DNA of 64,000 bases from Herbidospora daliensis. GTDB lineage: Bacteria > Actinomycetota > Actinomycetes > Streptosporangiales > Streptosporangiaceae. Position 1 is the first letter of the stretch. The number at the start of each line of letters is the position of its first letter. The DNA lies in NCBI RefSeq assembly GCF_001570585.1, contig NZ_BBXF01000001.1, positions 1,419,691-1,483,690 on the forward strand, written 5' to 3'. Made by a program: the position numbers and the translations under genes. Below, in pieces: positions 1 to 64,000 of this stretch. The notes below the pieces were generated by a model. It saw only the letters and a program-made list of their open reading frames with translations. It was not told the DNA's origin and made no database searches.

Positions 1-56
1 AGGGCGCGCAGGCCGTGTCTGAGGAGGGGGTGGTCGTCGGCGAGGAGGACTTTCAC
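1..56 (-). CDS. NarL/FixJ-type response regulator, N-terminus only
   Basis: Read on the minus strand, the window edge opens with a GTG codon and the residues MKVLLADDHPLLRHGLRA, the acidic-pocket start of a response regulator receiver domain. The GTG overlaps the TGA stop of the upstream histidine kinase by four bases, so the pair is translationally coupled. By analogy with such pairs it should be the kinase partner carrying a C-terminal LuxR-type helix-turn-helix, but that part lies outside the window. Confidence 0.85.
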   Translation of the reverse strand, partial: MKVLLADDHPLLRHGLRA

Positions 57-1957
57 AGCGGGAGCACCGCCTTCACTGTCGTGCCGTTCGCGGAGGTCCG
101 GCTCAGGGTGCCGCCGAGTTCGGCCGCGCGGTCGCGCATGCTGCCGCTGCCGACTCCCTCGACGAGGGGGTCGGGCAGGCCGCGGCCGTCGTCGGCGACG
201 GTCACCGTCAATTGTCCGGCCCCGGCGGTCGCGCTGATGTCGATACGACCGGCCTGCGCGTGCTTCAGGGAATTGGCCAGCGCTTCTTGGACGATTCGAT
301 AGGCCGCCACTTCGACAGCCGCCGAGAGTTCGGGCAGGTCGGAGACGGTGACGGTGACCTCGGGGCCGATCGCGTCCAAACCGAGGTCTTCGAGGGCGCC
401 GGCCAGGCCGAGTTCGTCCAGAGCCGGGGGACGCAGGCCCTGGACAATTCTCCGCACGTCCGCGACCAGCGTCTGGGTCAGCTCGCGCACGTTCCTGACC
501 TCCTCGCCGGGGGTCGCCGCCTCGATCAGGTAGAGGCCGATGCCGATCGCGGCCAGCCCCGGGCCGAGGCCGTCGTGCAGGTCGCGGCGCAGGCGGCGGC
601 GTTCCTCCTCGCGGGCCCTGACCAGGTCGGCGCGCGACTCGCGGACCTCCCGCGCCAGCCGCGCCGCCGCCAGCGCGACCGCCAGGTGCCGGGCCAGGTC
701 GGTGAGCACGGCCAGGTCGGCGCGCGACAGCGGCTCCCCCGGCGAGCGCGGGGCCGCTCTCAGCTCGCCCTCGTGCCGCCCGCTCGCCGTCAGGGGGAGC
801 TGTACGGCTCCGCCCACCCTCCGGCCGGTCTCGGACACGGTCACGCCGTCGGCCGACACCACCGCCACCCACGGCAACCGCAGGGTCGAGGCGACCGTTT
901 CGGCCGCGTCGTCGAGCAGACGGGTGGGGTCGGCGGCGGCCTCAAGGCGTACACCCAGCTGGTTGAGCGCGGTGACCGGGTCGCCGCGGTGGCCGAACAA
1001 CCACCGGCCCACCGCCTTCTGCAGCGCGGCCCGCAGCGGCGCGAACGCGACCGCGACCACCGCGGTGGCGACGAGGGTCTCGGTCGAGGCCACGAGCGCG
1101 TGGGCGGTGGCGACGACCCCGAGGTAGAGCGCCAGCAGCAGGCCGGTCAGCAGCGCGTAGACGACGGTCCGGCGCAGCAGCACCTCGATGTCGAACAACC
1201 GGTAGCGGAAGATCGACACGGCCGTGGCGACCGGCACCAGCGGCAGCGCCACGGCCAGCAGCGCCACCCCGATCTGCGGCCGGGCCGCCAGCAGGGTGTC
1301 GGCGACCACCGCCGCCGCGAGCGTCACCACGGCCGCGAAGACGGGCAGCAGCCGCCGCAGGTCGCGCCGGAGCCGGGTGGCCAGCGCCGCCGCGCCGCCG
1401 ACGCCCAGCACCGTCACGACAACCGCGAACGCGGTGGTGGCGTGCGGCTCGGTCGGGATGAACCCGAAGGGGTTCGGCCGCTCGGCCCCCCACACCCAGA
1501 TCCGGTCGCGCAGCATCAGCACGACGTGCAGCGCCGCGAGCGCCCCGATCATGAGCCCGGCCGGGAGCCGCCAGCGGCGCGACGGGAGGCGGCCGTCGGG
1601 CAGGTAGAGCGGCAGCAGCAGCAACGACCCGAACCCGGTCAGGAAGACCCAGTTGGTGACCCAGGCGGCGGCGAGCGTGCCCGGCCACCCGTGCGGCTCC
1701 CCGAAGGCCGCGTAGCCGCCCGCCAGTGCTTGCAGGGCCATGCCCGCGCCGCCGAGGCAGAACAGCCAGCCGACGGGGTGCCGGGGCCGGGCGGCGGCGA
1801 TGAGCGCGCCGGTCAGCGGGTAGGTCAGGCCGACGACGGCGTCCAGGACCAGGTAGTCGGTGTCGGCGAGCTCGACCCCGGCGGTCAGCACGACGCCGAC
1901 GACGACGGCGACCGCGCACAGGACGGGCACGATCCAGGGCCATCGGACGGTCGGCAT
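53..1957 (-). CDS. Membrane sensor histidine kinase (NarL-partner type)
   Basis: About 634 residues. The N-terminal half is a multi-pass membrane region starting at WPWIVPVLCAVAVVVGVVL. A GAF-like stretch precedes the dimerisation/phosphoacceptor segment RRRLRRDLHDGLGPGLAAIG, and the C-terminus is a HATPase with the ADDGRGLPD ATP-lid motif. This is the HisKA_3 class that signals to NarL-type regulators. The ATG at 1957 is chosen because upstream codons run into G/C-rich non-coding sequence with an iterated palindrome at 1994-2022. The gene ends in a GTGA overlap with the response regulator. Confidence 0.9.
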   Translation of the reverse strand: MPTVRWPWIVPVLCAVAVVVGVVLTAGVELADTDYLVLDAVVGLTYPLTGALIAAARPRHPVGWLFCLGGAGMALQALAGGYAAFGEPHGWPGTLAAAWVTNWVFLTGFGSLLLLPLYLPDGRLPSRRWRLPAGLMIGALAALHVVLMLRDRIWVWGAERPNPFGFIPTEPHATTAFAVVVTVLGVGGAAALATRLRRDLRRLLPVFAAVVTLAAAVVADTLLAARPQIGVALLAVALPLVPVATAVSIFRYRLFDIEVLLRRTVVYALLTGLLLALYLGVVATAHALVASTETLVATAVVAVAFAPLRAALQKAVGRWLFGHRGDPVTALNQLGVRLEAAADPTRLLDDAAETVASTLRLPWVAVVSADGVTVSETGRRVGGAVQLPLTASGRHEGELRAAPRSPGEPLSRADLAVLTDLARHLAVALAAARLAREVRESRADLVRAREEERRRLRRDLHDGLGPGLAAIGIGLYLIEAATPGEEVRNVRELTQTLVADVRRIVQGLRPPALDELGLAGALEDLGLDAIGPEVTVTVSDLPELSAAVEVAAYRIVQEALANSLKHAQAGRIDISATAGAGQLTVTVADDGRGLPDPLVEGVGSGSMRDRAAELGGTLSRTSANGTTVKAVLPL

Positions 1958-1993
1958 GCGGCAATTGTGCGGGTATCCGCAGGTGGAGGGAAT

Positions 1994-2022
1994 GGGACCA
2001 GGGTCCCGAAACCCCGGGACCC
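1994..2022. promoter_or_regulatory. Iterated GGGACC/GGGTCC palindrome upstream of the kinase
   Basis: Two overlapping inverted repeats lie 37-65 bases upstream of the kinase start: GGGACC-AG-GGTCCC, then GGGTCCC-N8-GGGACCC. Such a phased palindrome in front of a two-component operon is a plausible autoregulatory operator. This is inference from position and symmetry only. Confidence 0.35.
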
Positions 2023-3044
2023 GCCATGGAAACGGGGTAGCCGAAATTTCACGACCTGAGCCATTTTCGCGCCCTCCGACCCGACCTGGCGCGACTCGAC
2101 CCCGGGCAGCCTGGCGGCAGATCCTGCTCACTGGGGGTCCGAAAGCGTGCCTTTGTTCGGCCCGCGACTTGCAGGTCTTCGGGACTTCGACGGGACCGTG
2201 CGTTCAGGCGCTCGGGACCGCTCGCCGAGTCTGCTTGTCCCGTGAAGACCGACACCTCCCTGCAGATCGCCACGTTCGCGCTCGTGCTGCCCGTTCTCGT
2301 GCTCCCCGCCGTGGCCTACGCCGTCTCCCGGGGGGTCGACCTCGATCGCATCGGGGAGGCGCCGATTCCGGCGCAGATCGCCCTGTACGGTCAGGCGCTC
2401 GCCCCGGCCGTCGCCGCCGCCGTCGCCTTCCGGGGGCGCGGGTTCCCGTGGGGGTTCGTGAAGGTCCCCCCGGCGATGCTGGTGAAGGCATGGGCGATCC
2501 CCGTCATCGGGGCCGCGGTGGCCTACGGGACCGGGTGGCTGACCGGGCTGGCGTCGTTCACTACGCAAGGGTTGCCTTTTCCGCCGGTGCTCACCGTGCT
2601 CGTCGGGCTGGTGCCCGGGTTGGCGCCGTATCTGGTGCTGGCGCTGGGCGAGCAGCTCGGGTGGAGTTCGTTCCTCGTCACGCGGCTCGGGGAGCGGCAC
2701 TCCGCCGACGTCGTCGCGGTCGTCTTCGGGGTCGCGTGGGCGCTGTTCCACGTGCCGCTGATGCTGTTCGTGCCGGGGGCGGTCGACCCCGGCGTGCCGA
2801 TGGCCTACGCGGTGTTCTGGTTCACCGTGCAGTCGGTCGTGCTGGCGTTCCCGCTGGTCTGGTTCCGGCTCCGGACCGGGTCGATCTGGCCGGTGCTGGT
2901 CGTGCACGCCACGTTCAACGCCGCGACCTATTTCGTCGGCCAGGCCATGACGCAACCGCGCTCGCCCTGGCTGCTGGGCGAGGGCGGGGTGCTGACGACC
3001 GCCGGGCTGGCCGTCGCGGTGGCGGCGACCGCCCGATGGTGGCG

Positions 3045-4991
<1,947 letters not shown>

Positions 4992-5018
4992 GTCGGCTCC
5001 TCGGCTCTATGGCAGGCG

Positions 5019-5513
5019 TCAGTGGTGCCGGGCCGCCTCGATGGCCTCCTTGAGCTGGTTCTCGGCCTCCTGCGTCAGGGACGTGTGGATGATGCGCCCG
5101 CCCATGGGCGCGACCTGCGGCAGCACCTTGTCGCGGGTGCTGTCCTCGACGAGCAGGAACAGGGCCGCGCCGCCGGGCACCAGGCCCGCGGCGACGTCCT
5201 TCATGAACTTGTCGTCGACCCCGATGTCGGTCTTGGCGCCGACCAGGGCGCCGGTCGCGGCGCCGACGGCCGCGCCGACCAGCGGCATGAAGAAGATGAG
5301 GCCGATCAGCCCGCCCCAGAGCGCGCCGCCCGCCGCGCCGGTCGCGGCCATGTTGACGGCCGGCTTCATCTTGATCTTGCCCTCGGTCGTGTGCTCGACG
5401 ATGGCGGCGTCGGTGAGCGTGATGAGGCGCTCCTGCTGGAGCCGGAACAGCTTGTCCCGCACTTCTACGGCGGTGCCGAGGTCGTCATACGCGATGGCGA
5501 TCAACGTAGCCAT
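5019..5513 (-). CDS. DUF1269 family membrane-associated protein
   Basis: 164 residues starting MATLIAIAYDDLGTAVEVRD, with a GGGGGAG ribosome-binding site just upstream of the ATG at 5513. A ferredoxin-like N-terminal part is followed by a long glycine/alanine-rich hydrophobic hairpin (about 60-105) and an acidic-basic C-terminus. This matches the DUF1269 architecture, which has no established biochemical role. It is transcribed in the same direction as ftsH, 27 bases from it. Confidence 0.85.
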   Translation of the reverse strand: MATLIAIAYDDLGTAVEVRDKLFRLQQERLITLTDAAIVEHTTEGKIKMKPAVNMAATGAAGGALWGGLIGLIFFMPLVGAAVGAATGALVGAKTDIGVDDKFMKDVAAGLVPGGAALFLLVEDSTRDKVLPQVAPMGGRIIHTSLTQEAENQLKEAIEAARHH

Positions 5514-5569
5514 GATGGAGCTCCCCCCGAAGTCCAGATAAGGGGATATTTCCCCAGATGGGACCGGGT

Positions 5570-6514
5570 CTAAAGCACCTTGATCTTGCTCATCACCGTG
5601 TTGATGTCGCGGTAGCTCTTCTTCTGGCTGTCCGGGACGCTGATGAAGACCAGCGCGGGCTTGGCTCCGGGCACGTCCACGAGCGCGATGGCGGCGGCCG
5701 ACTTCCGCTTGTCGCCCTTGATCGTGTAGTTGACGTCGTAGCCGAGCACCCAGGCCGGGCGGTCGTCGATCTCGGTCAGGTCGGCCGACGTCCACTTGAT
5801 GGTCGCGCCGGCGGGGTGGTGGTTGAGCGTCCAGCGGGCGGCCAGGAAGGCGGTGTCCTTCAGGTCGTCCTGCACCTCGATCGGCACCGGGCAGGAGACC
5901 AGCAGGCCCCGGTAGGCCGACCCCTTGACCTTGGGCAGCAGCTGGCGGGACGCGAACGGCGAGGCCGAGGCGAGGTCCCAGGCGCCGGCGAAGCGGGGGA
6001 AGGCCACGCCCGACTTCTCGTCCTTGACCGAGCCGCGGATCTTGGCGCTCTTGCCGGCGAAGGCGCGCAGCTTCTGCTGCCCGCCGGGGAGCTCGGGCAC
6101 CCGGGGGTCGTCGAGCGCGTCGGTCATCGCTGTCGAGAGCGGGCTGACCGAAGGCGACGGGGAAGGGCTCGGGAGCACCGGGGTGGGCGGGAGCGGCGCG
6201 GCGGTCGTCGCGGCGACCGTGACCGGGTCGGCTTTCGGCGCGGGCGCGGCGGCGGCCTCACCGGGGTCGTTGCGGGTGAGGACGACTCCCGCGGCCACCA
6301 CGCCGAGGGCGGCGACGACCGTCACGACGGCGGCGGTCCGGTAGACGAGCCGCATGGGCAGATCGCCCAGACCTTTGGTCGACGGCGGGGGTGGCGGGTC
6401 CGGGATCGTGATCTTCGGTAACGGGCTGGTCTCCGCTTCCGCCGCAACGTACGAAGGAGTGGCCTTCGTCCCATAGTCCCCAGGTGGCACGTCGGCGAGC
6501 GTACGGCAAATCAC
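5570..6514 (-). CDS. Single-pass membrane-anchored lipoprotein-like hypothetical
   Basis: 314 residues from a GTG start. A short cytosolic leader with a proline run (about 37-43) precedes one transmembrane helix VVTVVAALGVVAAGVVL. A Pro/Ser/Thr/Ala-rich extracytoplasmic linker follows, then a globular C-terminal domain of about 190 residues. I do not recognise the domain. The start is uncertain: no clear ribosome-binding site precedes the GTG, and a second in-frame GTG lies a few codons downstream. It diverges from the DUF3616 gene across 62 bases. Confidence 0.7.
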   Translation of the reverse strand: MICRTLADVPPGDYGTKATPSYVAAEAETSPLPKITIPDPPPPPSTKGLGDLPMRLVYRTAAVVTVVAALGVVAAGVVLTRNDPGEAAAAPAPKADPVTVAATTAAPLPPTPVLPSPSPSPSVSPLSTAMTDALDDPRVPELPGGQQKLRAFAGKSAKIRGSVKDEKSGVAFPRFAGAWDLASASPFASRQLLPKVKGSAYRGLLVSCPVPIEVQDDLKDTAFLAARWTLNHHPAGATIKWTSADLTEIDDRPAWVLGYDVNYTIKGDKRKSAAAIALVDVPGAKPALVFISVPDSQKKSYRDINTVMSKIKVL

Positions 6515-6576
6515 GGCAATTCGGGTGCGATAGCCATCACACTTCGGGAACGAGGTTTGCGGCTCATAATGACTGG

Positions 6577-7563
6577 GTGCAGGTAGAGCTCCGGTTCGCC
6601 CCGGGATCGGCGATCCATCACGATCTTTCCGCCGTGCGACAGGACGGCCGGTGTCTCTGGGTCGCCGGAGACGAGTGGGCGGGGGTCGAACGCCTCACGT
6701 GGCGCGACGGCGCCTTCCAGGACCATCGCACCTTCCGGCTGGCCGACTTCGTCGAACTGCCCGCCGGTCCCGACGACGAGGCCGACATCGAGGGCCTGGC
6801 CCGCGCCGACGGCTGGCTCTGGGCGGTCGGCTCCCACAGCCTCAAGCGCAAGCGGGTGAAACCCGGCCAGAACGGCGACAAGGCCCGCAAACGCCTGGCC
6901 ACCGTCGTGCGCGAGGAGAACCGCTTCGTCCTGGTACGTCTCCCCCTCGTCGACCGCGACGGCCTGCCGGAACCGGTGCGGGCCGACGGCGCGCGCCGGG
7001 CCGCCATCCTGAGCGGGCCGGGCCGCAACCTGGCCGACATGCTCGAACACGACCCCCACCTGGCGCCGTTCCTGCGGCTGCCGGGCAAGGACAACGGCGT
7101 CGACGTCGAGGGCATCGCGGTCATCCGCGACCGGGTGTTCGTCGGCCTGCGCGGGCCGGTGCTGCGCGGCTGGGCGGTCATCCTGGAGATCCGCCCCGAG
7201 CCCGACCCCCACGACCCGGGCCGGCTGCGCTTCGCCCCGGTCGGCGACGCCCGCTACCGCACCCACTTCGTCGACCTCGACGGCCTGGGCATCCGCGACC
7301 TGTGCCCGATCGGCGACGAGGTCCTGATCCTGGCCGGGCCGACGATGACCCACGACGGCCCGGTGAAGATCGTGCGCTGGACGCCGGGCAACGGCTTCGC
7401 CGACCCGCCGATCCACGTCGCCGACCTGGCCACGGGCGTGCGCGACGACCGTCCCGAGGGCCTGGCGGTGCTGGGCAACGGGCAGCTGATGATCGTCCAC
7501 GACAGCCCGTCGCCCCTGCGGCTCACGCCCGAGGGGGTCTGGGCCGACGTGCTGACGGTCTAG
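6577..7563 (+). CDS. DUF3616 beta-propeller-like protein
   Basis: 328 residues beginning MQVELRFAPGSAIHHDLSAV. The repeated blade-like pattern (GLARADGWLWAVGSHS, GIAVIRDRVFVGLRGPVL, GLAVLGNGQLMIVHDSPSP) fits the DUF3616 family, predicted to fold as a beta-propeller and of unknown function. A GTG at 6577 is chosen over an in-frame upstream ATG because the latter would overlap the divergent gene. A CATAAT -10 hexamer ends seven bases before this GTG, which suggests a leaderless transcript. Its stop codon overlaps that of the convergent PTH2 gene. Confidence 0.8.
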   Translation: MQVELRFAPGSAIHHDLSAVRQDGRCLWVAGDEWAGVERLTWRDGAFQDHRTFRLADFVELPAGPDDEADIEGLARADGWLWAVGSHSLKRKRVKPGQNGDKARKRLATVVREENRFVLVRLPLVDRDGLPEPVRADGARRAAILSGPGRNLADMLEHDPHLAPFLRLPGKDNGVDVEGIAVIRDRVFVGLRGPVLRGWAVILEIRPEPDPHDPGRLRFAPVGDARYRTHFVDLDGLGIRDLCPIGDEVLILAGPTMTHDGPVKIVRWTPGNGFADPPIHVADLATGVRDDRPEGLAVLGNGQLMIVHDSPSPLRLTPEGVWADVLTV

Positions 7564-8252
7564 ACGTTGCGCAGCGGCCCCCGGGCCGCCGGGCGGAAGC
7601 CGCCCTCGCGCAACCACGGCGCGGTGGCGACGACCGTCACCGAGCCCGGCGCGATCTCGGTGAAGCCCGCGTCGCGCACGGCCGGCAGGTCGGCCTCGGC
7701 CAGCTTGGCCCAGTCGTAGGCGCTGGCGGTGCGCACCGACACGGCGAACCCGGTCTCGGCCCACGCCGCCCGGTCGGACGGCGTGGTCGCCCACCAGGCC
7801 AGCTGGGCGGCGTGCCCGGCCTGGGCCATCGCCTTGCCGGCGGTCATCTCCAGGTGGGGGTTGATCCACAACACGCAGGGCGCGCCGGCCGGGCCCGGCG
7901 GCTCGGGGTCGTCGAGGTCGGTGCCGGACACCTGCAGCCGCGCCAGGTCCTTGGGCCAGCCGTCGAGCGGGACCGGCGGGTGGACGCGGACCAGCGCGGT
8001 CCCGGCCGACACCGTCTCGCCGGGCAGCTGGAGCACGCGGGTCCATTCGGCGCCGCGGGCCCGGCGGACGACCTTGCGGATGCCGTGGCTCTCCCAGCCC
8101 CGGACCGCCTCGGCCCATTCGCCCTCGCCGCCCGAGCGGTGGTCGCTGACCATGCGCAGCACCGCCAGCGCGGCGGCTTCAAGCGCGTCGGTACGCCGTG
8201 GCGGCGTCGCCCGTTCGATCCGGACCACCAGCGGCAGCACGTATTGGCTCAC
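7560..8252 (-). CDS. PTH2-family peptidyl-tRNA hydrolase-like protein
   Basis: 230 residues, GTG start. The C-terminal half has the PTH2 signature GKAMAQAGHAAQLAWW after a strand-like VLWINPHLEM, and the N-terminal half (about 1-105) is a family-specific extension I do not recognise. PTH2 proteins cleave peptidyl-tRNA in archaea and eukaryotes; bacterial two-domain versions are common in actinomycetes and their activity is not settled. The start codon overlaps the MFS transporter stop by four bases (GTGA), so both are translated from one message. Confidence 0.75.
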   Translation of the reverse strand: MSQYVLPLVVRIERATPPRRTDALEAAALAVLRMVSDHRSGGEGEWAEAVRGWESHGIRKVVRRARGAEWTRVLQLPGETVSAGTALVRVHPPVPLDGWPKDLARLQVSGTDLDDPEPPGPAGAPCVLWINPHLEMTAGKAMAQAGHAAQLAWWATTPSDRAAWAETGFAVSVRTASAYDWAKLAEADLPAVRDAGFTEIAPGSVTVVATAPWLREGGFRPAARGPLRNV

Positions 8253-9532
8253 CGGCCAATACTGCCAGCCCCGCGCGCGATCCGTATCGACATGATGGCG
8301 GCGAGTGCGCAGAGTCCGCCCGACACGTACCAGGCGAGGTCGTAGGTGCCGAGGTGGTCGCGGGTCACCCCGGCCAGGGTGGCCGCGAAGGCCGCGCCGA
8401 TCTGGTGGGAGGCGAACACCCAGCCGAACACGATCGGCCCGTCGTCGCCGTAGATCTTTCGGCAGAGCGCGACCGTCGGCGGGACCGTGGCCACCCAGTC
8501 GAGGCCGTAGAAGACGATGAAGACGATCATGCTGGGGTGGGCGGAGTCGCCGAACAGCTGCGGCAGGATCAGCAGCGACGCGCCCCGCAGGGCGTAGTAG
8601 ACGCCCAGCAGCACCCGCGCGTCGACGCGGTCGCTCAGCCAGCCGGAGAAGATCGTCCCGGCGATGTCGAAGATCCCGATGACCGCCAGCAGGCTCGCCG
8701 CGACCGGCTCGGCCATGCCGTGGTCGTGGGCGGCCGGGATGAAGTGGGTGCCGACCAGGCCGTTGGTCGACGCGCCGCAGATGGCGAACCCGCCGGACAG
8801 GTACCAGAACGACCGGGTCTTGGCGGCGTCGCGCAGGGTCCGCAGGGCACGCGCGGCCGGTCCGACCGTGGCGGGCGCGGGGGCGGGCGGGGGCTCGGTG
8901 GCGCCGTACGGGAGCAGCCCCACGTCGGCGGGGTGGTCGCGCAGCAGGAAGAAGACCAGCGGGACCACCGCCAGCGCCGCGCCCGCCACCACCAGCGAGG
9001 CGGTCCGCCAGCCGCTCGACTCGACGAGCAGCGCGAGCACCGGCAGGAAGATGAGCTGCCCGGTCGCGCCTCCGGCGGTCAGGATGCCGGTCACCAGGCC
9101 GCGGCTGCGCACGAACCACCGCTGGGTCAGCGTCGCGGCGAAGACCAGCGCCATCGAGCCGGTGCCCAGGCCGACGAGCACGCCCCAGCAGAGCACGAGC
9201 TGCCAGCTCGCGGTCATGAAGACGGTAACCCCGCTGCCGGCGGCGACCAGCGCCAGGGCGTAGGTGACGACCCTGCGCATGCCGAAGCGGTCCATCAGGG
9301 CGGCGGCGAAGGGGGCGGTCAGGCCGTAGAACATCAGGTTGATCGACACGGCGAACCCGATGGTGCCGCGCGACCAGCCGAACTCCTCCTGCAACGGCGT
9401 GATCAGCACGCCGGGCGTCGCCCGGAACCCGGCCGCGCCGATGATCGCGATCAGGGCGATGCCGCCCACGATCCAGGCCCGGTGCACACGTGCGGGCCGG
9501 GTCACCCCCCGAGTGATGGTCATGCCGGACAT
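8249..9532 (-). CDS. MFS transporter
   Basis: About 427 residues with twelve predicted membrane helices. The inter-helix loop ALMDRFGMRRVVTY matches the conserved MFS loop (DRxGrR type), with a second copy, WLSDRVDARVLLG, in the C-terminal half. The overall pattern is that of the monocarboxylate/oxalate-type branch of MFS. Start candidates are ATG 9532 and ATG 9523. It is divergent from a GlxA regulator 63 bases away, so that regulator is its probable controller. A TGGC-N6-GCCA inverted repeat at 9562-9575 sits between them. Confidence 0.88.
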   Translation of the reverse strand: MSGMTITRGVTRPARVHRAWIVGGIALIAIIGAAGFRATPGVLITPLQEEFGWSRGTIGFAVSINLMFYGLTAPFAAALMDRFGMRRVVTYALALVAAGSGVTVFMTASWQLVLCWGVLVGLGTGSMALVFAATLTQRWFVRSRGLVTGILTAGGATGQLIFLPVLALLVESSGWRTASLVVAGAALAVVPLVFFLLRDHPADVGLLPYGATEPPPAPAPATVGPAARALRTLRDAAKTRSFWYLSGGFAICGASTNGLVGTHFIPAAHDHGMAEPVAASLLAVIGIFDIAGTIFSGWLSDRVDARVLLGVYYALRGASLLILPQLFGDSAHPSMIVFIVFYGLDWVATVPPTVALCRKIYGDDGPIVFGWVFASHQIGAAFAATLAGVTRDHLGTYDLAWYVSGGLCALAAIMSIRIARGAGSIGR

Positions 9533-9595
9533 CCTGCCGACCAGGGCACGAACCCCACCAGTGGCCTGAAAGCCAACATATGAAAGAATCGGGCC

Positions 9596-10591
9596 ATGCC
9601 CCACCGTGTCGCCATGCTGGTCCTCGACGACTTCGCGACCATGGACGTCGGCGTCCCCGGCCAGTTCTTCGGCATCGCCGAAGACGCCGACCGCCGGAAA
9701 CTCTACGAGGTCACGACCTGCACGCCCGATGGCGGGCCGGTCCGCTGCGCCGCAGGCTACGCCATCGTGCCCGACCACGACCTGTCGCTCCTCGACGACG
9801 CCGACACGGTGATCGTCCCGGGCGTGCACGGCGGGCCGCCGTTCGAGGGCACGGTCGACCCCCGGGTGGCCGAGGCGCTGCGGCGGGCCCACCGGAGCAA
9901 GCGCATCGTGTCGATCTGCACCGGCGCGTTCGTGCTCGCGGCGGCCGGGCTGCTCGACGGGCGCGCGGCCACCACCCACTGGCGCAACGCGAACCGGTTC
10001 CGGCGGCTCTACCCCGACGTGCTGCTCAACCCCGAGGTGCTGTTCGTCGACGACGGCGACATCCTCACCTCGGCGGGCGTCGCCGCCGGCACCGACCTGG
10101 CCCTGCACATCATCCGGTCGGACTTCGGCACCGAGGTCGCCAACCGGGTGGCCCGCCGCTGCGTGACCGCGCCGTTCCGCGAGGGCGGCCAGGCCCAGTT
10201 CATCGAACGCCCGCTGCCCCCCGCCCAAGGGGCCTCGACCGAGTCGACCCGGGCCTGGATGTTGTCGCGGCTGGCCGAGCCGCTCGACCTGAACGCGCTG
10301 GCCGCCCACGCCCGCATGAGCGTGCGCACCTTCACCCGCCGGTTCCGCGAGGAGACCGGCCTGTCGCCCGCCCGCTGGCTCAACCGGCAGCGGGTCGAGC
10401 ACGCCCGCCGCCTGCTGGAGACGACCGGGCTGCCGGTCGACGACGTGGCCCGCGAGGCCGGGTTCGGCACGGCGGTCTCGCTGCGCCAGCACCTGCACGC
10501 GGCGGTCGGGGTCTCCCCCATCGCCTATAGGCAGACGTTCCGGCCTCAGGCCGCCCTGCGCAGCACCACCAGCGCGACGTCGTCTTCGTGA
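9596..10591 (+). CDS. GlxA-type AraC regulator with DJ-1/PfpI domain
   Basis: 331 residues. The N-terminal DJ-1/PfpI domain (1-190) has the nucleophile-elbow region RIVSICTGAFVLAAAG. The C-terminal AraC double helix-turn-helix (about 215-315) includes SVRTFTRRFREETG and VAREAGFGTAVSLRQH. Members bind DNA as AraC-type activators or repressors. The divergent MFS transporter is the obvious target. The 3' end overlaps the convergent REC-phosphatase gene by 46 bases. Confidence 0.92.
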   Translation: MPHRVAMLVLDDFATMDVGVPGQFFGIAEDADRRKLYEVTTCTPDGGPVRCAAGYAIVPDHDLSLLDDADTVIVPGVHGGPPFEGTVDPRVAEALRRAHRSKRIVSICTGAFVLAAAGLLDGRAATTHWRNANRFRRLYPDVLLNPEVLFVDDGDILTSAGVAAGTDLALHIIRSDFGTEVANRVARRCVTAPFREGGQAQFIERPLPPAQGASTESTRAWMLSRLAEPLDLNALAAHARMSVRTFTRRFREETGLSPARWLNRQRVEHARRLLETTGLPVDDVAREAGFGTAVSLRQHLHAAVGVSPIAYRQTFRPQAALRSTTSATSSS

Positions 10592-12087
10592 TCGGGGCGC
10601 ATCATCGCGTCGATCACCCGGTCGCAGTAGGCCTCCAGGTCGTCCTCGACCGAATCCGAGAGCTCCTGGAGGCGGGCCATGCCGTCTTGCAGGGTCAGGT
10701 CGCGCCGCTCCACCAGCCCGTCGGTGACCAGCACCAGCGACTCGCCCGGTTCGAGGGTGAACCGGGCCTCGCCGGGCCGGTGCAGGCGGGCGCCGAGCAG
10801 CGGTCCGGGCATGCTCAGATAGTCGGTACGCCGCTTCGAGACCAGCAGCGGCGGCAGGTGCCCCGCGTTGCACATCACGATCTCGCCGGTCGACGGGGTG
10901 AGCAGCAGCAGCGCGACCGTGGCCAGCTCACGCGGCAGGAACCGCAACATCAGCAGGTTGACCTGCCGAAGGATCTCGTCGAGCGGATGGCCCTCGCTCG
11001 CGTAGGCGCGCACGGCGTGCCGGATCTCGGCCATCACGGTCGCGGCGTGCAGCGAGTGCCCCATGACGTCGCCGATCGCGACCATGAGCTTGCCGCCGAT
11101 CTCGATGACCTCGTAGAAGTCGCCGCCGATCTCGGCCTTCGCGCTGGCCGGCACGTAGCGGGCGGCCAGCTCGACCCCCTCCACCGAGGGCAGTGACCGG
11201 GGCAGCAGGGCCCGTTGCAGGGTGAGGGCGATGCGCCGCTCCTCGTCGATCGACCGCAGCGCCTCCACCGCCAGCGCCACGCCCATCGAGAGCTGGCTGA
11301 GCACGTGGGCGTCGTCGTCGCCGTAGGCCAGGGCCGCCTCGACGAGCACCCCGACGGGCGGCCGGCCCTGCACCCGGGCCAGCGCGACCTTGACCTCCTC
11401 GCCGGCGACCGACGGGGCCAGCACCCCGGCCCAGTCGGACCCGGGGGTGGTGCGCATCGTCGGCCCGCGCGGCACCCCGCCGGGGTCGAGCAGCGGGGAG
11501 TCGCCCGCCACCATCCCGTCGGCGTCGCAGGTGACGTAGCGGCTGCCCGACTCGGTCGGCGCGAACACGGTCGCCGGGCCGCCGAACATGCGGACCGCGC
11601 CGTCGGCCGCCGCGCGCAGCAGTTCGTCGAGGGTGCCGGCCATGTTGATGGCCAGGGTGGTGTCGGAGAGCCCGGCCAGCCGCCCGGCGAGGCGTTCGGC
11701 CTGGCGGCGGGCGCGGGCGTACCGGAGGGTCGCGTTGACCGTCGCCAGCAGCACCTCGGGCTCGACCGGTTCGACGAGGTAGCCGTCGGCGCCGCGGGCG
11801 AGGCCCTGGGTCCGGTCGCCGACCCCGACCGCCGAGGCGGTCAGGTGGATCACCGGCACGGCCGCGCTGACGGGGTCGGCCTTGATCCGCTCGCACACCT
11901 CGAACCCCGACATGTCGGGCATGCGGACGTCGAGCAGCACCAGGTCGGGCAGCGACTCCTTGATGAGGCTCAGCGCCTCGCCGCCCGACGCGGCCTCGAC
12001 GACCGCGTACCCCGAGTGCTGGAGCCAGGTGGCGATGACGTAGCGGTTGGCGCTGATGTCGTCGACGACGAGGATTCGTTCAGGCAT
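10546..12087 (-). CDS. Response regulator with C-terminal SpoIIE-type PP2C phosphatase
   Basis: 513 residues. A receiver domain (1-120, phosphoacceptor D53 in LLDVRMPD) is followed by a GAF-like middle (about 150-285) and a SpoIIE/PP2C domain with metal-binding signatures EIGGDFYEV and AIGDVMGHS. It is the last gene of the stressosome operon and starts inside the hybrid kinase gene (8-base overlap). Expected role: dephosphorylate a STAS-type anti-anti-sigma factor when the receiver is phosphorylated, linking the kinase to partner switching. The role is inference; the domains are seen. Confidence 0.9.
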   Translation of the reverse strand: MPERILVVDDISANRYVIATWLQHSGYAVVEAASGGEALSLIKESLPDLVLLDVRMPDMSGFEVCERIKADPVSAAVPVIHLTASAVGVGDRTQGLARGADGYLVEPVEPEVLLATVNATLRYARARRQAERLAGRLAGLSDTTLAINMAGTLDELLRAAADGAVRMFGGPATVFAPTESGSRYVTCDADGMVAGDSPLLDPGGVPRGPTMRTTPGSDWAGVLAPSVAGEEVKVALARVQGRPPVGVLVEAALAYGDDDAHVLSQLSMGVALAVEALRSIDEERRIALTLQRALLPRSLPSVEGVELAARYVPASAKAEIGGDFYEVIEIGGKLMVAIGDVMGHSLHAATVMAEIRHAVRAYASEGHPLDEILRQVNLLMLRFLPRELATVALLLLTPSTGEIVMCNAGHLPPLLVSKRRTDYLSMPGPLLGARLHRPGEARFTLEPGESLVLVTDGLVERRDLTLQDGMARLQELSDSVEDDLEAYCDRVIDAMMRPDHEDDVALVVLRRAA

Positions 12088-13723
12088 CGCGTTTTCCGAT
12101 CTCGCCGACCGCCCGGAGCAACTCCCCCCGGGTCAGGCGTGACTTGTCCAGGGCCACACCGTCGATCCCGCCCGTGTCGGCCGAGGTGACCACGATGACC
12201 GGCGTGTCGGCCAGGGCGGGGTCGGCGCGCAGTTCCCCGATGACCTCCTCGCCGGTCAGGCCCGGCATGCGCAGGTCGAGCAGGAGCAGGTCGGGACGGG
12301 CCCGGCGGACGGCCGCCAGGGCGGCGTAGCCGTCGGGGGCGTCCTCGATCTCCACGGCGACCCCGTGGAGCAGGCCGCGCAGCAGGGTGCGGAACGCCGC
12401 GTCGTCGTCGGCGATGACCACCCGCCCCAGGTGGATGCGGTCGAGGCGCGGCAGGCGTACCTCGAAGACCGTGCCCTCCCCCACCACGCTGCGGACCGTC
12501 ATCTCGCCGCCGAGGATGGCGACCAGGCTCCGGGCGTAGGGCAGGCCCAGGCCCGTGCCCGTCACCGACGCCTGGATAGGGCCCCTGACCTGGTGGAACT
12601 CCTCGAAAATGCGCTCGATCTCCTCGGCGGGGATGCCGATGCCGGTGTCGGCCACCCGCAGCAGCACGTGGTCGCCGTCGGCGTGGGCGCCGACCCTGAC
12701 CTCGCCGCGCTCGGTGAACTTCAGGCCGTTGGTGAGCAGGTTGCGCAGCACGTGGGTGAGCATCAGCTCGTCGGTCTGCAGGATCTCCACGCCGTCGGGG
12801 TCGTCGACGACCAGCGTCACGCCCTCGCGCGCCATCGGCCCGAGCGTCTCCTTGAGGCGGCGCAGCAGGCCGCGCAGCGACACGTCGACGACCTCGGGTT
12901 CGATCCGGCCCGACTCGGCCTTGGCCAGGTCGAGCAGCTCGTTGACGAGGTTGAGCAGGTCGCGGCCCGACTCGCGGATCAGCTCGGCCTGGCGGCGCTT
13001 CTCGTCGTCGAGGGGGTCGCCGAGGTCGAGCAGCATGCGGGCCAGGCCCAGGATCGAGCTGGCGGGGGCGCGCAGCTCGTGGCTGACGTTGGCCAGGAAC
13101 CGGGTCTTGGCCTCGCTGGCCTCGCGCAGCCGGGCCGACTTGTCCTCCAGCTCGGCGTAGAGGGCGACCACACCCTGGTTGGTGCGTTCGAGCTCCTCCG
13201 ACAGCTGGGTGTAGAGGGCCATCACGCCCCGGTTGGTCTCCTCCAGCTCGTCGCGCTGCGCCTGGACGTCCTCCAGCGCGGCCATCAGGTCTTGGTTCTG
13301 GGCCCGCAGCTCGTCGAGCGGGCTGGTCTTGGCCAGGCCGGCCAGGGTGGCGCGCAGGTCGCGCAACCATTCGCCGGCGTAGCGCCCCGGGGGCAACCCC
13401 TTGCTCAGGATGACGTCCTCCCCCTCGCGTGTGACCTCGTCGACCAGGCGGGCCGCCGCCGCGAAGCCGGGCGCGGCGGGGCTGAGCGGGCCGTAGCCGC
13501 GGACCCGGACGCGGAGCGGGCCGCCGTCGATGGAGAAGGCGATTCTCGCCCCTCCGGCCTGGTTGAGCACCTCCCGGCCGACCTCGCTGAGCGCGGTCGC
13601 CAGGCGCACCTGGTCTTGCTGGTCGAGGCCGGCCGCGTCGGCGACCACGCGGGCGCGCTGCCGCAGCGTGAACACGTCGCCCTCACCCCTGACCTCCATC
13701 GACAACAGCTCGCCCGACGTCAT
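12080..13723 (-). CDS. Hybrid histidine kinase with N-terminal anti-sigma-like ATPase domain and receiver
   Basis: 547 residues. Residues 1-110 resemble an RsbT/RsbW-like fold (LATALSEVGREVLNQAGG). A coiled coil with a near-duplicated heptad block (about 140-205) follows. HisKA has H215 in NVSHELRAP, HATPase has DTGIGIP and GTGLGLPYA, and the C-terminal receiver has D483 in LLDLRMPGL. It is soluble, with no membrane helix. ATGA overlap couples it to the gene upstream. It probably relays stressosome state to its own receiver and to the downstream REC-phosphatase. Confidence 0.9.
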   Translation of the reverse strand: MTSGELLSMEVRGEGDVFTLRQRARVVADAAGLDQQDQVRLATALSEVGREVLNQAGGARIAFSIDGGPLRVRVRGYGPLSPAAPGFAAAARLVDEVTREGEDVILSKGLPPGRYAGEWLRDLRATLAGLAKTSPLDELRAQNQDLMAALEDVQAQRDELEETNRGVMALYTQLSEELERTNQGVVALYAELEDKSARLREASEAKTRFLANVSHELRAPASSILGLARMLLDLGDPLDDEKRRQAELIRESGRDLLNLVNELLDLAKAESGRIEPEVVDVSLRGLLRRLKETLGPMAREGVTLVVDDPDGVEILQTDELMLTHVLRNLLTNGLKFTERGEVRVGAHADGDHVLLRVADTGIGIPAEEIERIFEEFHQVRGPIQASVTGTGLGLPYARSLVAILGGEMTVRSVVGEGTVFEVRLPRLDRIHLGRVVIADDDAAFRTLLRGLLHGVAVEIEDAPDGYAALAAVRRARPDLLLLDLRMPGLTGEEVIGELRADPALADTPVIVVTSADTGGIDGVALDKSRLTRGELLRAVGEIGKRDA

Positions 13724-14682
13724 GACGGCATCCTGGCGACCAGCACGCCGGCGTCGTCGCGGCGGACCCCTAGATCCTTCAGGAGGGTCCCGGCGACCAC
13801 CAGGGACCGGCGCGTGACCAGGCCCGGATAGTCGCGGAAGGTCCAGCGCTGCCGCAGCCCGTCGGTGTGCATGACGATCAGTGCCCCGGGAGGAAGGGGG
13901 TAGTCGTACTGTCTGATGGCCGCCGCGCGGTGCCCGGCGATGCCCGGCAGGGAGATCAGCCCGCGGTGGTCACCCTGGTGGACGACGGTCGCCGCGATGT
14001 TCCCCAGCCCGGAGAAGGTGAGGGCGCCGCCTTCCGCCTGGGCGATCGCCACCGCCACGCCCCGGGTGTGCGAGATCTCACCGTGGACGTGCTTCACGAG
14101 CTGGGCGGGCGGCCCGGCGGGGGCGTCCTCGAAGGCCCGGACCGCCGCGCTTGCCGCGAAGGCGGCCAGCGGCCCGTGCCCGAGCCCGTCGCACAACATG
14201 AGGGTGATCGTCTCTCCGTCGGTACGCCAGGCGTAGGCGTCGCCGCCCGAGTCCTCGCCCGGCATCGGCCGGGTCAGGCCCGAGACGTCGAGGGGGCCGG
14301 TCTCCCCGATCCTGACCGCGAAGACGGTGCCCCACTCCGGCTGCGTGTAGACGTCGGACCAGTCGGACAGGCGCCGGATGGCGCCCACCCCGATGCCCAG
14401 CCCGCCCCGGCTCGACAACCCCTCGACCGGCCGCGGGTCGAAGCCCGGCCCCGAGTCGGCGGCCACGATCTCGACGCTGCCGGGGCCGCGCCGGACCAGG
14501 ATGCTGCCGCTGCCGGCGTGCCGCTGCACGTTGGCCGCCAGCTCGGCCGCCACGATGGCGACCTCGGCGACCCGCTGCTCCGGCAGCCCCGCCGCCGCCG
14601 CCCGGTCGGCCGCCGCGCGGCGGACCGCGCCGATCGCGCTCTCCTCGGTGACGTCGATCCAGACGTCGGTCAGCGGGCCCAC
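13720..14682 (-). CDS. RsbT-like ATPase fused to RsbX/SpoIIE-type phosphatase
   Basis: 320 residues. The N-terminal HATPase (about 1-130) has an N-box AELAANVQRHAG and the lid ADSGPGFDP. The C-terminal PP2C-like domain (about 140-320) has CDGLGHGPLAA and MHTDGLRQRW. In B. subtilis, RsbX resets the stressosome by dephosphorylating RsbR and RsbS; a fused kinase-like domain would allow both writing and erasing. It overlaps rsbT by 13 bases and the hybrid kinase by four. Confidence 0.88.
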   Translation of the reverse strand: MGPLTDVWIDVTEESAIGAVRRAAADRAAAAGLPEQRVAEVAIVAAELAANVQRHAGSGSILVRRGPGSVEIVAADSGPGFDPRPVEGLSSRGGLGIGVGAIRRLSDWSDVYTQPEWGTVFAVRIGETGPLDVSGLTRPMPGEDSGGDAYAWRTDGETITLMLCDGLGHGPLAAFAASAAVRAFEDAPAGPPAQLVKHVHGEISHTRGVAVAIAQAEGGALTFSGLGNIAATVVHQGDHRGLISLPGIAGHRAAAIRQYDYPLPPGALIVMHTDGLRQRWTFRDYPGLVTRRSLVVAGTLLKDLGVRRDDAGVLVARMPS

Positions 14683-15068
14683 TTGACCACCGTCACGGTG
14701 GTTCCGTCGCCGGGGGCCGTGTCGATGGCGAACTCGTCGACGAGCCGGCGCGCCCCGCCGAGCCCCAGCCCCATGCCCGATCCGCTGGTGAAGCCGTCGG
14801 TCAGCGCCTGCGCGACGTCGGCGATGCCCGGCCCTTTGTCGTGGAAGACCGCCTTCACGCCCTTGCGCAGCCCGTTCTGGACCTGTTCGACCAGCGCGCC
14901 GCCGCCCCCGCCGTAGGTGAGGGTGTTGCGGGCCAGTTCGCTGGCCGCCGTCACCAGCTTGGTCTGGTCGACGAGCGACAACTTCGCCTCGACGGCCGCC
15001 GCCCGCACCGCCTGGCGGACCCGGACGACGTCGGCGTCGCCGGAGATGGGGAGTTCCTGGGCGGTCAT
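14670..15068 (-). CDS. rsbT: RsbT-type serine/threonine kinase of the stressosome
   Basis: 132 residues, the usual RsbT size. It has the N-box ELARNTLTYGGGG and the lid DKGPGIADV followed by the GSGMGLGLGGARRL turn typical of GHKL anti-sigma kinases. RsbT is released from the RsbR/RsbS complex on stress and normally activates a downstream phosphatase. It starts in a four-base overlap with rsbS. Confidence 0.93.
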   Translation of the reverse strand: MTAQELPISGDADVVRVRQAVRAAAVEAKLSLVDQTKLVTAASELARNTLTYGGGGGALVEQVQNGLRKGVKAVFHDKGPGIADVAQALTDGFTSGSGMGLGLGGARRLVDEFAIDTAPGDGTTVTVVKWAR

Positions 15069-15430
15069 CTCGCGGTGCCGCCGGCCAGGCTCAGCAGCCG
15101 CATGCCGCGCTCCACGTCGAGCGCGGTCTTGATCCCGTCGAGGGAGAGCCCCAGCTCCACCAGGGTGATCGCGACCGCCGGGCGCATGCCCACGACGACC
15201 GTGTCGGCGTCGAGCACCCGCGACAGGGCCGCCATCGTGGCGAGCATCCGGCCGGTGAACGAGTCGACGATGTCGAGCGCGGTGATGTCGATCACGACGC
15301 CCCGCGCGCCGGTCTCGACGATCCGGTCGGCCAGGTCCTCCTGGAGCGCGACGACCATGTCGTCGCGCAGGTCGACCTGGATGGAGACGAGCAGCATCTG
15401 GCCGATCTTGAGGATCGGGAGTCGTTCCAT
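15065..15430 (-). CDS. rsbS: RsbS-type STAS scaffold protein
   Basis: 121 residues consisting of a single STAS domain. The phosphorylatable serine is S57 in DITALDIVDSFTG, matching the RsbT target Ser59 of B. subtilis RsbS. It starts MERLPILKIGQMLLV within a TGATG overlap with rsbR. It forms the stressosome core with RsbR and sequesters RsbT. Confidence 0.93.
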   Translation of the reverse strand: MERLPILKIGQMLLVSIQVDLRDDMVVALQEDLADRIVETGARGVVIDITALDIVDSFTGRMLATMAALSRVLDADTVVVGMRPAVAITLVELGLSLDGIKTALDVERGMRLLSLAGGTAR

Positions 15431-16269
15431 CACAGGCCGCGCTTGGTCATCTCGGCCGTGACGTCGACCCCGATGCGGCCCAGGGCCAGCAGCAGCGCGT
15501 CGGCCAGGGTGGCCTTGGTGGCGATGTCGCCGAACTCGATGCCGAGGGCCACGATCGTCTGCGCGATCTGCGGCCGGATGCCGGAGATGATGCACTCGGC
15601 GCCCATCAGCCGGGCCGCCACGATCGTCTTCAGCAGGTGCTGCGCGACCTGGGTGTCGACCGCCGGGACGCCGGTGATGTCGATGATCGCGTACTCGCTG
15701 CCGGTGTCGACCAGGGTCTGGAGCAGCTTCTCCATGACGACCTGGGCACGCGCCGAGTCGAGGGTGCCGACCAGCGGCAGCGCGACCACGCCCTGCCAGA
15801 GCTTGACCACCGGGGTGGCCAGTTCGAGCAGCTGCTCGGCCTGGTTGGTGATCACCTCTTCGCGGGCCTTGGCGTAGGTCTCGAAGGTGAACAACCCGAG
15901 CTCGTCGATCACGTCGGAGAAGGCCACGAACTCCGGCCCCACCCCCACCGAGTCGCGCACCGCCTTCTTGAGCGCGAAGACGCTGATCGCCGTCTCACGC
16001 GGGCTGAACCCCTGGAGGGCCCGCGCCCGGGACAGGTCGACCAGCAGCGCCCGCACCTCGCCGTAGGCGCTCGAACGGGTGTCGGCCCCGTCGGACGCGC
16101 TCACCGCCGACAGCAGGGCGTCGAGGATCTCCCGGAGCTCCTTGTCGAGCTCGATCTCCGAGACCCGTCCACGCAACGAGGCCGCCACGTCGGCCCGCCA
16201 GCGGCGGACGAGATCCTCCTCCGCCGCCCGGCACCGATCGATAAGGTCACCGAAAGGTTCCGAGGTCAT
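15430..16269 (-). CDS. rsbR: RsbR-type stressosome sensor protein
   Basis: 279 residues. The N-terminal helical globin-like sensory domain (1-135) leads into a helical linker, then a STAS domain (about 160-270). Both conserved threonine positions are present: T206 in VPAVDTQVAQ and T251 in GDIATKATL. ATG 16269 has a strong GGAGGGG ribosome-binding site six bases upstream, so the longer reading frame is rejected. It is the first gene of the operon, so the main promoter should lie in 16270-16402, shared with the divergent STAS gene. Confidence 0.93.
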   Translation of the reverse strand: MTSEPFGDLIDRCRAAEEDLVRRWRADVAASLRGRVSEIELDKELREILDALLSAVSASDGADTRSSAYGEVRALLVDLSRARALQGFSPRETAISVFALKKAVRDSVGVGPEFVAFSDVIDELGLFTFETYAKAREEVITNQAEQLLELATPVVKLWQGVVALPLVGTLDSARAQVVMEKLLQTLVDTGSEYAIIDITGVPAVDTQVAQHLLKTIVAARLMGAECIISGIRPQIAQTIVALGIEFGDIATKATLADALLLALGRIGVDVTAEMTKRGL

Positions 16270-16402
16270 GTGCCCCTCCAAGTCGTACCGGATACGCATT
16301 ATTCGCGACCCCCACCCTAGAGAAGTCGCCGGGACTGCGACATGTTTCTGAATAGAGGCCTCTCTGTGGTAGGTCTTATGCGGTTACGAACAGAGGGAGA
16401 TC

Positions 16403-16747
16403 ATGGACAACCTCCGGGTTCACGTGGCTCCGTCGGGGGCCTATGCCGTGATCACCGTGGCCGGGGACGTCGACGCCACCACCACAGCGCAACTGCACGA
16501 GGCGGTCATTCAGGCCCGGGAGATCTCGGCCCACCTGGTGCTCGACCTGGCCGGGATGACCTTCATGGACAGCGCCGGCATCCGCGTGCTCCTCGACGCC
16601 TTCCACCACACCCAGACCCAGGGCGGCAGCGTCGCCCTGACCGGCCCCCGGCCCTCGCCCCGGAAGGTGATGGAACTGGTCGGCCTGGCCGACCACATCC
16701 CTATCTACGACTCGCCCGCTGAGGCTGTCGCCGCCGGCCCGGCCTGA
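16403..16747 (+). CDS. STAS anti-sigma factor antagonist (RsbV-like)
   Basis: 114 residues, single STAS domain, with the phosphoserine site S57 in TFMDSAGIRVLLDAF. The ribosome-binding site AGAGGGAG precedes the ATG. It is divergent from the stressosome operon and is a natural candidate substrate for the operon phosphatases. No cognate sigma factor or RsbW kinase is adjacent. A perfect palindrome AGAGGCCTCT lies upstream at 16353-16362. Confidence 0.9.
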   Translation: MDNLRVHVAPSGAYAVITVAGDVDATTTAQLHEAVIQAREISAHLVLDLAGMTFMDSAGIRVLLDAFHHTQTQGGSVALTGPRPSPRKVMELVGLADHIPIYDSPAEAVAAGPA

Positions 16748-16880
16748 ACCGGGCGTTCTCCTCGGCCTCCCTGGCCTTCCGGCGCCGCCTGCTGACGAAC
16801 CAGCCCGCCCCGAGCACCGCGAGACCGAGCGGGGTCTTGGCCAGCCACCGGGTCACGAACACCTGCAGAATTCTCTTCAT
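16701..16880 (-). CDS. Small single-helix membrane protein (possibly DUF6203)
   Basis: 59 residues starting MKRILQVFVTRWLAKTPLG, with one hydrophobic helix (LAVLGAGWFVS) followed by an arginine-rich tail. An AGGGGCC ribosome-binding site precedes the ATG at 16880. I associate the MKRI-FVTRWLAxTPLGLA pattern with DUF6203, from memory. Almost all of it lies inside the tail of the GlxA gene in another frame on the same strand. Its 3' end overlaps the convergent STAS gene. Confidence 0.6.
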   Translation of the reverse strand: MKRILQVFVTRWLAKTPLGLAVLGAGWFVSRRRRKAREAEENARFRPGRRRQPQRASRR

Positions 16881-17865
16881 GTGTACGGCCCCTGCCCGGG
16901 ATTTCCGCAGGTAGGCCACCTCCGGTCTGGAACGCCCGCCGATAGGTCGAGGGCGAGGTCTTCATCGCCCGGGTGAAATGGTGCCGGAAGGTGACCGGAC
17001 TCTCGAACCCACAGGCGACGGCGACCTCCTCTACGGGCGTCGTGGTCCCCTCCAGCAGCGGCAGGCTCGCCGCCACCCGCTGCCCGATGACCCATTTGAG
17101 CGGGCTGGTCCCCGACTTCCGGGCGAAGTGCCGCAGGAACGACCGCTCCGACATGGCCGCCTGCCGGGCCATCTCCCGCACGGAGATCGGCCCGCCCAGC
17201 CTCGTGAGCGCCCACTCCATGGCCCGCCCGACGGCGTCCTCCTCGGTCGGGGTCACCGGCGTCTCGATGAACTGCGCCTGCCCGCCCTCCCGATGCGGCG
17301 CGACCACCAGCCGCCGGGCCACCGCGTTGGCGACCGTGGGCCCGTGGTCGGTCCTGACCAGATGGAGCAGCAGATCGAGCCCCGCCGCACTGCCCGCGCT
17401 GGTCAGCACGTCGCCGTGGTCGACGTAGAGCACGTCGGGGGTGACCTTCACTTCGGGGAAGCGGGTCTTGAGCAGGGGCGCGTACCGCCAATGAGTCGTG
17501 GCCTCCCGCCCGTCGAGCAGCCCGGCGGCGGCCAGCGCGAACGCCCCGGAACAGATCGAGACCACCCTGGCCCCTCTCTCATGAGCGGCGCGGAGGGCCT
17601 CGACGAGGGCCGGGGAAACCTCCTGGCGGACGTCCCGAACCCCCGGGACGACGACCGTTCCGGCCCCCTCGAAGGCGTCGAGGCCATGGGACGGGGTGAT
17701 CGAGAACCCCCCGACGGCCCGGAGCGGCGACGTGGTCTCGGCGCAGACCTTCAGGTCGTACCAGTCGACCCCGTCGGGACGGGCGACGCTGAAAATTTCG
17801 ACGACGCAACCGAGCTCGAACGGGGCCATGCCGTCGAAAGCAAGGACGGCGACACGATGGGACAT
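16705..17865 (-). CDS. GlxA-type AraC regulator with DJ-1/PfpI domain, extended C-terminus
   Basis: The open frame is 386 residues, but the recognisable protein ends near 318. It has a DJ-1/PfpI domain (VVSICSGAFALAAAG) and an AraC helix-turn-helix (SERSFLRHFARKSG, VAVACGFESPVTFRHH). The last 65 or so residues are A/G/R-rich and coincide with the overlapping small membrane-protein gene, so the extension may be read-through after loss of an ancestral stop. It is divergent from the rhodanese gene, 72 bases apart. Confidence 0.85.
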   Translation of the reverse strand: MSHRVAVLAFDGMAPFELGCVVEIFSVARPDGVDWYDLKVCAETTSPLRAVGGFSITPSHGLDAFEGAGTVVVPGVRDVRQEVSPALVEALRAAHERGARVVSICSGAFALAAAGLLDGREATTHWRYAPLLKTRFPEVKVTPDVLYVDHGDVLTSAGSAAGLDLLLHLVRTDHGPTVANAVARRLVVAPHREGGQAQFIETPVTPTEEDAVGRAMEWALTRLGGPISVREMARQAAMSERSFLRHFARKSGTSPLKWVIGQRVAASLPLLEGTTTPVEEVAVACGFESPVTFRHHFTRAMKTSPSTYRRAFQTGGGLPAEIPGRGRTHEENSAGVRDPVAGQDPARSRGARGGLVRQQAAPEGQGGRGERPVQAGPAATASAGES

Positions 17866-17937
17866 GGCGGAATCTTAGCGAAAGGGGGCGATTCCGCCAC
17901 TCCTGCCGTGTTGGGGTGGTGCGGCAGGCTGTGCGGC

Positions 17938-18417
17938 ATGTCAGCGATTCTGCGTACCCCAGCCGCCTCCCCCGCCGTCGCCTTCGCCCACTTCGCCGGC
18001 CGCCTGGCCGTCGAGACCGACGTGGCCGACGTGGCCCGCGACCTGGCCGAGGGGGTGGAAGGGGTGGTCGTGGTAGACGTCCGGAGCCGCGAAAGCTGGG
18101 ACCTCGGGCACGTGCCGGGGGCTCTTCATGTTCCGGTCGGCGAGATTCCCTCGACGACCTTGCCCTTCGACCAGGTGGTCGTCGTCTACTGCTGGAGCCC
18201 CGGATGCAACGGGGCCCAGCAGGGCGGGGCCGCGTTCGCGCGGCTGGGGTACCGGGTGAAGGAGATGATCGGGGGGTTCGAGTACTGGGCCAAGGAGGGG
18301 TTTCCCGTCGAGATGGGGGACGGGACGGTGCTGCGGCGGGAGGTGGATCCGCTGGTGGGGTCACCTCAGAGAGCTGAAGGTCCAGTGGAGGGCGTAGCGG
18401 TGGTCGGCGGGGCTTGA
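17938..18417 (+). CDS. Rhodanese-like domain protein
   Basis: 159 residues. A single rhodanese domain (about 30-140) has strand VVVVDVRSRESWDLGHVPGA and an active-site loop YCWSPGCNGAQQG with the catalytic cysteine first. The loop CWSPGCNG is atypical in length and composition for a thiosulfate sulfurtransferase, so the substrate is unknown. The gene ends in a short convergent overlap with a candidate small gene. Confidence 0.85.
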   Translation: MSAILRTPAASPAVAFAHFAGRLAVETDVADVARDLAEGVEGVVVVDVRSRESWDLGHVPGALHVPVGEIPSTTLPFDQVVVVYCWSPGCNGAQQGGAAFARLGYRVKEMIGGFEYWAKEGFPVEMGDGTVLRREVDPLVGSPQRAEGPVEGVAVVGGA

Positions 18418-18489
18418 ATCGGTCGGGCGGGGGTGCTCGCGGTCGCCCTTGAGGTCGGGGGTGAAGCGGGGGTTGGCGGGGATGCGCAT
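18361..18489 (-). CDS. Candidate 42-residue small protein
   Basis: Starts MRIPANPRFTPDLKGDREH and ends FSSLR. The case for it is an AAAGGA ribosome-binding site seven bases upstream of the ATG and an amino-acid composition less biased than the surrounding shadow frames. It overlaps the 3' end of the rhodanese gene by 57 bases on the opposite strand. No homologue is recognised, and it may be chance. Confidence 0.35.
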   Translation of the reverse strand: MRIPANPRFTPDLKGDREHPRPTDSSPADHRYALHWTFSSLR

Positions 18490-18699
18490 GGGTGGTCCTT
18501 TGGTGGGTGTTCGGGGCCCGCGGGGGCGCGTCGGCCCTGCGGGGGTGGCGGGTTTCGTGCGGCGGTTGTTCGCCGCGCGGTCTCCGGCCTTGGGTAGAGG
18601 ATGCGGGACGCCACTTGGTCTCCACTTGATGGCGACTGGGAGGGATGCCGGCTCGTCCCAGGCACCCTCCTCAGTCCGATAGACTCGTCTCACACCTTC

Positions 18700-18772
18700 G
18701 GGGCTATAGCGCAGCTGGTAGCGCACCTCCATGGCATGGAGGGGGTCAGGGGTTCGAATCCCCTTAGCTCCA
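18700..18772 (+). tRNA. tRNA-Ala (anticodon GGC)
   Basis: A full cloverleaf: acceptor GGGGCTA pairs with TAGCTCC, the D-arm is GCGC...GCGC, anticodon stem CCTCC/GGAGG encloses ATGGCAT with anticodon GGC, and the T-arm is AGGGG-TTCGAAT-CCCCT. The discriminator is A and no CCA is encoded, as usual in actinomycetes. A TAGACT hexamer at 18680-18685 could be the -10. Eight bases after the gene, a stem-loop begins that is also the 5' hairpin of repeat copy 1. Confidence 0.97.
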
Positions 18773-18780
18773 CTCACTCG

Positions 18781-19029
18781 GAACGGCCCATGGTCGTCGC
18801 CCCTTCGGGGCGGCTTTCATGGGCCGTTCTCGTTTGCGTATACGGGGGGACGACCCCCCGAACCCCCCGATACGAGAGGGCTGTCGCCCCCTCGCGCTCC
18901 CCCTGGTCCGCTGTCGCGGCCCTGGCGTCGCTGTCGCTCCGGGGTCGCTTTGCTCCCTGGCGAAAGGCTTCGCCCCTCGCACTCCCTGATAGGGCCTCGC
19001 TTCGCTCGGCTGGAGCTCGCTTCGCTCGT
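18781..19029 (+). repeat. Structured repeat, copy 1 (abuts tRNA-Ala)
   Basis: First of four same-orientation copies. It opens with a 12-bp stem (18781-18792 with 18818-18829) enclosing the hairpin CGCCCCTTCGGGGCG. Next come a G-run/C-run hairpin, the invariant box CGATACGAGAGGGCTGTC, several short hairpins (GGCGAAAGGCTTCGCC type) and a tail with two CTCGCTTCGCTCG units. Placed directly after the tRNA, the first hairpin could end its transcript. No open frame is conserved between copies. Confidence 0.85.
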
Positions 19030-19300
19030 ATTTGACTTCCGGCTACTCAAAAAGCGGCAGAAGTGCCGCGAACGCCCTGATGACGAGCCAGCATGTGTCG
19101 ATTGCCGACGCGATCGACAGGGGCACGACTTAGGCCAGAAACTACTCATCACACGGAGAAAGGCGCTCACCGGCCTCCAGTGAATACTACTGCCCTACGC
19201 GTCCGTGGAGATTTGATCTTCTTGCAGGCGCGTCAGAGAGTCGGCGGGCTTGCTTGTCCGGGGTGACGCGGCCCTCGTCGGCGGCTTAACTGTTAGCGTG
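19030..19300. other. Intergenic, no gene seen
   Basis: Between repeat copy 1 and the toxin-antitoxin promoter. The sequence is of lower GC than the flanking core genes and contains no open frame I would defend on either strand. Confidence 0.5.
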
Positions 19301-19316
19301 GTACGGAGTAGTACGG
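19301..19316. promoter_or_regulatory. Tandem GTACGG operator candidate before vapBC
   Basis: GTACGG occurs twice with a ten-base period (one helical turn), about 25 bases upstream of the antitoxin start and just after a TTAGCG -10-like hexamer. VapB-type antitoxins usually repress their own promoter, so this spacing suggests the autoregulatory site. Inference from position. Confidence 0.4.
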
Positions 19317-19340
19317 GCCGGTGCGGAGGGAGGCCGAGTG

Positions 19341-19628
19341 ATGGGCGGCAAGTCTCAGCCCGTGGATGTCAGCGTGCGGCAGTTCGTCAGTGACTCAGGG
19401 AGTGTGACGCGAGGGCTGCGACGCGGGCAGCGGTATGTGTTGACGATCAACGGTGAGCCGCTCGCGGATGTCGTTCCCATCAAGCGTCGGCGTGCTGTGC
19501 CCATGACGGAGGTACTCGCGATCTTCGCTGGCGCGCCTGCCCTCGACGTCGACGAGCTGCGCGCGGATCTGGACGCCGGTATCGATCAAGAGTTGCCCGA
19601 CGACCCGCTGGAGGGAACCGGTCTGTGA
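19341..19628 (+). CDS. VapB/Phd-type antitoxin
   Basis: 95 residues from ATG 19341, with a GGAGGGAGG ribosome-binding site (a GTG directly before it is an alternative start). The N-terminal half, VDVSVRQFVSDSGSVTRGLRR then YVLTINGEPLADVVPI, matches Phd/YefM-type DNA-binding antitoxins. The acidic C-terminus (DVDELRADLDAGIDQELPDD) is the usual toxin-binding part. It overlaps the toxin start by four bases. Confidence 0.8.
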   Translation: MGGKSQPVDVSVRQFVSDSGSVTRGLRRGQRYVLTINGEPLADVVPIKRRRAVPMTEVLAIFAGAPALDVDELRADLDAGIDQELPDDPLEGTGL

Positions 19629-20047
19629 GACATGCGGAAGGTGTACTCGATACGAACATCGTGGCTGTGTTGTCTCTCTATGAGGCAGATGCACTTCCGC
19701 AGGCGGGTCTCATCACCGCTGTAACCCTCGGTGAGCTGTCAGACGCGCCACATGCAACGGTCGATCCGATCAGGCGTGCTCGGCGTATGGCGGTCCTTCA
19801 GCATGTAGAGGCCACGTTCGACGCGCTGCCCTATGACGACGAAGCCGCGCGCATGTATGGCCAGATCTGTGCGGCCGTCCGCGCGACCGGCCGGCAGCCA
19901 CGCGGCAGGGCCGCTGATCTGATGATCGCCGCGATCGCCGCGAGCAACGGGCTTCCCCTGTACACCGCCAATCCGAAGGACTTCGCCGGGCTCGACGGCA
20001 TGGTGGAAATCGTGGCTGTGGCGCGGCCTTCAGGAGCAACCGCGTAA
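19625..20047 (+). CDS. VapC-type PIN-domain toxin
   Basis: 140 residues, GTG start coupled to the antitoxin. The PIN acidic residues are in place: D9 in GVLDTNIV, E37 in TLGELSD, D98 in AADLMIAAIA and the terminal TANPKDF. VapC toxins are Mg-dependent ribonucleases, often cutting tRNA or rRNA. It sits in the accessory region just 3' of a tRNA gene and upstream of repeat copy 2. Confidence 0.88.
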   Translation: MRHAEGVLDTNIVAVLSLYEADALPQAGLITAVTLGELSDAPHATVDPIRRARRMAVLQHVEATFDALPYDDEAARMYGQICAAVRATGRQPRGRAADLMIAAIAASNGLPLYTANPKDFAGLDGMVEIVAVARPSGATA

Positions 20048-20171
20048 CTTACTCGAACTTGGATGGAGACCGCAGCCGAAGGCGGACTCGCCAAAATAAT
20101 GAACTGACTGTGCGCGACGACCACAATTAGAGTTACTTCACATGCCTTCGTAGCCCTGTGGGAAGGTTTTG

Positions 20172-20454
20172 TGTTCGAGTTAGCGACCGCTAGATCCACG
20201 GGTAATGGGGATGGCCTGTGGTTGTTGCTCCTTCGGAGCACCTTCCACGGGCCATTTCCCGTTTGCGACACCGGGGGGACGACCCCCCGGAACCCCCCGA
20301 TACGAGAGGGCTGTCGCCCCCTCGCGCTCCCCGTGGCCGCTTTGCGGCCCTGCGTCGCTTCGCTCCGGGTCGCTGTCGCTCCTGGCGAAGGGCTTCGCCC
20401 CTCGCGCTCCCTGATAGGGCCTCGCTTCGCTCGGGAGGCACTCGCTTCGCTCGG
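20172..20454 (+). repeat. Structured repeat, copy 2
   Basis: The core runs 20198-20454. The outer stem ACGGG/CCCGT (20198-20202 with 20258-20262) and inner stem ATGGCCTGTGG/CCACGGGCCAT enclose GCTCCTTCGGAGC. The invariant box CGATACGAGAGGGCTGTC and the TCGCTTCGCTC tail units follow. About 25 bases upstream of the core is GTTCGAGTTAGCGACCG, resembling a tRNA T-loop and shared with copy 3. Confidence 0.85.
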
Positions 20455-20547
20455 GGTGATGGACTTCAGGCCGCATCAAAGGGGCAGGTGACGTGTCGTT
20501 TCACCTTCGGAGTGACTGACTGTGTTTTGGCCGGCGGATGACGCCGG

Positions 20548-20970
20548 CTAGAGGGCGCCGCAGAACAAGTCCCAGATATTTCGGTAGTAGTCGTTGAACT
20601 CGACGATGAACTGACTCCCGCCGGATTCGGGGTCCTTGAAGTAGACGGACACCATCACGTCGTTTTGGAAGCCGGGGATTTGGGCCTTGCTGTAGTGGTC
20701 GCGGATTTCCTGTGGGGGAAGAGTGGTCAGCATTGTGATCCTCACCCGGTATTCACAGTAGTCTCCGCCGCCTCCTGACATATTGTGGCCGGATGTCGCG
20801 TCATGCCTGTGGTGGAAATCGCGCGTATGCGGTGGGCGCGGGTAGCTGACCGCCTTTTGGAGCAAGGCGTCGAGACGTGCGTCGTCGCGCCAGACGGGGG
20901 TCATGATCAGGAAGAATAAGCCGACCAGCGGCACAAGAACGACCGCCAGACACCCCCACCTTCGTTTCAT
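20548..20970 (-). CDS. Small membrane-anchored hypothetical protein
   Basis: 140 residues from ATG 20970. One N-terminal helix (GCLAVVLVPLVGLFFLIM) anchors an extracytoplasmic domain ending SQFIVEFNDYYRNIWDLFCGAL. No family is recognised. Codon use is less G/C-rich than core genes. It is isolated between repeat copies 2 and 3 and has no convincing ribosome-binding site. Confidence 0.6.
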   Translation of the reverse strand: MKRRWGCLAVVLVPLVGLFFLIMTPVWRDDARLDALLQKAVSYPRPPHTRDFHHRHDATSGHNMSGGGGDYCEYRVRITMLTTLPPQEIRDHYSKAQIPGFQNDVMVSVYFKDPESGGSQFIVEFNDYYRNIWDLFCGAL

Positions 20971-21051
20971 GACGTGAAGCGTAATGCTTTTGATCAAGGG
21001 CGGCGATGGCTACCGGCGTGCGATGGGCGGAGATCGATTCCAGGCGTGGCC

Positions 21052-21311
21052 GAGTTCGAGTAGGCGACCGTTAGCTTCACTGGTGAATGGATGGCCCGTG
21101 GCTGTTTCCCCTTCGGGGCACTTGCCACGGGCCATTCACCATTTCTGCACACGGGGGGGACGACCCCCGAACCCCCGATACGAGAGGGCTGTCGCCCCTT
21201 CACGCTCCCTCTGGCCGCTTTGCGGCCCTGCGTCGCTTCGCTCCGGGTCACTGTCGCTCCTGGCGAAGGGCTCCGCCCTCGCGCTCCTTGGAAGGGCCTC
21301 GCTTCGCTCGG
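21052..21311 (+). repeat. Structured repeat, copy 3
   Basis: The core starts at 21081. Stem ATGGCCCGTGGC (21091-21102) pairs perfectly with 21124-21135, and an outer TGGTGA (21081-21086) pairs with TCACCA (21136-21141) across a duplicated ATGG bulge. The inner hairpin is CCCCTTCGGGG. The invariant box and the TCGCTTCGCTC tail follow. A tRNA-like stretch (GTTCGAGTAGGCGACCG, then TTAGCTTCACT) precedes it; the tRNA-Ala 3' end reads TTAGCTCCACT. Confidence 0.85.
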
Positions 21312-21391
21312 TTACTGGGCTCAACACCGATTCAGGCAGGGGAAGGGACGGCTCGCATTGTGGCTCCATGCTGGCCTGACTTGAATGCGCT

Positions 21392-22174
21392 TCATTGTCG
21401 TCGGCCGTGCCGTGTTCTGCTCCACCGGAGCCGTATAGCGGTGGTGGCGATGAGGAGGGAGGCCGCCGCCGCACTGACCTGCCGGGTTCGGGAGGTGCGC
21501 TGGGGGTTGGCCGCGCTGGTCGCCAGTGCCCATGTCGCGGCCAGAGCGATGGAGGTGTGACCGTGCCGACTCGCCGCGATGATCGTGCTCAGGACGACTG
21601 CGGCTCCCGCTACGGCGAGACGAGCGGTATTGCGCCCGGTTCGGGTCGTGGGCGCGAACTTGCCGTGTCGCTGGACCGCGAACGCGTTGACGACGGAGGC
21701 GACGCTCGTCCACCCCAGGAGCAGGCCGGTGCTGTGGGTGGTCAGGCGCTCGGCGCCGCGCGGCTGGTCGTGCTGGGCCTTGCGGTGTGCGGTGGCGGCG
21801 AGGCCCGCGGCCACCGGGAGGATGAAGGGTGTGTAGCGAAAGCGGTTCGACTGGGCCGCGATCGACCAGCAGGCGTTCGCCGTGTAAGCGCCGACGAGCC
21901 ACCATCCGGTGCGTCGGTTGACCGCGGCGGTCGGGTGCGCGGCGTGCTGGATGGCGTTGGCGGCGATGACTGCGAAAATCGGCGCCCAGATCGCGAAGGC
22001 GTAGTCGGGAGGAGTGATCTCGGTATCGAACTCCTCGGCGCCTTCCCGGGTGTCGGCGAGAAACGGGCCGAGCGTCGGGACAAGGATCATCATGGCGGCG
22101 GTGGCCCCCACGGCGACGGTTCGCGCGCGGTCCGCCGCTTCTGTGTCGGCTTCGATATCGATCGGGAGGATCAT
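21392..22174 (-). CDS. TspO/MBR-related multi-pass membrane protein
   Basis: 260 residues from ATG 22174, with a GGAGAACC ribosome-binding site. About seven membrane helices follow a short acidic leader. The segment ITPPDYAFAIWAPIFAVI resembles the start of tryptophan-rich sensory/TspO-like proteins of the longer bacterial type, whose ligands are unclear. It stands alone between repeat copies 3 and 4. Confidence 0.55.
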   Translation of the reverse strand: MILPIDIEADTEAADRARTVAVGATAAMMILVPTLGPFLADTREGAEEFDTEITPPDYAFAIWAPIFAVIAANAIQHAAHPTAAVNRRTGWWLVGAYTANACWSIAAQSNRFRYTPFILPVAAGLAATAHRKAQHDQPRGAERLTTHSTGLLLGWTSVASVVNAFAVQRHGKFAPTTRTGRNTARLAVAGAAVVLSTIIAASRHGHTSIALAATWALATSAANPQRTSRTRQVSAAAASLLIATTAIRLRWSRTRHGRRQ

Positions 22175-22338
22175 GTCGGTTCTCCTTCCATCCAGTCGTG
22201 CGGGCTCTCGCGGGTGGTGCCGGGGTGTTCTTCCCGGCGGTCGCACGGTGAGACGGTGGCGAGTAGTCCGATCGTGAGGGAGCTACCCGTCACAGTCACC
22301 GTCACCGGCCCTCTCCCGCACCGCGCTCCCGAGGTTGC

Positions 22339-22455
22339 TCAACGCCTGGTTCGCGCCCGCACGCGGGTCCACTCGCCCTCGTTCCCGATGTCCATCACCA
22401 CCAGCGGCGACGAACCCGAGAACACCACGCCGACCAGCTCATCAAGATCAATCAC
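22339..22455 (-). pseudogene. Short orphan coding remnant
   Basis: A 38-codon frame beginning VIDLDELVGVVFSGSSPLV and ending ARTRR. It reads like real protein (balanced composition, alternating hydrophobic pattern) but is too short for a domain I recognise. It may be a remnant of a larger accessory gene or a small unknown protein. Confidence 0.3.
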
Positions 22456-22506
22456 GACTCACTGTGACGCGGCCAGACGTCTGGTCGTCACCGAATCTGC
22501 GACAGA

Positions 22507-22714
22507 TCCCCTTCGGGGTGCTTGCCACGGGCCATTCACCATTTGTGGCACACACGGGGGAAGATCCCCGAACCCCCGATACGAGAGGGCTGTCACCCCT
22601 TCGCGCTCCCCCTGGCCGCTATCGCGTCCTTGCGTCGCTGTAGCTCCGGGTCGCTTCGCTCCTGGCGAAGGGCTCCGCCCCTCGCGCTCCCTGGACAGGA
22701 CTCGCTTCGCTCGG
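22507..22714 (+). repeat. Structured repeat, copy 4 (5'-truncated)
   Basis: The copy starts at the inner hairpin CCCCTTCGGGG. The 3' arm CCACGGGCCATTCACCA is present but its 5' partner is missing, so the main stem cannot form. The invariant box and downstream hairpins are retained, ending with CTCGCTTCGCTCGG. Confidence 0.82.
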
Positions 22715-22803
22715 GGTCTGCTTGAGACGGAAGTCCGGCCCGCGCTGGGCGGATGGGTGGAGAGCTGCGCTTCAGTCGTGCCGGAGACTTGGACATGCAT
22801 GCG

Positions 22804-23034
22804 TCAAATGTGTTCGGCAGAATCAAGGATTCGACGCGGCAACTTCGAGGTGGCCCCGAGGACTTCGATGCCGATCAGTTTTCCGGATTTATCGAAATCC
22901 AGAATGATCATTCCCGCGACTGCACTCGGGTCGCAAGTATACGCCTGAACGACCTCTCCTGGCAATATCCTATCGGAAATATAAATATAGGCGGCGTCGG
23001 CCAGCCGATCATAAGTTACGCGCAATTCAGCCAT
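22804..23034 (-). CDS. DUF2283 family protein
   Basis: 76 residues starting MAELRVTYDRLADAAYIYI, the DUF2283 signature; the family also has the conserved late segment MIILDFDKSGKLIGIEVL seen here. The function is unknown; members are small and often near toxin-antitoxin or phage-type genes. The ribosome-binding site AGGAAGCGGG precedes the ATG. A perfect palindrome lies upstream at 23100-23115. Confidence 0.85.
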   Translation of the reverse strand: MAELRVTYDRLADAAYIYISDRILPGEVVQAYTCDPSAVAGMIILDFDKSGKLIGIEVLGATSKLPRRILDSAEHI

Positions 23035-23099
23035 CCCGCTTCCTATCTATCGACGACTGTAACCGACGGATGACTCCGAGATCAATCAGGGCCTACACA

Positions 23100-23115
23100 C
23101 ATAATAGTCATTATG
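23100..23115. promoter_or_regulatory. Palindrome CATAAT-AGTC-ATTATG
   Basis: A perfect six-base inverted repeat, A/T-rich in a G/C-rich genome, 66 bases upstream of the DUF2283 start. It could be an operator or contain a -10 element for the minus strand. Seen in sequence; the role is inference. Confidence 0.35.
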
Positions 23116-23201
23116 TCGGGGATGACGAAGCATACCGCCAGTTCAAACGCCGAAGTATCGGAGCAAATTCCGTTTGCGAGCAGGACGAAGACATCGCCGA
23201 T

Positions 23202-23575
23202 CTATGGAAAGAGCCACGAAGGCGACCAGGGTAGAACGCAATCACCAGGAGTGCCTTCGGCGGCCAGATCGTACAAGATCATGGCAACGGGTCCGGCGAA
23301 GAAGCCGGCCGCGGTGAGAGCAAGCAGTATCACGAACTACCGGCCAGCCAGGGCGACCCGGCCAGCAGGTGGAACGACTGCGCGAAAAGCGCTGACAGTG
23401 CCGAGACGATCGGAAAGGCGACGATCCGGCTCAGGCACCAAACGGCGTTGGCCAATTTTGCGCCGGCGTCCAGGTCGCCCGCGCAGTAGATCTGCGCGCG
23501 AGCCACCAGGAGAATATCGAGGAAGGTCCCGAATGTCGCGCACCGGAACGACCGGCCGGCTGCGGAGTGCTTCAA
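23202..23575 (-). pseudogene. Split or degenerate small membrane protein
   Basis: Two minus-strand frames abut: 81 codons from a TTG at 23575 ending at 23330, then 43 codons from a GTG at 23333 overlapping the first stop by four bases. Together they give a continuous three-helix protein (FLDILL, FPIVSALSALFAQSF, VILLALTAAGFFAG) ending EGTPGDCVLPWSPSWLF. The natural reading is one gene broken by a frameshift, although a coupled gene pair is possible. A related end is found near 33.4 kb. Confidence 0.45.
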
Positions 23576-23609
23576 AGCTGGTCAAATCCTCTGTACGGGC
23601 TCAAGCGAA

Positions 23610-23639
23610 AACGGCGTACCCCCGAAGGAGTACGCCGTT
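23610..23639 (-). terminator. Hairpin terminator after the DUF1996 gene
   Basis: A ten-base perfect stem (AACGGCGTAC with GTACGCCGTT) and ten-base loop, 24 bases beyond the DUF1996 stop codon. It probably acts on minus-strand transcripts. Confidence 0.75.
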
Positions 23640-23662
23640 CCGAAAGAATCGAATACGGGAGC

Positions 23663-24610
23663 TCAGGGCTTGTGCTGGTCGATTCCGTAACCGTTGCACT
23701 GGCGCCCGCCGTTGATGCAGTGTTTCACCAGCTCGGCCTGCCGGTTACCCGCCCACGCCTCCATGAAGTCGTAGTGGAACGAGTAGCTCGCGCCGGAGGA
23801 GTAGGCGAGGCCGTCGGTCTTCCCGCCCGGGAGCTTGTAGGGGACCTTGATCTCCAGCATCGGCAGCGGCACCGGGAACGCCGCCGGGCAGACGCTCTTC
23901 ACCGGGTAGGCCATGTGGCTCTTGTGGTCGGCCGAGTCGAGGTCGCGGCCGTTCCAGCAGCTCGGGGCCTTCAGGCGGACGATCAGCGAACTGCCTGACG
24001 GGCAGGACTTCGGGAAGGTGGTGAAGGTGCCGCCGCCGCACGTCCAGGTGCCCTGGAAGTCCGCGGCGGACGCCGTGCGCATGTCGCCGACGATCAGCCG
24101 GAAGCCGGCCGGGAAGGGCTGGACGGTCCGGTAGTCCTTCACACCCGACTTGTAGTACGTCGTCACGATCGTCGGATCCACCACCTTGCCGTTCTGGTAC
24201 AGCGTGGGGATCCAGTACGCGGACTTGTCCATGGTGTCCTGGCAGCTCGACCCGCCTGCCAGCAGGGAGGCCCTGGTCGACTTGGCGTTCGTGGTCGGGT
24301 TCCCCGCGAAGGTGTGGTTGTGGGCGGCGCCCGGCAGGCCCGGATAGACGATCGGGTCGTCCGACAGGTGGTGGGTGACCTTGCAGTTCGCGTGGATCTC
24401 GCGGTACTGGGCGAACGGCGGCGGGCCGGAGAACGTCGGGACCGGGAGCGGCTTCGCCGTGGGGAACGGGGTGGCCACCGCCGCCGGGGCCGACCGGTGG
24501 GAGGCGTGCGGGCTCGCGGTGGCGGCCGAGGCCGGGATCAGCAGGCCCACGGCCAACAGAGTCGTCCCCGCTGCCCGGCTCCATCTGCGCCGCGGCGTGT
24601 GGTCTGACAT
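23663..24610 (-). CDS. Secreted DUF1996 protein
   Basis: 315 residues. An Arg-rich signal peptide (PRRRWSRAAGTTLLAVGLLIPASAATA) and a Pro-rich linker precede the DUF1996 domain, recognised by NCKVTHHLSDDPIVYPG, AAHNHTFAGN and SHKSHMAYP-like histidine-containing strands. The family is common in fungi and actinomycetes, is extracellular and has no proven activity. It is a monocistronic unit closed by a strong hairpin. Confidence 0.88.
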   Translation of the reverse strand: MSDHTPRRRWSRAAGTTLLAVGLLIPASAATASPHASHRSAPAAVATPFPTAKPLPVPTFSGPPPFAQYREIHANCKVTHHLSDDPIVYPGLPGAAHNHTFAGNPTTNAKSTRASLLAGGSSCQDTMDKSAYWIPTLYQNGKVVDPTIVTTYYKSGVKDYRTVQPFPAGFRLIVGDMRTASAADFQGTWTCGGGTFTTFPKSCPSGSSLIVRLKAPSCWNGRDLDSADHKSHMAYPVKSVCPAAFPVPLPMLEIKVPYKLPGGKTDGLAYSSGASYSFHYDFMEAWAGNRQAELVKHCINGGRQCNGYGIDQHKP

Positions 24611-24746
24611 CGATTTCCCTTCACTGTGGGACGCATGGGGGGCTGCCGCGAATCGCGCGGCGGCGGGTCGAACCTAGCCACCCGGCCGCCTGTGGATTTA
24701 GGCAGAAAGTCCCGTACGGGCTGAGCGTCATGGCCCAATTCCCGGG

Positions 24747-25412
24747 TCAGGCGTTCCCGGTCCAGACCAGGACGGCCTCGGTCCGGCTGCTCACGTTGAG
24801 TTTGCCGAAGACGCTGTTGAGGTGGTTCTTCACGGTCTTCTCCGTCAGGCCCAGACGGATGGCGATGGACGCGTTGCTCAGCCCCTGGGCCAGGAGGTTC
24901 AGCACCTCGCGCTCGCGCCTGGTGATGCCGAACCTCGTCTGCACGGTGTGCCGTCGCTCGGCCCGGTCGCGTTGCGCCTGGTCGCGCTCGGCCTGCCCGC
25001 GTACAAGAGAGGTCGCGACCGACGCGGCCACCGGCGAGAGCCAGCCGCGGCCCTCGGCGACGGCCAGCACGGCGCGCAGCAGTTCCGGCGGGTCGAACTG
25101 GCCGTGGACGAGGTATCCGCGCACGCCGCCGCGCAGCATCGAGGCGATCACGTCTTCGGTGTAGTCGCTGGTCAGCGCCAGCACCTTCGTGTAGAGGCCC
25201 ATCTCGCCCACGACCGAGAGCCCGTCGGCGATGGGCATGCGATGGTCCAGCAGGGTCACCGTGGGACGCAGCCGGCGGGCGGCCGTGAGCCCTTCGTGCC
25301 CGTTGCTCGCCTCGCCGACCACCCGGACCCGCTCGTCGGCGTCCAGGAACGCGGACATGGCGGCGCGGACGATCGGGTTGTCGTCCACGATCAGGACGTC
25401 GATCACATCCAT
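24747..25412 (-). CDS. NarL/LuxR-type response regulator
   Basis: 221 residues. The receiver domain has IVDDNP and phosphoacceptor D in TLLDHRMP. A charged, Arg/Glu-rich linker follows (about 135-155), then a LuxR helix-turn-helix (ITRREREVLNLLAQGLSNAS, VKNHLNSVFGKLNVSSRTEA). It starts in a TGATG overlap with the kinase, so the two form a coupled pair. Confidence 0.92.
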   Translation of the reverse strand: MDVIDVLIVDDNPIVRAAMSAFLDADERVRVVGEASNGHEGLTAARRLRPTVTLLDHRMPIADGLSVVGEMGLYTKVLALTSDYTEDVIASMLRGGVRGYLVHGQFDPPELLRAVLAVAEGRGWLSPVAASVATSLVRGQAERDQAQRDRAERRHTVQTRFGITRREREVLNLLAQGLSNASIAIRLGLTEKTVKNHLNSVFGKLNVSSRTEAVLVWTGNA

Positions 25413-26566
25413 CACTCCAGTGGATCGAGCGGCACGCAGACCGTGACCACGGTGCCCGCCCCGGGGTAGGACCTCACCCGCAGGTGCCCGCCGACGGCCC
25501 GCGCCCGTTCCGCCATGCCGACAAGGCCGAAATGTCCCTGCGACTGTAGCCGTCCGAGCTCCTCGGGAACGACGAACCCGACGCCGTCGTCGCCGACGAT
25601 CAGCTCCAGGAGGCCGCCTGACTGGATCAGGCGGATGGTGACATGGGAGGCGAAGGCGTGCCGCTGCACGTTGGTCAGCGCCTCCTGGAGAACACGGACG
25701 ATCTCGTACCGGACGGCGACCCCCGGCTCGGCGCACGCCACCGTCACCCGCGTGGCGACCCCCGCGTCGTACTGCCAGGATCGCGCGACCTCGTGGACGG
25801 TGTCTTCGAAAGATCGGTCCGGTACGTCCCCCCGCAGCCCCTCCAGCAGTTGTCTGGCCTCCCTCGCCGCCACCTCGGCGCCCCGGGAGACGGTCTCGGC
25901 GAGCTGCTCGGCCAGCGCGGGGTGACGGCGCAGCGACGACGGGAGCGCCAGGGCGGCGAACGACACCCCGCGCAGGGTCTTGGTGACGGAGTCGTGCAGC
26001 TCGCGGGCGAGCCGGGCCCGTTCGTCGGCCGCCGCGGACCGTTGCGCGGAGGCCGTCACCTCCACCGTCAGGTCGACGTAGCGCAGCAGCGCGGCGGTCG
26101 CCACCGCCCCGCCCATGCCCGCGAGCACGCTGAGCATTGGAAACGCCATGACGAACGCGGCGACGTCCGGCGAATAGGGCGCCGCCCGCAGCGCCCACGC
26201 CGCGGCGGCGAACCCGAAGGCGGCCTGGACGGCCCAGATCCCCAGGGCGCGCATGCCGAGCAGCGCCCCGGCCAGCGCGGCTGATCCGGCGGCGAAGCAG
26301 AAGTACGCCATGCCGCCCTTGCTCAGCAGCAGAACGGCCGTGGCCGCCAGCCAGTCGACGCCGATGACGGGCAGCGCGCGGCGGACCACGGCCGGGTGCC
26401 TGGTCAGCACCGTCACCTCGGCGACCGTGGCGAGCACGGTCACGGCGATCACCGACAGCACCCGCCAGAGGTCGGCCACCAGCAGCAGCCCGGCCCCGGC
26501 GGAGGTGAGCACGACCGCGGCCCTGCCCAGCATCACCGCACGGCAGATGGCGGCCGACGCGACCAT
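25412..26566 (-). CDS. Membrane sensor histidine kinase
   Basis: 384 residues. Five or six membrane helices (1-170), HisKA_3 phosphoacceptor H in RLARELHDSVTKTLRG, and HATPase with GDDGVGF and FGLVGMAERA. It is the partner of the downstream LuxR regulator. One base separates its start from the stop of the preceding cell-surface protein gene, so that protein may be part of the sensory system. Confidence 0.92.
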   Translation of the reverse strand: MVASAAICRAVMLGRAAVVLTSAGAGLLLVADLWRVLSVIAVTVLATVAEVTVLTRHPAVVRRALPVIGVDWLAATAVLLLSKGGMAYFCFAAGSAALAGALLGMRALGIWAVQAAFGFAAAAWALRAAPYSPDVAAFVMAFPMLSVLAGMGGAVATAALLRYVDLTVEVTASAQRSAAADERARLARELHDSVTKTLRGVSFAALALPSSLRRHPALAEQLAETVSRGAEVAAREARQLLEGLRGDVPDRSFEDTVHEVARSWQYDAGVATRVTVACAEPGVAVRYEIVRVLQEALTNVQRHAFASHVTIRLIQSGGLLELIVGDDGVGFVVPEELGRLQSQGHFGLVGMAERARAVGGHLRVRSYPGAGTVVTVCVPLDPLE

Positions 26567-26567
26567 C

Positions 26568-27347
26568 TCACTTCCCCAGTGCGATGTCGTCGAGGTAGAA
26601 CTCGTACGCCTGCGGGAGTTGCTCGCTGGCGATGGCGAGGTCGATCCGGCGCAGGCGGCCGGGCGACAGGGTGCCCACGTGCACCACGAAGGAGGTCCAG
26701 CGCTCCGGGGGCGCGTGAAGCGTCACGGTCGCGGCGCCCGCCCGTCCCGCCGAGGGCGAGGCGGCCAACCGGAGGATGGTGCCGTACTGCCGGCCGCCGT
26801 ACACGCGCAGGCGCAGCCGGGTGTTCGCGCCGATCAGCACAGGTGAGCCCGCCAGCAGCGTCACGGTCGCGGGCTGATCGCGGGTCTTCACCCGTCGCTG
26901 GATCCTGACGGCCGCCTCTTCACCGTCGGGCACCGGGCGGCCGGGGTCGACGTTCGTCCCGCTTCCGGACGCCTGCCAGCCCGTCCCGAGCGCCGACGCG
27001 TAGATCGAGCAGGCCGGGACGGGCGTGACCTCCACGACCCCCGAGCCCCTCGGCGCGGCGCAGGGGGGCACGCGCGGGCGTCCGGGCGTGGGGGTCGGCC
27101 GCGGGGCGCTCACGCTCTCGACGACCTGCGGGGTGCTCGTGCTTTTGACGACCTTGGGTGTCGGGGTGGGGGGCGCGGTGGTCGGGGCCTGGCTGGACGC
27201 CGGTCTTTCCCGCGCGCCCGACGCCTCCGCGCGGTCGTCCTGCCGGGGGATCAGCAGGGGCGGGACGGCGACGGCGACACAGATCACCACGGTGACGAGC
27301 AAGGCGTACCGTGTCCGCTGGCCGAGACGGCGCGGAGGGCCGCTCAT
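26568..27347 (-). CDS. Membrane-anchored protein with Pro/Thr linker and beta-sandwich-like domain
   Basis: 259 residues. One N-terminal helix (YALLVTVVICVAVAVPPLL) is followed by a Pro/Thr/Ser linker to about 95, then a C-terminal domain rich in alternating hydrophobic strands and ending YEFYLDDIALGK. The LDDI ending is typical of jelly-roll carbohydrate-binding folds, but I cannot name a family. As first gene of the operon with the kinase and regulator, an accessory ligand-binding role is plausible. Confidence 0.65.
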   Translation of the reverse strand: MSGPPRRLGQRTRYALLVTVVICVAVAVPPLLIPRQDDRAEASGARERPASSQAPTTAPPTPTPKVVKSTSTPQVVESVSAPRPTPTPGRPRVPPCAAPRGSGVVEVTPVPACSIYASALGTGWQASGSGTNVDPGRPVPDGEEAAVRIQRRVKTRDQPATVTLLAGSPVLIGANTRLRLRVYGGRQYGTILRLAASPSAGRAGAATVTLHAPPERWTSFVVHVGTLSPGRLRRIDLAIASEQLPQAYEFYLDDIALGK

Positions 27348-27854
27348 CGCCGACCTCCTGCACCGATATCAGGAGTCACATCACTTCCTTGCCGCACAAA
27401 ACAGAGTAGAGACATCTTCTGCCACAAACCGCTCATCGTGCGCAGACACCGGTCCCGATTCGGCAGGTGAGCGCGCCCGTCCCGGAAACTGGGCCCAACC
27501 GCCCCCGGCTTCTGGGACTTTCGACCCAGCCTCCTGCCAGAAGAGCCGAGTTCGGTCCTTCAGGCCCGGGAAGCTGCTGAGAAGTTCTTCGCCGTCCCCA
27601 CCTTCGCGACGTGACGCGGCATGTTTGATCACCATGTAGACCACGGCGTGGCGCGACCGTCTTCGGGGACGCGAAAGTTCTGGTCCCCGACGGCGCCCGC
27701 CTCATGCCGCTCGGTCGTCCGTGCGCCGTCGCCCTCGGGTGAATTCCGTGTGAGCTCCCGCTTTCCACGTTCGGTAATACGACGTACTCCGTCGGTGCAG
27801 ACCCCGCTGTACTCCTGGCGTGACAACCGTCGCATTCACCAGGAAGGGCAAATC
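27348..27854. other. Divergent intergenic region with a hairpin
   Basis: No convincing gene on either strand. It should hold the promoters of the two-component operon (minus) and the RTX-like gene (plus). An imperfect inverted repeat at 27506-27548 (TTCTGG with CCAGAA, extended by CGG/CCG with a two-base bulge) encloses a smaller TGGG/CCCA stem. Confidence 0.5.
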
Positions 27855-28406
27855 GTGACTCTCAAGAACGGTCTCCGCGCGCTGGCGATGGGCGCCCTGC
27901 TCGCCGTCCCTCTCACGGCCGTCGGCGCCACACCCGCGATGGCGGCCACCAATGTGGTGGCGTCCGGCGGGCAGTTGTCCGTCAGCGCGGGCTTCGCCGG
28001 CGACGACATCTCCATCAACGTCGAAAACGGATTCCTCGTCGTCAGGAACTTCAACGACACCATCTTCGCGGGCAGCGTCACCTGTACGAACGTCGACGCC
28101 CGCACGGTCCGGTGCGCCAGCGCGGGCATCACCAAGATGCTGGTGCGCACCAACACGGGGGCCGACACGGTGCGGAACAACACCGCCCTCCCGGCCCAGG
28201 CCTTTCTCGGGCCGGACGGCGACCTCTACTACGGCGGCTCGGCCCGCGACCTCGTCTCGGGTGAGGGCGGCAACGACCTCCTGGACGGCAACGGAGGCGA
28301 CGACGTCCTGATAGGCGACGAGGGCGGGTTCGACCAGGTCTTCGGCGGACCGGGCACCGACCTGTGCACGGCCGAGCAGGAGACCACCTGCGAGGGCGAC
28401 GCGTAG
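27855..28406 (+). CDS. Secreted RTX-like calcium-binding repeat protein
   Basis: 183 residues from a GTG preceded by AGGAAGG. The signal peptide (to about residue 30, TPAMAATN) precedes a beta-rich middle and a short C-terminal run of hemolysin-type nonapeptides (SGEGGNDLLDGNGGDDVLIG). Only about three repeat units are present, few for an RTX roll. Small secreted RTX-like proteins of this kind are frequent in actinomycetes, with no known role. It is closed by a hairpin at 28423-28454. Confidence 0.8.
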   Translation: MTLKNGLRALAMGALLAVPLTAVGATPAMAATNVVASGGQLSVSAGFAGDDISINVENGFLVVRNFNDTIFAGSVTCTNVDARTVRCASAGITKMLVRTNTGADTVRNNTALPAQAFLGPDGDLYYGGSARDLVSGEGGNDLLDGNGGDDVLIGDEGGFDQVFGGPGTDLCTAEQETTCEGDA

Positions 28407-28422
28407 CACCGAAGGACCTCAG

Positions 28423-28454
28423 ACCCGGGTGGGGCTCGGCCGGCTCCCCCGGGT
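28423..28454 (+). terminator. Hairpin terminator after the RTX-like gene
   Basis: ACCCGGG (28423-28429) pairs with CCCGGGT (28448-28454), starting 17 bases after the stop codon. The loop contains further G/C pairing potential. Confidence 0.65.
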
Positions 28455-28963
28455 TCCGGAGAGTGGCCGGACTTCCAGCCTCCGTTGCGGCAGGTGTTCG
28501 CGCGGCTCAACCCTGGAGGCCCTGGTCGCTCCGCAGCAGTCACGAGCCAGGTCCAGCACTGCGTGGTTGTCCGTGAACTGCTGTGCGGCGGCAAAGGTCG
28601 GCGTCATCAGGTGGAGTCGTGCACGTCGGTCACTGGTTCGATCCCGGCAAGGTCGCCTGCCACCGCAGTGGCGTCCACTCTCTCCGGTCAGTGCCGGCAG
28701 AGAACGCCGGCGATATGACGCGGACAACCAAGGCGGCTGCCCTATCCCGTCGCGACCCGCCTGACTCCTGCCAACCCGGCGGCGTCAGGCACGACTTCGA
28801 CGTTGGAACTCTGGCTCGCGCCCGACCGGAGAAGCGGCGGGGCGATGCTTCAACAGTCACCAGCGCCAGCCTGGTCGAGACCTTCGCTGTCCCCTCCTCC
28901 TATTGGTCGGCAGCGAAGGTCTCAACGTCCCCTAGATCGGTGCAGCCGGTCACGCCCCGCGGT
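28455..28963. other. Intergenic, no gene supported
   Basis: Several short frames cross this stretch but none has a ribosome-binding site or protein-like composition. A T-loop-like GGTTCGATCCC occurs near 28643 without a foldable tRNA around it. Confidence 0.45.
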
Positions 28964-29626
28964 CTACCTCGACGGCCGGGGCGCCGTCGGCAGGCAGGCG
29001 CGGACGCCTCCCTCGGCGCCGCGGGTGAAGAAGGAGATCCGTTGCTCGGCGGAGCCGTGGTCGCCGACGTCGGTCCAGGGTGTGCGGTCTCCCATACGGC
29101 GCAGGGCGGCGCGGAGTTCGGCCACGTCTCCGTCCTCGAAGAGCAGCGTCTTCTGGGCCGCCGCGCCGAACAGCACCGCGCCGGCGAAGCAGTCGGCCTG
29201 CAACTCCTGGGCGCGGAGCACCAGGGAACGCTGGATCCTGGCCTGGACGGCGTGCCCCCACTCGTGGGCGATGACGAGGTAGACCCAGGCGTCACCGGAT
29301 CGGTAGCCGCTGGCCATGAGGTCGAAGTCCCAGGCGATGAAGTCGCCGGGCACGCAGTAGAAGGCGTTGCCGAAGCCGGTGCGGCTCCCGCCGCAGGCCG
29401 GCGGCTGTCGCTGGCCCCGCTGGAAGGAACCGAACACTCTGGGGGGCTGATAGGTGCCGGTGAAGAATCTGGTCCAGTTGCGGGCCCAGTAGGCGTTCGT
29501 CACCTTGGTCGCGGTAGCTATGTCGGCGTTGATGTCGTCGGGAACACGCGGCGCCGCGTTCGCTGGAGCGGCTATGAGCAGGGACGATGTCAGGAGTGCG
29601 GCAAGGGCCGCCGATCGGATGCGCAT
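28964..29626 (-). CDS. Secreted neutral zinc metallopeptidase
   Basis: About 220 residues from ATG 29626. The signal peptide MRIRSAALAALLTSSLLIAA precedes a YpfJ-type metallopeptidase domain with the zinc site AHEWGHAVQ and downstream ligand region ELQADCFAGAVLF. Conserved cysteines (ACGG, FYCVPGD) are present. All catalytic residues are intact, unlike the paralogue at 51.6-52.4 kb. An in-frame ATG 69 bases upstream is possible but would spoil the signal peptide. Confidence 0.85.
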   Translation of the reverse strand: MRIRSAALAALLTSSLLIAAPANAAPRVPDDINADIATATKVTNAYWARNWTRFFTGTYQPPRVFGSFQRGQRQPPACGGSRTGFGNAFYCVPGDFIAWDFDLMASGYRSGDAWVYLVIAHEWGHAVQARIQRSLVLRAQELQADCFAGAVLFGAAAQKTLLFEDGDVAELRAALRRMGDRTPWTDVGDHGSAEQRISFFTRGAEGGVRACLPTAPRPSR

Positions 29627-30055
29627 GGAGGTCCCGGTCTTCGTGGGGGATGGGACTCCATTGGAAAGGACCTCCCGCAGACGCGAGTATGGCATTTTTC
29701 ATAGATGCGGGAACGATGACGGATGCGCATCAATGGTTTCAACGCCCTGTTTGACGTGGGGAACTTCCTGCATGGGCCGGGTTAGCGCAGTCGAAGTGGT
29801 TGAGCTCCCAGAGGCTGGGGGCTCCGTTCGAGTGGACGACCATTAGCTACCCGACTTCCCATGAGCCCGATCGCTTTCAGGCGCATTCCAGAGTCAGCAT
29901 CCGAACACCACATCGTCGAGTTCGCAGGAGCGACGGAGAGGACCAAATTCCCAACGGCCAGGGTGTCGTCGTTCAATTTCAGAAGACGACCGCGCGAGGA
30001 CAGTTTCCGGCAGTTGCGTCGCTCTCTCACGACGGCTGAGCCCAAGTCCGTCTCC
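29627..30055. other. Intergenic, no gene supported
   Basis: Moderately lower GC. One minus-strand frame of 87 codons ending at 29782 has a semi-plausible composition but no ribosome-binding site and no recognisable family. I leave it unannotated. Confidence 0.4.
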
Positions 30056-31480
30056 TCAGGGAGAAAGCTCTCGGCGACCTGGAACCGCTGCCCAAACCCC
30101 GGCGATCATTGCGGCGAGCACGGGAAGTGCCACGACAAAAGCGGCGATCAGCAGCCATGGGGTCTCGAACGGTACCCGTGGGGGCACGTCCCAGCCGATC
30201 GGGGCGGTCATGGGCCAGGCCAGGAGCAGGCCGATGACGCAGCCGGCGACAGCACCGATCCCCGCGCCGAGGGCCGCCCCGAACGCTGCTCGGCAGGCGA
30301 CGAAGTACCGCAGGGCTGCGGTGGAACCACCGCCGACCCGGCGCAGGATGCGCCTCGATGCGGCGGAGCGGGTTGTGGTCAGGGCGCCGGCCAGGGCGAT
30401 GAGAAGCACTACCGCGACGAAGTCCTGCCAGCCGGTCGGAGCGTGGTAGCCCCGCTCCACCTGGACGCGTGCCGTTGCGCCCAGTCGGCGGCTGAGTCTT
30501 TCCTCCTCGATCGCCGAGGTCCGGTGCAGCGAAGGGTCGATGATCAGCTGGTTCGACTCCAGGTGGAAGCCGAAATCTTCCATGATCTTCGCAGGGATGA
30601 AGACCGAACCCACCCGGGGCTCCGCGGGTCTGACGGTGACGGCCGGAACGGTTTTGACGGAAGTCGAGGGGTCGGACAGGGAGCGTTCGTACCGGATCAC
30701 CATCGAGTCTTGTGTTTCTCCGCCTGCCGCCAGCACCACGACTGTTTTCTGGTCGTAGGGGGTCGACGGGTCTCCGGTGAGGTAATGGAGCAGCGCCTGA
30801 TCACCTATGTGGATTTCCTGCAGGAACGAATGGTCGGCGGTTTCCACAGTGAAGTAGCCGCGCTCGCGCCTGCTGTTGTTCTGTACGACGGGCGCTCCGG
30901 AGAATTCCTGTACGACGGCCTCCCGAACGGCCGCCGCCCGCTCCGGCGAGAACCCTTCCACGACGAGTGCCCCCAGCCGGGCCACGGGCCGATAGTCCGC
31001 CCTGGCCTTCGCCGTCACCGCGACCGAGAGGATCACTACGGCGACCGCGACGGCGGTGGCTGCCATGGTCGTCGTCACGCCGGCCGCGATCCGAGCGGGT
31101 TTGTCAGCCATTGGACGGACCGCCGGCCGGATTGCGGGCGGCAACGGTGAGGCGCTGCGCCCGAGCACTCCCAGCAGCCAGGCGATGACGGGACCCAAGC
31201 CCAAGATCAGCAGCGCGCCGGCGATCACGCCCGCCAGTACGGTCACCGCCGTCCCGAAGTCGTCATAAGGCTGATCTTCGTGGGTGGACCACGCGAAGAA
31301 CGCCATGACCGCGAGGCCGAACGACGCCAGGACGACCCCTCTGACCAGGCGACTCCTGGGCACCTCGTCATATCGGGCGCGTGGGGCCGACCTGGCCGCG
31401 AAGAATACGGAGCCGCACACCAGGGTTGCGGGGATGCTCAGAATCACTATCCAAAACAGGATCATCTCGATCACCGGCAA
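30056..31480 (-). CDS. FtsX-like permease, half-length, without an ATPase partner
   Basis: 474 residues. N-terminal helices (MILFWIVILSIPATLVCG, VVLASFGLAVMAFFAW and more) are followed by an extracytoplasmic domain of about 170 residues, then three helices near the C-terminus. The topology resembles half of a MacB/FtsX-type ABC permease, whose actinomycete versions are usually about 800 residues with two such units. No ABC ATPase gene is nearby. It may be a solitary or truncated permease. Confidence 0.6.
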   Translation of the reverse strand: MPVIEMILFWIVILSIPATLVCGSVFFAARSAPRARYDEVPRSRLVRGVVLASFGLAVMAFFAWSTHEDQPYDDFGTAVTVLAGVIAGALLILGLGPVIAWLLGVLGRSASPLPPAIRPAVRPMADKPARIAAGVTTTMAATAVAVAVVILSVAVTAKARADYRPVARLGALVVEGFSPERAAAVREAVVQEFSGAPVVQNNSRRERGYFTVETADHSFLQEIHIGDQALLHYLTGDPSTPYDQKTVVVLAAGGETQDSMVIRYERSLSDPSTSVKTVPAVTVRPAEPRVGSVFIPAKIMEDFGFHLESNQLIIDPSLHRTSAIEEERLSRRLGATARVQVERGYHAPTGWQDFVAVVLLIALAGALTTTRSAASRRILRRVGGGSTAALRYFVACRAAFGAALGAGIGAVAGCVIGLLLAWPMTAPIGWDVPPRVPFETPWLLIAAFVVALPVLAAMIAGVWAAVPGRRELSP

Positions 31481-31823
31481 ATAGTAGGGAAGCAGCGGCC
31501 CACCTTGCCTCGGTCACAACCGAAACCCGCTGGGTGAAGGTGACCCATTCACTTCCACACGAGGTCCATCCACGCGCACTTGTCGAGCGGCGCCGAGTAA
31601 CGTCGCTCGGCTTACCCCGGACATGGGGGCCGATCTCCTGAACCACTGCGGTCCGGGCGAAGACCTCCGCCATTGGGCAAGGACTCTCACTGCACCGGCA
31701 TCAAGGAGTCGCGATCCGGTGCGGCGATAATCCCGGCGGACTTCTGCGAGGTGAAATCCGGACTGGTTTCCGGAGGCCCTCCATTCGAATTCGACAGACA
31801 TGCGGCCGATAGCCTTGAGCACC
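31481..31823. other. Intergenic, no gene supported
   Basis: Contains an imperfect inverted repeat (GGGTGAAG...TTCACTTCC) near 31530-31556 and no defensible open frame. It presumably carries promoters for the divergent permease and the plus-strand pair. Confidence 0.45.
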
Positions 31824-32480
31824 ATGCACGACGATCCCGGCTGGCCAGGTCTCGACCCGGCCCGCCACCCCTTCACGTGGAACCCCGGCGACGAAACCGA
31901 CATCGCGCGGCTCGTCCCGGCCGCCGGGGCGAGTTGGGAAGACACGTGGCGTTTCGTCGACGAGGTCACCGACCTGCTGGTGTCGCGGTACGGGCCGTGG
32001 GTGTTCGCCTGGAGCTGGTCCGTGACCGGGGTCGGGGGTGGCGGGATCGTCACCGAATGGTGCTGCGTGAATCATTCCGTGGGCGAACCGGATGAGACCG
32101 CCGCCAAGGTGGTGGCGGCGCTGCACGAATGGCGCGACTGGCTTGAGGAACTGGCCGAGCGGTTCGGCCGGCTGGCCCCTCCGTCCCATGCGACGGCCGA
32201 GGAGCGGAGCTGGCACCTCGAACGCGCGGCGGTCCGTCTGGTCACGCTGGTCGTCGACCGGACGGGCGCGGAAGCCGGCTGGCACGGGCAGTGCAGGCGG
32301 GTGCTGAAGTGGTTCCTGGCCTCGGCGGGCGTCGATCGGCGCGAAGCCGAAACGGTCGTCGAATCAGCGGTCGGGGGCAGGTTCGAGAGCTGGGTCGAAC
32401 CCCGGCGCACCGTGGTCGACGCGGTCGGCGAAGACCTGGCCGTCGAGGTCACCGGCCACCGGCCCTACCGTGATCACTGA
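31824..32480 (+). CDS. Hypothetical protein paired with a Fic-like gene
   Basis: 218 residues from ATG 31824. Trp-rich N-terminal part (HPFTWNPGDETDIARL, WVFAWSWSVTGVGGGGIVTE) and a helical C-terminal half. No family is recognised. It overlaps the Fic-like gene by 11 bases, so the two are coupled, and it could be the Fic partner or inhibitor. It lacks an obvious inhibitory S/TxxxE(G/N) helix. Confidence 0.6.
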   Translation: MHDDPGWPGLDPARHPFTWNPGDETDIARLVPAAGASWEDTWRFVDEVTDLLVSRYGPWVFAWSWSVTGVGGGGIVTEWCCVNHSVGEPDETAAKVVAALHEWRDWLEELAERFGRLAPPSHATAEERSWHLERAAVRLVTLVVDRTGAEAGWHGQCRRVLKWFLASAGVDRREAETVVESAVGGRFESWVEPRRTVVDAVGEDLAVEVTGHRPYRDH

Positions 32481-33447
32481 CGCGCTCGCCACCTGGTGCC
32501 GGGTACGCCGCGAGGCCGACTGGTCGATGCCCGGCGCCGACCTCGAAACTCCGCCCGTCGTGGCGCGGGCCGACGGTTTCGCGCAGGTGGCGTCGTTGCG
32601 AACCGCTCTACCGCGCGTGTACGCGGACGCCGCGGCACAACAGCCGCTCACGTTCGAGCTGCTGGCCGACTGGCAGCGATCGGTTCTCGGTGTCTCCGCC
32701 GTCTCCTTCCGGGACGGCGACGCCTACGCCAAGCAGGGTCGGGAACGGTACGCGCTGACGCCGCACACCCGACGCGACTTCGCGGCCTGCCTGCGGGAGA
32801 GCGCCGACCTCGCGGTGCCACTGCCGGCTCGCGCGGCGCGTGTCCATCTGGACGTGGCCTTCTTCCACCCGTTCGCCGACGGCAACGCCCGGTCCGCCCT
32901 CCTGGCTCTGGCGTTCGTACTGAGAAGAGAAGGCGTCATGCTCGACCAGGCAGGACCTCTCCGGACCACGCGATATGCCGATGATCCTGAAGGCGCGGCG
33001 GATCTGGCGGACCTGGTGAACGTCCTGATCCATGCGACGAAGCGGCGAACGTCAGTCGCTGCCGCGCATGAATCCGAATTTCGACGGACTGTAGGCGTCG
33101 CCGTCGTCTTCGTGCCAGTCGCAGAACAGCGCCTGAACGAAATCCGGACCGCCGTTGACGAGGATCAGCCTGCTGTCGGGGGACTCCGGAAGGTCGAATC
33201 GAGCGATTCTCTCGTCACCGGGACCGATCTCCCGCAGCGCGAGGCTCTCGTATTCGTGCCTGATCCGGGTATATCTGACGTGCTCGAACATCAGGTCGAC
33301 CCGTCGGCCGCCTTCCTTCTCGGGAAGGCTTCGAAACAACATCCTCGAATAGCTGACCGAGTAAGCCCAGAGCCTGAACTCCCGCTCCCACGCCACGGCG
33401 ATCGTCATCCGCACCTATTCCCAAAGCCAGAAGAGCGACCAGAGTAA
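32470..33447 (+). CDS. Fic/DOC-like protein with altered motif
   Basis: The open frame is 325 residues, GTG start. The Fic core is in the first 195 residues and shows HPFADGNARSALL where the family has HPFx(D/E)GNGRxxR, so one Gly is Ala and the last Arg is Leu. Fic enzymes transfer AMP or related groups to proteins; the missing Arg, which contacts the nucleotide, makes activity doubtful. The tail after about residue 195 is antisense to another gene and is probably not conserved. Confidence 0.65.
   Translation: MITDALATWCRVRREADWSMPGADLETPPVVARADGFAQVASLRTALPRVYADAAAQQPLTFELLADWQRSVLGVSAVSFRDGDAYAKQGRERYALTPHTRRDFAACLRESADLAVPLPARAARVHLDVAFFHPFADGNARSALLALAFVLRREGVMLDQAGPLRTTRYADDPEGAADLADLVNVLIHATKRRTSVAAAHESEFRRTVGVAVVFVPVAEQRLNEIRTAVDEDQPAVGGLRKVESSDSLVTGTDLPQREALVFVPDPGISDVLEHQVDPSAAFLLGKASKQHPRIADRVSPEPELPLPRHGDRHPHLFPKPEERPE
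33052..33408 (-). CDS. Conserved-looking hypothetical protein
   Basis: 118 residues from ATG 33408 (a GTG two codons upstream is possible). It starts MTIAVAWEREFRLWAYSVSY and has balanced, structured composition with late FVQALFCDWHEDDGDAYSP. I do not recognise a named family. It is completely antisense to the tail of the Fic-like frame, and I consider this strand the real one. Confidence 0.6.
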   Translation of the reverse strand: MTIAVAWEREFRLWAYSVSYSRMLFRSLPEKEGGRRVDLMFEHVRYTRIRHEYESLALREIGPGDERIARFDLPESPDSRLILVNGGPDFVQALFCDWHEDDGDAYSPSKFGFMRGSD

Positions 33448-33477
33448 AACACAATCGCCCATAGTGCCCTCGTACTC
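33415..33477 (-). pseudogene. C-terminal remnant related to the 23.2 kb membrane protein
   Basis: The in-frame stretch EYEGTMGDCVLLWSLFWLWE ends in TAG at 33415. It parallels EGTPGDCVLPWSPSWLF at the end of the split membrane gene at 23.2 kb, with several synonymous base differences, so the match is at protein level. Only the last 20 or so codons remain here, possibly readable as a 15-residue peptide from ATG 33462. Confidence 0.4.
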
Positions 33478-33492
33478 CGAGGACGCGGATCC

Positions 33493-34113
33493 TCACCGCT
33501 CGCGTTGTGCCGCCCATTGAGGCAGCGTGCCGTTCATGGCGTTCGCGGCGAACGCGACTCTCTCCCCCATAGCCCGCCTGCACGTCTCGGCACTGATCCC
33601 GTCCATCGCGAAGGTCTCCCACAGACCTCCAGGATTCAGGAACCGGTCGGCGTGACTCGTTCCGAGCTTCTCGTCCATGACCATGAGAGCGCCGAGGGCA
33701 TAGTGCTTCTGCCGCAGGTATCGATCGAGATAAGCGCACGGGATGTCCGCGTCTTCGGCCTCGCCGAACCGGGCCAGCGCCACGCAGTATCCCGCCCCCG
33801 CGTGCACCACCTCGCTTTCGAGCAGCAGCCCCGCCAACCGGCCCCGGAAGTGAATCCGCCGGTCCAGCGCGATGAGCCAGGCGGCCGTGAGCCGGGCGCG
33901 CCATTCGCCGTCGAGCAGTACGCCGAGTTCGTGGTCGGTGATCCGGCGGGCGTCCTTCGCGAGGCCGCGCCCGAACCTGATCGCCTCGTAGTCGGGAAAG
34001 CGCAGGAAGGCGCCCAGCAGTTTCATGTAGCGCCGGTATCCGCACCATTCCGGAACAACGAAGCGTCGCACCAGATCGATCATCTCGTCATCCGGTGGAG
34101 TGGGCATGCGCAT
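33493..34113 (-). CDS. DUF6000 family protein
   Basis: 206 residues from ATG 34113 (or 34107). The region LVRRFVVPEWCGYRRYMKLLGAFLRFP and a later DRYLRQKHYALGALMVMDEKLGT fit DUF6000, a mostly helical family without known function; the name is from memory. Eleven bases separate its start from the WYL regulator stop, so it is probably co-transcribed with that gene. Confidence 0.7.
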   Translation of the reverse strand: MRMPTPPDDEMIDLVRRFVVPEWCGYRRYMKLLGAFLRFPDYEAIRFGRGLAKDARRITDHELGVLLDGEWRARLTAAWLIALDRRIHFRGRLAGLLLESEVVHAGAGYCVALARFGEAEDADIPCAYLDRYLRQKHYALGALMVMDEKLGTSHADRFLNPGGLWETFAMDGISAETCRRAMGERVAFAANAMNGTLPQWAAQRER

Positions 34114-34124
34114 GGGATTCGGCC

Positions 34125-35087
34125 TCAGGCTTCCCCGCGGCCATCGGCCGCCCTCATGAACCGCTCCGCCACCAACCGCAGATGCTCGATCAGTTCCGGC
34201 GGCTCCGACACGTCGAACTCCAAGTCCAGCAGCCCGAGATGCACCGCCAGGCTCGAAATGCTCTCCGCCCCGGTGTCCAGCACGCACGTCCCCTCGTCGA
34301 CCGCCTCCACCACCCCCACCGCCGGATTGACACGTTCGGTCACCACGTCAGCCCGCGCGTGCACGACCACCCGCGCCCGCCACCGCCAGGCCGCCGAGGA
34401 GACCCCGCGCGCCACGTAGGCGGCCGCGCCCCCTTCGGGCGGATCGCGCGGCGGAAACCGGGGCCCGGTCGGAACCCGGGGAGCGACGCGGTCAACCCGG
34501 AAGGTGCGCCAGTCGTCTCGGTCCACGTCCCAGGCCACCAGGTACCACCGCCGTCCCCACGACACGATTCGATAAGGCTCCACCACGCGCAGGGTGCTCG
34601 ACCCGTCGTGGGCGCGGTAGTCGAACCGTAGTCTCTCCCGGTTCCGGCAGGCGGTCGCGAGTGCCGACAGCACCGTCGCGTCGACGGCCGGGCCGGGGCG
34701 GTCGGCGGGCACCGGTTCGGTCGAGGTTCGGAGCGCGTCGACCCGTGCCCGCAGGCGGGACGGCAGCACCTGTTCCAGTTTGGTCAGCGCGCGGGCGGAG
34801 GTCTCCTCGATGCCGGGGGCGCCGGTGCGCAGGCCGATCGCGACGGCCACGGCCTCCTCGTCGTCGAGGAGCAGGGGAGGCATGGCGGTGCCCGCGCCGA
34901 GGCGGTAGCCGCCGTCGGTGCCCCGGCTCGCGTGGACGGGGTAGCCCAGGTCGCGCAGGCGTTCGACGTCGCGGCGTACGGTGCGGTCGCTGACGCCGAG
35001 GCGGTCGGCGAGGTCGCGGCCGGGCCAGTCGCGGCGGGCCTGCAACAGTGACAGCAGGCGCAGGAGGCGGGCCGAGGTTTCCAGCAT
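34125..35087 (-). CDS. WYL-domain transcriptional regulator (DeoR-like N-terminus)
   Basis: 320 residues from ATG 35087. N-terminal winged helix (LADRLGVSDRTVRRDVERLRDLGYPV), then a WYL domain (VEPYRIVSWGRRWYLVAWDVDRDDWRTFRVDRV) and a WCX extension. WYL regulators sense small ligands or nucleic acids. It is divergent from the epoxide hydrolase, 63 bases apart, and likely controls it. Confidence 0.92.
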   Translation of the reverse strand: MLETSARLLRLLSLLQARRDWPGRDLADRLGVSDRTVRRDVERLRDLGYPVHASRGTDGGYRLGAGTAMPPLLLDDEEAVAVAIGLRTGAPGIEETSARALTKLEQVLPSRLRARVDALRTSTEPVPADRPGPAVDATVLSALATACRNRERLRFDYRAHDGSSTLRVVEPYRIVSWGRRWYLVAWDVDRDDWRTFRVDRVAPRVPTGPRFPPRDPPEGGAAAYVARGVSSAAWRWRARVVVHARADVVTERVNPAVGVVEAVDEGTCVLDTGAESISSLAVHLGLLDLEFDVSEPPELIEHLRLVAERFMRAADGRGEA

Positions 35088-35150
35088 GGACGTCACATTG
35101 CCACCACTTCCGGACAGAGGCTGACCGGAAGTCCCCGTAGCGTTGCGGTC

Positions 35151-36266
35151 ATGAGCGAAGAGATCACCCCCTTCCTGATCGACGTCCCCCAGGCCGTTCT
35201 CGACGATCTCCACCGTCGGCTCGACGCCACCCGCTGGCCCGACCAGATCCCGGGCACCGACGGGGACTACGGGGTGCCGGTGGCCTACGTGAAGCGGCTG
35301 GCCGACTACTGGCGCGACGGCTACGACTGGCGGGCGCAGGAGGCGCGGCTGAACGCCCATCCGCAGTTCACGACCGAGATCGACGGGCAGAACGTGCACT
35401 TCCTGCACGTCCGCTCGGCCCGGGAGGACGCGCTGCCGCTGATGCTCACCCACGGCTGGCCGGGGTCCGTCGTCGAGTATCTCGACGTGATCGGGTTGCT
35501 CACCGACCCGCCGGCCGGGGAGCAGGCGTTCCACGTGGTGGTCCCGTCGTTGCCGGGGTTCGGGTTCTCCGGGCCGACGAAGGAGCGGGGATGGAACCGG
35601 TTCCGGACCGCGAAGGCGTGGGCCGAGCTGATGCGGCGGCTGGGTTACGACCGCTACGGCACCGCCGGGAACGACGCCGGGTCGCTCGTCGCACCGGAGC
35701 AGGGGCGGATCGACCCCGAGCACGTCGTCGGCGTGCACGTCACGCAGATCTACTCGTTCCCGTCGGGTGACCCCGCGGAGTTCGCGAAGATCACCCCGGA
35801 GGACCAGGAGGCGCTGAAGGTGCTCTCGTGGTTCCGTGACAACAAGATGGCGTTCAGCACCCTGCACGCGCAGCAGCCGCAGACGCTCTCCTACGCCATC
35901 ACCGACTCCCCCGCCGGGCTGCTCGGCTGGCACGCGCAGCTCCTGGGCGAGGATCTCGACCCCGACTTCGTGCTGACCAACGTCATGCTCTACTGGCTGA
36001 CCGGCACCGCCACCTCCGCCACCCGCTTCTACTACGAGGACGCCAAGGCCGAGGCGCCGGCGGGGCCGACCACGGCGCCGATCGGGGTGGCGATGTTCAG
36101 GGGCGACTTCGTCTCGATGCGCACCTTCGCCGAGCGCGACCACACGAACATCACGTCGTGGCACGCCTTCGACGAACCCGCAGGTCACTACGCGGCGCAC
36201 CTGGCGCCGGAGGTGCTCGTCCAGGACCTTCGGGACTTCTTTCGAGGAGATCACAACTTTCGCTGA
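35151..36266 (+). CDS. Epoxide hydrolase (EHN domain, alpha/beta hydrolase)
   Basis: 371 residues. The N-terminal EHN domain (about 5-110) has ITPFLIDVPQAVLDDLHRRL. The oxyanion-hole motif HGWPGS is at 101-106, the nucleophile is D175 in TAGNDAGSLV, and the catalytic His is in AGHYAAH. The nucleophile elbow is usually GGDWG, so GNDAG is a variant. It converts epoxides to diols in the cytosol; the substrate is unknown. The WYL regulator on the other strand is its likely controller. Confidence 0.9.
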   Translation: MSEEITPFLIDVPQAVLDDLHRRLDATRWPDQIPGTDGDYGVPVAYVKRLADYWRDGYDWRAQEARLNAHPQFTTEIDGQNVHFLHVRSAREDALPLMLTHGWPGSVVEYLDVIGLLTDPPAGEQAFHVVVPSLPGFGFSGPTKERGWNRFRTAKAWAELMRRLGYDRYGTAGNDAGSLVAPEQGRIDPEHVVGVHVTQIYSFPSGDPAEFAKITPEDQEALKVLSWFRDNKMAFSTLHAQQPQTLSYAITDSPAGLLGWHAQLLGEDLDPDFVLTNVMLYWLTGTATSATRFYYEDAKAEAPAGPTTAPIGVAMFRGDFVSMRTFAERDHTNITSWHAFDEPAGHYAAHLAPEVLVQDLRDFFRGDHNFR

Positions 36267-36405
36267 TTCCCACAAAAGGCCCTGGGCAAGTTGACGATCT
36301 AGCTCTATATTACGGCGCAGAGCAGCATTGATACGGCTGTGTTACAGCCGTTACTCCCCCCTGCGCCGCCCTGACCGCGGCTCCCTCATCGAGATGGGAC
36401 TGGCC

Positions 36406-39400
36406 ATGCGGAAAATACCCCTGTTATCCGTCTCACTGCTCACCGCGCTGAGTTGTCTCGCCGTGCCCGCCCAGGCCCAGGCGGCGGTGCCGGCGCAGCA
36501 GCCGGGCGTCACCCTGCGCACCTATGACGTCCAGGTCGAGCTGAACAAGCTCTGCACGCTCAAGCCCGGTCAGACGCCCAACGTCGACAAGCTGATGCCC
36601 ACGATCGACTGGACGTCCGACGCCGACTTCGGCCTGGTCGACATGTTCGTCACCGAGGTGATCGGCAACATCTCCATCGCCACTGCCGGGGCCTACGAGT
36701 TCCGGCTGACCAGCGACGACGGCTCGCGGCTGCGCATCGACGACACCACCGTGATCACCAACGACGGGCGGCACGGCGCGATCTCGGTCGACGGCGCGAT
36801 CAACCTCACCACCGGCTACCACGCGCTGCGTGTCGACCACTTCGAGCACCTCTACGGCCAGCAGCTCAAGCTGGAGTGGAAGCCCCCGGGCTCCTCGCAG
36901 TTCACCCTCGTGCCGAACTCGGTGCTGAGCACCGACGCCGACGTGGTGCGGGTCACCGGCCCCGGTCGCAAGGAATGTGAGAGCGGCGCCGACTCCCCCG
37001 GCGACGGGCTGCCGCTGACCTCCGTCCACCCCGACTTCGCGCTCACCGACCTGCGGCCGAACGGGTTCGAGCCGCAGGTGACGGCCATGGACTGGCTGCC
37101 CGACGGCCGGCTGGCCCTCGCCACCTGGGGCGGCTCGGAGAAGACGCTCGGCGAGGTCTACCTGCTCGACAACGTCACCGGCGCCACCTCCGCCGCGCAG
37201 GTGACCACCAAGAAGATCGCCAGCGGGCTCCAGGAGCCCATGGGCCTCAAGTACGTCGACGGCAAGATCTACGTGTCGGAGAAGTCGCGCCTGGTCGAGC
37301 TCAACGACACCAACGGCGACGAGGTCGCCGACAACCTGCGCACCGTCGCGACCTGGCCGTTCGGCGGCAACTTCCACGAGTTCGCGTTCGGGCTGCTCTA
37401 CCGCGACGGGTACTTCTACCTGAACCTGTCGGTCGCCATCAACTACGGCGGCGCGACCACCGACCCGCAGCCCGCGGCCGACCGGGGCACCACCATCAAG
37501 GTGAACAAGGAGACCGGCGCGGTCGAGTACGTCGCCGGAGGTCTGCGTACACCGAACGGACTCGCCTTCGGGCAGGGCGACGACCTGTTCGTCATGGACA
37601 ACCAGGGCGGCTGGCTCCCGGCTTCGAAGCTGGTGCACGTCAAGCCGGGCCGGTTCTTCAACCACTACACCAACCCCGACGGCCGGTTCGACGACAACGT
37701 CGTGACCAAGCCGGTGTTGTGGCTGCCGCACAACGAGATCGCCAACTCCCCGAGCACGCCGCTGATGCTGAAGCAGGGCCGGTTCGCCGGGCAGCTGCTG
37801 TTCGGCGACGTCACCTACGGCGGCATCCAGCGCGGCTACCTGGAGAAGGTCAACGGCGAGTACCAGGGCGCGGTCTTCCGCCTCACCCAGGGCCTTGAGG
37901 CCGGCGTCAACCGCATCAGCCTCGGCCCCGACGGCGCCATCTACGCGGGCGGCCTCGGCGCGGGCGGCAACTGGGGCCAGCCGGGCAAGCTCAACCACGG
38001 CCTGCAGAAGCTGACGCCGGTCGACGACAAGGCGTTCGACATGCTGCGCATGCGCGCCATCGCGGGCGGCTTCGAGCTGGAGTACACCCAGCCCCTCTCC
38101 GAGGCGACCGCCACGGCGCTGGCGTCCAAGTACGAGATCACCCAGTGGCGCTACGCCGCGGCCTCCACCTACGGCGGCCCCAAGGTCGACGAGGAGCGGC
38201 TCGCCGTCACCTCCGCCGACCTGTCGGAGGACGGCAAGAAGGTCACCCTGAAGATCACGGGCCTCAAGGCCGACCGCGTCGTGCACCTGCGCTCGCCGCG
38301 CCCGTTCGCCTCCGCCTCGGGCCGGCCGCTGTGGAGCACCGAAGCCTGGTACACCCTGAACACGCTGGTCGACGGCCCGCAGACCGACACCGTGTATGAG
38401 GCCGAGAGCGCCTCGCACAGCGGCGGCGCGAACCTGGCCACCGACCACCTGAGCTACACGGGCAGCGGCTTCGTCGCCGGCTACGGGAACCAGGGCGCGG
38501 CCACGCAGTTCGCCGTGCAGGTCCCCCGGGACGGCACCTACCACGTCGGCCTGCGCTACTCCAACGGCCCGAACCCCGCCCCCGGCAACAAGTCGGTGAG
38601 CGTGTACGTCAACGGCACGAAGATCCGCCAGGTGCCGCTGCCCAGCACGGTGACGTGGGAGCAGTGGGCCACCCGGGTCGAGCCGCTGCCGCTGACCGAG
38701 GGAAAGAACCTCATCACGTACAAGGTCGACGCCGGTGACACCGGCCACGTCAACCTCGACTCCCTCACCGTCGCCGCGCAGCGTGTGTTCGAGGCCGAGA
38801 ACGCCACCCTCGCGGGCGGCGCGAAGGCGAACAAGGACCACCCGGGCTACACCTACAAGGGCTTCGTCGACGGCTACTGGACGCAGGGCGCGAGCACCTC
38901 GTTCTCGGTGTGGTCGGACACCTCGGGCCCGCACAACGTCGGCCTCCGCTACGCCGCCGACACGGTCAGGTCCCTGAGCGTGTACGTCAACGGCGTCAAG
39001 GTCCGGCAGACGCGGCTGGCCTCCAGCGGCGGCTGGAACACCTGGGCCGTCCAGACCGAACGCCTCGACCTGAACCGCGGCACCAACGAGATCACCTACC
39101 GCTACGACGCCGGCGACGGCGGCAACGTCAACCTCGACCACCTCTCGGTCTCGCTCGCCGAACGCGTCACGCTGTTCGACGGCACGAGCCTGGCGGCGTG
39201 GGAGAAGCGCGCCGGCGGCGCGGCCACCTGGCCGGTCTCGAACGGCTCGGTCGAGTCGCTCGGCGGCGACATCCGCACCCGCCAGACGTTCGGCGACTTC
39301 AAGCTGCACGTCGAGTGGCTGGTGCCGGACTACCCGGCCAACGTGACCGGCCAGCAGCGCGGCAACAGCGGCATCTTCCTGCAGGAACGCTACGAGGTGC

Positions 39401-39747
39401 AGGTGCTGGAGTCGTCGGGTGACCCGGCGCCCCTGATCAACGGCGCGGGCTCCATCTACAACAAGCGCGCCGCCGACGCCAACAGGGCGACGGCCCCCGG
39501 CACGTGGCAGACGTACGACATCACCTACCGCGCCCCGCGCTACACCAGCACGGGAGCGAAGGTCGACAACGCCCGCGTGACGGTCGTCTGGAACGGCGAG
39601 GTCGTGCACAACGACGTGTCGATCGACGGCGGCACGGGCGACAACATCGCGGAAAGCGTGGCCTCGGCGGGCATCCGCCTCCAGGACCACGGCGACGCCG
39701 GTGAGAACCCCCGTTTCCGCAACGTGTGGATCGAACCGGTCGGGTAA
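36406..39747 (+). CDS. Large secreted PA14 / beta-propeller / CBM6x2 / DUF1080 protein
   Basis: 1113 residues from ATG 36406 with signal peptide MRKIPLLSVSLLTALSCLAV. Order: PA14 (about 35-178), sorbosone-dehydrogenase-like beta-propeller (about 200-545), a linker domain, two CBM6-type modules starting YEAESASHSGGA (about 661) and FEAENATLAGGAK (about 793), then DUF1080/3-keto-disaccharide hydrolase (from about 921; GIFLQERYEVQVLES). DUF1080 and sugar-binding modules point to extracellular glycoside processing, possibly by an oxidation-elimination route. It ends at a shared terminator. Confidence 0.85.
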   Translation: MRKIPLLSVSLLTALSCLAVPAQAQAAVPAQQPGVTLRTYDVQVELNKLCTLKPGQTPNVDKLMPTIDWTSDADFGLVDMFVTEVIGNISIATAGAYEFRLTSDDGSRLRIDDTTVITNDGRHGAISVDGAINLTTGYHALRVDHFEHLYGQQLKLEWKPPGSSQFTLVPNSVLSTDADVVRVTGPGRKECESGADSPGDGLPLTSVHPDFALTDLRPNGFEPQVTAMDWLPDGRLALATWGGSEKTLGEVYLLDNVTGATSAAQVTTKKIASGLQEPMGLKYVDGKIYVSEKSRLVELNDTNGDEVADNLRTVATWPFGGNFHEFAFGLLYRDGYFYLNLSVAINYGGATTDPQPAADRGTTIKVNKETGAVEYVAGGLRTPNGLAFGQGDDLFVMDNQGGWLPASKLVHVKPGRFFNHYTNPDGRFDDNVVTKPVLWLPHNEIANSPSTPLMLKQGRFAGQLLFGDVTYGGIQRGYLEKVNGEYQGAVFRLTQGLEAGVNRISLGPDGAIYAGGLGAGGNWGQPGKLNHGLQKLTPVDDKAFDMLRMRAIAGGFELEYTQPLSEATATALASKYEITQWRYAAASTYGGPKVDEERLAVTSADLSEDGKKVTLKITGLKADRVVHLRSPRPFASASGRPLWSTEAWYTLNTLVDGPQTDTVYEAESASHSGGANLATDHLSYTGSGFVAGYGNQGAATQFAVQVPRDGTYHVGLRYSNGPNPAPGNKSVSVYVNGTKIRQVPLPSTVTWEQWATRVEPLPLTEGKNLITYKVDAGDTGHVNLDSLTVAAQRVFEAENATLAGGAKANKDHPGYTYKGFVDGYWTQGASTSFSVWSDTSGPHNVGLRYAADTVRSLSVYVNGVKVRQTRLASSGGWNTWAVQTERLDLNRGTNEITYRYDAGDGGNVNLDHLSVSLAERVTLFDGTSLAAWEKRAGGAATWPVSNGSVESLGGDIRTRQTFGDFKLHVEWLVPDYPANVTGQQRGNSGIFLQERYEVQVLESSGDPAPLINGAGSIYNKRAADANRATAPGTWQTYDITYRAPRYTSTGAKVDNARVTVVWNGEVVHNDVSIDGGTGDNIAESVASAGIRLQDHGDAGENPRFRNVWIEPVG

Positions 39748-39756
39748 CACGCGAAA

Positions 39757-39791
39757 GGCCGCGGACGGTCCGGGAGTGACCGTCCGCGGCC
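39757..39791. terminator. Bidirectional terminator between two convergent secreted proteins
   Basis: A perfect 14-base stem (39757-39770 with 39778-39791) and seven-base loop, ten bases after one stop codon and 18 before the other. It serves both convergent genes. Confidence 0.9.
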
Positions 39792-39808
39792 TCAGTGGAG
39801 GCGCCGCG

Positions 39809-42499
39809 TCAGTTGCGCAGGCTCCACTGCTGGTTGGGTCCGCCGTTGCAGGACCACAGGATGATCCGGGTGCCGTTGGCCGTGCCGCCGCCGAAGGCGT
39901 CCAGGCACAGGCCCGACTGCACGCCGGTGATCGTCCCGTTGGAGTTGACGTTCCACTGCTGGTTCGTCTGGCCGTTGCAGTCCCAGATGATCACCTGGGT
40001 GCCGTTGGCAGTGCCCTGGCCGGAGGCGTCGAGGCACTTGTTGCCGTACACCTGGAGCTGCTTGCCCGAGGTGTGGGTGAACCGCTGGTTGGTGCCGCTG
40101 CCGCAGTCGTACAGCTGTGCCTGGGCGTTGTTGGCGGTCGAGCCGCCGGCGATGTCGACGCAGCGGTTCGACTGGGCGCCGACGATCTGCTGGCCGCCGC
40201 CGCTGCTGCCGCCGCTGCCCTGGCGGACCAGCGAGACCGAGGCCGCCGAGCGGTTGCCCTGGGCGTCCACGACGAAGAGACGGTATTCGCCGTTGGTGGT
40301 CGGGACCGCGATGGACGTCGCGGTGCCGCCCGCCCTGGTCATCGTGGCGCCGGCGGTGAAGCTCGTGGTGCCCGCCGGGGCCAGCCAGACGCTCTTGGAC
40401 GAGTCGCCGGTGCTGCGGATCGGGATCGAGGTCTGGCCGCTGCTGGTGTAGGTGCTGGCGGGCAGCACGTAGTCGGGCAGCGACATGTTGCTCTGCGGGA
40501 TGACGTTCCGGTAGGCGTCCTCAAGGCCGGAGTTCACCGCGATGGTGTACGCCGCGGCCGGCCAGACGTAGTCGGACGACACGATGATGTCGTGGACCGT
40601 GCTGTTCGGCAGGACCTTGTTGGAGACCTTGTTGATCGGCCCGTACGTCTGCGTGATGCTCAGGTCGTGCTTGCGGCCCCAGTCGTCGGAGTTGACGAGC
40701 CAGGTGATGTTCTTGTCGACGCTGAGGACGTTGTCGCGGAACACCATGTTGCCCGAGCCCTCGTCGGGGTGGAGCCCGTACTTGTGGCCCGACGGCACGC
40801 CCTGCATGTAGTTGTTGGTGATCGTGGTGCCGGGCTGGTTGCCCAGCGTGTAGACGGGCGCGGTGTCGCTGAGGCGCTGGACCGTGTCGACGAAGTGGTT
40901 GTAGCTGATGGTGTTGTTCTTCGCCACGGTCGTCGGCTGGTTGGGCCGGATCGAGCCGGACGATCCGTCGAAGTTCCACCAGCCCCAGCCGAGCGTGACG
41001 CCCGACCATGGAGCCTTCTCGATGCGGTTGCGCTGGATCGACAGCGTGTCGGCGAAGTAGGCCGAGATGGGGCTGTGGCCCCAGAACAGCACCGCGCTGT
41101 CGTAGATGTAGTTGTTCTTGATCTCGATGTTCTTCGGCGCGCCCTCGACCGCGACCGGGTACTTCTCGCGGTTGGACGAGGTGTAGTCGCCGATGTAGAC
41201 GTGCTGCGGGTGGCCCACGACGATGGCCGAACCGGCGACGTCGTTGGTGAAGTTGCCGATGAGCTGTGAGTTCACCACGTCGTTGACCATGCTGATGCCG
41301 TCGACGCCGGTGTGCTGGATGCGGTTGCCCTGCAGGAGCAGACCGTCGGCGTTGTCGATCTGGATGATGCCGGGCGCGGTGTCCACGTTGCGGTAGGTGT
41401 AGGCGTGGAAGTTCTGCTTCGCGTACGCGAGCGCCCCGAGGTTGCCCTGCTGGGCCTGCTTGAGCACCGAACCGGCCACGTTGAACAGGTTCCAGTCGGA
41501 GTGCTGCACCGTCAGGCCGGTGAGGGTGATGTTGCGGGCGCGGGAGCTGGTCGAGCTGCCGGCGATCTTGATGAGGGTCGTCACGTTGTTCGGCGCGAAG
41601 ACCGACGCGGTCGACATGTTCTCGGAACCGGCCTTGTAGTAGTAGAGCGTCTTCGTCGTCTTGTCGAAGAAGAACTCACCGGCCGTGTCGAGGAACTCGT
41701 AGGCGTTCATCAGCTTGTGGGTGCCGCCGACCTGGGCGTTGCCGTTGAAGGCGCCCTGGGCGATGGCCGCGCCCGGCTGCTGGAACGTCGCGATGCGGTT
41801 CGAGCCGTCGGAGGTGACCGTGCGGACGCCGACGATGGCGGTGGTCCAGGTCGTGCCGGTCTCGATCTCGATGTCGTCCTGGTTGCTCGCGACGGCCGGG
41901 AAGTCGCTCAGGCTGTAGCGGGAACCGGCGCACTGCGAACCCGACTCCCACGCCCACGACGCCTGACCGGCCGTGATGTTGTAGGTGCCGGTGCACCCGC
42001 CGGAGCTGACGGTCTTGGTGGCCATGACCGCGCGCTTGTCGTTGACGTAGAGCGCGCGGAGCTTGTTGCTGCGGTTCAGCGACGCCTTCCAGATGTTGCC
42101 GCTGTGCTGCGACCACCCCGTCACCTGTACGCCGCCGGTCAGGATCGGCGTCTCGTTCTGGTAGGCGGAGTAGATCACCCGGTAGCCGTTCGTGCCGGAG
42201 TCGGCCGAGGTGAACTCGATGGTGCTGCTGACCGAGTACGTCCCGCCGCGGAGGTAGACGTAGATGTCGCCGGTCATGTTGGTGTTCACCGTGCGGACGA
42301 CGTCCCTGGCCTTCTGCACGGTCTTGAACGGTGACGCGAGCGTTCCCGGGTTGGAGTCGTTGCCGTCGGGGGCGACGTAGTAGGTGGCCTGGGTCGCCGC
42401 CGAGGCCACCCCGCCCGCCAGGCTCGGGAGCACCACGGCGGCGACGAACACCGCGAGCGCTGCCAACACCTTCCCGGTGGTGGATAAGACTGCCTTCAC
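39809..42499 (-). CDS. Secreted right-handed beta-helix protein with C-terminal ricin-type CBM13
   Basis: 896 residues from a GTG at 42499 preceded by AAAGGAAAG; the longer frame is rejected. The signal peptide (VLAALAVFVAAVVLPSLA) is followed by YYVAPDGNDSNPGTLASPFKTVQKA, the usual entry to a pectate-lyase-like parallel beta-helix with many NNYIY/NRIxH-type turns. The last 130 or so residues are a ricin B lectin (QSNRCVDIAGG, NQQWNVNSNG, NQQWSLRN). A polysaccharide-active enzyme is likely; I cannot name the glycoside hydrolase or lyase family. Confidence 0.85.
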   Translation of the reverse strand: MKAVLSTTGKVLAALAVFVAAVVLPSLAGGVASAATQATYYVAPDGNDSNPGTLASPFKTVQKARDVVRTVNTNMTGDIYVYLRGGTYSVSSTIEFTSADSGTNGYRVIYSAYQNETPILTGGVQVTGWSQHSGNIWKASLNRSNKLRALYVNDKRAVMATKTVSSGGCTGTYNITAGQASWAWESGSQCAGSRYSLSDFPAVASNQDDIEIETGTTWTTAIVGVRTVTSDGSNRIATFQQPGAAIAQGAFNGNAQVGGTHKLMNAYEFLDTAGEFFFDKTTKTLYYYKAGSENMSTASVFAPNNVTTLIKIAGSSTSSRARNITLTGLTVQHSDWNLFNVAGSVLKQAQQGNLGALAYAKQNFHAYTYRNVDTAPGIIQIDNADGLLLQGNRIQHTGVDGISMVNDVVNSQLIGNFTNDVAGSAIVVGHPQHVYIGDYTSSNREKYPVAVEGAPKNIEIKNNYIYDSAVLFWGHSPISAYFADTLSIQRNRIEKAPWSGVTLGWGWWNFDGSSGSIRPNQPTTVAKNNTISYNHFVDTVQRLSDTAPVYTLGNQPGTTITNNYMQGVPSGHKYGLHPDEGSGNMVFRDNVLSVDKNITWLVNSDDWGRKHDLSITQTYGPINKVSNKVLPNSTVHDIIVSSDYVWPAAAYTIAVNSGLEDAYRNVIPQSNMSLPDYVLPASTYTSSGQTSIPIRSTGDSSKSVWLAPAGTTSFTAGATMTRAGGTATSIAVPTTNGEYRLFVVDAQGNRSAASVSLVRQGSGGSSGGGQQIVGAQSNRCVDIAGGSTANNAQAQLYDCGSGTNQRFTHTSGKQLQVYGNKCLDASGQGTANGTQVIIWDCNGQTNQQWNVNSNGTITGVQSGLCLDAFGGGTANGTRIILWSCNGGPNQQWSLRN

Positions 42500-42861
42500 G
42501 CTCTTTCCTTTCGCTGGTTCATCACCTGTCGCGAGGTCGTCCGCCCCGTGCCACGCCGACGAAGAATCCGCAGCAGATGGAAATCGGTCATGAGACATCC
42601 CAAACGTATGACGTATGCCGACTGACGTCTGAGGTAATGTTGCACCAACAGGGGTGTCTGGCAACAGTGGCCAATTCGGGGGCAGGCACCCCTGCATCCC
42701 CTCCCGCGAGGGAACAGCCGTGTTCACGGGCGGTATACGGCCGAGTCCGGCGCCGCCGATGTAACTTTCACGAAGTGCGGCTGACCGATGTGCGCTGATT
42801 TCGCACATGATCTCCCCAGCTTCCCCGCCACCTCGCCACGGGCGGCGGATGCAATTGCCGG
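42500..42861. other. Long upstream region with operator-like repeats
   Basis: No gene. On the way to the beta-helix gene it holds a tandem ACGTATG repeat (42604-42617) and a GTTGGTGCAAC near-palindrome around 42642-42652. An ACTTTCACGAAGT near-palindrome lies near 42764-42776. These are candidate sites for substrate-controlled regulation. Confidence 0.45.
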
Positions 42862-43632
42862 GTGAGGTTCTTCGTCGCGCAGCTGGTCCGGTTCGGGTGG
42901 GCCGAGGCGAAGGCGTGCGGGTTCGCGGCCGGCTTGTTCGCGGGGCTGGCGCTCTCCTCGGTGCTGCCGCTGCCCGTGCCGCGCTATGACGCGCTGTTCC
43001 TGTACGCCGTCGCGCTGACCCTCCTGTTCCGGGTGATGCGGTGGGAGACCACCGGGGAGATCGCCGTGATCGCCTGTTTCCATCTGGTCGGGCTGGCGTT
43101 CGAACTGGTCAAGGTGCGGCTCGGGTCGTGGAGTTATCCCGAGGACGCCTACACGAAGTTCTTCGGCGTGCCCCTCTACAGCGGGTTCCTGTACGCCGCC
43201 GTCGGGAGCTACGTGTGCGCGGCCTGGCGGATCCTGTCGATCGGCCTGGTCGGCTACCGGGCGGTGCCGGTGACGCTGCTCGCGGTGGCGATCTACGTCA
43301 ACTTCGTGGCCCACCACTGGTGGGTCGACCTGCGGATCCCGCTGGCGGCGCTGCTCGTGGTCGTCACCTGGGGGACGGCGGTGCGGTTCACCGTGGGCGG
43401 GCACCGCTACCGGCTGCCGCTGGCTCCGGCGCTGCTGCTGACCGGGTTCTTCCTCTGGGTGGCGGAGAACGTCGCCACCTACTTCGGCGCGTGGCAGTAC
43501 CCCCACCAGCGGGACGGCTGGCGGCTCGTCCACACCGGCAAGATCGGGGCGTGGGCGCTGCTGGTCACCGTCAGCTTCGTCATCGTCGCCTCGTGGCGTT
43601 CGGCGCGGGAGCGGCGGCTCACGGCCGGGTGA
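42862..43632 (+). CDS. DUF817 integral membrane protein
   Basis: 256 residues from a GTG, with about eight membrane helices. Recognised by the conserved loops ELVKVRLGSWSYPEDAYTKF, YSGFLYAAVGSYVCAAWR and NFVAHHWWVD, typical of DUF817. The function is unknown. The 3' end overlaps the convergent phosphatase gene by 14 bases. Confidence 0.9.
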   Translation: MRFFVAQLVRFGWAEAKACGFAAGLFAGLALSSVLPLPVPRYDALFLYAVALTLLFRVMRWETTGEIAVIACFHLVGLAFELVKVRLGSWSYPEDAYTKFFGVPLYSGFLYAAVGSYVCAAWRILSIGLVGYRAVPVTLLAVAIYVNFVAHHWWVDLRIPLAALLVVVTWGTAVRFTVGGHRYRLPLAPALLLTGFFLWVAENVATYFGAWQYPHQRDGWRLVHTGKIGAWALLVTVSFVIVASWRSARERRLTAG

Positions 43633-44320
43633 GGCGGGTCTTCAGCGCCGCCACGTCGGCCGGGTCCATGCCCGCCGCCAGGAGGTACTTCTCGGCGTCG
43701 AAGCCGTCGAGGGCGTCGTACACGGCGGCCTGGAGGGTCGTCTTCTTGCTGCGCAGGATCTGCTCGATCTCCGCCGTCTGGTCGGTGATGCCCCACGCCG
43801 CATACAACGGCACCAGTCGCATGGCGCTCAGTTCGTAGTCGTCGGCGATGGCCTGCGGAGTCACCCCCGCCAGCGAGAGCAGCAACATGACGATCAGGCC
43901 GGTCCGGTCGCGACCCAGTTCGCAGTGGACCAGCACGCCGCCCTCCGGCGCGCGGGCCACCGCTGTCGCCACGGCCACGCACTGCGCCGGCTTGGACTCC
44001 AGGAAGTAGCGGTAGTAGAGCGGGGTGCCGTCGAGTCCGTTGTCGAAGATGTGGTTCCAGACCACCTCGTCGGCCATGTCGTCGAGGTCGATCCGGACAG
44101 TCGTCAGGTCGGCAGGCCGGAGGTCGGGGCGGCGCACCTCGCGGAGGTCGACGACGGTGCGCACTCCGTGGGCGAGCGCGGCCGCCCAGCCGGCGGCCGT
44201 CAGGCGTTCGGGATTGTCCGAGCGGACCAGCGCGCCGAACGGTGTTTGGCCGCCGCCGTGGAGTGGGAGACCTCCCAGGTCTCGGGTGTTGTGGCAACCT
44301 TCCCAGGACAGATGGGACAC
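43619..44320 (-). CDS. Tyrosine-protein phosphatase (DSP/SiwA-like family)
   Basis: 233 residues. Active-site loop VHCELGRDRTGLIV (CX5R) and N-terminal NTRDLGGLPL are those of bacterial tyrosine/dual-specificity phosphatases related to lipid phosphatases. The GTG at 44320 is chosen because AAAGGA lies six bases upstream; an in-frame ATG at 44341 lies upstream of that ribosome-binding site. It is divergent from the methyltransferase gene. Confidence 0.9.
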   Translation of the reverse strand: MSHLSWEGCHNTRDLGGLPLHGGGQTPFGALVRSDNPERLTAAGWAAALAHGVRTVVDLREVRRPDLRPADLTTVRIDLDDMADEVVWNHIFDNGLDGTPLYYRYFLESKPAQCVAVATAVARAPEGGVLVHCELGRDRTGLIVMLLLSLAGVTPQAIADDYELSAMRLVPLYAAWGITDQTAEIEQILRSKKTTLQAAVYDALDGFDAEKYLLAAGMDPADVAALKTRLTRP

Positions 44321-44437
44321 GGCGGGTCCTTTCGCAACCATAAACCGACATTTATCTGACTCTCGGCATTGACCTGGCCGACACGTCCGGTCAACGTCGT
44401 TGTCGCAGGTCGCTTGCGTGAAATGTCAATTTAACGC

Positions 44438-44475
44438 AGATATATCTTGACTTGTGAGCCCGGAGGGCCTATCTC
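44438..44475 (+). promoter_or_regulatory. Promoter of the methyltransferase gene with overlapping palindrome
   Basis: -35 TTGACT (44447-44452), 17-base spacer, -10 TATCTC (44470-44475), 36 bases before the ATG. A perfect ten-base palindrome AGATATATCT (44438-44447) abuts the -35, and GTCAA upstream forms an inverted pair with TTGAC. A repressor site is plausible. Confidence 0.55.
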
Positions 44476-44511
44476 TTGGTGGGCAGAAGTCGGCGATCTC
44501 CATATGGCGGC

Positions 44512-45180
44512 ATGATGACAACTGAATCCGGTTCGGCTCAAAGTCGCGACGAATACCGGGCTATGCAGGCCGAGGCGTTCAACCGTATCGGGTCACGGTA
44601 CGACGACGCCTTTCCCCACAAGGAGGGGCAGATCGCGGCCGGTGAGTGGCTGATAAAGCAGCTCCAGCCGGGCGCCCGGGTGCTCGACGTCGGATGCGGG
44701 ACCGGAGAGCCGACCGCCAAGCAGTTCGCCGACGCGGGCTGCGAGGTCACCGGGATCGACATCTCGCCCGTCATGCTCGACCTGGCGCGCAAGAACGTGC
44801 CCGAGGGCACCTTCCTGGAGCGCGACGTCACCGAGATCGACTCCTCTCTCGGGCGGTTCGACGCGGTGGTGGCGTTCTTCTCGCTGCTGATGCTGCCGAG
44901 GGCCGACATCGCCACGGCGCTGCAGAAGATCCACGACGTGATCGTGCCCGGCGGGCTGCTGGCGCTCAGCATGGTCGAGATCGACCTCGACGACGTGCCG
45001 TTCCAGTTCCTCGGGGCGCCCGTCCGCGTCACCGGTTACCTGCGCGAAGACCTGCGGGCCCTGGTCGAGGAGACCGGGTTCACCGTGGTCGTCGAGACCG
45101 ACATCTCCTACGCGCCGGCCACCACGCAGGCGCCGCCGGAGATCCAGCTGTTCCTCAACTGCCGACGGAACCAGTTCTGA
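44512..45180 (+). CDS. SAM-dependent class I methyltransferase
   Basis: 222 residues from ATG 44512 (an adjacent ATG follows). The Rossmann motif I is ARVLDVGCGTGEPTAKQF, motif II VTGIDISPVMLDLARK, then FDAVVAFFSLLMLPR and a post-motif VPGGLLALSMVE. The family covers small-molecule methyltransferases; the substrate cannot be predicted. Seven bases separate it from the phosphatase gene downstream. Confidence 0.9.
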   Translation: MMTTESGSAQSRDEYRAMQAEAFNRIGSRYDDAFPHKEGQIAAGEWLIKQLQPGARVLDVGCGTGEPTAKQFADAGCEVTGIDISPVMLDLARKNVPEGTFLERDVTEIDSSLGRFDAVVAFFSLLMLPRADIATALQKIHDVIVPGGLLALSMVEIDLDDVPFQFLGAPVRVTGYLREDLRALVEETGFTVVVETDISYAPATTQAPPEIQLFLNCRRNQF

Positions 45181-45187
45181 CGGCGCA

Positions 45188-46654
45188 GTGATCGACACCG
45201 AGGGTCTGGCGTTTCTCGGTGACACGGCACGGGCGATCGGCGAGTGCCTCGACCCGGAGCAGGCCGCACGCCTGCTCTGCGAGGCGGCCGTGCCCCGGCT
45301 GGCCGACGCCGCCGCCGTCTACCTCGACGGGGGTGCCGTGCACCGGCTCGACCCGCGGGGGCGGTTGCCCTCGCGCTGGTCGGGCGATCCGGCGGCCACG
45401 GTTCCCGAGCTCGTGGGCGGGCGGCTGCTGACCGTGCCGCTGCGGGCCTACGGCGAGGCCATCGGGTGCGCGGTGCTGGCGCGGGACCGTGAACGCGACG
45501 CCTTCGACCACGACGACGTGCTGGTCATCGGGCAGCTGGCGGTCCCGGTGGCGCTGACGATCTTCCACGGGCGATTACACCGCCAGCAACTCGAGACGCT
45601 GGAGATCCTGCAACGCGGGATCCGGCCCGGTCAGCCTCCCTCTCTGCCCGGTCTGGAGATCGCGTTCCGCTACCAGCCCGCCGCCGCGCGCGTGGGCGGC
45701 GACTGGTTCGACGTCATCCCGCTGCCCGGATCCCGGGTGGCGCTGGTCGTGGGCGACGTCATGGGCCACGGCCTCGACGCGGCGGCGATCATGGGGCAGT
45801 TGCGCATCGCCGTACAGACACTGGCTTCTCTGGACCTCCCGGCCGAGCAGGTGCTGCAGTCGCTCGACGAGATGGCGCAACGGCTGGCCGCCCAGACGAT
45901 CACGACCTGTGTCTACTGTGTGTACGACCCGGTCCTGCGCCGCTGCACCATCGCCAGCGCCGGCCACCTGCCCCCGGTCCTGGTGAGCGCCGACGGCAAG
46001 GCCGAGGTGCTCCAGCCGCCCGCGGGCACCCCGATCGGGCTCGGGCGCAACGCGTTCGAGACGGTGGAGATCGCGGCCGACGACGACAGCGTGCTGGTCC
46101 TCTACACCGACGGCCTGGTCGAGGAGCGCGGCGAGGACATCGGCGTCGGGGTCGAGCGCCTGCGGCGCGGCCTGGCCGGAGTGCGCCCACTCGAGGAGGT
46201 CTGCGCGAGCGTGGTCCCGGCCGCGCCGATGCGCGACGACGTGACGATGCTGGCCATCAGGTTCACCGGCATCCCCAGTGACGACGTCGCCCAGTGGCTG
46301 CTGGAACCGCAGGCCCAGACCCCGTCGCGGGTGCGCGGGCTGGTGCGGCGCACGCTGGCCGCTTGGGGCCTGCACACCCTCATCCCGACGGCCGAACTGC
46401 TCGCCTCCGAACTGGTCACCAACGCGGTGCGCGCGACCGCCCGGCCGATCACGGTCCGGCTGCTGCGCACCGACCACCTCCTGTGCGAGGTCAGCGACGA
46501 CGACCACCGCATGCCCAGGCTGCGCGAACCGGGCCGCTTCGACGACGAGGGCCGCGGCCTGTTCGTGGTCAACCAGCTCGCCGACCGGTGGGGCACCAGC
46601 CGGGTGGCGGGCGGGAAGACCGTCTGGTTCAGCCTCCCCGTGAAGGGCGCCTGA
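45188..46654 (+). CDS. GAF-SpoIIE phosphatase-HATPase signalling protein
   Basis: 488 residues from a GTG. GAF-like domain (1-130), SpoIIE/PP2C domain (about 135-350; VGGDWFDVI, VGDVMGHGLDAA, LYTDGLVEERG) and a C-terminal RsbW-like HATPase (about 360-488; ASELVTNAVRAT, GRGLFVVNQLADRWG). Such proteins combine phosphatase and anti-sigma kinase activity toward STAS partners. No STAS or sigma gene is adjacent; the STAS protein at 16.4 kb is one candidate. Confidence 0.9.
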   Translation: MIDTEGLAFLGDTARAIGECLDPEQAARLLCEAAVPRLADAAAVYLDGGAVHRLDPRGRLPSRWSGDPAATVPELVGGRLLTVPLRAYGEAIGCAVLARDRERDAFDHDDVLVIGQLAVPVALTIFHGRLHRQQLETLEILQRGIRPGQPPSLPGLEIAFRYQPAAARVGGDWFDVIPLPGSRVALVVGDVMGHGLDAAAIMGQLRIAVQTLASLDLPAEQVLQSLDEMAQRLAAQTITTCVYCVYDPVLRRCTIASAGHLPPVLVSADGKAEVLQPPAGTPIGLGRNAFETVEIAADDDSVLVLYTDGLVEERGEDIGVGVERLRRGLAGVRPLEEVCASVVPAAPMRDDVTMLAIRFTGIPSDDVAQWLLEPQAQTPSRVRGLVRRTLAAWGLHTLIPTAELLASELVTNAVRATARPITVRLLRTDHLLCEVSDDDHRMPRLREPGRFDDEGRGLFVVNQLADRWGTSRVAGGKTVWFSLPVKGA

Positions 46655-46669
46655 ACGAGGATGGGGACC

Positions 46670-47377
46670 ATGAGACGCCTCGCCGACCTCGTCCGCGACG
46701 ACAACTTCGACCTCTACGTGCTGGGCCTGGTCGCGCTGGTCTTCACGGTGCTCGGCGTGGTCGGCCTGGCCGAGACCTCGGTGCTCATCTCGGCGACCCT
46801 GGCCCTGCTGGCGTTGTTGGCGTTCTCGCAGATCAAGTCGCGCCGCCAGGTGGCCCAGCTGGTCGCCGACCGGTCGCTCCTCCGCGAGGACTTCCCGCCC
46901 GACCTGACGGCCCGCCGGGCGCGGGCGGGCGACTACCTGTTCATCGGCCGGTCGATGGCCCGGACGGCCAACACGATGCGCGCCGACCTGAAGACGATGC
47001 TGGAACGGGGTGCGCGCATCCGGGTGATGATGGTCGACCCCGAGAGCGAGTCGGTCATCGCGGCGGCGGCCCTGATCGGCTACAGCGGCTCCGACCCGGC
47101 GCTGCTGGCCGGGCGCATCCGGGGCGTGCTGGCCGAACTCGACCATCTGCGCTCCCTCACCGGCGGGAACCTGGAGATCCGGCTCACCCGGTTCGTCCCC
47201 ACGGTGGGCCTCCAGGTCGTCGACGGCGTCTACGTCTGCGCGCAGCGCTTCGAGCACCGCCCCCTGGGCGAGAGCGGCCCGATCCTGGCCCTGGAGCCGC
47301 GCGACGGCGTCTGGTTCCACCGCTTCAAGGCCGAGGCCGAGCGCATGTGGGACGACGGCATCCCCTGGCCCGAGTAG
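46670..47377 (+). CDS. Membrane-anchored hypothetical protein
   Basis: 235 residues from ATG 46670, chosen over ATG 46661 because GAGG lies nine bases upstream of the former and directly against the latter. Two N-terminal helices (LYVLGLVALVFTVLGVVG, LISATLALLALLAFSQI) precede a cytosolic domain with YLFIGRSMARTANTMRADLK and RIRVMMVDPES. The overall order is reminiscent of phospholipase-D-like folds but no HKD motif is present. Function unknown. Confidence 0.7.
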   Translation: MRRLADLVRDDNFDLYVLGLVALVFTVLGVVGLAETSVLISATLALLALLAFSQIKSRRQVAQLVADRSLLREDFPPDLTARRARAGDYLFIGRSMARTANTMRADLKTMLERGARIRVMMVDPESESVIAAAALIGYSGSDPALLAGRIRGVLAELDHLRSLTGGNLEIRLTRFVPTVGLQVVDGVYVCAQRFEHRPLGESGPILALEPRDGVWFHRFKAEAERMWDDGIPWPE

Positions 47378-47448
47378 CGCGTATACCCACGCCGGTCTGA
47401 GTACGAGAGCGGTGCCGTCCGACGTCCACCTGGAAGATCCTTTGGGGC

Positions 47449-48204
47449 ATGAAATGGTGGATTTTCCTGGTTTCTCTGACTTTCGCGATATTCGCCGCCT
47501 GGTTGACCTTCTCGACCGGCGTGGCGCCGAGCACCGTGCTGGCGATCGGCGTCGGGGCGGTCAGCCTGATCTGGTTGCTGGTCCTGCTGACCGTGCCGTG
47601 GAACCTGTACTTCTCGGCCCGCCGGGTCGTCCACGAGACCGCGTTGTCGCGCGAGCGGGGCATCGAGGTGCCGCAGGCGCGTGAGGACGAGGCCCGGGGC
47701 ATCGCGAAGCGGATGTTGCGGCTGGCGGTGCTCGGGCATGTGGTCTCGGCGGCGGTGATCGCGGTGGTCACGTACTTCTCCGGGGAGTACGTCGGCTACT
47801 ACTTCGCCGGTTTCTACCTGCTGGCGACCCTGTTCCGGCCGACCGGGGCCTACCTGGCCCATCTGAAGGACCGGGTCGGGACGTTGATGGAGGAGCTGCA
47901 CTACCCGCGGCAGGACGTGGCGACGCTGCGTACCGACGTCAAGAACCTGGTCGAGGCCCGGACCACCCTGGAGGCGTCGGTCGAGTCGCTGACCGAGGAC
48001 CTCGCGCGGGTCCGCGGGGAGCTCGCGGCGGCGCGGTCGGTGCTGGAGGACGCCGACCACGACCTGAACCGGCGCATCACGCTGATGACGCGGCGTTTCG
48101 ACGAGACGGTCGACGGGCTGAGCGACAACCAGGAGCTGATCACCGGGCTGAAGGCGTTCCTCCGCCTGGTCCGGTCCGACACGACGATGGGCTCCGGAAA
48201 GTAA
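47449..48204 (+). CDS. Membrane protein with C-terminal coiled coil
   Basis: 251 residues starting MKWWIFLVSLTFAIFAAWL. Four helices arranged as two pairs, followed by a long coiled coil (about 165-240: LVEARTTLEASVESLTEDLARV). No family recognised. Its stop codon lies inside an inverted repeat in front of the HelD gene. Confidence 0.75.
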   Translation: MKWWIFLVSLTFAIFAAWLTFSTGVAPSTVLAIGVGAVSLIWLLVLLTVPWNLYFSARRVVHETALSRERGIEVPQAREDEARGIAKRMLRLAVLGHVVSAAVIAVVTYFSGEYVGYYFAGFYLLATLFRPTGAYLAHLKDRVGTLMEELHYPRQDVATLRTDVKNLVEARTTLEASVESLTEDLARVRGELAAARSVLEDADHDLNRRITLMTRRFDETVDGLSDNQELITGLKAFLRLVRSDTTMGSGK

Positions 48205-48219
48205 GTCAAGCCTTACTTT
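48198..48219. promoter_or_regulatory. Inverted repeat AAAGTAAG-N6-CTTACTTT before helD
   Basis: An eight-base perfect inverted repeat with a six-base spacer, overlapping the upstream stop codon and 29 bases before the HelD start. It could be a weak terminator, or an operator: the complementary reading GTAAGGCTTGACTTAC loosely resembles iron-box (IdeR/DmdR) half-sites. Confidence 0.35.
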
Positions 48220-48248
48220 AGGTATCCCTCGTCTCCATACTTGGGCGG

Positions 48249-50150
48249 GTGGAAACCGAACAGCAGATCGTTGACGGCCTGTACGACCGCCTCGACGCCG
48301 CCGTCTCCGAGACGCTGGCCGCCCGCGACCGGGCGCTGACCACCTCCGACGACCTGCACAGCCGCGACGTCGAGTTGTCGCGGCTGACCCGCAGGCTCGG
48401 CGAGCTCCGGGCCGCCGAGCGTTCGTTGTGCTTCGGCCGCATCGACAGCACCGCCGGGGACTTCCTGCACATCGGCCGGGTCGGCCTGCGCTCCCCCGAC
48501 GGCGAGGTCGTCCTGGTCGACTGGCGCGCCGACGCCGCCCGGCCGTTCTACGCCGCCACCCCGGCGACCCCGCTGGGCCTGCGCCGGCGCCGCCATCTGC
48601 GGCTGCAGAACCGCCGGGTCGTGGACGTCAGCGACGAGATCCTCGACGGCTCGGCTCCCCGACCCGGCGACGTGGTCGGCGACGGCCCGCTCACCGCCGC
48701 CCTCAGCCGGGCCAGGACCGGCCGCATGCGCGAGGCCGTCTCGACCCTCCAGGCCGAGCAGGACACGATCGTGCGCTCCCCGCACCGGGGCGTCACCGTC
48801 GTCGACGGCGGCCCCGGCACCGGCAAGACCCTGGTCGCGCTGCACCGCGCCGCCTACGTGCTCTACGCCTTCCCCGCCCTCGCCGGGCGCGGGGTTCTCG
48901 TGTACGGCCCCAACAGCCGCTTCCTCGACTACATCTCCGACGTGCTGCCGTCGCTGGGGGAGAACGACGTGCGGATGGCCACGCTGGCCGACCTCGTGGG
49001 GCTGGCCCCGACCGCCGCCGAACCGGAGGAGGCGGCGCGGGCGAAGGGCGTCGCGGGCACCGCCGCGACGCTGGCCGGACGGGTGCGCGCCAGGCAGCCG
49101 CGCGGGGTGCCGCTGGAGGTCAAGGTCGGCCAGGAGACGCTGGTCCTGTCCGCCGCCGAGGTCGACACGGCCCGCCGCCACGCGGTCCGCGACGGCCTGG
49201 CCCACAACCCGGCGCGGGCGATGTTCCGCGAATACGTGGTCGACGCCCTGGTCGACCTGCTGGAGCGGCGCACCGCCGACGCGCTGGCCCGGCTCGACGC
49301 CGAGGTGGCGTCCATGCTCGGAGTGGACCTCGACGAGGCGGTCGCCGGCGACCTGCGCTCCCTCGGCCTGGACGACGCCCCGGCGGCCGGGCCGGGGTTC
49401 GACTGGGACGCCGTGCGAGAGCAGCTCCTCGACGACCCGGCCGTCGACCGGGCGGTCGAGGCGGTGTGGCCGAGGCTGCGCCCCGAGGACGCGCTCGGCC
49501 GGACCGCCCGCACCCGCGCCGACCTCGCGCTGCTCGACGAGGCCCGCGCGCTGGTCGACGGCCCGCCCGAGGAGGTGTACGGCCACATCGTCGTCGACGA
49601 GGCCCAGGAGCTCACCGAGATGGAGTGGCGGATGCTGCTGCGCCGCTGCCCGTCGCGCTCGATGACGGTCGTGGGCGACTTCGCCCAGTCGGGCTCGGCC
49701 ACCACGATCCGCTCGTGGACCGAGGCGGTCGGCGAGCGGTTCGTGCACCACACGCTGACGGTCAACTACCGCACCACCGCCGAGATCCTCGGCCACGCCA
49801 CCCCGCTGCTGGCCCGCATCGCCCCAGGTCAGCGCCCGTCACGTTCGGTACGCCACGGCGAACCCCCGCGCACCGTGACCGGAGACCTGGAGACCGTGAG
49901 GGCCCTGGCCCGGGAGGAGGGGCACGGCCTCGTCGGCGTCATCGCCCCGCCCGGCGCGGCCGAGGCGCTCGAAGGGAGCGGCGTGACCGTCGTCGCCGCT
50001 CCCGACGCCCGGGGGCTGGAGTTCGACACCGTGCTCGTCGTCGACCCCGCCGCCATCGAGTCCTACCGCGAGTCGGGCCCCAGGGACCTGTACGTCGCCC
50101 TCACCCGCGCCACCCGGCGGCTGATCGTCGTCACGCCGGCCGCAGGCTGA
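48249..50150 (+). CDS. helD: HelD-like UvrD/Rep-type ATPase (RNA polymerase recycling factor)
   Basis: 633 residues from a GTG. The N-terminal coiled coil (1-65) precedes FGRIDSTAGDFLHIGRVGL and VLVDWRADAARPFYAAT, the conserved HelD entry. Walker A is GGPGTGKT and the helicase motifs HIVVDEAQELTEMEWRML and YVALTRATRRL follow. HelD proteins bind and recycle RNA polymerase and, in some actinomycetes, give rifamycin resistance. It is shorter than many actinobacterial homologues (about 700-750). The 3' end overlaps the ferredoxin gene by 20 bases. Confidence 0.85.
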   Translation: METEQQIVDGLYDRLDAAVSETLAARDRALTTSDDLHSRDVELSRLTRRLGELRAAERSLCFGRIDSTAGDFLHIGRVGLRSPDGEVVLVDWRADAARPFYAATPATPLGLRRRRHLRLQNRRVVDVSDEILDGSAPRPGDVVGDGPLTAALSRARTGRMREAVSTLQAEQDTIVRSPHRGVTVVDGGPGTGKTLVALHRAAYVLYAFPALAGRGVLVYGPNSRFLDYISDVLPSLGENDVRMATLADLVGLAPTAAEPEEAARAKGVAGTAATLAGRVRARQPRGVPLEVKVGQETLVLSAAEVDTARRHAVRDGLAHNPARAMFREYVVDALVDLLERRTADALARLDAEVASMLGVDLDEAVAGDLRSLGLDDAPAAGPGFDWDAVREQLLDDPAVDRAVEAVWPRLRPEDALGRTARTRADLALLDEARALVDGPPEEVYGHIVVDEAQELTEMEWRMLLRRCPSRSMTVVGDFAQSGSATTIRSWTEAVGERFVHHTLTVNYRTTAEILGHATPLLARIAPGQRPSRSVRHGEPPRTVTGDLETVRALAREEGHGLVGVIAPPGAAEALEGSGVTVVAAPDARGLEFDTVLVVDPAAIESYRESGPRDLYVALTRATRRLIVVTPAAG

Positions 50151-50334
50151 TCGCCTCGCGCGGGCAGCACTCCGCGACCTCCTCCGCCAGCGCGAGGTCG
50201 GCCGGATCGGTGAGCTCGTCGGAGCGCGCGACCGCGACCCGGTCGGCGCCCAGGGTGAACAGGCCGGGCGCGGTCGCCGAGCACAGGCCGGTGCCGAAGC
50301 AGAGCGACCGGTCGACCTCCAGCCGCCGCGCCAT
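50131..50334 (-). CDS. [3Fe-4S] ferredoxin, P450 partner
   Basis: 67 residues, starting MARRLEVDRSLCFGTGLC. The cysteine pattern C-x5-C ... C-C-P (CFGTGLC and ECCPREAI) is the three-cysteine 3Fe-4S type that serves actinobacterial P450s. Its ATG overlaps the P450 stop (TGATG), so it is almost certainly that enzyme's electron donor. Confidence 0.93.
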   Translation of the reverse strand: MARRLEVDRSLCFGTGLCSATAPGLFTLGADRVAVARSDELTDPADLALAEEVAECCPREAISLRPA

Positions 50335-51545
50335 CAGAGGATCACCGGCAGGGCCCGGTAGTCGTTCAACGCCCAGACCTCGTGGCGGCGCACCTCCGCG
50401 CGCGGGATCGCCAGCCGGATCCCGGGGAAGCGCCCGATGAGCGCGGCCAGGGTCATCTCGCTGATGAGCCGGGCCGCCGCCGCGCCGAGGCAGTTGTGGA
50501 TGCCGTGGCCGAGCCCGAGATGCCGCGCCCCGGCCCGGGTGAGGTCGAGCCGGTGCGGGTCGGCGAAGACGGCGGGGTCGCGGTTGGCCGCCGCGACCAT
50601 CACCATGACCGGCTCCCCCGCCCCGATGACCTGGTCGCGGACGCGGACGTCCTCGCTCGGGAACCGCCAGGGGGTCGAGGCCACCGGCGACTCGTACCGG
50701 AGCAGTTCCTCGACCCCGGTTCCGGCCAGGACGCCGGGGTCGTCGGCGACCAGCTTGAGCTGGTCGGGATGGTCGAACAGGGCCAGCACGGCGTTGGTGA
50801 GGAACATCTTCGTCGTGCCGACCCCCGCGATGATCATGATGATGACCAGCGCGTCGAGCTCGTCGGCGCTGATGCGCCCCTCCTCGTCGGCGGCCCGGAT
50901 GAACGCCGAGGTGAGGTCGTCGCCCGGCTCGGCCCGCTTCTGCTCGACGAGCTCCCGCCCGTAGGCGATGATGCGCTCGCGCGCGCCGGGGATACGCGGG
51001 AAGTCGGCCGGGTCGGTCGAGATGAGCAGGTCGACGTCGCCCGCGAGCTGCTCGCGCCGCTCCAGCGTGAACCCGAGCCGCGTCGAGACGACCCGCGAGG
51101 GGATCAGCGCGGCGAACTCGGCGACGAGCTCCCTCTCCTGGCCCGGCGCCCAATCGCGCATGGTGTCGTCGACGATCTCGCGGATGTCCTCGCGCCACCG
51201 CTCGACGCTCCGCGGCGTGAACCCGCTCATGGCGCAGCGGCGTACTTTGGTGTGCTGGGGCGGGTCGAGCCCGGGCACGGTCTGCGAAAGCACGGTGCCC
51301 GCGCTGACGGAAAGGCCGGACGCCTGGAATTCGGCGCTGCCGCGCCACTCGGCCGTGCTGAACCGGGTGTCGCCGAGGATTTCCATCGCGTCGTCATACC
51401 TGGTCACGACCCACATGGGCACGTTTCCGACCGGGAAGACGTAACGGTGGACGGGCGAGTTCTCCCGCAGCCAGTCGAGGGCTTTATAGGGGTCGCGGAA
51501 ATAGTCGGGACTGAACAACTCGAATGGGACGACCGTATTCGACAT
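50334..51545 (-). CDS. Cytochrome P450
   Basis: 403 residues. I-helix IIAGVGTTKMFLT, K-helix ExxR in EELLRYESP, and heme loop LGLGHGIHNCLGAAAARL with Cys352. The class is the soluble actinobacterial CYP type using a ferredoxin. The ribosome-binding site AAGGAAAC precedes ATG 51545. The first 90 or so codons and the upstream region are partly duplicated in a scar at 52.7-52.8 kb, next to a piece of the polyketide synthase. A tailoring role in that pathway is plausible. Confidence 0.95.
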   Translation of the reverse strand: MSNTVVPFELFSPDYFRDPYKALDWLRENSPVHRYVFPVGNVPMWVVTRYDDAMEILGDTRFSTAEWRGSAEFQASGLSVSAGTVLSQTVPGLDPPQHTKVRRCAMSGFTPRSVERWREDIREIVDDTMRDWAPGQERELVAEFAALIPSRVVSTRLGFTLERREQLAGDVDLLISTDPADFPRIPGARERIIAYGRELVEQKRAEPGDDLTSAFIRAADEEGRISADELDALVIIMIIAGVGTTKMFLTNAVLALFDHPDQLKLVADDPGVLAGTGVEELLRYESPVASTPWRFPSEDVRVRDQVIGAGEPVMVMVAAANRDPAVFADPHRLDLTRAGARHLGLGHGIHNCLGAAAARLISEMTLAALIGRFPGIRLAIPRAEVRRHEVWALNDYRALPVIL

Positions 51546-51612
51546 GCGGTTTCCTTACGTTGATCAGGTCGCCCGCATCGTACATTCGCGAAAACCCCGG
51601 CGGAATGACCCG

Positions 51613-52377
51613 CTACTCCACCTTCGACTCCGAGTAGGTCCAGGTCGAGCAGGCCGCGACATTACGCTTGGTGAAGCCGCGGTTCATCCAGAAGGCGATG
51701 TTCTCCCGGTTCCCGCTGAAGATCCCGGCCTCCTGGTGCTGGTACCGGCTCACGACGAACCGCCAGTCGCGCGCGTCCCGGTGCCGCATCGACCGGTGGA
51801 CGCTCCCGACGAACGCGCCCGCCAGGCACATGTGCTGCAGGGCGAGACGACGGCTGTACTGGAGACCGGCGAGGTCCCCGGCGGCCTCGGAGATGCCGGT
51901 GATCCTCGTGATGTGCCAGGCGTACGCCTCGGCCAGCATCGTGAAGACGTACAGGTCGCCGACCTGGCGGCCGAGGAGCGTCCGGTCGAGGACGACGACG
52001 ATCCTCCCCTCCTCGGGGCAGTACCTGCGGAACTGGTCCGGACTCCACGGGTGCCCGCAGGCCTTCTTCGGATCCTTGGTCAGCAGGACCATCTGGGGTT
52101 TCTCGAACGTGAGCCCGGCCTTGGCGAACTGGGCCGTCCAGACCCGGTTGAGGCACTTCACCACGGCGGCGACGTACTTCTTGGCCGCCGCGGCGTCGCC
52201 ACGCCGGCTGATGGGTCTCTCCACGCAGGCCGAGCGGGCGATGACCCCGCTGTCGTAGAGCGGGTTGTCGACCAGGACGGGGTCGAGGGCGGGAGCGGCG
52301 TGGGCGGGGACGGGCGCGGCGGTCAGGACCAGCGCCACGAGTAACCCGGTGATCGAGGAACGTCTCATGAGGTCCAT
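51613..52377 (-). CDS. Secreted metallopeptidase-fold protein lacking the zinc site
   Basis: 254 residues from ATG 52377 (GGAAGG upstream). The signal peptide (ITGLLVALVLTAAPVPAHA) precedes a domain collinear with the neutral zinc metallopeptidase at 28.9-29.6 kb. Where that has AHEWGHAVQ this has LAEAYAWHITR, and ELQADCFAGA is replaced by ALQHMCLAGA. Both zinc-binding regions are lost while the cysteines and fold remain. It is probably a non-catalytic binding protein or inhibitor. Confidence 0.75.
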   Translation of the reverse strand: MDLMRRSSITGLLVALVLTAAPVPAHAAPALDPVLVDNPLYDSGVIARSACVERPISRRGDAAAAKKYVAAVVKCLNRVWTAQFAKAGLTFEKPQMVLLTKDPKKACGHPWSPDQFRRYCPEEGRIVVVLDRTLLGRQVGDLYVFTMLAEAYAWHITRITGISEAAGDLAGLQYSRRLALQHMCLAGAFVGSVHRSMRHRDARDWRFVVSRYQHQEAGIFSGNRENIAFWMNRGFTKRNVAACSTWTYSESKVE

Positions 52378-52441
52378 ATGGTGACCTTCCCCTCAATGCT
52401 GCGCAATCCCCCGCCCCCCACAGCCGCGTCACTCTCGCGAA

Positions 52442-52466
52442 CGGCCCGGGGGATCACCCCGGGCCG
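52442..52466 (-). terminator. Hairpin at the end of the scar, copy of the PKS terminator
   Basis: CGGCCCGGGG pairs with CCCCGGGCCG around the loop GATCA. The sequence after it (CGCTTGGGCTGATGAG) is shared with the region beyond the PKS stop at 56121, so this hairpin was duplicated together with the PKS 3' end. Confidence 0.75.
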
Positions 52467-52821
52467 CTTGGGCTGATGAGCTCAGCCGACGAGGAGGGCG
52501 CCTGCTCTTTCTCCGGTACGGCCATGGTCGGCTGCTGCCACAACAACGTCGTGGGCAGGCGGCGGCCGAAGCGCTTCTCCAACCGGCGGCGGACCATGAT
52601 GGTCATCACCGAGTCGAGCCCCTGCTCGACCAGGGGCCGCCGGATCGACAGGTCCTCCGGTCCCCGCCTGGATCTCCATCGCGTCGTCGTAACGGTGGAC
52701 GGGCGAGTTCTCGCGCAGCAGGTCGAGGGCTTAATAGGGGTCGCGGAAGGACGACCGTATTCGACATGCGGTTTCCCTGCATTCATCAGGTGGCCCGCGT
52801 CGTACATTCGGAATTTCGTTG
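52467..52821 (-). pseudogene. Scar fusing P450 5' end to PKS 3' (ACP) end
   Basis: Read on the minus strand it starts with a near-copy of the P450 upstream region and start (ATGTCGAATACGGTCGTCC). A 26-base deletion and TATTAAGCC, which turns a Lys codon (TATAAAGCC) into a stop, follow. Then it joins at GGATCTCC to the PKS ACP coding end, retaining GPEDLSIRRPLVEQGLDSV and RRLPTTLLWQQPT. The 39 bases encoding ISAIADHLVELLL are missing in frame and two other deletions shift the frame. It is clearly non-functional as either enzyme. Confidence 0.85.
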
Positions 52822-52849
52822 TCGTAGCCCCCGTCTAAGATCGCGTTCC

Positions 52850-54604
52850 ATGTCCTCGGATGGGTTATGGCGGATCGTCAAGATCGGCGTCGTCGGTCTG
52901 CTTCTCGCGGCTGCGGCCGTGGGTCTCGTGCTCGGCGACACGTGGCTCTGGGCGGCCGTCCAGTGGTCGCCGCCGCCCTTCATGGGGTTCTACGCGACCG
53001 ACGAGTTCGACCCCGAGACGATCGCCGCGCTGCTCGGGGCGGCGGTGCTGAAGGCCGCCTTCGTGTGGTCGATCCTGCGCGCGCCCGTGCCGGGGCCGGT
53101 GACCGGCAGGGAGAAGGCGCTGCGCCTGCTGCTGTACGTCGTGGTGGCGTACGGCCTCGTGTTGTGGCTCCCGATCGATCTGCTGCCCAGTCCGGTCGTG
53201 ACGGTCGTGGTGCTGGCGTTGTGGACCACGATCGACGTCCTCCTCCTGCTCGTCGTCCGCTGGCGGTCCCGCGTGCTGCGCGCGGCGGCCGGGGTGGCGT
53301 TCGCCGTCGAGGTGATCGGGCTCGCCGACGAACTGCTCGACGCGCTCAACCTCCCGCAACTCGGCCCCCGCCCCTACATCGACATGGTCTGGCTGGTGTC
53401 CGGCCTGGCGGTGACCCTCGTCACCCTCGCCGGGCAGCGGCGCGACGGCCGCTGGAGCACCGGCACCATGCTCGCCGGATGGGCGTCGCTGGGCGTCCAC
53501 GTGCTGTCGGTCGTGGTCCAGTTCGTCTCCGGCGGCCGCGTCCCCGGCGGCCCCCTGTCAGTGACGGTCCTGCTCGACGCGGCGGGCTTCGTCGGCCTCG
53601 TGTGGTACGCGGGCATGGCCCGCGAGATGTCCGCCGACGCCCTCCCGGTGATCCCGTCACCCGCGCGCCGCCGCCTGACCCGGGCCGCGGCGGCGCTGGC
53701 GGCCGTCGTGCCGCTCGCGGTGCTGATCCACCCGGAGCAGACCCCGCACCTCACCTTCAGCGGCTGGTCGACCGACTGCTACGGCGGCGCCGGCTTCGGC
53801 GACCTCGACCCCGCGGAACGCGAGGCCATGTTCCTGTGCTGGGCCCGGAGCGCGGAGGGCGGAGTCGCGCCCCTGTTCCCCGACACCCTGTCCGACCAGG
53901 GCGTGCTCGCCTACGGGCGCACCCTGTGCCACGCCCGCGACCACGCCGAGCAGGAGGCGATCCTGCGGCGCGCCGGAAGCGAGCGGCCGGGCGGCGGCGC
54001 CGACCCCTATGACCTCCTGTACGTCTGCCCGGAGGTCGTCGGCGCGGCCAACCCCGAAATGCTGTACACGGCCGAGGAGGCCGAGGCCGCCGACGCCGCC
54101 GCCCTCGCCGCCGAGAACGCCCGCTGCCGCGACCCGTGGCCCCGGACGAAGGGCGTCGTCCAGGCGTCGGCGAAGTACTTCCTGTTCGCCGATGGCGACC
54201 CCGGCTACATGGTGTACGACCCCGACGACGAGACGCCCGGCTTCACGATGGACGAGGCGATGGACGAACTCTTCTCCTCCGACGACAGAATCGTGGCCGC
54301 CGACGGCAGCGCCGCCCTCATCGGCCACGTGGCCGACGTCATCGACCTCTGCCTCACGGTGAAGGCCTTCCGCAGCCCGCCGCCGAGGCGCGCGGCCGGC
54401 TGGGACCAGGTCGCCGAGGTGCCGATCCTCAGCCGCACCGGCCGGCTGACCCTGCCGGAGATGAGCGACGACGGCGTCGGCCCGGGCGCCCCGATGCCGA
54501 ACCTGGCCATCGAGGGCAAGGGCCGCTACCGCCTCCGCGTGCACGTCCGGGTGCGCGGCGGGGAGGAGGAACACCTGGTCGTCGTGTTCCCGGTCAGGGC
54601 GTGA
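52850..54604 (+). CDS. Large membrane protein with soluble C-terminal domain
   Basis: 584 residues from ATG 52850. About eight helices in the first 310 residues (IGVVGLLLAAAAVGLVLGD onward), then an extracytoplasmic or cytosolic domain rich in acidic residues with several cysteines (DCYGG, FLCWAR, TLCHAR, YVCPE, NARCRDP, DLCLTV). No family recognised. The 3' end overlaps the sigma-partner gene by 11 bases, convergent. Confidence 0.7.
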   Translation: MSSDGLWRIVKIGVVGLLLAAAAVGLVLGDTWLWAAVQWSPPPFMGFYATDEFDPETIAALLGAAVLKAAFVWSILRAPVPGPVTGREKALRLLLYVVVAYGLVLWLPIDLLPSPVVTVVVLALWTTIDVLLLLVVRWRSRVLRAAAGVAFAVEVIGLADELLDALNLPQLGPRPYIDMVWLVSGLAVTLVTLAGQRRDGRWSTGTMLAGWASLGVHVLSVVVQFVSGGRVPGGPLSVTVLLDAAGFVGLVWYAGMAREMSADALPVIPSPARRRLTRAAAALAAVVPLAVLIHPEQTPHLTFSGWSTDCYGGAGFGDLDPAEREAMFLCWARSAEGGVAPLFPDTLSDQGVLAYGRTLCHARDHAEQEAILRRAGSERPGGGADPYDLLYVCPEVVGAANPEMLYTAEEAEAADAAALAAENARCRDPWPRTKGVVQASAKYFLFADGDPGYMVYDPDDETPGFTMDEAMDELFSSDDRIVAADGSAALIGHVADVIDLCLTVKAFRSPPPRRAAGWDQVAEVPILSRTGRLTLPEMSDDGVGPGAPMPNLAIEGKGRYRLRVHVRVRGGEEEHLVVVFPVRA

Positions 54605-55520
54605 CGACCTGCGTGGTCCATCGGCGTTCGTCGGCGCCGAGCAGGGTGATGCGCCGGAGGAGGTCGTCCGGGTCGACGCCCTTGGCGTCCACGCACACGT
54701 GCAGCCCGGCGGCCGAGCGGCACGGGTTTCCCGGCATCTTCAGCGGGCTGACCTGGATGGTGACCGACGCGCCGCCGGGTCCGGCGTAGAACATCGCCAG
54801 CTCCCAGGTCGTGTCGTCGGTGAACCCCGGCCGCCAGAAGTGCACCTCGGTGACGTCGAGGCTCTCCGGCAGCCCGTCGATGCGCAGGGGCAGCGGCACG
54901 GGCCGGGTGCCGATCGTGACGCCCGCCGCGATGCGCAGCAGGACGGCCGCCGGGTCGGCCTCCTTCAGGTAGTAGCCGTGCAGTTCGGCCCACCGGCCGC
55001 CGGTCACCTGCCACCGTAGGAAGGCCTCGCCCCCGTTGAGCGGGTCGCCCGCGTCCTTGGTGATCCAGTACGCCCGCCGCCCGTTCACCGGGGGCGCGGG
55101 CAGGGCGGTCCGTCCGTCTTCGACCGGCGGGTCGTCGGCGGCCTCGTGCATCGCCAGCCACAGGCGCATGCCCCACTCACCGCCCGACCTGGCCATCACC
55201 TGGTCGCCGTGGGCGCCGACGACGTGGCTGACGCCGAGCACCGACTCGGGCAACCAGCCGAACGCGGCGTGCGCCACGAGGGGATCGTCGCCCTGGGAGA
55301 CGGAGGCGACCGTCACCTCGTCGCCGCCGTTGACGACCGCCACCCCGGCGAGCAGCACCCCGCAGGCCAGGATCCCGCCGACCACCTTGGCGGCGGTGCG
55401 CCGCCGCAGCCGCCGTCGCGCCTTCGCCCGCACGGCCGCCACGTCGAGCCGCATCGGCGGCGCGTCCGTACGGGCCAGTTCCCGCATTCCGGCGGCGAGG
55501 TCATCAGCGTCCAGGGTCAT
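54594..55520 (-). CDS. Membrane-anchored partner of a SigE-family sigma factor
   Basis: 308 residues from ATG 55520. An N-terminal cytosolic part of about 45 residues (DDLAAGMRELARTDAPPM, then a basic run) is followed by one helix (VVGGILACGVLLAGVAVV) and a large extracytoplasmic domain. ATGA overlap with the sigma gene suggests an anti-sigma or sensor role, although no zinc-binding anti-sigma HxxxCxxC motif is present. Confidence 0.7.
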   Translation of the reverse strand: MTLDADDLAAGMRELARTDAPPMRLDVAAVRAKARRRLRRRTAAKVVGGILACGVLLAGVAVVNGGDEVTVASVSQGDDPLVAHAAFGWLPESVLGVSHVVGAHGDQVMARSGGEWGMRLWLAMHEAADDPPVEDGRTALPAPPVNGRRAYWITKDAGDPLNGGEAFLRWQVTGGRWAELHGYYLKEADPAAVLLRIAAGVTIGTRPVPLPLRIDGLPESLDVTEVHFWRPGFTDDTTWELAMFYAGPGGASVTIQVSPLKMPGNPCRSAAGLHVCVDAKGVDPDDLLRRITLLGADERRWTTQVVTP

Positions 55521-56026
55521 GACGAGACCTCCTCCGCGCGGGGATGGAGCATTCGGCGCAGCCGGTCGATGCCGCGGGCGGACTGGCTCTTCACGTTCCC
55601 CTGCGAGCACCGCAAGGTGACCGCGGTCTCCTCGACCGACAGGTCGCAGTAGTACCGAAGCACCAAAACGGCCCGCTGCCGGGGCGGCAGGTCCGCCAGC
55701 GCCCGGCGCAGGTCGAGCACCCCGTCGAGGTCGCCGTCGGCGGCGGGCCGCTCCTCGTCGCCGGTGAAGGGGATCACCCGGCGCACCCACGACGACCGGC
55801 GCTCGGCCAGGTAGGCGTTGACCAGCACGGTCCGGGCGTAGCCGTCGGGGTTCTCCACCGCACGCACCCGGGACCAGTTCAGGTAGAGCCGGGTGACGGC
55901 GACCTGCAGCAGTTCGTCGGCGCCGTGCCAGTCGCCGCACAGCAGGAAGGCGACCTGGCGCAACCAGGCCGACCGGGCGGACACGTAGTCGGTGAACTCG
56001 TCGTCACGCGCCGACGATCCCGCCAT
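55517..56026 (-). CDS. SigE-family ECF RNA polymerase sigma factor
   Basis: 169 residues from ATG 56026 (GGAGGCGGGG upstream). Region 2 (DEFTDYVSARSAWLRQVAFLL, ADELLQVAVTRLYLNW) and region 4 (LPPRQRAVLVLRYYCDLSVE, CSQGNVKSQSARGIDRLRRM) match the actinobacterial SigE-type ECF group. It follows the PKS gene on the same strand but is separated by a strong terminator, so it is an independent unit that may still regulate the neighbourhood. Confidence 0.92.
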   Translation of the reverse strand: MAGSSARDDEFTDYVSARSAWLRQVAFLLCGDWHGADELLQVAVTRLYLNWSRVRAVENPDGYARTVLVNAYLAERRSSWVRRVIPFTGDEERPAADGDLDGVLDLRRALADLPPRQRAVLVLRYYCDLSVEETAVTLRCSQGNVKSQSARGIDRLRRMLHPRAEEVSS

Positions 56027-56092
56027 CCGTCCCCGCCTCCTCCCGCGCACGCCGTCATGGATCTAATGCGCCGGAACGGGTCGGGGTTGCAT

Positions 56093-56120
56093 GCCCGGGG
56101 GGATCGAAATCCCCCCGGGC
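56093..56120 (-). terminator. Strong terminator of the PKS operon
   Basis: A perfect 12-base stem (56093-56104 with 56109-56120) closed by a CGAA tetraloop, 18 bases after the PKS stop codon. A shorter, diverged copy is at 52442-52466. Confidence 0.88.
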
Positions 56121-56137
56121 CGCTTGGGCTGATGAGA

Positions 56138-59100
56138 TCAGCCGACCAGGAGGGGGGCGCTCTGCGGCGCCTGCTCCTTCTCCGGTACGGCCGCCAGCAG
56201 GAGTTCCACCAGGTGGTCGGCGATGGCCGAGATGGTCGGCTGCTGCCACAACAGCGTCGTGGGCAGGCGGCGGCCGAAGCGCTTCTCCAACCGGCGGCGG
56301 ACCATGATGGTCATCACCGAGTCGAGGCCCTGCTCGACCAGGGGCCGCCGGATCGACAGGTCCTCCGGTCCCAGGCGCATCACGGTCGCGATCTCCGCCT
56401 GGATCTCCGGCAGCACACGCTCCCGCAGGGCCTCCGGGGCCACGCCGGCGTACGACTCCGCCGGGCCCGCGAGGTCCTCCTCGTTCTGGAGGGGGGCGTC
56501 GATGACGGGGTATCGCAGGCCGGTCAGGTGGCCGACGACCCTCCCGTCGAGGTCGGCGATGACCGCACGGGCGGTGTCCTCGGCGGCCGGGTCGACGGCC
56601 GCGTCGATGATCACTGTCGTGGGGGGCGTGCCGGTCAGCACCATCTCGTCGATGTGGACGACCATGCGCAGCACCGGGTCGCCCGGGAACACGCAGGGGG
56701 CCACCGACATGACCGCGTCGAGGGCGGGTGCCCAGCCGGTCGCGCCGTCGGTGCGGACGGTGGCGCGCAGGGCGCCGTCGCCGCCGAGCAGCGTCTCGAT
56801 CGTCCAGTCGAAGCCGGTCGACGGGACGCCGACCGTGGCCAGGCGCTGGTGGACGAAGCCCGCGTCCATCGGGGTCAGCCCGCCGGCGTCCGGGAGGACG
56901 TCGGGTTTGACCTGGCCCGGGGCGGCGACGTTCGCGGTCACGTGGACCAGCCACGCCGGGTCGGGCTCGTCGGGGCCCGCGGGGGTGCGGGCGGCGAGCC
57001 TGACCGCCGGGGGTTCGTGCACGACCTGGATCTGGCGGCGCTCGGCCGTCATCAGGGGGTGCATCATCTCCACGTCGGTGAGGGTGACGTCCTCGTCCTC
57101 GGCGGCCATCAGGAACGTGTTGACCAGCACGGCGGCCGGCACGATCTCGACGCCGTTGAGGGCGTGGCTGCCCGGGTAGGGGCGGTTGGCGTCCTGGACG
57201 CTGGTCTTCCAGACCCGGGTGCGGCTGCCCGCCAGCGTGGTGACCGCGCCGAGCAGGGTGTGGGAGTGCACGTCGTGGCCGCGGTTGTCGGTCTCGGTGT
57301 ACGACTCGCGCCAGTGGCGGCGGTGCTGCCACGCGTACGGCGGCAGGTCGGCCAGGCCGCCCGTCGGCTGGAGCCGGGTCCAGTCGACGTCGACGCCGTG
57401 GCAGTGCGCGGTGCCGACCGAGGCGAGGAACGTCGGCAGTTCGGGCTGGTTGCGGCGCAGCGACGTGCCGACGAAGACGTCCTCGTAGCCGTGCTCCGAG
57501 AGCGTCTCGGTCACCGAGTGGGCGACCACCGGGTGGGGGGAGATCTCCAGGAACACGCGGTAGCCGTCCTGCGCGGCGGCCGCGGTCGCGGCGGCGAGCC
57601 TGACGGGGTCGCGGAGGTTGGCGGCCCAGTACGTGCCGTCGAGGACGGGCGTCGAGCGGGGGTCGGCCAGCGCGGTCGTGTACATCGGGATCTTCGCCGG
57701 GCCGAACGACAGGTCGGCGACCCCGGCGGCCAGCGCGACGGCGAGCGGCGTCATCTGCGGGCTGTGGAAGGCGACGTCGGAGGCCACCCGCCGGGTCACG
57801 ATGCCCTCGGCCGGCCAGTCGTTGAGCACCTCCTCGACCGCGTCGACGTCGCCCGACAACACGGTGGAGCCGGGCGCCGAGGAGATCGCGGCGACCAGGT
57901 CGGTGCGGTCGGCCAGCCGGTCGGCGGCCTCCTCGAACGACAGGTCGACCATGACCATGGCGCCCTTGCCCTCGGCCTGGCGCAGCAGCGCCGAGCGGCG
58001 GCAGATGAGGCGGGCGCCGTCGGCGACGCTCATCGCGCCGGCGGTCACCGCGGCGGCGAGCTCGCCGACGGAGTGCCCGATGACGGCGGTCGGGGTGACG
58101 CCGTGGGCGGTCCAGAGCCGGGCCAGGCCCAGCTGCATCACGAAGATCATGGTCTGGACGCGGTCGATGCTGTCGAGGTCGCCGTCGGTCAGCACCTGGC
58201 GGGGCGAGTAGCCGATCTCCTCGACGAAGATCGGGTCGATCTCGTCGACCACGGACGCGAACTCCGGCACGGCGAGCAGCTCGCGGCCCATGCCGCGCCA
58301 CTGGCACCCCTGGCCGGAGAACACCCAGACCGGCCCGGGGCCGAGGTCGGGCAGCACGTCGCCGGTGATGACCGACTCGGCCGGCACGTCGTCGGCCAGG
58401 CGGCGCAGCGCGGCGGCCAGGTCGGCGCGGTCGGCGCCGAGGACCACGGCGCGCCGGGGCAGGTGGGTGCGGCGCAGCGCCAGCGTGTGCCCGGCCGAGG
58501 CCAGGTCGGCGCCCTTGTCGAGGTGGTCGGCGAAGACGCCGGCGTACTGCCGCAGCGCCTTCTCGGAGGCGGCCGACAGCGGGAACAGCCGCTCCCCCGC
58601 CGTCTCCTCCGCCTCGATGACCGGGGCGGGCGGGGCCTGCTCCAGCACGATGTGGGCGACGGTGCCGCCGTAGCCGAAGCTGGAGACGCCGGCCCGGCGG
58701 GGGTGGTCACGGGTCGGCCAGGCCGACTGCTCGGTGACCACGCGCAGGCCCGAGGTCTCCCACGGGATCGCCGGGTTCAGGCTGGTCAGCACGTTGGGCG
58801 GGATCGAGCCCCGGTGCAGGGCGAGCACGGCCTTGATGACGCCGGCGATGCCGGCCGCGCCTTCGAGGTGGCCGATGTTCGACTTGACCGAGCCGATGAG
58901 GCACGGGTCGTCGGCCGGCCGCCCGGTTCCGTACACCGAGGAGAGCGCGCCCGCCTCCAGGGGGTCGCCGAGGCGGGTGCCGGTGCCGTGGGCCTCGATG
59001 TAGTCGACCGTGGACGGCGCGACGCCGGCCTGCTTGCAGGCCCGGTTCATCACGTGCTCCTGGGCCTCGCCGCAGGGGGCCATGATGCCCTGGGTGTGGC

Positions 59101-59914
59101 CGTCCTGGTTCACGGCGCTGCCGATGACCAGGGCGAGGACGCGGTCGCCGTCGCGCTGGGCGTCGGCCAGGCGCTTGAGCACGACCACGCCGACGCCCTC
59201 GCCGCGGCCGTAGCCGTCGGCCGAGGCGTCGAACGATTTCGACCGGCCGTCGGGGGCCAGCGCGCCGGCGGTGCCGAGCGTGAGGGTCTGGCCCGGGGTG
59301 ACGACCAGGTTGACGCCGCCCGCGAGGGCGACGTCGTTCTCGCCCAGCCGCAGGCTCTGGGCGGCCAGGTGCAGCGCGACCAGCGACGCCGAGCAGGCGG
59401 TGTCGATCGCCATGCTGGGGCCGCGCAGGTCGAGGGAGTAGGAGATGCGGTTGGCGACCGCGCAGGTGGCCGCGCCGATGCCGGTCCACGCCTCGATCTG
59501 GGGCAGGTCCTCCAGCAGGCGGGCGCCGTAGTCGCCGGTGCAGACGCCGACGAACACGCCGGTGTCGGTGCCGCGCAGGTCGTGGGGCGGCAGGCCGGCG
59601 TGCTCCAGGGCCTCCCAGGCGGTCTCCATCAGGATCCGCTGCTGCGGGTCCATCAGTTCGGCCTCGCGGGGCGACAGGCCGAAGAACTCGGCGTCGAAGC
59701 CCTCGACGTCGTCCAGGAAGCTGCCGTGACGCACGGCGTCGCGCAGCGCGGCGGCGTTCTCGGGGCTGCGGTCCTCGTCCCGGCGCCAGCGGTCGGCGGG
59801 GATCGGCCGGGTGGTGTTCCGGCCCGCGCACAGCAGGTCCCAGAACTCGTCAGGTGAGTGGACGTCACCGGGAAGGCGGCAGCCGATCCCGATCACCGCG
59901 ACTGGTTCGACCAT
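56138..59914 (-). CDS. Iterative type I polyketide synthase KS-AT-DH/TH-ACP (orsellinate type)
   Basis: 1258 residues. KS with C174 (DTACSASL), H309 (EAHGTGT) and H349 (NIGHLEG). AT with S615 (GHSVGE) and the AFHS signature at 715-718, which indicates malonyl-CoA. DH/TH-type domain with H917 in HALNGVEIVP (HxxxGxxxxP). ACP with S1199 in EQGLDSV. No ketoreductase, enoylreductase or thioesterase. By family knowledge this size and order are those of bacterial orsellinic-acid synthases (AviM/CalO5 type), which use the module repeatedly. Absence of a thioesterase fits off-loading by the KASIII-like genes next to it. Confidence 0.9.
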   Translation of the reverse strand: MVEPVAVIGIGCRLPGDVHSPDEFWDLLCAGRNTTRPIPADRWRRDEDRSPENAAALRDAVRHGSFLDDVEGFDAEFFGLSPREAELMDPQQRILMETAWEALEHAGLPPHDLRGTDTGVFVGVCTGDYGARLLEDLPQIEAWTGIGAATCAVANRISYSLDLRGPSMAIDTACSASLVALHLAAQSLRLGENDVALAGGVNLVVTPGQTLTLGTAGALAPDGRSKSFDASADGYGRGEGVGVVVLKRLADAQRDGDRVLALVIGSAVNQDGHTQGIMAPCGEAQEHVMNRACKQAGVAPSTVDYIEAHGTGTRLGDPLEAGALSSVYGTGRPADDPCLIGSVKSNIGHLEGAAGIAGVIKAVLALHRGSIPPNVLTSLNPAIPWETSGLRVVTEQSAWPTRDHPRRAGVSSFGYGGTVAHIVLEQAPPAPVIEAEETAGERLFPLSAASEKALRQYAGVFADHLDKGADLASAGHTLALRRTHLPRRAVVLGADRADLAAALRRLADDVPAESVITGDVLPDLGPGPVWVFSGQGCQWRGMGRELLAVPEFASVVDEIDPIFVEEIGYSPRQVLTDGDLDSIDRVQTMIFVMQLGLARLWTAHGVTPTAVIGHSVGELAAAVTAGAMSVADGARLICRRSALLRQAEGKGAMVMVDLSFEEAADRLADRTDLVAAISSAPGSTVLSGDVDAVEEVLNDWPAEGIVTRRVASDVAFHSPQMTPLAVALAAGVADLSFGPAKIPMYTTALADPRSTPVLDGTYWAANLRDPVRLAAATAAAAQDGYRVFLEISPHPVVAHSVTETLSEHGYEDVFVGTSLRRNQPELPTFLASVGTAHCHGVDVDWTRLQPTGGLADLPPYAWQHRRHWRESYTETDNRGHDVHSHTLLGAVTTLAGSRTRVWKTSVQDANRPYPGSHALNGVEIVPAAVLVNTFLMAAEDEDVTLTDVEMMHPLMTAERRQIQVVHEPPAVRLAARTPAGPDEPDPAWLVHVTANVAAPGQVKPDVLPDAGGLTPMDAGFVHQRLATVGVPSTGFDWTIETLLGGDGALRATVRTDGATGWAPALDAVMSVAPCVFPGDPVLRMVVHIDEMVLTGTPPTTVIIDAAVDPAAEDTARAVIADLDGRVVGHLTGLRYPVIDAPLQNEEDLAGPAESYAGVAPEALRERVLPEIQAEIATVMRLGPEDLSIRRPLVEQGLDSVMTIMVRRRLEKRFGRRLPTTLLWQQPTISAIADHLVELLLAAVPEKEQAPQSAPLLVG

Positions 59915-59933
59915 CTGCGTTGTTCCCTTCGGT

Positions 59934-60974
59934 TCAAACCCACGGAGGAGTGTCGACGATCTTGATCACGGCGCTGGAGACGGTCACTCCGGGACCGGTC
60001 CCGAGCATCAGCAGGTGGTCGCCGGGCCCCAGCTGGCCCGTCAGCAGCAGGTGGTCGAGGGACAGGACCTGGTCGCTGGCCCCGCAGTGGCCGATGGTGC
60101 GGCCGTAGTCCCAGGTGGAACGGGCCATCGGCAGGTCGAGCATGGTCATGCAGCGCTGCTCGACGATCTCTTCCGAGTAGTTCATGAACGCCACCCGGGT
60201 GAGGTCGGCGGGCTTGATCCCGCTCTCGTCCAGGGCGCGCTCGACGACCTCCATGAGCGCCCGCTGGATCTTGAACAAGGCCGCGGTGGCCTCGCCCTTG
60301 GGCAGGACCTGCTGGCGGAACTGCTCGTTCCTGGCGGCGAAGCTCATCTTGCGGCCGACGGTGACGCCCGGCGGGAACAGCGGCTCGCTGCCCCGGTGCA
60401 GCTCCTCGGCCTCGGTCACCGTCGTCGTGCAGACCGACGTCAGCTGGGCGAAGCCCGGCTCCCGGGTGAGCACGAGCGCGCTGGCGGCGTCGCCGCCGAT
60501 GTACCCGGGGCCCATGCGCCAGCGGTCCATCAGCGGGGTGCCGTAGTTGTCGGCGGCGACGAGCAGCGCGGCCCGCCGCCCGGGGACGGCCAGGTGACCG
60601 GCCGCCAGCTCCAGGGCGAGGAACATCCCGTTGCAGCCCTGCCGGATCTCGGTCGCCAGCACGTCCCCGCCGACGAGCTGACGCTGCAGGTAGGAGTGCG
60701 GCGGCCAGCCGTCGGGGCCCTGGTGCCAGGTGGAGGCGTACAGGAGGAGGTCGAGGTCGGCGGGCGCGCGCCCGCTGCGCTTCAGCGCGCTCCGCGCGGC
60801 GTGCAGCGCCATCTCGGGCGCCGGCACGTCACCGGCCACCACCGTCCCGGCGAGGTTGTGCAGCTCGGCCTCTTCGGCCGGATACCAGCCCTTGGCCACG
60901 GCCTTCTCGACGCTGACGACGGTCCGCGGGACGAAGGCGCCCACTCCGCCGATGTACGTGTCCGGGTAGCGCAT
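59934..60974 (-). CDS. KASIII-like acyltransferase homologue (catalytic His missing)
   Basis: 346 residues, KASIII fold with nucleophile C114 (IRQGCNGMF). The usual His position (VPHQAN in FabH) reads AFMNYS (264-267), and the Asn position reads GHCGASDQ (295-302). It starts in a TGATG overlap with the ACP gene and ends 20 bases before the PKS. Family knowledge: such proteins move aromatic acyl groups between the PKS, a free ACP and sugar or aglycone acceptors. The missing His suggests a changed mechanism or a partner role. Confidence 0.87.
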   Translation of the reverse strand: MRYPDTYIGGVGAFVPRTVVSVEKAVAKGWYPAEEAELHNLAGTVVAGDVPAPEMALHAARSALKRSGRAPADLDLLLYASTWHQGPDGWPPHSYLQRQLVGGDVLATEIRQGCNGMFLALELAAGHLAVPGRRAALLVAADNYGTPLMDRWRMGPGYIGGDAASALVLTREPGFAQLTSVCTTTVTEAEELHRGSEPLFPPGVTVGRKMSFAARNEQFRQQVLPKGEATAALFKIQRALMEVVERALDESGIKPADLTRVAFMNYSEEIVEQRCMTMLDLPMARSTWDYGRTIGHCGASDQVLSLDHLLLTGQLGPGDHLLMLGTGPGVTVSSAVIKIVDTPPWV

Positions 60975-61225
60975 CAGACGGTTTCGAGCTCTCTGACCAT
61001 GGCCGCGATGGTCACGACGTCCTGGAAGTTCTCGGAGTCGAGCTTGGCGGCGGGGATCGGGACGCCGACGTCCTTGCGCAGGAAGTTCAGCAGCCGCGCG
61101 GTGCGCAGCGAGTCGAGCAGGCCCGACGTGAGGAGCGGGGTGGTCTCGTCGACGACGAGGTCGTCGCCCTCCTGGACCAGGTTCTCCTGGATGAAGTCGA
61201 CCAGTCTCCGGTTGAGCTCGGTCAT
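60974..61225 (-). CDS. Discrete acyl carrier protein
   Basis: 83 residues starting MTELNRRLVDFIQENLVQEG, with the phosphopantetheine serine in TSGLLDSLRTARLLNFL. It overlaps both neighbours (ATGA with the upstream KASIII-like gene, TGATG with the downstream one). It probably carries the aromatic acyl unit between the two KASIII-like transferases, as described for ChlB2 in chlorothricin biosynthesis. Confidence 0.9.
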   Translation of the reverse strand: MTELNRRLVDFIQENLVQEGDDLVVDETTPLLTSGLLDSLRTARLLNFLRKDVGVPIPAAKLDSENFQDVVTIAAMVRELETV

Positions 61226-62259
61226 GTGCGCGGTCCTTCCTCGATGACCTTGAACACGGCGGCGGCGCATGACGTGCCGGAGCCGAAGCCGACCATGAGC
61301 AGGTGGTCGCCGGGCTTGAGGCCGCCGGTCGCGAGCAGGTGCTCGAAGGCGATGAACTGGTCGACGGCGCCGCAGTGGCCGACGCGGCGGCCGTAGTCCC
61401 AGGTGGTCTGGTCCTCGTCGATGCCGAGCCAGGACATCTGGCCGTCGAGGTCCTCGCGGCGGCCGTGCGGCAGCGCCACCTTCGTGATGTCCGACAGGCC
61501 GATGCCAGCTTCGTCGAGGGTCTGCTCGACCTGCTGCATCATCGTCTTCTGGATGGTCAGGTGGATGCCGGTGCCCTGCTTCTTGAGCAGCCGCTGGCGG
61601 AACTCCTCGTGCCGGTCGCCGAAGCTCAGCCCGATGCCGATGGTGGCGTCCGGGGGGAAGAGCGGGTAGGCGCCGTCGTTGACCGCGTCGGCCTCGGGGA
61701 TCACGGTGGCGTTCACCGACAGGAGCTGGGCCATGCCGCGGTCCTTGCCGAGCAGCAGCGCGGCGGCGGCGTCGCCGATCAGCGCGCCGGGCGTCATCCG
61801 CCAGCGGTCGACCAGCGGGGTGCCGTGGTTGTCGGAGGAGACGACCATGGCCGTCTGCCGTTCCGGCAGGGCCATCAGGTAGCTCGCCGCGAGTTCGAGC
61901 GAGCTGATCATGCCGACGCAGCCGCTGCGGATCTCGAACGCCGGCACCGGGCCGCCGAGCAGGTGCTTCTGCAGGTAGTGCTGCGGCTGCCAGCCGTTCG
62001 GGCCCTGGTGCCACACCGACGGGTAGAGCAGCAGGTCGAGTTCCTTCGGGGACGACTCGCCGTAGCGCTCGTAGGCGTCCAGGACCGCGAGCCGCGCCAT
62101 CTCGGGGGCCGGCATGTCACCGGCCACCGCGGCGCCGATCTGCCGGAACTTCTCGGCCTCGTCGGCCGGGTACCAGCCCTCGCGGACCGCGTGCTCGACG
62201 CTCACGCTTTCCGGCACGTGAACGCCGAGGCTCCTGACGAACATGTTGGGTGTACGCAC
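61222..62259 (-). CDS. KASIII-like acyltransferase
   Basis: 345 residues from a GTG with AGGGGA upstream. It has nucleophile C114 (IRSGCVGMI), His265 retained (VALPHGRRED), and GHCGAVDQ (294-301) where FabH has the GN-TSAAS asparagine. This pattern (Cys and His kept, Asn replaced, an Asp nearby) is like that of CerJ/ChlB-type transferases rather than condensing enzymes. First gene of the PKS operon. Confidence 0.9.
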   Translation of the reverse strand: MRTPNMFVRSLGVHVPESVSVEHAVREGWYPADEAEKFRQIGAAVAGDMPAPEMARLAVLDAYERYGESSPKELDLLLYPSVWHQGPNGWQPQHYLQKHLLGGPVPAFEIRSGCVGMISSLELAASYLMALPERQTAMVVSSDNHGTPLVDRWRMTPGALIGDAAAALLLGKDRGMAQLLSVNATVIPEADAVNDGAYPLFPPDATIGIGLSFGDRHEEFRQRLLKKQGTGIHLTIQKTMMQQVEQTLDEAGIGLSDITKVALPHGRREDLDGQMSWLGIDEDQTTWDYGRRVGHCGAVDQFIAFEHLLATGGLKPGDHLLMVGFGSGTSCAAAVFKVIEEGPRT

Positions 62260-62372
62260 ACGTCCCCTAACTCATGAAAGGAAGCGTCCGAATAATCGCG
62301 GACCCGGGATATCAAGCACCTCGGCCGTTCAACGAAAACGGCGGGAAATGGGCCGGCGGGCCGCCAGGGGCA

Positions 62373-62402
62373 ACACTAGGGGCGCGCCGTCGGATAAATC
62401 AA
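62373..62402 (-). promoter_or_regulatory. Promoter of the KASIII/ACP/PKS operon
   Basis: Read on the minus strand: -35 TTGATT (62402-62397), 18-base spacer, -10 TAGTGT (62378-62373), which leaves a leader of about 105 bases before the GTG at 62259. Actinobacterial TAGnnT -10 elements support the assignment. Confidence 0.45.
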
Positions 62403-62506
62403 TGTTTCTGGTCAGCGACATTCCGTTAGCCGAACCCAACAGTACGTGTTGAGTTTCGGAAATGCGTCGCCGACCTCACCGCGTGCTTTACGCGAAATCA
62501 AACGGT

Positions 62507-62537
62507 GCCGGGCCGTCGCTTTTGGGTCGGGCCCGGC
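62507..62537 (-). terminator. Terminator after the esterase gene
   Basis: GCCGGGCC (62507-62514) pairs perfectly with GGCCCGGC (62530-62537), 12 bases after the esterase stop codon. Confidence 0.7.
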
Positions 62538-62548
62538 GGTGGTCGTGA

Positions 62549-63865
62549 CTAGGGCACCCGCGTGCAGACGATGTTGTTCATCTTGAACTGGGCCGGAATG
62601 GCGTTCGTCCCGGTGGCGGTGGCCGAGAAGCCGAAACTCTGGCTGGAGCCGGGGCCGATGTAGGAGTTGTGGCCGGCGTCCTTCGCGGTCACCGCGGCGC
62701 CGGTCTGGGTCACGGTGGCGTTCCAGGCACTCGTGATCGCCTGGTTGCCCGACCACGTCCAGGTGACGGTCCAGTTCTGGACGGGGGTCGCGCCGGTGTT
62801 CCTGATGACCACGCCGCCGTTGAAGGCGCCGGTCCAGGTGCCGGTGGAGTAGGTGACCTCGCAGCCGTTGCCCATCTTGAGGCCGCTGCGGATCCAGGTC
62901 GTGAAGTTCGGCCAGCTGGGGTTCAGCGTGCCGGTGCTCACGGTCTCACCGCAGTTGGCGGTGGTGCGGACGGTCTCGTTGCCGTACTGCGCGGGGTCCA
63001 TGATCTGGACCATCATGTGGTCGGCGGCGGGCACCGAGATGAAGGTGGCGTTGCCGCACTGCGCCTTGATCCGGTTGAACAGCAGCACGCTCTGGCCGTG
63101 CGGCACCAGGAAGTCGGCCTGGCCGTGCAGGAACAGCAGCGGCGGGTCGGCCGAGTCGACGTAGGTCATCGGGTTGGCGGCGGCCACCGCGGCCGGGCAG
63201 GTCTGGATCGGGCAGCCGACCAGCAGCGACTCCGGCGAGGCGGGCGAGTTGTGGTCGAGGCCGCCGGTCGGCAGGTTCTGCGAGTTCATCTGCAGGAAGT
63301 CGGTCGGGCTGTAGAAGGCGAGCCCCACGTTGACCGCGCTGGAGACGCCGGTCGTGCCGACCGTGCCCTCCAGCGCCGCGACGCCGCCCGAGAAGACGGC
63401 CATCTGGGTCAGCCAGGCGCCCGACGAGTCGCCCGCGATCGCGATGCGGTTGGGGTCGATCTGGTAGGTCGCGGCGTTCGCGCGCAACCAGCGGATGGCG
63501 GCCTTGATGTCGTGCACCTGGGCCGGGAAGATCGCCTGCGCGCTGGACCGGACATTGACCCCGGCCACCGCGAAGCCCAGCGGGTTGAAGATCGCGGCGA
63601 TGTCGGCCGCGCCGGGCTTGCTGTCGTCGCTCGTCCACGCCGAGCCGCTGTGCCAGATGAGCAGCGGCCTGGGCGTGATGCCCGTGGACGGCAGGTGGAG
63701 ATCCAGCAGATGCCCCCTGCTACCGGCCGGCTGTGCGGGCGCGTAGGCGATGTCGGAGATCACCTGCGCGTGCGCCGGCGGCGCCAGGGCCACCGACACG
63801 CCGAGTGTGGCCAGCATGGTCAGCGCCATGCCGACGACCGCGGCCATATGTATTCGAACTTGCAT
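62549..63865 (-). CDS. Secreted alpha/beta-hydrolase esterase with CBM2 module
   Basis: 438 residues from ATG 63865 with GGAG upstream. Signal peptide (MALTMLATLGVSVALAPPAHA), then a BD-FAE/acetyl-xylan-esterase-like hydrolase with oxyanion HSGSAW, nucleophile S in GDSSGAWL, Asp in HGQADFLVP and His in PAADHMM. The C-terminal 105 or so residues are a CBM2-type module (CEVTYSTGTWTGAFNGGVVI, WTVTWTWSGN). An extracellular esterase acting on plant polysaccharide is likely. Confidence 0.88.
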   Translation of the reverse strand: MQVRIHMAAVVGMALTMLATLGVSVALAPPAHAQVISDIAYAPAQPAGSRGHLLDLHLPSTGITPRPLLIWHSGSAWTSDDSKPGAADIAAIFNPLGFAVAGVNVRSSAQAIFPAQVHDIKAAIRWLRANAATYQIDPNRIAIAGDSSGAWLTQMAVFSGGVAALEGTVGTTGVSSAVNVGLAFYSPTDFLQMNSQNLPTGGLDHNSPASPESLLVGCPIQTCPAAVAAANPMTYVDSADPPLLFLHGQADFLVPHGQSVLLFNRIKAQCGNATFISVPAADHMMVQIMDPAQYGNETVRTTANCGETVSTGTLNPSWPNFTTWIRSGLKMGNGCEVTYSTGTWTGAFNGGVVIRNTGATPVQNWTVTWTWSGNQAITSAWNATVTQTGAAVTAKDAGHNSYIGPGSSQSFGFSATATGTNAIPAQFKMNNIVCTRVP

Positions 63866-63955
63866 AGTGCGACTCCGGTCGGTCGGATGATCGCCGCTCC
63901 CCCGGCAGCGACGTCCTGCACGAAGGCCGCGGCTTCCATCGATATGGGCGGGGCG

Positions 63956-63985
63956 ACGATATGACACATAAGTCGGGATGGTCAA
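63956..63985 (-). promoter_or_regulatory. Promoter candidate of the CBM2 esterase
   Basis: Minus strand: -35 TTGACC (63985-63980), 18-base spacer, -10 TATCGT (63961-63956), about 90 bases before the ATG. Confidence 0.4.
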
Positions 63986-64000
63986 AAAATTCTTAACCCG

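What the first reader, a model, noticed from the sequence alone, without database searches (positions are those of the whole stretch)
18781..22714. Four copies of a structured repeat family with compensatory base changes
Copies at 18781-19029, 20198-20454, 21081-21311 and 22507-22714, all in the same orientation, share the invariant box CGATACGAGAGGGCTGTC and an ordered series of hairpins. The opening stem covaries. Copy 1 uses ACGGCCCATG/CATGGGCCGT while copy 3 uses ATGGCCCGTG/CACGGGCCAT, two paired changes. The outer stem is ACGGG/CCCGT in copy 2 and TGGTGA/TCACCA in copy 3. The inner hairpin is CTCC/GGAG in copy 2 and CCCC/GGGG in copies 1 and 3. Pairing is kept while sequence changes, so a folded RNA or DNA hairpin is under selection. 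No protein frame is conserved. I know of no named element with this design.
Basis: seen in the sequence. Interest (0 to 1): 0.85.

Follow-up and report, generated by a model that had tools for sequence, protein, structure and literature searches.

The report
tRNA-anchored cassette boundary repeats
The repeated hairpin sequence is the tail that follows a transfer-RNA gene (a terminator-like hairpin plus a GC-rich block), probably copied each time a small gene cassette, some with toxin-antitoxin-like genes, was inserted behind that gene in this actinomycete.

Summary
The four copies are real, but not a stand-alone RNA. Each is the 3' tail of a tRNA gene: a terminator-like hairpin plus a ~180-bp GC-rich array. 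Copy 1 follows tRNA-Ala(GGC); copies 2 and 3 follow a site resembling that tRNA's 3' end; copy 4 is truncated. The genome is a Herbidospora.
Of 121 copies examined in seven Herbidospora genomes, 60 lie behind an intact tRNA or tmRNA gene on the same strand. Another 29 lie behind a tRNA 3' half (96-100% identical) cut at positions 27-33, the mark of site-specific integration. Behind array-bearing tRNAs the DNA differs between species (homologous in 2 of 161 pairs; array-less controls 9 of 19). At tRNA-Gly(CCC), cassettes of about 0.6-3.5 kb recur in different orders; some carry toxin-antitoxin-type genes.
The compensatory changes are genuine but sit in the terminator-like hairpin (11 of 16 pairs). 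The array has one covarying pair of 22 and folds no better than shuffles.
Best reading: boundaries of integrase-less cassettes accreted at tRNA genes, a known kind. New are the conserved terminator-plus-array module and its array core shared across two families. Movement and the array's role are unproven.

The parts
18700..18772 (+). tRNA-Ala(GGC) gene, presumed target of the integrations
   Evidence: Rfam RF00005, 65.7 bits; ARAGORN calls tRNA-Ala(ggc) in the matching loci of other genomes
18781..18833 (+). copy 1, terminator-like hairpin of the tRNA tail
   Evidence: MFE -42.5, z -6.66; covariation; not called by the consensus scan
18843..19029 (+). copy 1, GC-rich array
   Evidence: BLAST family; folds like shuffles
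19338..19628 (+). first gene of interval 1, small ORF overlapping the PIN gene; antitoxin by position only
   Evidence: ORF; no Pfam, NCBIfam or PADLOC match
19625..20047 (+). second gene of interval 1, PIN-domain VapC-like protein
   Evidence: Pfam PIN 24.9 bits over cut-off 23.6; NCBIfam VapC models below cut-off
20173..20199 (+). variant attachment core in front of copy 2, resembling the 3' end of tRNA-Ala
   Evidence: pattern with up to 3 mismatches also in held loci of five of the six other Herbidospora genomes and of one other genus; not found by the tRNA BLAST
20204..20263 (+). copy 2, terminator-like hairpin
   Evidence: z -7.33; tail 98.6% like a displaced copy in G006
20272..20454 (+). 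copy 2, GC-rich array
20548..20997 (-). gene of interval 2, 149 aa, no family match; a relative lies in front of the matching copy in G003 (H. cretacea)
   Evidence: window 20551-21018 aligns at 80% with L062
21054..21080 (+). variant attachment core in front of copy 3
21088..21138 (+). copy 3, terminator-like hairpin; its tail resembles tails next to tRNA-Ala in four other species
   Evidence: z -6.03; 86-93% to tRNA-Ala tails of G001, G003, G005, G006
21152..21311 (+). copy 3, GC-rich array (short)
21392..22246 (-). gene of interval 3, 284 aa, no family match
22507..22545 (+). copy 4, remaining inner part and 3' arm of the terminator-like hairpin
   Evidence: sequence; repeat family D6
22555..22714 (+). 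copy 4, GC-rich array

Best explanation
Each copy is a tRNA 3'-tail module: a terminator-like hairpin, then a ~180-bp GC-rich array. The module is the boundary of small integrative cassettes that insert site-specifically into the 3' part of tRNA and tmRNA genes. A cassette would have the order attachment core, terminator hairpin, array, one or a few genes (circular form inferred). Each insertion rebuilds the tRNA with the cassette's own tail and pushes the former tail downstream; repeated insertion gives a row such as tRNA-Ala, copy 1, PIN gene pair, copy 2, 149-aa gene, copy 3, 284-aa gene, copy 4. Shown: position behind tRNA genes, tRNA 3' halves cut at a fixed place, displaced tails, DNA behind the array that differs between species, cassettes in different orders at tRNA-Gly, and tyrosine-recombinase genes on larger islands at several of these tRNAs (not at tRNA-Ala(GGC)). 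Inferred: mobilisation in trans by such recombinases, the terminator function, and the array's role, which I think most likely is a cassette-borne attachment-arm or boundary segment that also insulates the cassette from tRNA transcription.
For: 60 of 121 copies follow an intact tRNA/tmRNA gene on the same strand (59 at 52-72 nt, one at 12); 0 of 121 have one on the other strand or downstream in the stretch examined. For the 21 copies of this genome 0.007 tRNA-linked ones are expected by chance; 7 were seen, plus one behind tmRNA. Of the other 61, 29 follow a tRNA 3' half of 40-49 nt, 96-100% identical, starting at tRNA position 27-33. tRNA-Gly(CCC) carries rows of two to five such halves in all seven genomes. 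In eight islands chosen because a displaced array was known, an integrase domain lies 0.13-1.2 kb behind the tRNA, no array follows the intact tRNA, and an array follows the first distal half 8-16 kb away in seven of eight, the second half in the eighth. Flanks: upstream homologous in 102 of 161 between-species pairs, downstream of the array in 2 of 161; array-less controls 17 and 9 of 19. A DUF433/DUF5615 cassette sits in six of seven genomes at different places of the row (families). The array tree follows tRNA type (42 changes, shuffled mean 60.4, 0 of 300 as low) rather than species (53 against 56.0, 37 of 300).
Against: No cassette was seen as a circle or moving. No integrase (PF00589) was found near tRNA-Ala(GGC), none at all on this window's contig; serine recombinases were not searched. 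The integrase islands carry no array behind the tRNA, so arrays may be native tails. Window copies 2 and 3 have a variant core that BLAST does not recognise as a tRNA half, copy 4 has none: those cassettes may be fossils or something else. 32 of 121 copies have no credible tRNA part in front (29 no hit, 3 hits of 14-17 nt), some behind protein genes. The consensus scan does not call the hairpin a terminator. Two of seven control loci keep no downstream homology and a third in only one of three pairs. The array tree is weakly resolved (65 of 108 inner branches open, bootstrap not settled). Only 9 of 30 scanned proteins, picked by eye, have toxin-antitoxin-type domains.
Confidence: 0.75

Rival explanations
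1. Native tail: the terminator plus array is a host-owned 3' flank of certain tRNA and tmRNA genes (backup terminator or insulator), and cassettes merely duplicate or displace it.
For: Arrays follow tRNA type across species; in eight integrase islands the array sits on the far, host side; intact genes found are all on the array's strand (60 of 60).
Against: DNA right behind the tRNA-adjacent array is not homologous between species in 159 of 161 pairs, so the array sits on the incoming side there too; a tree by tRNA type is also expected if the carriers are tRNA-specific; the tail next to the window's tRNA (copy 1) is unlike those next to tRNA-Ala in four other species, which copy 3 resembles.
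Confidence: 0.28
2. REP/BIME-like dispersed palindrome, spread by its own transposase or kept as a gyrase or nucleoid site behind strongly transcribed genes.
For: Palindromic start CGGGGGG-ACGA-CCCCCCG, also found repeatedly in one relative (L103); some copies behind protein genes (L055, L179, L220).
Against: No RAYT (PF01797) in this genome, while 5 of 14 control genomes have it; half the copies are tied to tRNA genes and 29 more to tRNA halves.
Confidence: 0.08
3. A structured regulatory or non-coding RNA, for instance a riboswitch.
For: Opening hairpin covaries; weak Guanidine-II hit at 20271-20321, 26 bits, E 0.027.
Against: That hit is below the gathering score of 32; the array folds like shuffles; several variants have a GCGA in place of the ACGA loop (alignment); the place is behind a tRNA, not in front of a gene.
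Confidence: 0.04
4. Relic of an insertion sequence or MITE that targets sites behind terminators.
For: Copies also lie behind protein genes, two directly after a stop codon (L055, L179).
Against: No match in the plasmid or phage collection; tRNA halves cut at a fixed place fit site-specific recombination. Terminal repeats and target duplications were not searched for.
Confidence: 0.04

Closest known systems
Tandem ssrA genomic islands of Dehalococcoides (PMC3146451, passages read)
   Same: Row of islands behind one RNA gene, bounded by repeats of its 3' end; 15 of them without an integration module, which the authors suggest might be cis-mobilizable elements.
   Different: There serine recombinases, one gene (ssrA), 20-bp repeats, reductive dehalogenase cargo; no conserved terminator-array module in the passages read.
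CIMEs and accretion of ICE/IME (PMC5704250, passages read)
   Same: Elements keeping attL/attR but without integration and transfer genes, stacked at one target.
   Different: Here most units are about 0.6-3.5 kb with one or a few genes and share a ~250-bp tail over about a dozen tRNA/tmRNA types.
Additive flexible genomic islands at tRNA genes (PMC10872708, PMC7771536, PMC5217437; passages read)
   Same: Gene cassettes added at tRNA genes, told by direct repeats of part of the tRNA.
   Different: No shared hairpin-array module in the passages read; other groups of bacteria (one of them marine actinobacteria).
Tycheposons (as described in PMC10872708; original paper not read)
   Same: tRNA-bounded elements, there with a tyrosine recombinase.
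   Different: 4-200 kb by that text; the cassettes here are small and have no PF00589 hit.
Integron cassette arrays (recalled)
   Same: Rows of small gene cassettes at one site, often with toxin-antitoxin genes.
   Different: The repeat here is a tRNA 3' part; attC sites and IntI were not searched for.

Membership tests
CIME / accreted integrative element | Flanked by direct repeats of the target gene end (attL/attR) | tested here: met
   Met at tRNA-Gly: intact tRNA and halves 31-72 bound the cassettes. In the window only variant cores in front of copies 2 and 3, so inconclusive there
CIME / accreted integrative element | No own integration or transfer genes | tested here: inconclusive
   No PF00589 hit between the window copies or in the small tRNA-Gly cassettes; serine recombinases not searched, transfer genes judged only by Pfam on 30 chosen proteins
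CIME / accreted integrative element | Shown to be mobilised with or by a neighbour | not testable with these tools
   needs an excision assay
Additive flexible genomic island | Same place in related genomes, different content | tested here: met
   control
REP/BIME | RAYT (Y1 transposase) in the genome | tested here: not met
   0 of 1 genome
Guanidine-II riboswitch | Score over Rfam gathering cut-off | tested here: not met
   26 and 23.6 against 32 bits
Intrinsic terminator (opening hairpin) | Strong GC hairpin kept by compensatory change | tested here: met
Intrinsic terminator (opening hairpin) | T run behind the stem | tested here: not met
   the scan finds none at the copies; only short runs such as CGTTT in the sequence
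Integron | IntI integrase and attC sites | not tested
   no dedicated search made

The most novel reading that the evidence does not exclude
The array core CGGGGGGACGACCCCCCGAACCCCCCG and close variants, 56-73 nt behind tRNA and tmRNA genes in at least two actinomycete families, is the shared docking arm of an unnamed, large class of integrase-less cassettes, many with toxin-antitoxin genes. They use tRNA and tmRNA genes as insertion platforms, as integrons use attI, and replace the gene's terminator at each insertion.
Probability: 0.35. Interest if true: 0.78.

Novelty: new variant of a known kind. Interest (0 to 1): 0.6.

Why it matters
It turns an unexplained repeat into a possible marker for integration hot spots in actinomycetes: where the array follows a tRNA or tmRNA gene, the DNA behind it usually differs between species. 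It also offers a system in which one attachment module can be compared over about a dozen tRNA/tmRNA types, and asks how small cassettes without a recombinase gene are shuffled.

Tried and rejected
Rfam at gathering and at E<=1: only the tRNA over cut-off; weak Guanidine-II and mascRNA hits below it. RAYT: none. Plasmid and phage collections: no match in distant mode at E 1e-5. PADLOC: 3 of 10 proteins matched, two Fic and one Gp49. NCBIfam: 1 of 10, the PIN gene, below cut-offs. Terminator scan: three sites, none at the copies; shuffles mean 2.5. Idea that arrays are homogenised within a genome: not supported for the 83 tRNA-linked rows (species labels 53 changes against 56.0 shuffled, 37 of 300 as low), but for all 111 rows species labels cluster (64 against 73.3, 1 of 300). 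Native flank right of the farthest tRNA-Thr copy of G003: only 27 bp match G000, so the native flank was not found there. The 7-kb G006 contig with two variant cores (L033): no site-specific recombinase among five proteins tested; one is a DDE transposase.

Literature: searches listed no paper on this repeat; of the papers listed I read only passages of six. Most subscription journals are not in that library, so this is not proof of absence.
Full report
What the sequence shows. The four copies lie on the plus strand at the given places. The 18-nt box is exact in all four, and shuffles of the window give 0.14 matches on average with three mismatches allowed. A tRNA-Ala(GGC) gene, 18700-18772, ends eight bases before copy 1. 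The whole genome (8.52 Mb, 18 contigs) holds 11 places with the box at up to two mismatches and none for the reversed control pattern, and 21 BLAST copies of the 190-nt core, with 40 of 42 candidates scored. All eight named contigs found with a longer box are Herbidospora (Streptosporangiaceae); their lengths equal those of contigs of the handles G001 to G006, so I read G001 as yilanensis, G002 sakaeratensis, G003 cretacea, G004 galbida, G005 solisilvae, G006 mongoliensis.

Where copies lie. In seven Herbidospora genomes BLAST gives 155 matches (G000 21, G003 30, G004 17, G006 30, G002 25, G005 21, G001 11); 40 candidates were scored per genome of 48-72, and a few matches are pieces of one copy. 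I examined 121: the 21 of this genome and 100 of the 102 others listed with at least 101 bits. The two weakest of those 102 were not fetched, to save calls, and 32 weaker or unlisted matches were not looked at. ARAGORN finds an intact gene on the same strand in front of 60 of 121: 53 tRNA (Ala 17, Val 15, Leu 7, Ile 6, Thr 3, Gly 3, Lys 2) and 7 tmRNA, 59 of them ending 52-72 nt before the match and one 12 nt. None lies on the other strand or downstream in the stretches used, about 520 nt before and 250 nt after. For this genome chance predicts 0.007 tRNA-linked copies within 100 nt; 7 were seen, plus one behind tmRNA. Of the other 61 copies, 32 gave a BLAST hit to a tRNA: 29 of these are 40-49 nt long, 96-100% identical, start at tRNA position 27-33 and run to the end or nearly so (distance to the array mostly 54-72 nt, but 5, 42 and 209 in three); three are short hits of 14-17 nt that I do not count. 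29 gave none, among them window copies 2, 3 and 4. A repeated 3' half cut at the anticodon loop is the usual trace of tyrosine-recombinase integration (general knowledge).

Rows of halves. Behind tRNA-Gly(CCC) all seven genomes have further 3' halves: five each in G001 and G002, four in G004, three in G003 and G005, two in G006 and G000. Spacing is 0.3-3.6 kb, apart from two integrase islands of 11.7 and 15 kb and a 19-kb interval in G000. Many halves are followed by terminator hairpin and array, some are not. A DUF433/DUF5615 cassette occurs in six of seven genomes (G002, G003, G001, G005, G006, G000) at place 3, 1, 2, 4, 2 and 3 of the row, the integrase island counted as one place; Pfam was run on two of them, the others are by DNA similarity. 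A 151-aa gene cassette is in G002, G005 and G006 (91-96%), a SUKH cassette in G002 and G001 (93%). Order differs: the 151-aa cassette comes before DUF433 in G002 and G005, after it in G006 (Pfam).

Cargo. I scanned 30 of the 67 ORFs with Pfam, chosen by eye and partly because they looked like toxin-antitoxin genes, so the share is not a frequency. Fifteen have a match over the cut-off: PIN twice, DUF5615 twice, Fic/Doc twice, DUF433, MazE and Gp49 (nine of toxin-antitoxin type), DUF6461 twice, SUKH, GNAT, glyoxalase and ankyrin. Three have only weaker matches, twelve none. Some of the 30 lie beyond the last copy or half seen. Gene calls rest on codon-position GC and are approximate.

Integrases. 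PF00589 hits stand beside tRNAs that also have a distant half. I looked at eight such places, chosen because a displaced array was already known there: G000 and G005 tRNA-Gly, G003 tRNA-Thr, G005 and G003 tRNA-Ala(TGC), G001 and G005 tRNA-Val, G001 tRNA-Ile. In eight of eight the intact tRNA has no array behind it. The first distal half, 8-16 kb away, has one in seven of eight (partial in G001 tRNA-Ile); in G005 tRNA-Gly the second half has it. One of these domains was confirmed by Pfam (L243). No PF00589 hit lies on the window's contig, nor near tRNA-Ala(GGC) in the places seen.

Flanks. For array-bearing intact genes of one type in different genomes, 250 nt upstream are homologous over at least 100 nt in 102 of 161 pairs. 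The 161 include 21 tmRNA pairs with only about 60 nt upstream to compare and pairs of non-corresponding genes where a genome has two of a type. The 230 nt behind the array are homologous in 2 of 161, one of them tRNA-Leu of G005 and G001. For seven array-less tRNA genes, taken from the score list before looking at flanks (six in three species, one in two), upstream is homologous in 17 of 19 pairs and downstream in 9 of 19, both at 20-270 and at 270-520 nt. Val(TAC) and Gly(GCC) keep none and Thr one pair at the far stretch; that Val gene bears an array in G006 (L207). Outside the genus 27 of 52 pairs keep at least 60 nt upstream and 2 keep it downstream, none both; but in those two pairs the upstream stretch was too short to judge, two loci were entered twice, and many pairs join different genera or families, where intergenic homology is lost anyway. 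Pairs are not independent.

The window locus. Upstream of the tRNA the window is collinear with G003 (14.1 kb at 88%) and G004 (14.5 kb at 93%), and also with G002; downstream the content changes. The tail of copy 3 is 86-93% like the tail next to tRNA-Ala in G001, G003, G005 and G006, but also 88% like a tRNA-Leu tail of G006. The tail of copy 2 is 98.6% like a displaced copy in G006 and 84% like the tRNA-Ala tail of G004. The tail of copy 1 is 94.6% like that of the other tRNA-Ala of this genome and about 91% like tRNA-Thr tails of G002 and G005. Tail and array together, copy 2 is nearest outside this genome to the tRNA-Ala copy of G002 (88.7% over 265 nt). This fits copy 1 as the newest tail and copies 2 and 3 as former ones. 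Copies 2 and 3 are preceded by a site of the type TTCGAGTnnGCGnnCGnTAGnTCC, whose right part differs from the last bases of the tRNA and its first flanking base (TTAGCTCCAC) at two and one positions. With up to three mismatches it also stands in front of tails in G002 to G006 and in one other genus (L098). I read it as a hybrid attachment site whose left part comes from the incoming element; that is inference.

Structure. On 43 copies, 11 of 16 pairs of the opening hairpin vary on both sides, against one of 22 pairs tested in the array (columns 85/101: G-C, C-G, U-A). For the whole structure 97.2% of cells pair and none of 500 shuffles reaches the observed values; sliding the partners gives 45-59%. 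The structure came from the same alignment, which favours it. The hairpins of copies 1-3 have z of -6.66, -7.33 and -6.03; whole arrays of copies 1 and 2 have 0.08 and 0.47 as RNA, and the other strand of copy 2 has -1.02 as DNA. I call the opening hairpin terminator-like from position, stability and covariation; the consensus scan does not.

Wider range. In 150 family genomes 49 have a match, outside Herbidospora mostly to the first 30-60 nt of the array (5 candidates scored per genome); of 24 such loci outside the genus 8 have a tRNA just in front. A 28-nt form of the array core with up to one mismatch is in 7 of 296 class genomes, two Herbidospora and five of one genus of another family, f19 (unnamed). 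Of the 12 places in f19, 10 lie behind tRNA-Ile, Ala, Val or tmRNA, two of them behind the same tmRNA. A second form of the core is in 14 of 200 order genomes; of 24 places outside Herbidospora 15 lie behind a tRNA (two places are the same as).

Interpretation. A tail and array that is found behind the intact gene, behind tRNA halves, and at the edge of DNA that differs between species is best read as the boundary module of small integrative cassettes. Whether the array belongs to the cassette or to the host tail is not settled: the flanks favour the cassette, the integrase islands the host side, and the tree following tRNA type fits both. Its biochemical role (recombinase arm, insulator, other) is open.

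Known context. The Dehalococcoides ssrA islands (PMC3146451), CIMEs (PMC5704250) and tRNA-linked additive islands (PMC10872708, PMC7771536, PMC5217437), of which I read passages found by search terms, describe the same kind of process. What I did not find described is the shared terminator-plus-array module over about a dozen tRNA/tmRNA types, its core in two families, and the small cassettes in this group.

Noticed in passing
L055 (G000 C3:624802), L179, L220: An array lies at the 3' end of what looks like the same protein gene in three genomes (directly after the stop codon in L055 and L179), with no tRNA near: an old non-tRNA insertion or a second role of the array.
   Followed up: partly
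L048, L049, L055, L056, L057, behind the array: A further shared motif of the type CGTTACGGCTCCGCC...GGCCACCCGACC follows several arrays.
   Followed up: no
L004, L008, L011 near the arrays: Direct repeats of the type GAGTGACnAACTGAGTGAC, more or less degenerate, occur near several copies; they could be recombinase or excisionase sites.
   Followed up: no
window 29827: A further site like the variant tRNA-Ala core, without terminator or array, about 11 kb downstream of the tRNA, near the start of another stretch that changes between species.
   Followed up: no
L103 (G041 C356): The array core occurs repeatedly within a few hundred bases in a family relative, like a REP cluster.
   Followed up: no
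window 20271-20321 and 18807-18858: Weak Guanidine-II riboswitch hits (26 and 23.6 bits, cut-off 32), probably due to GC hairpins with an ACGA loop.
   Followed up: yes
G000 C7:235146 and C7:237647 (L004): Two arrays 2.5 kb apart without any tRNA part, 8 kb from an integrase hit at C7:227043; the first keeps only the end of a terminator tail.
   Followed up: partly
L033:6009-6809: A DDE transposase gene on the small G006 contig that carries two variant tRNA-Ala cores.
   Followed up: no
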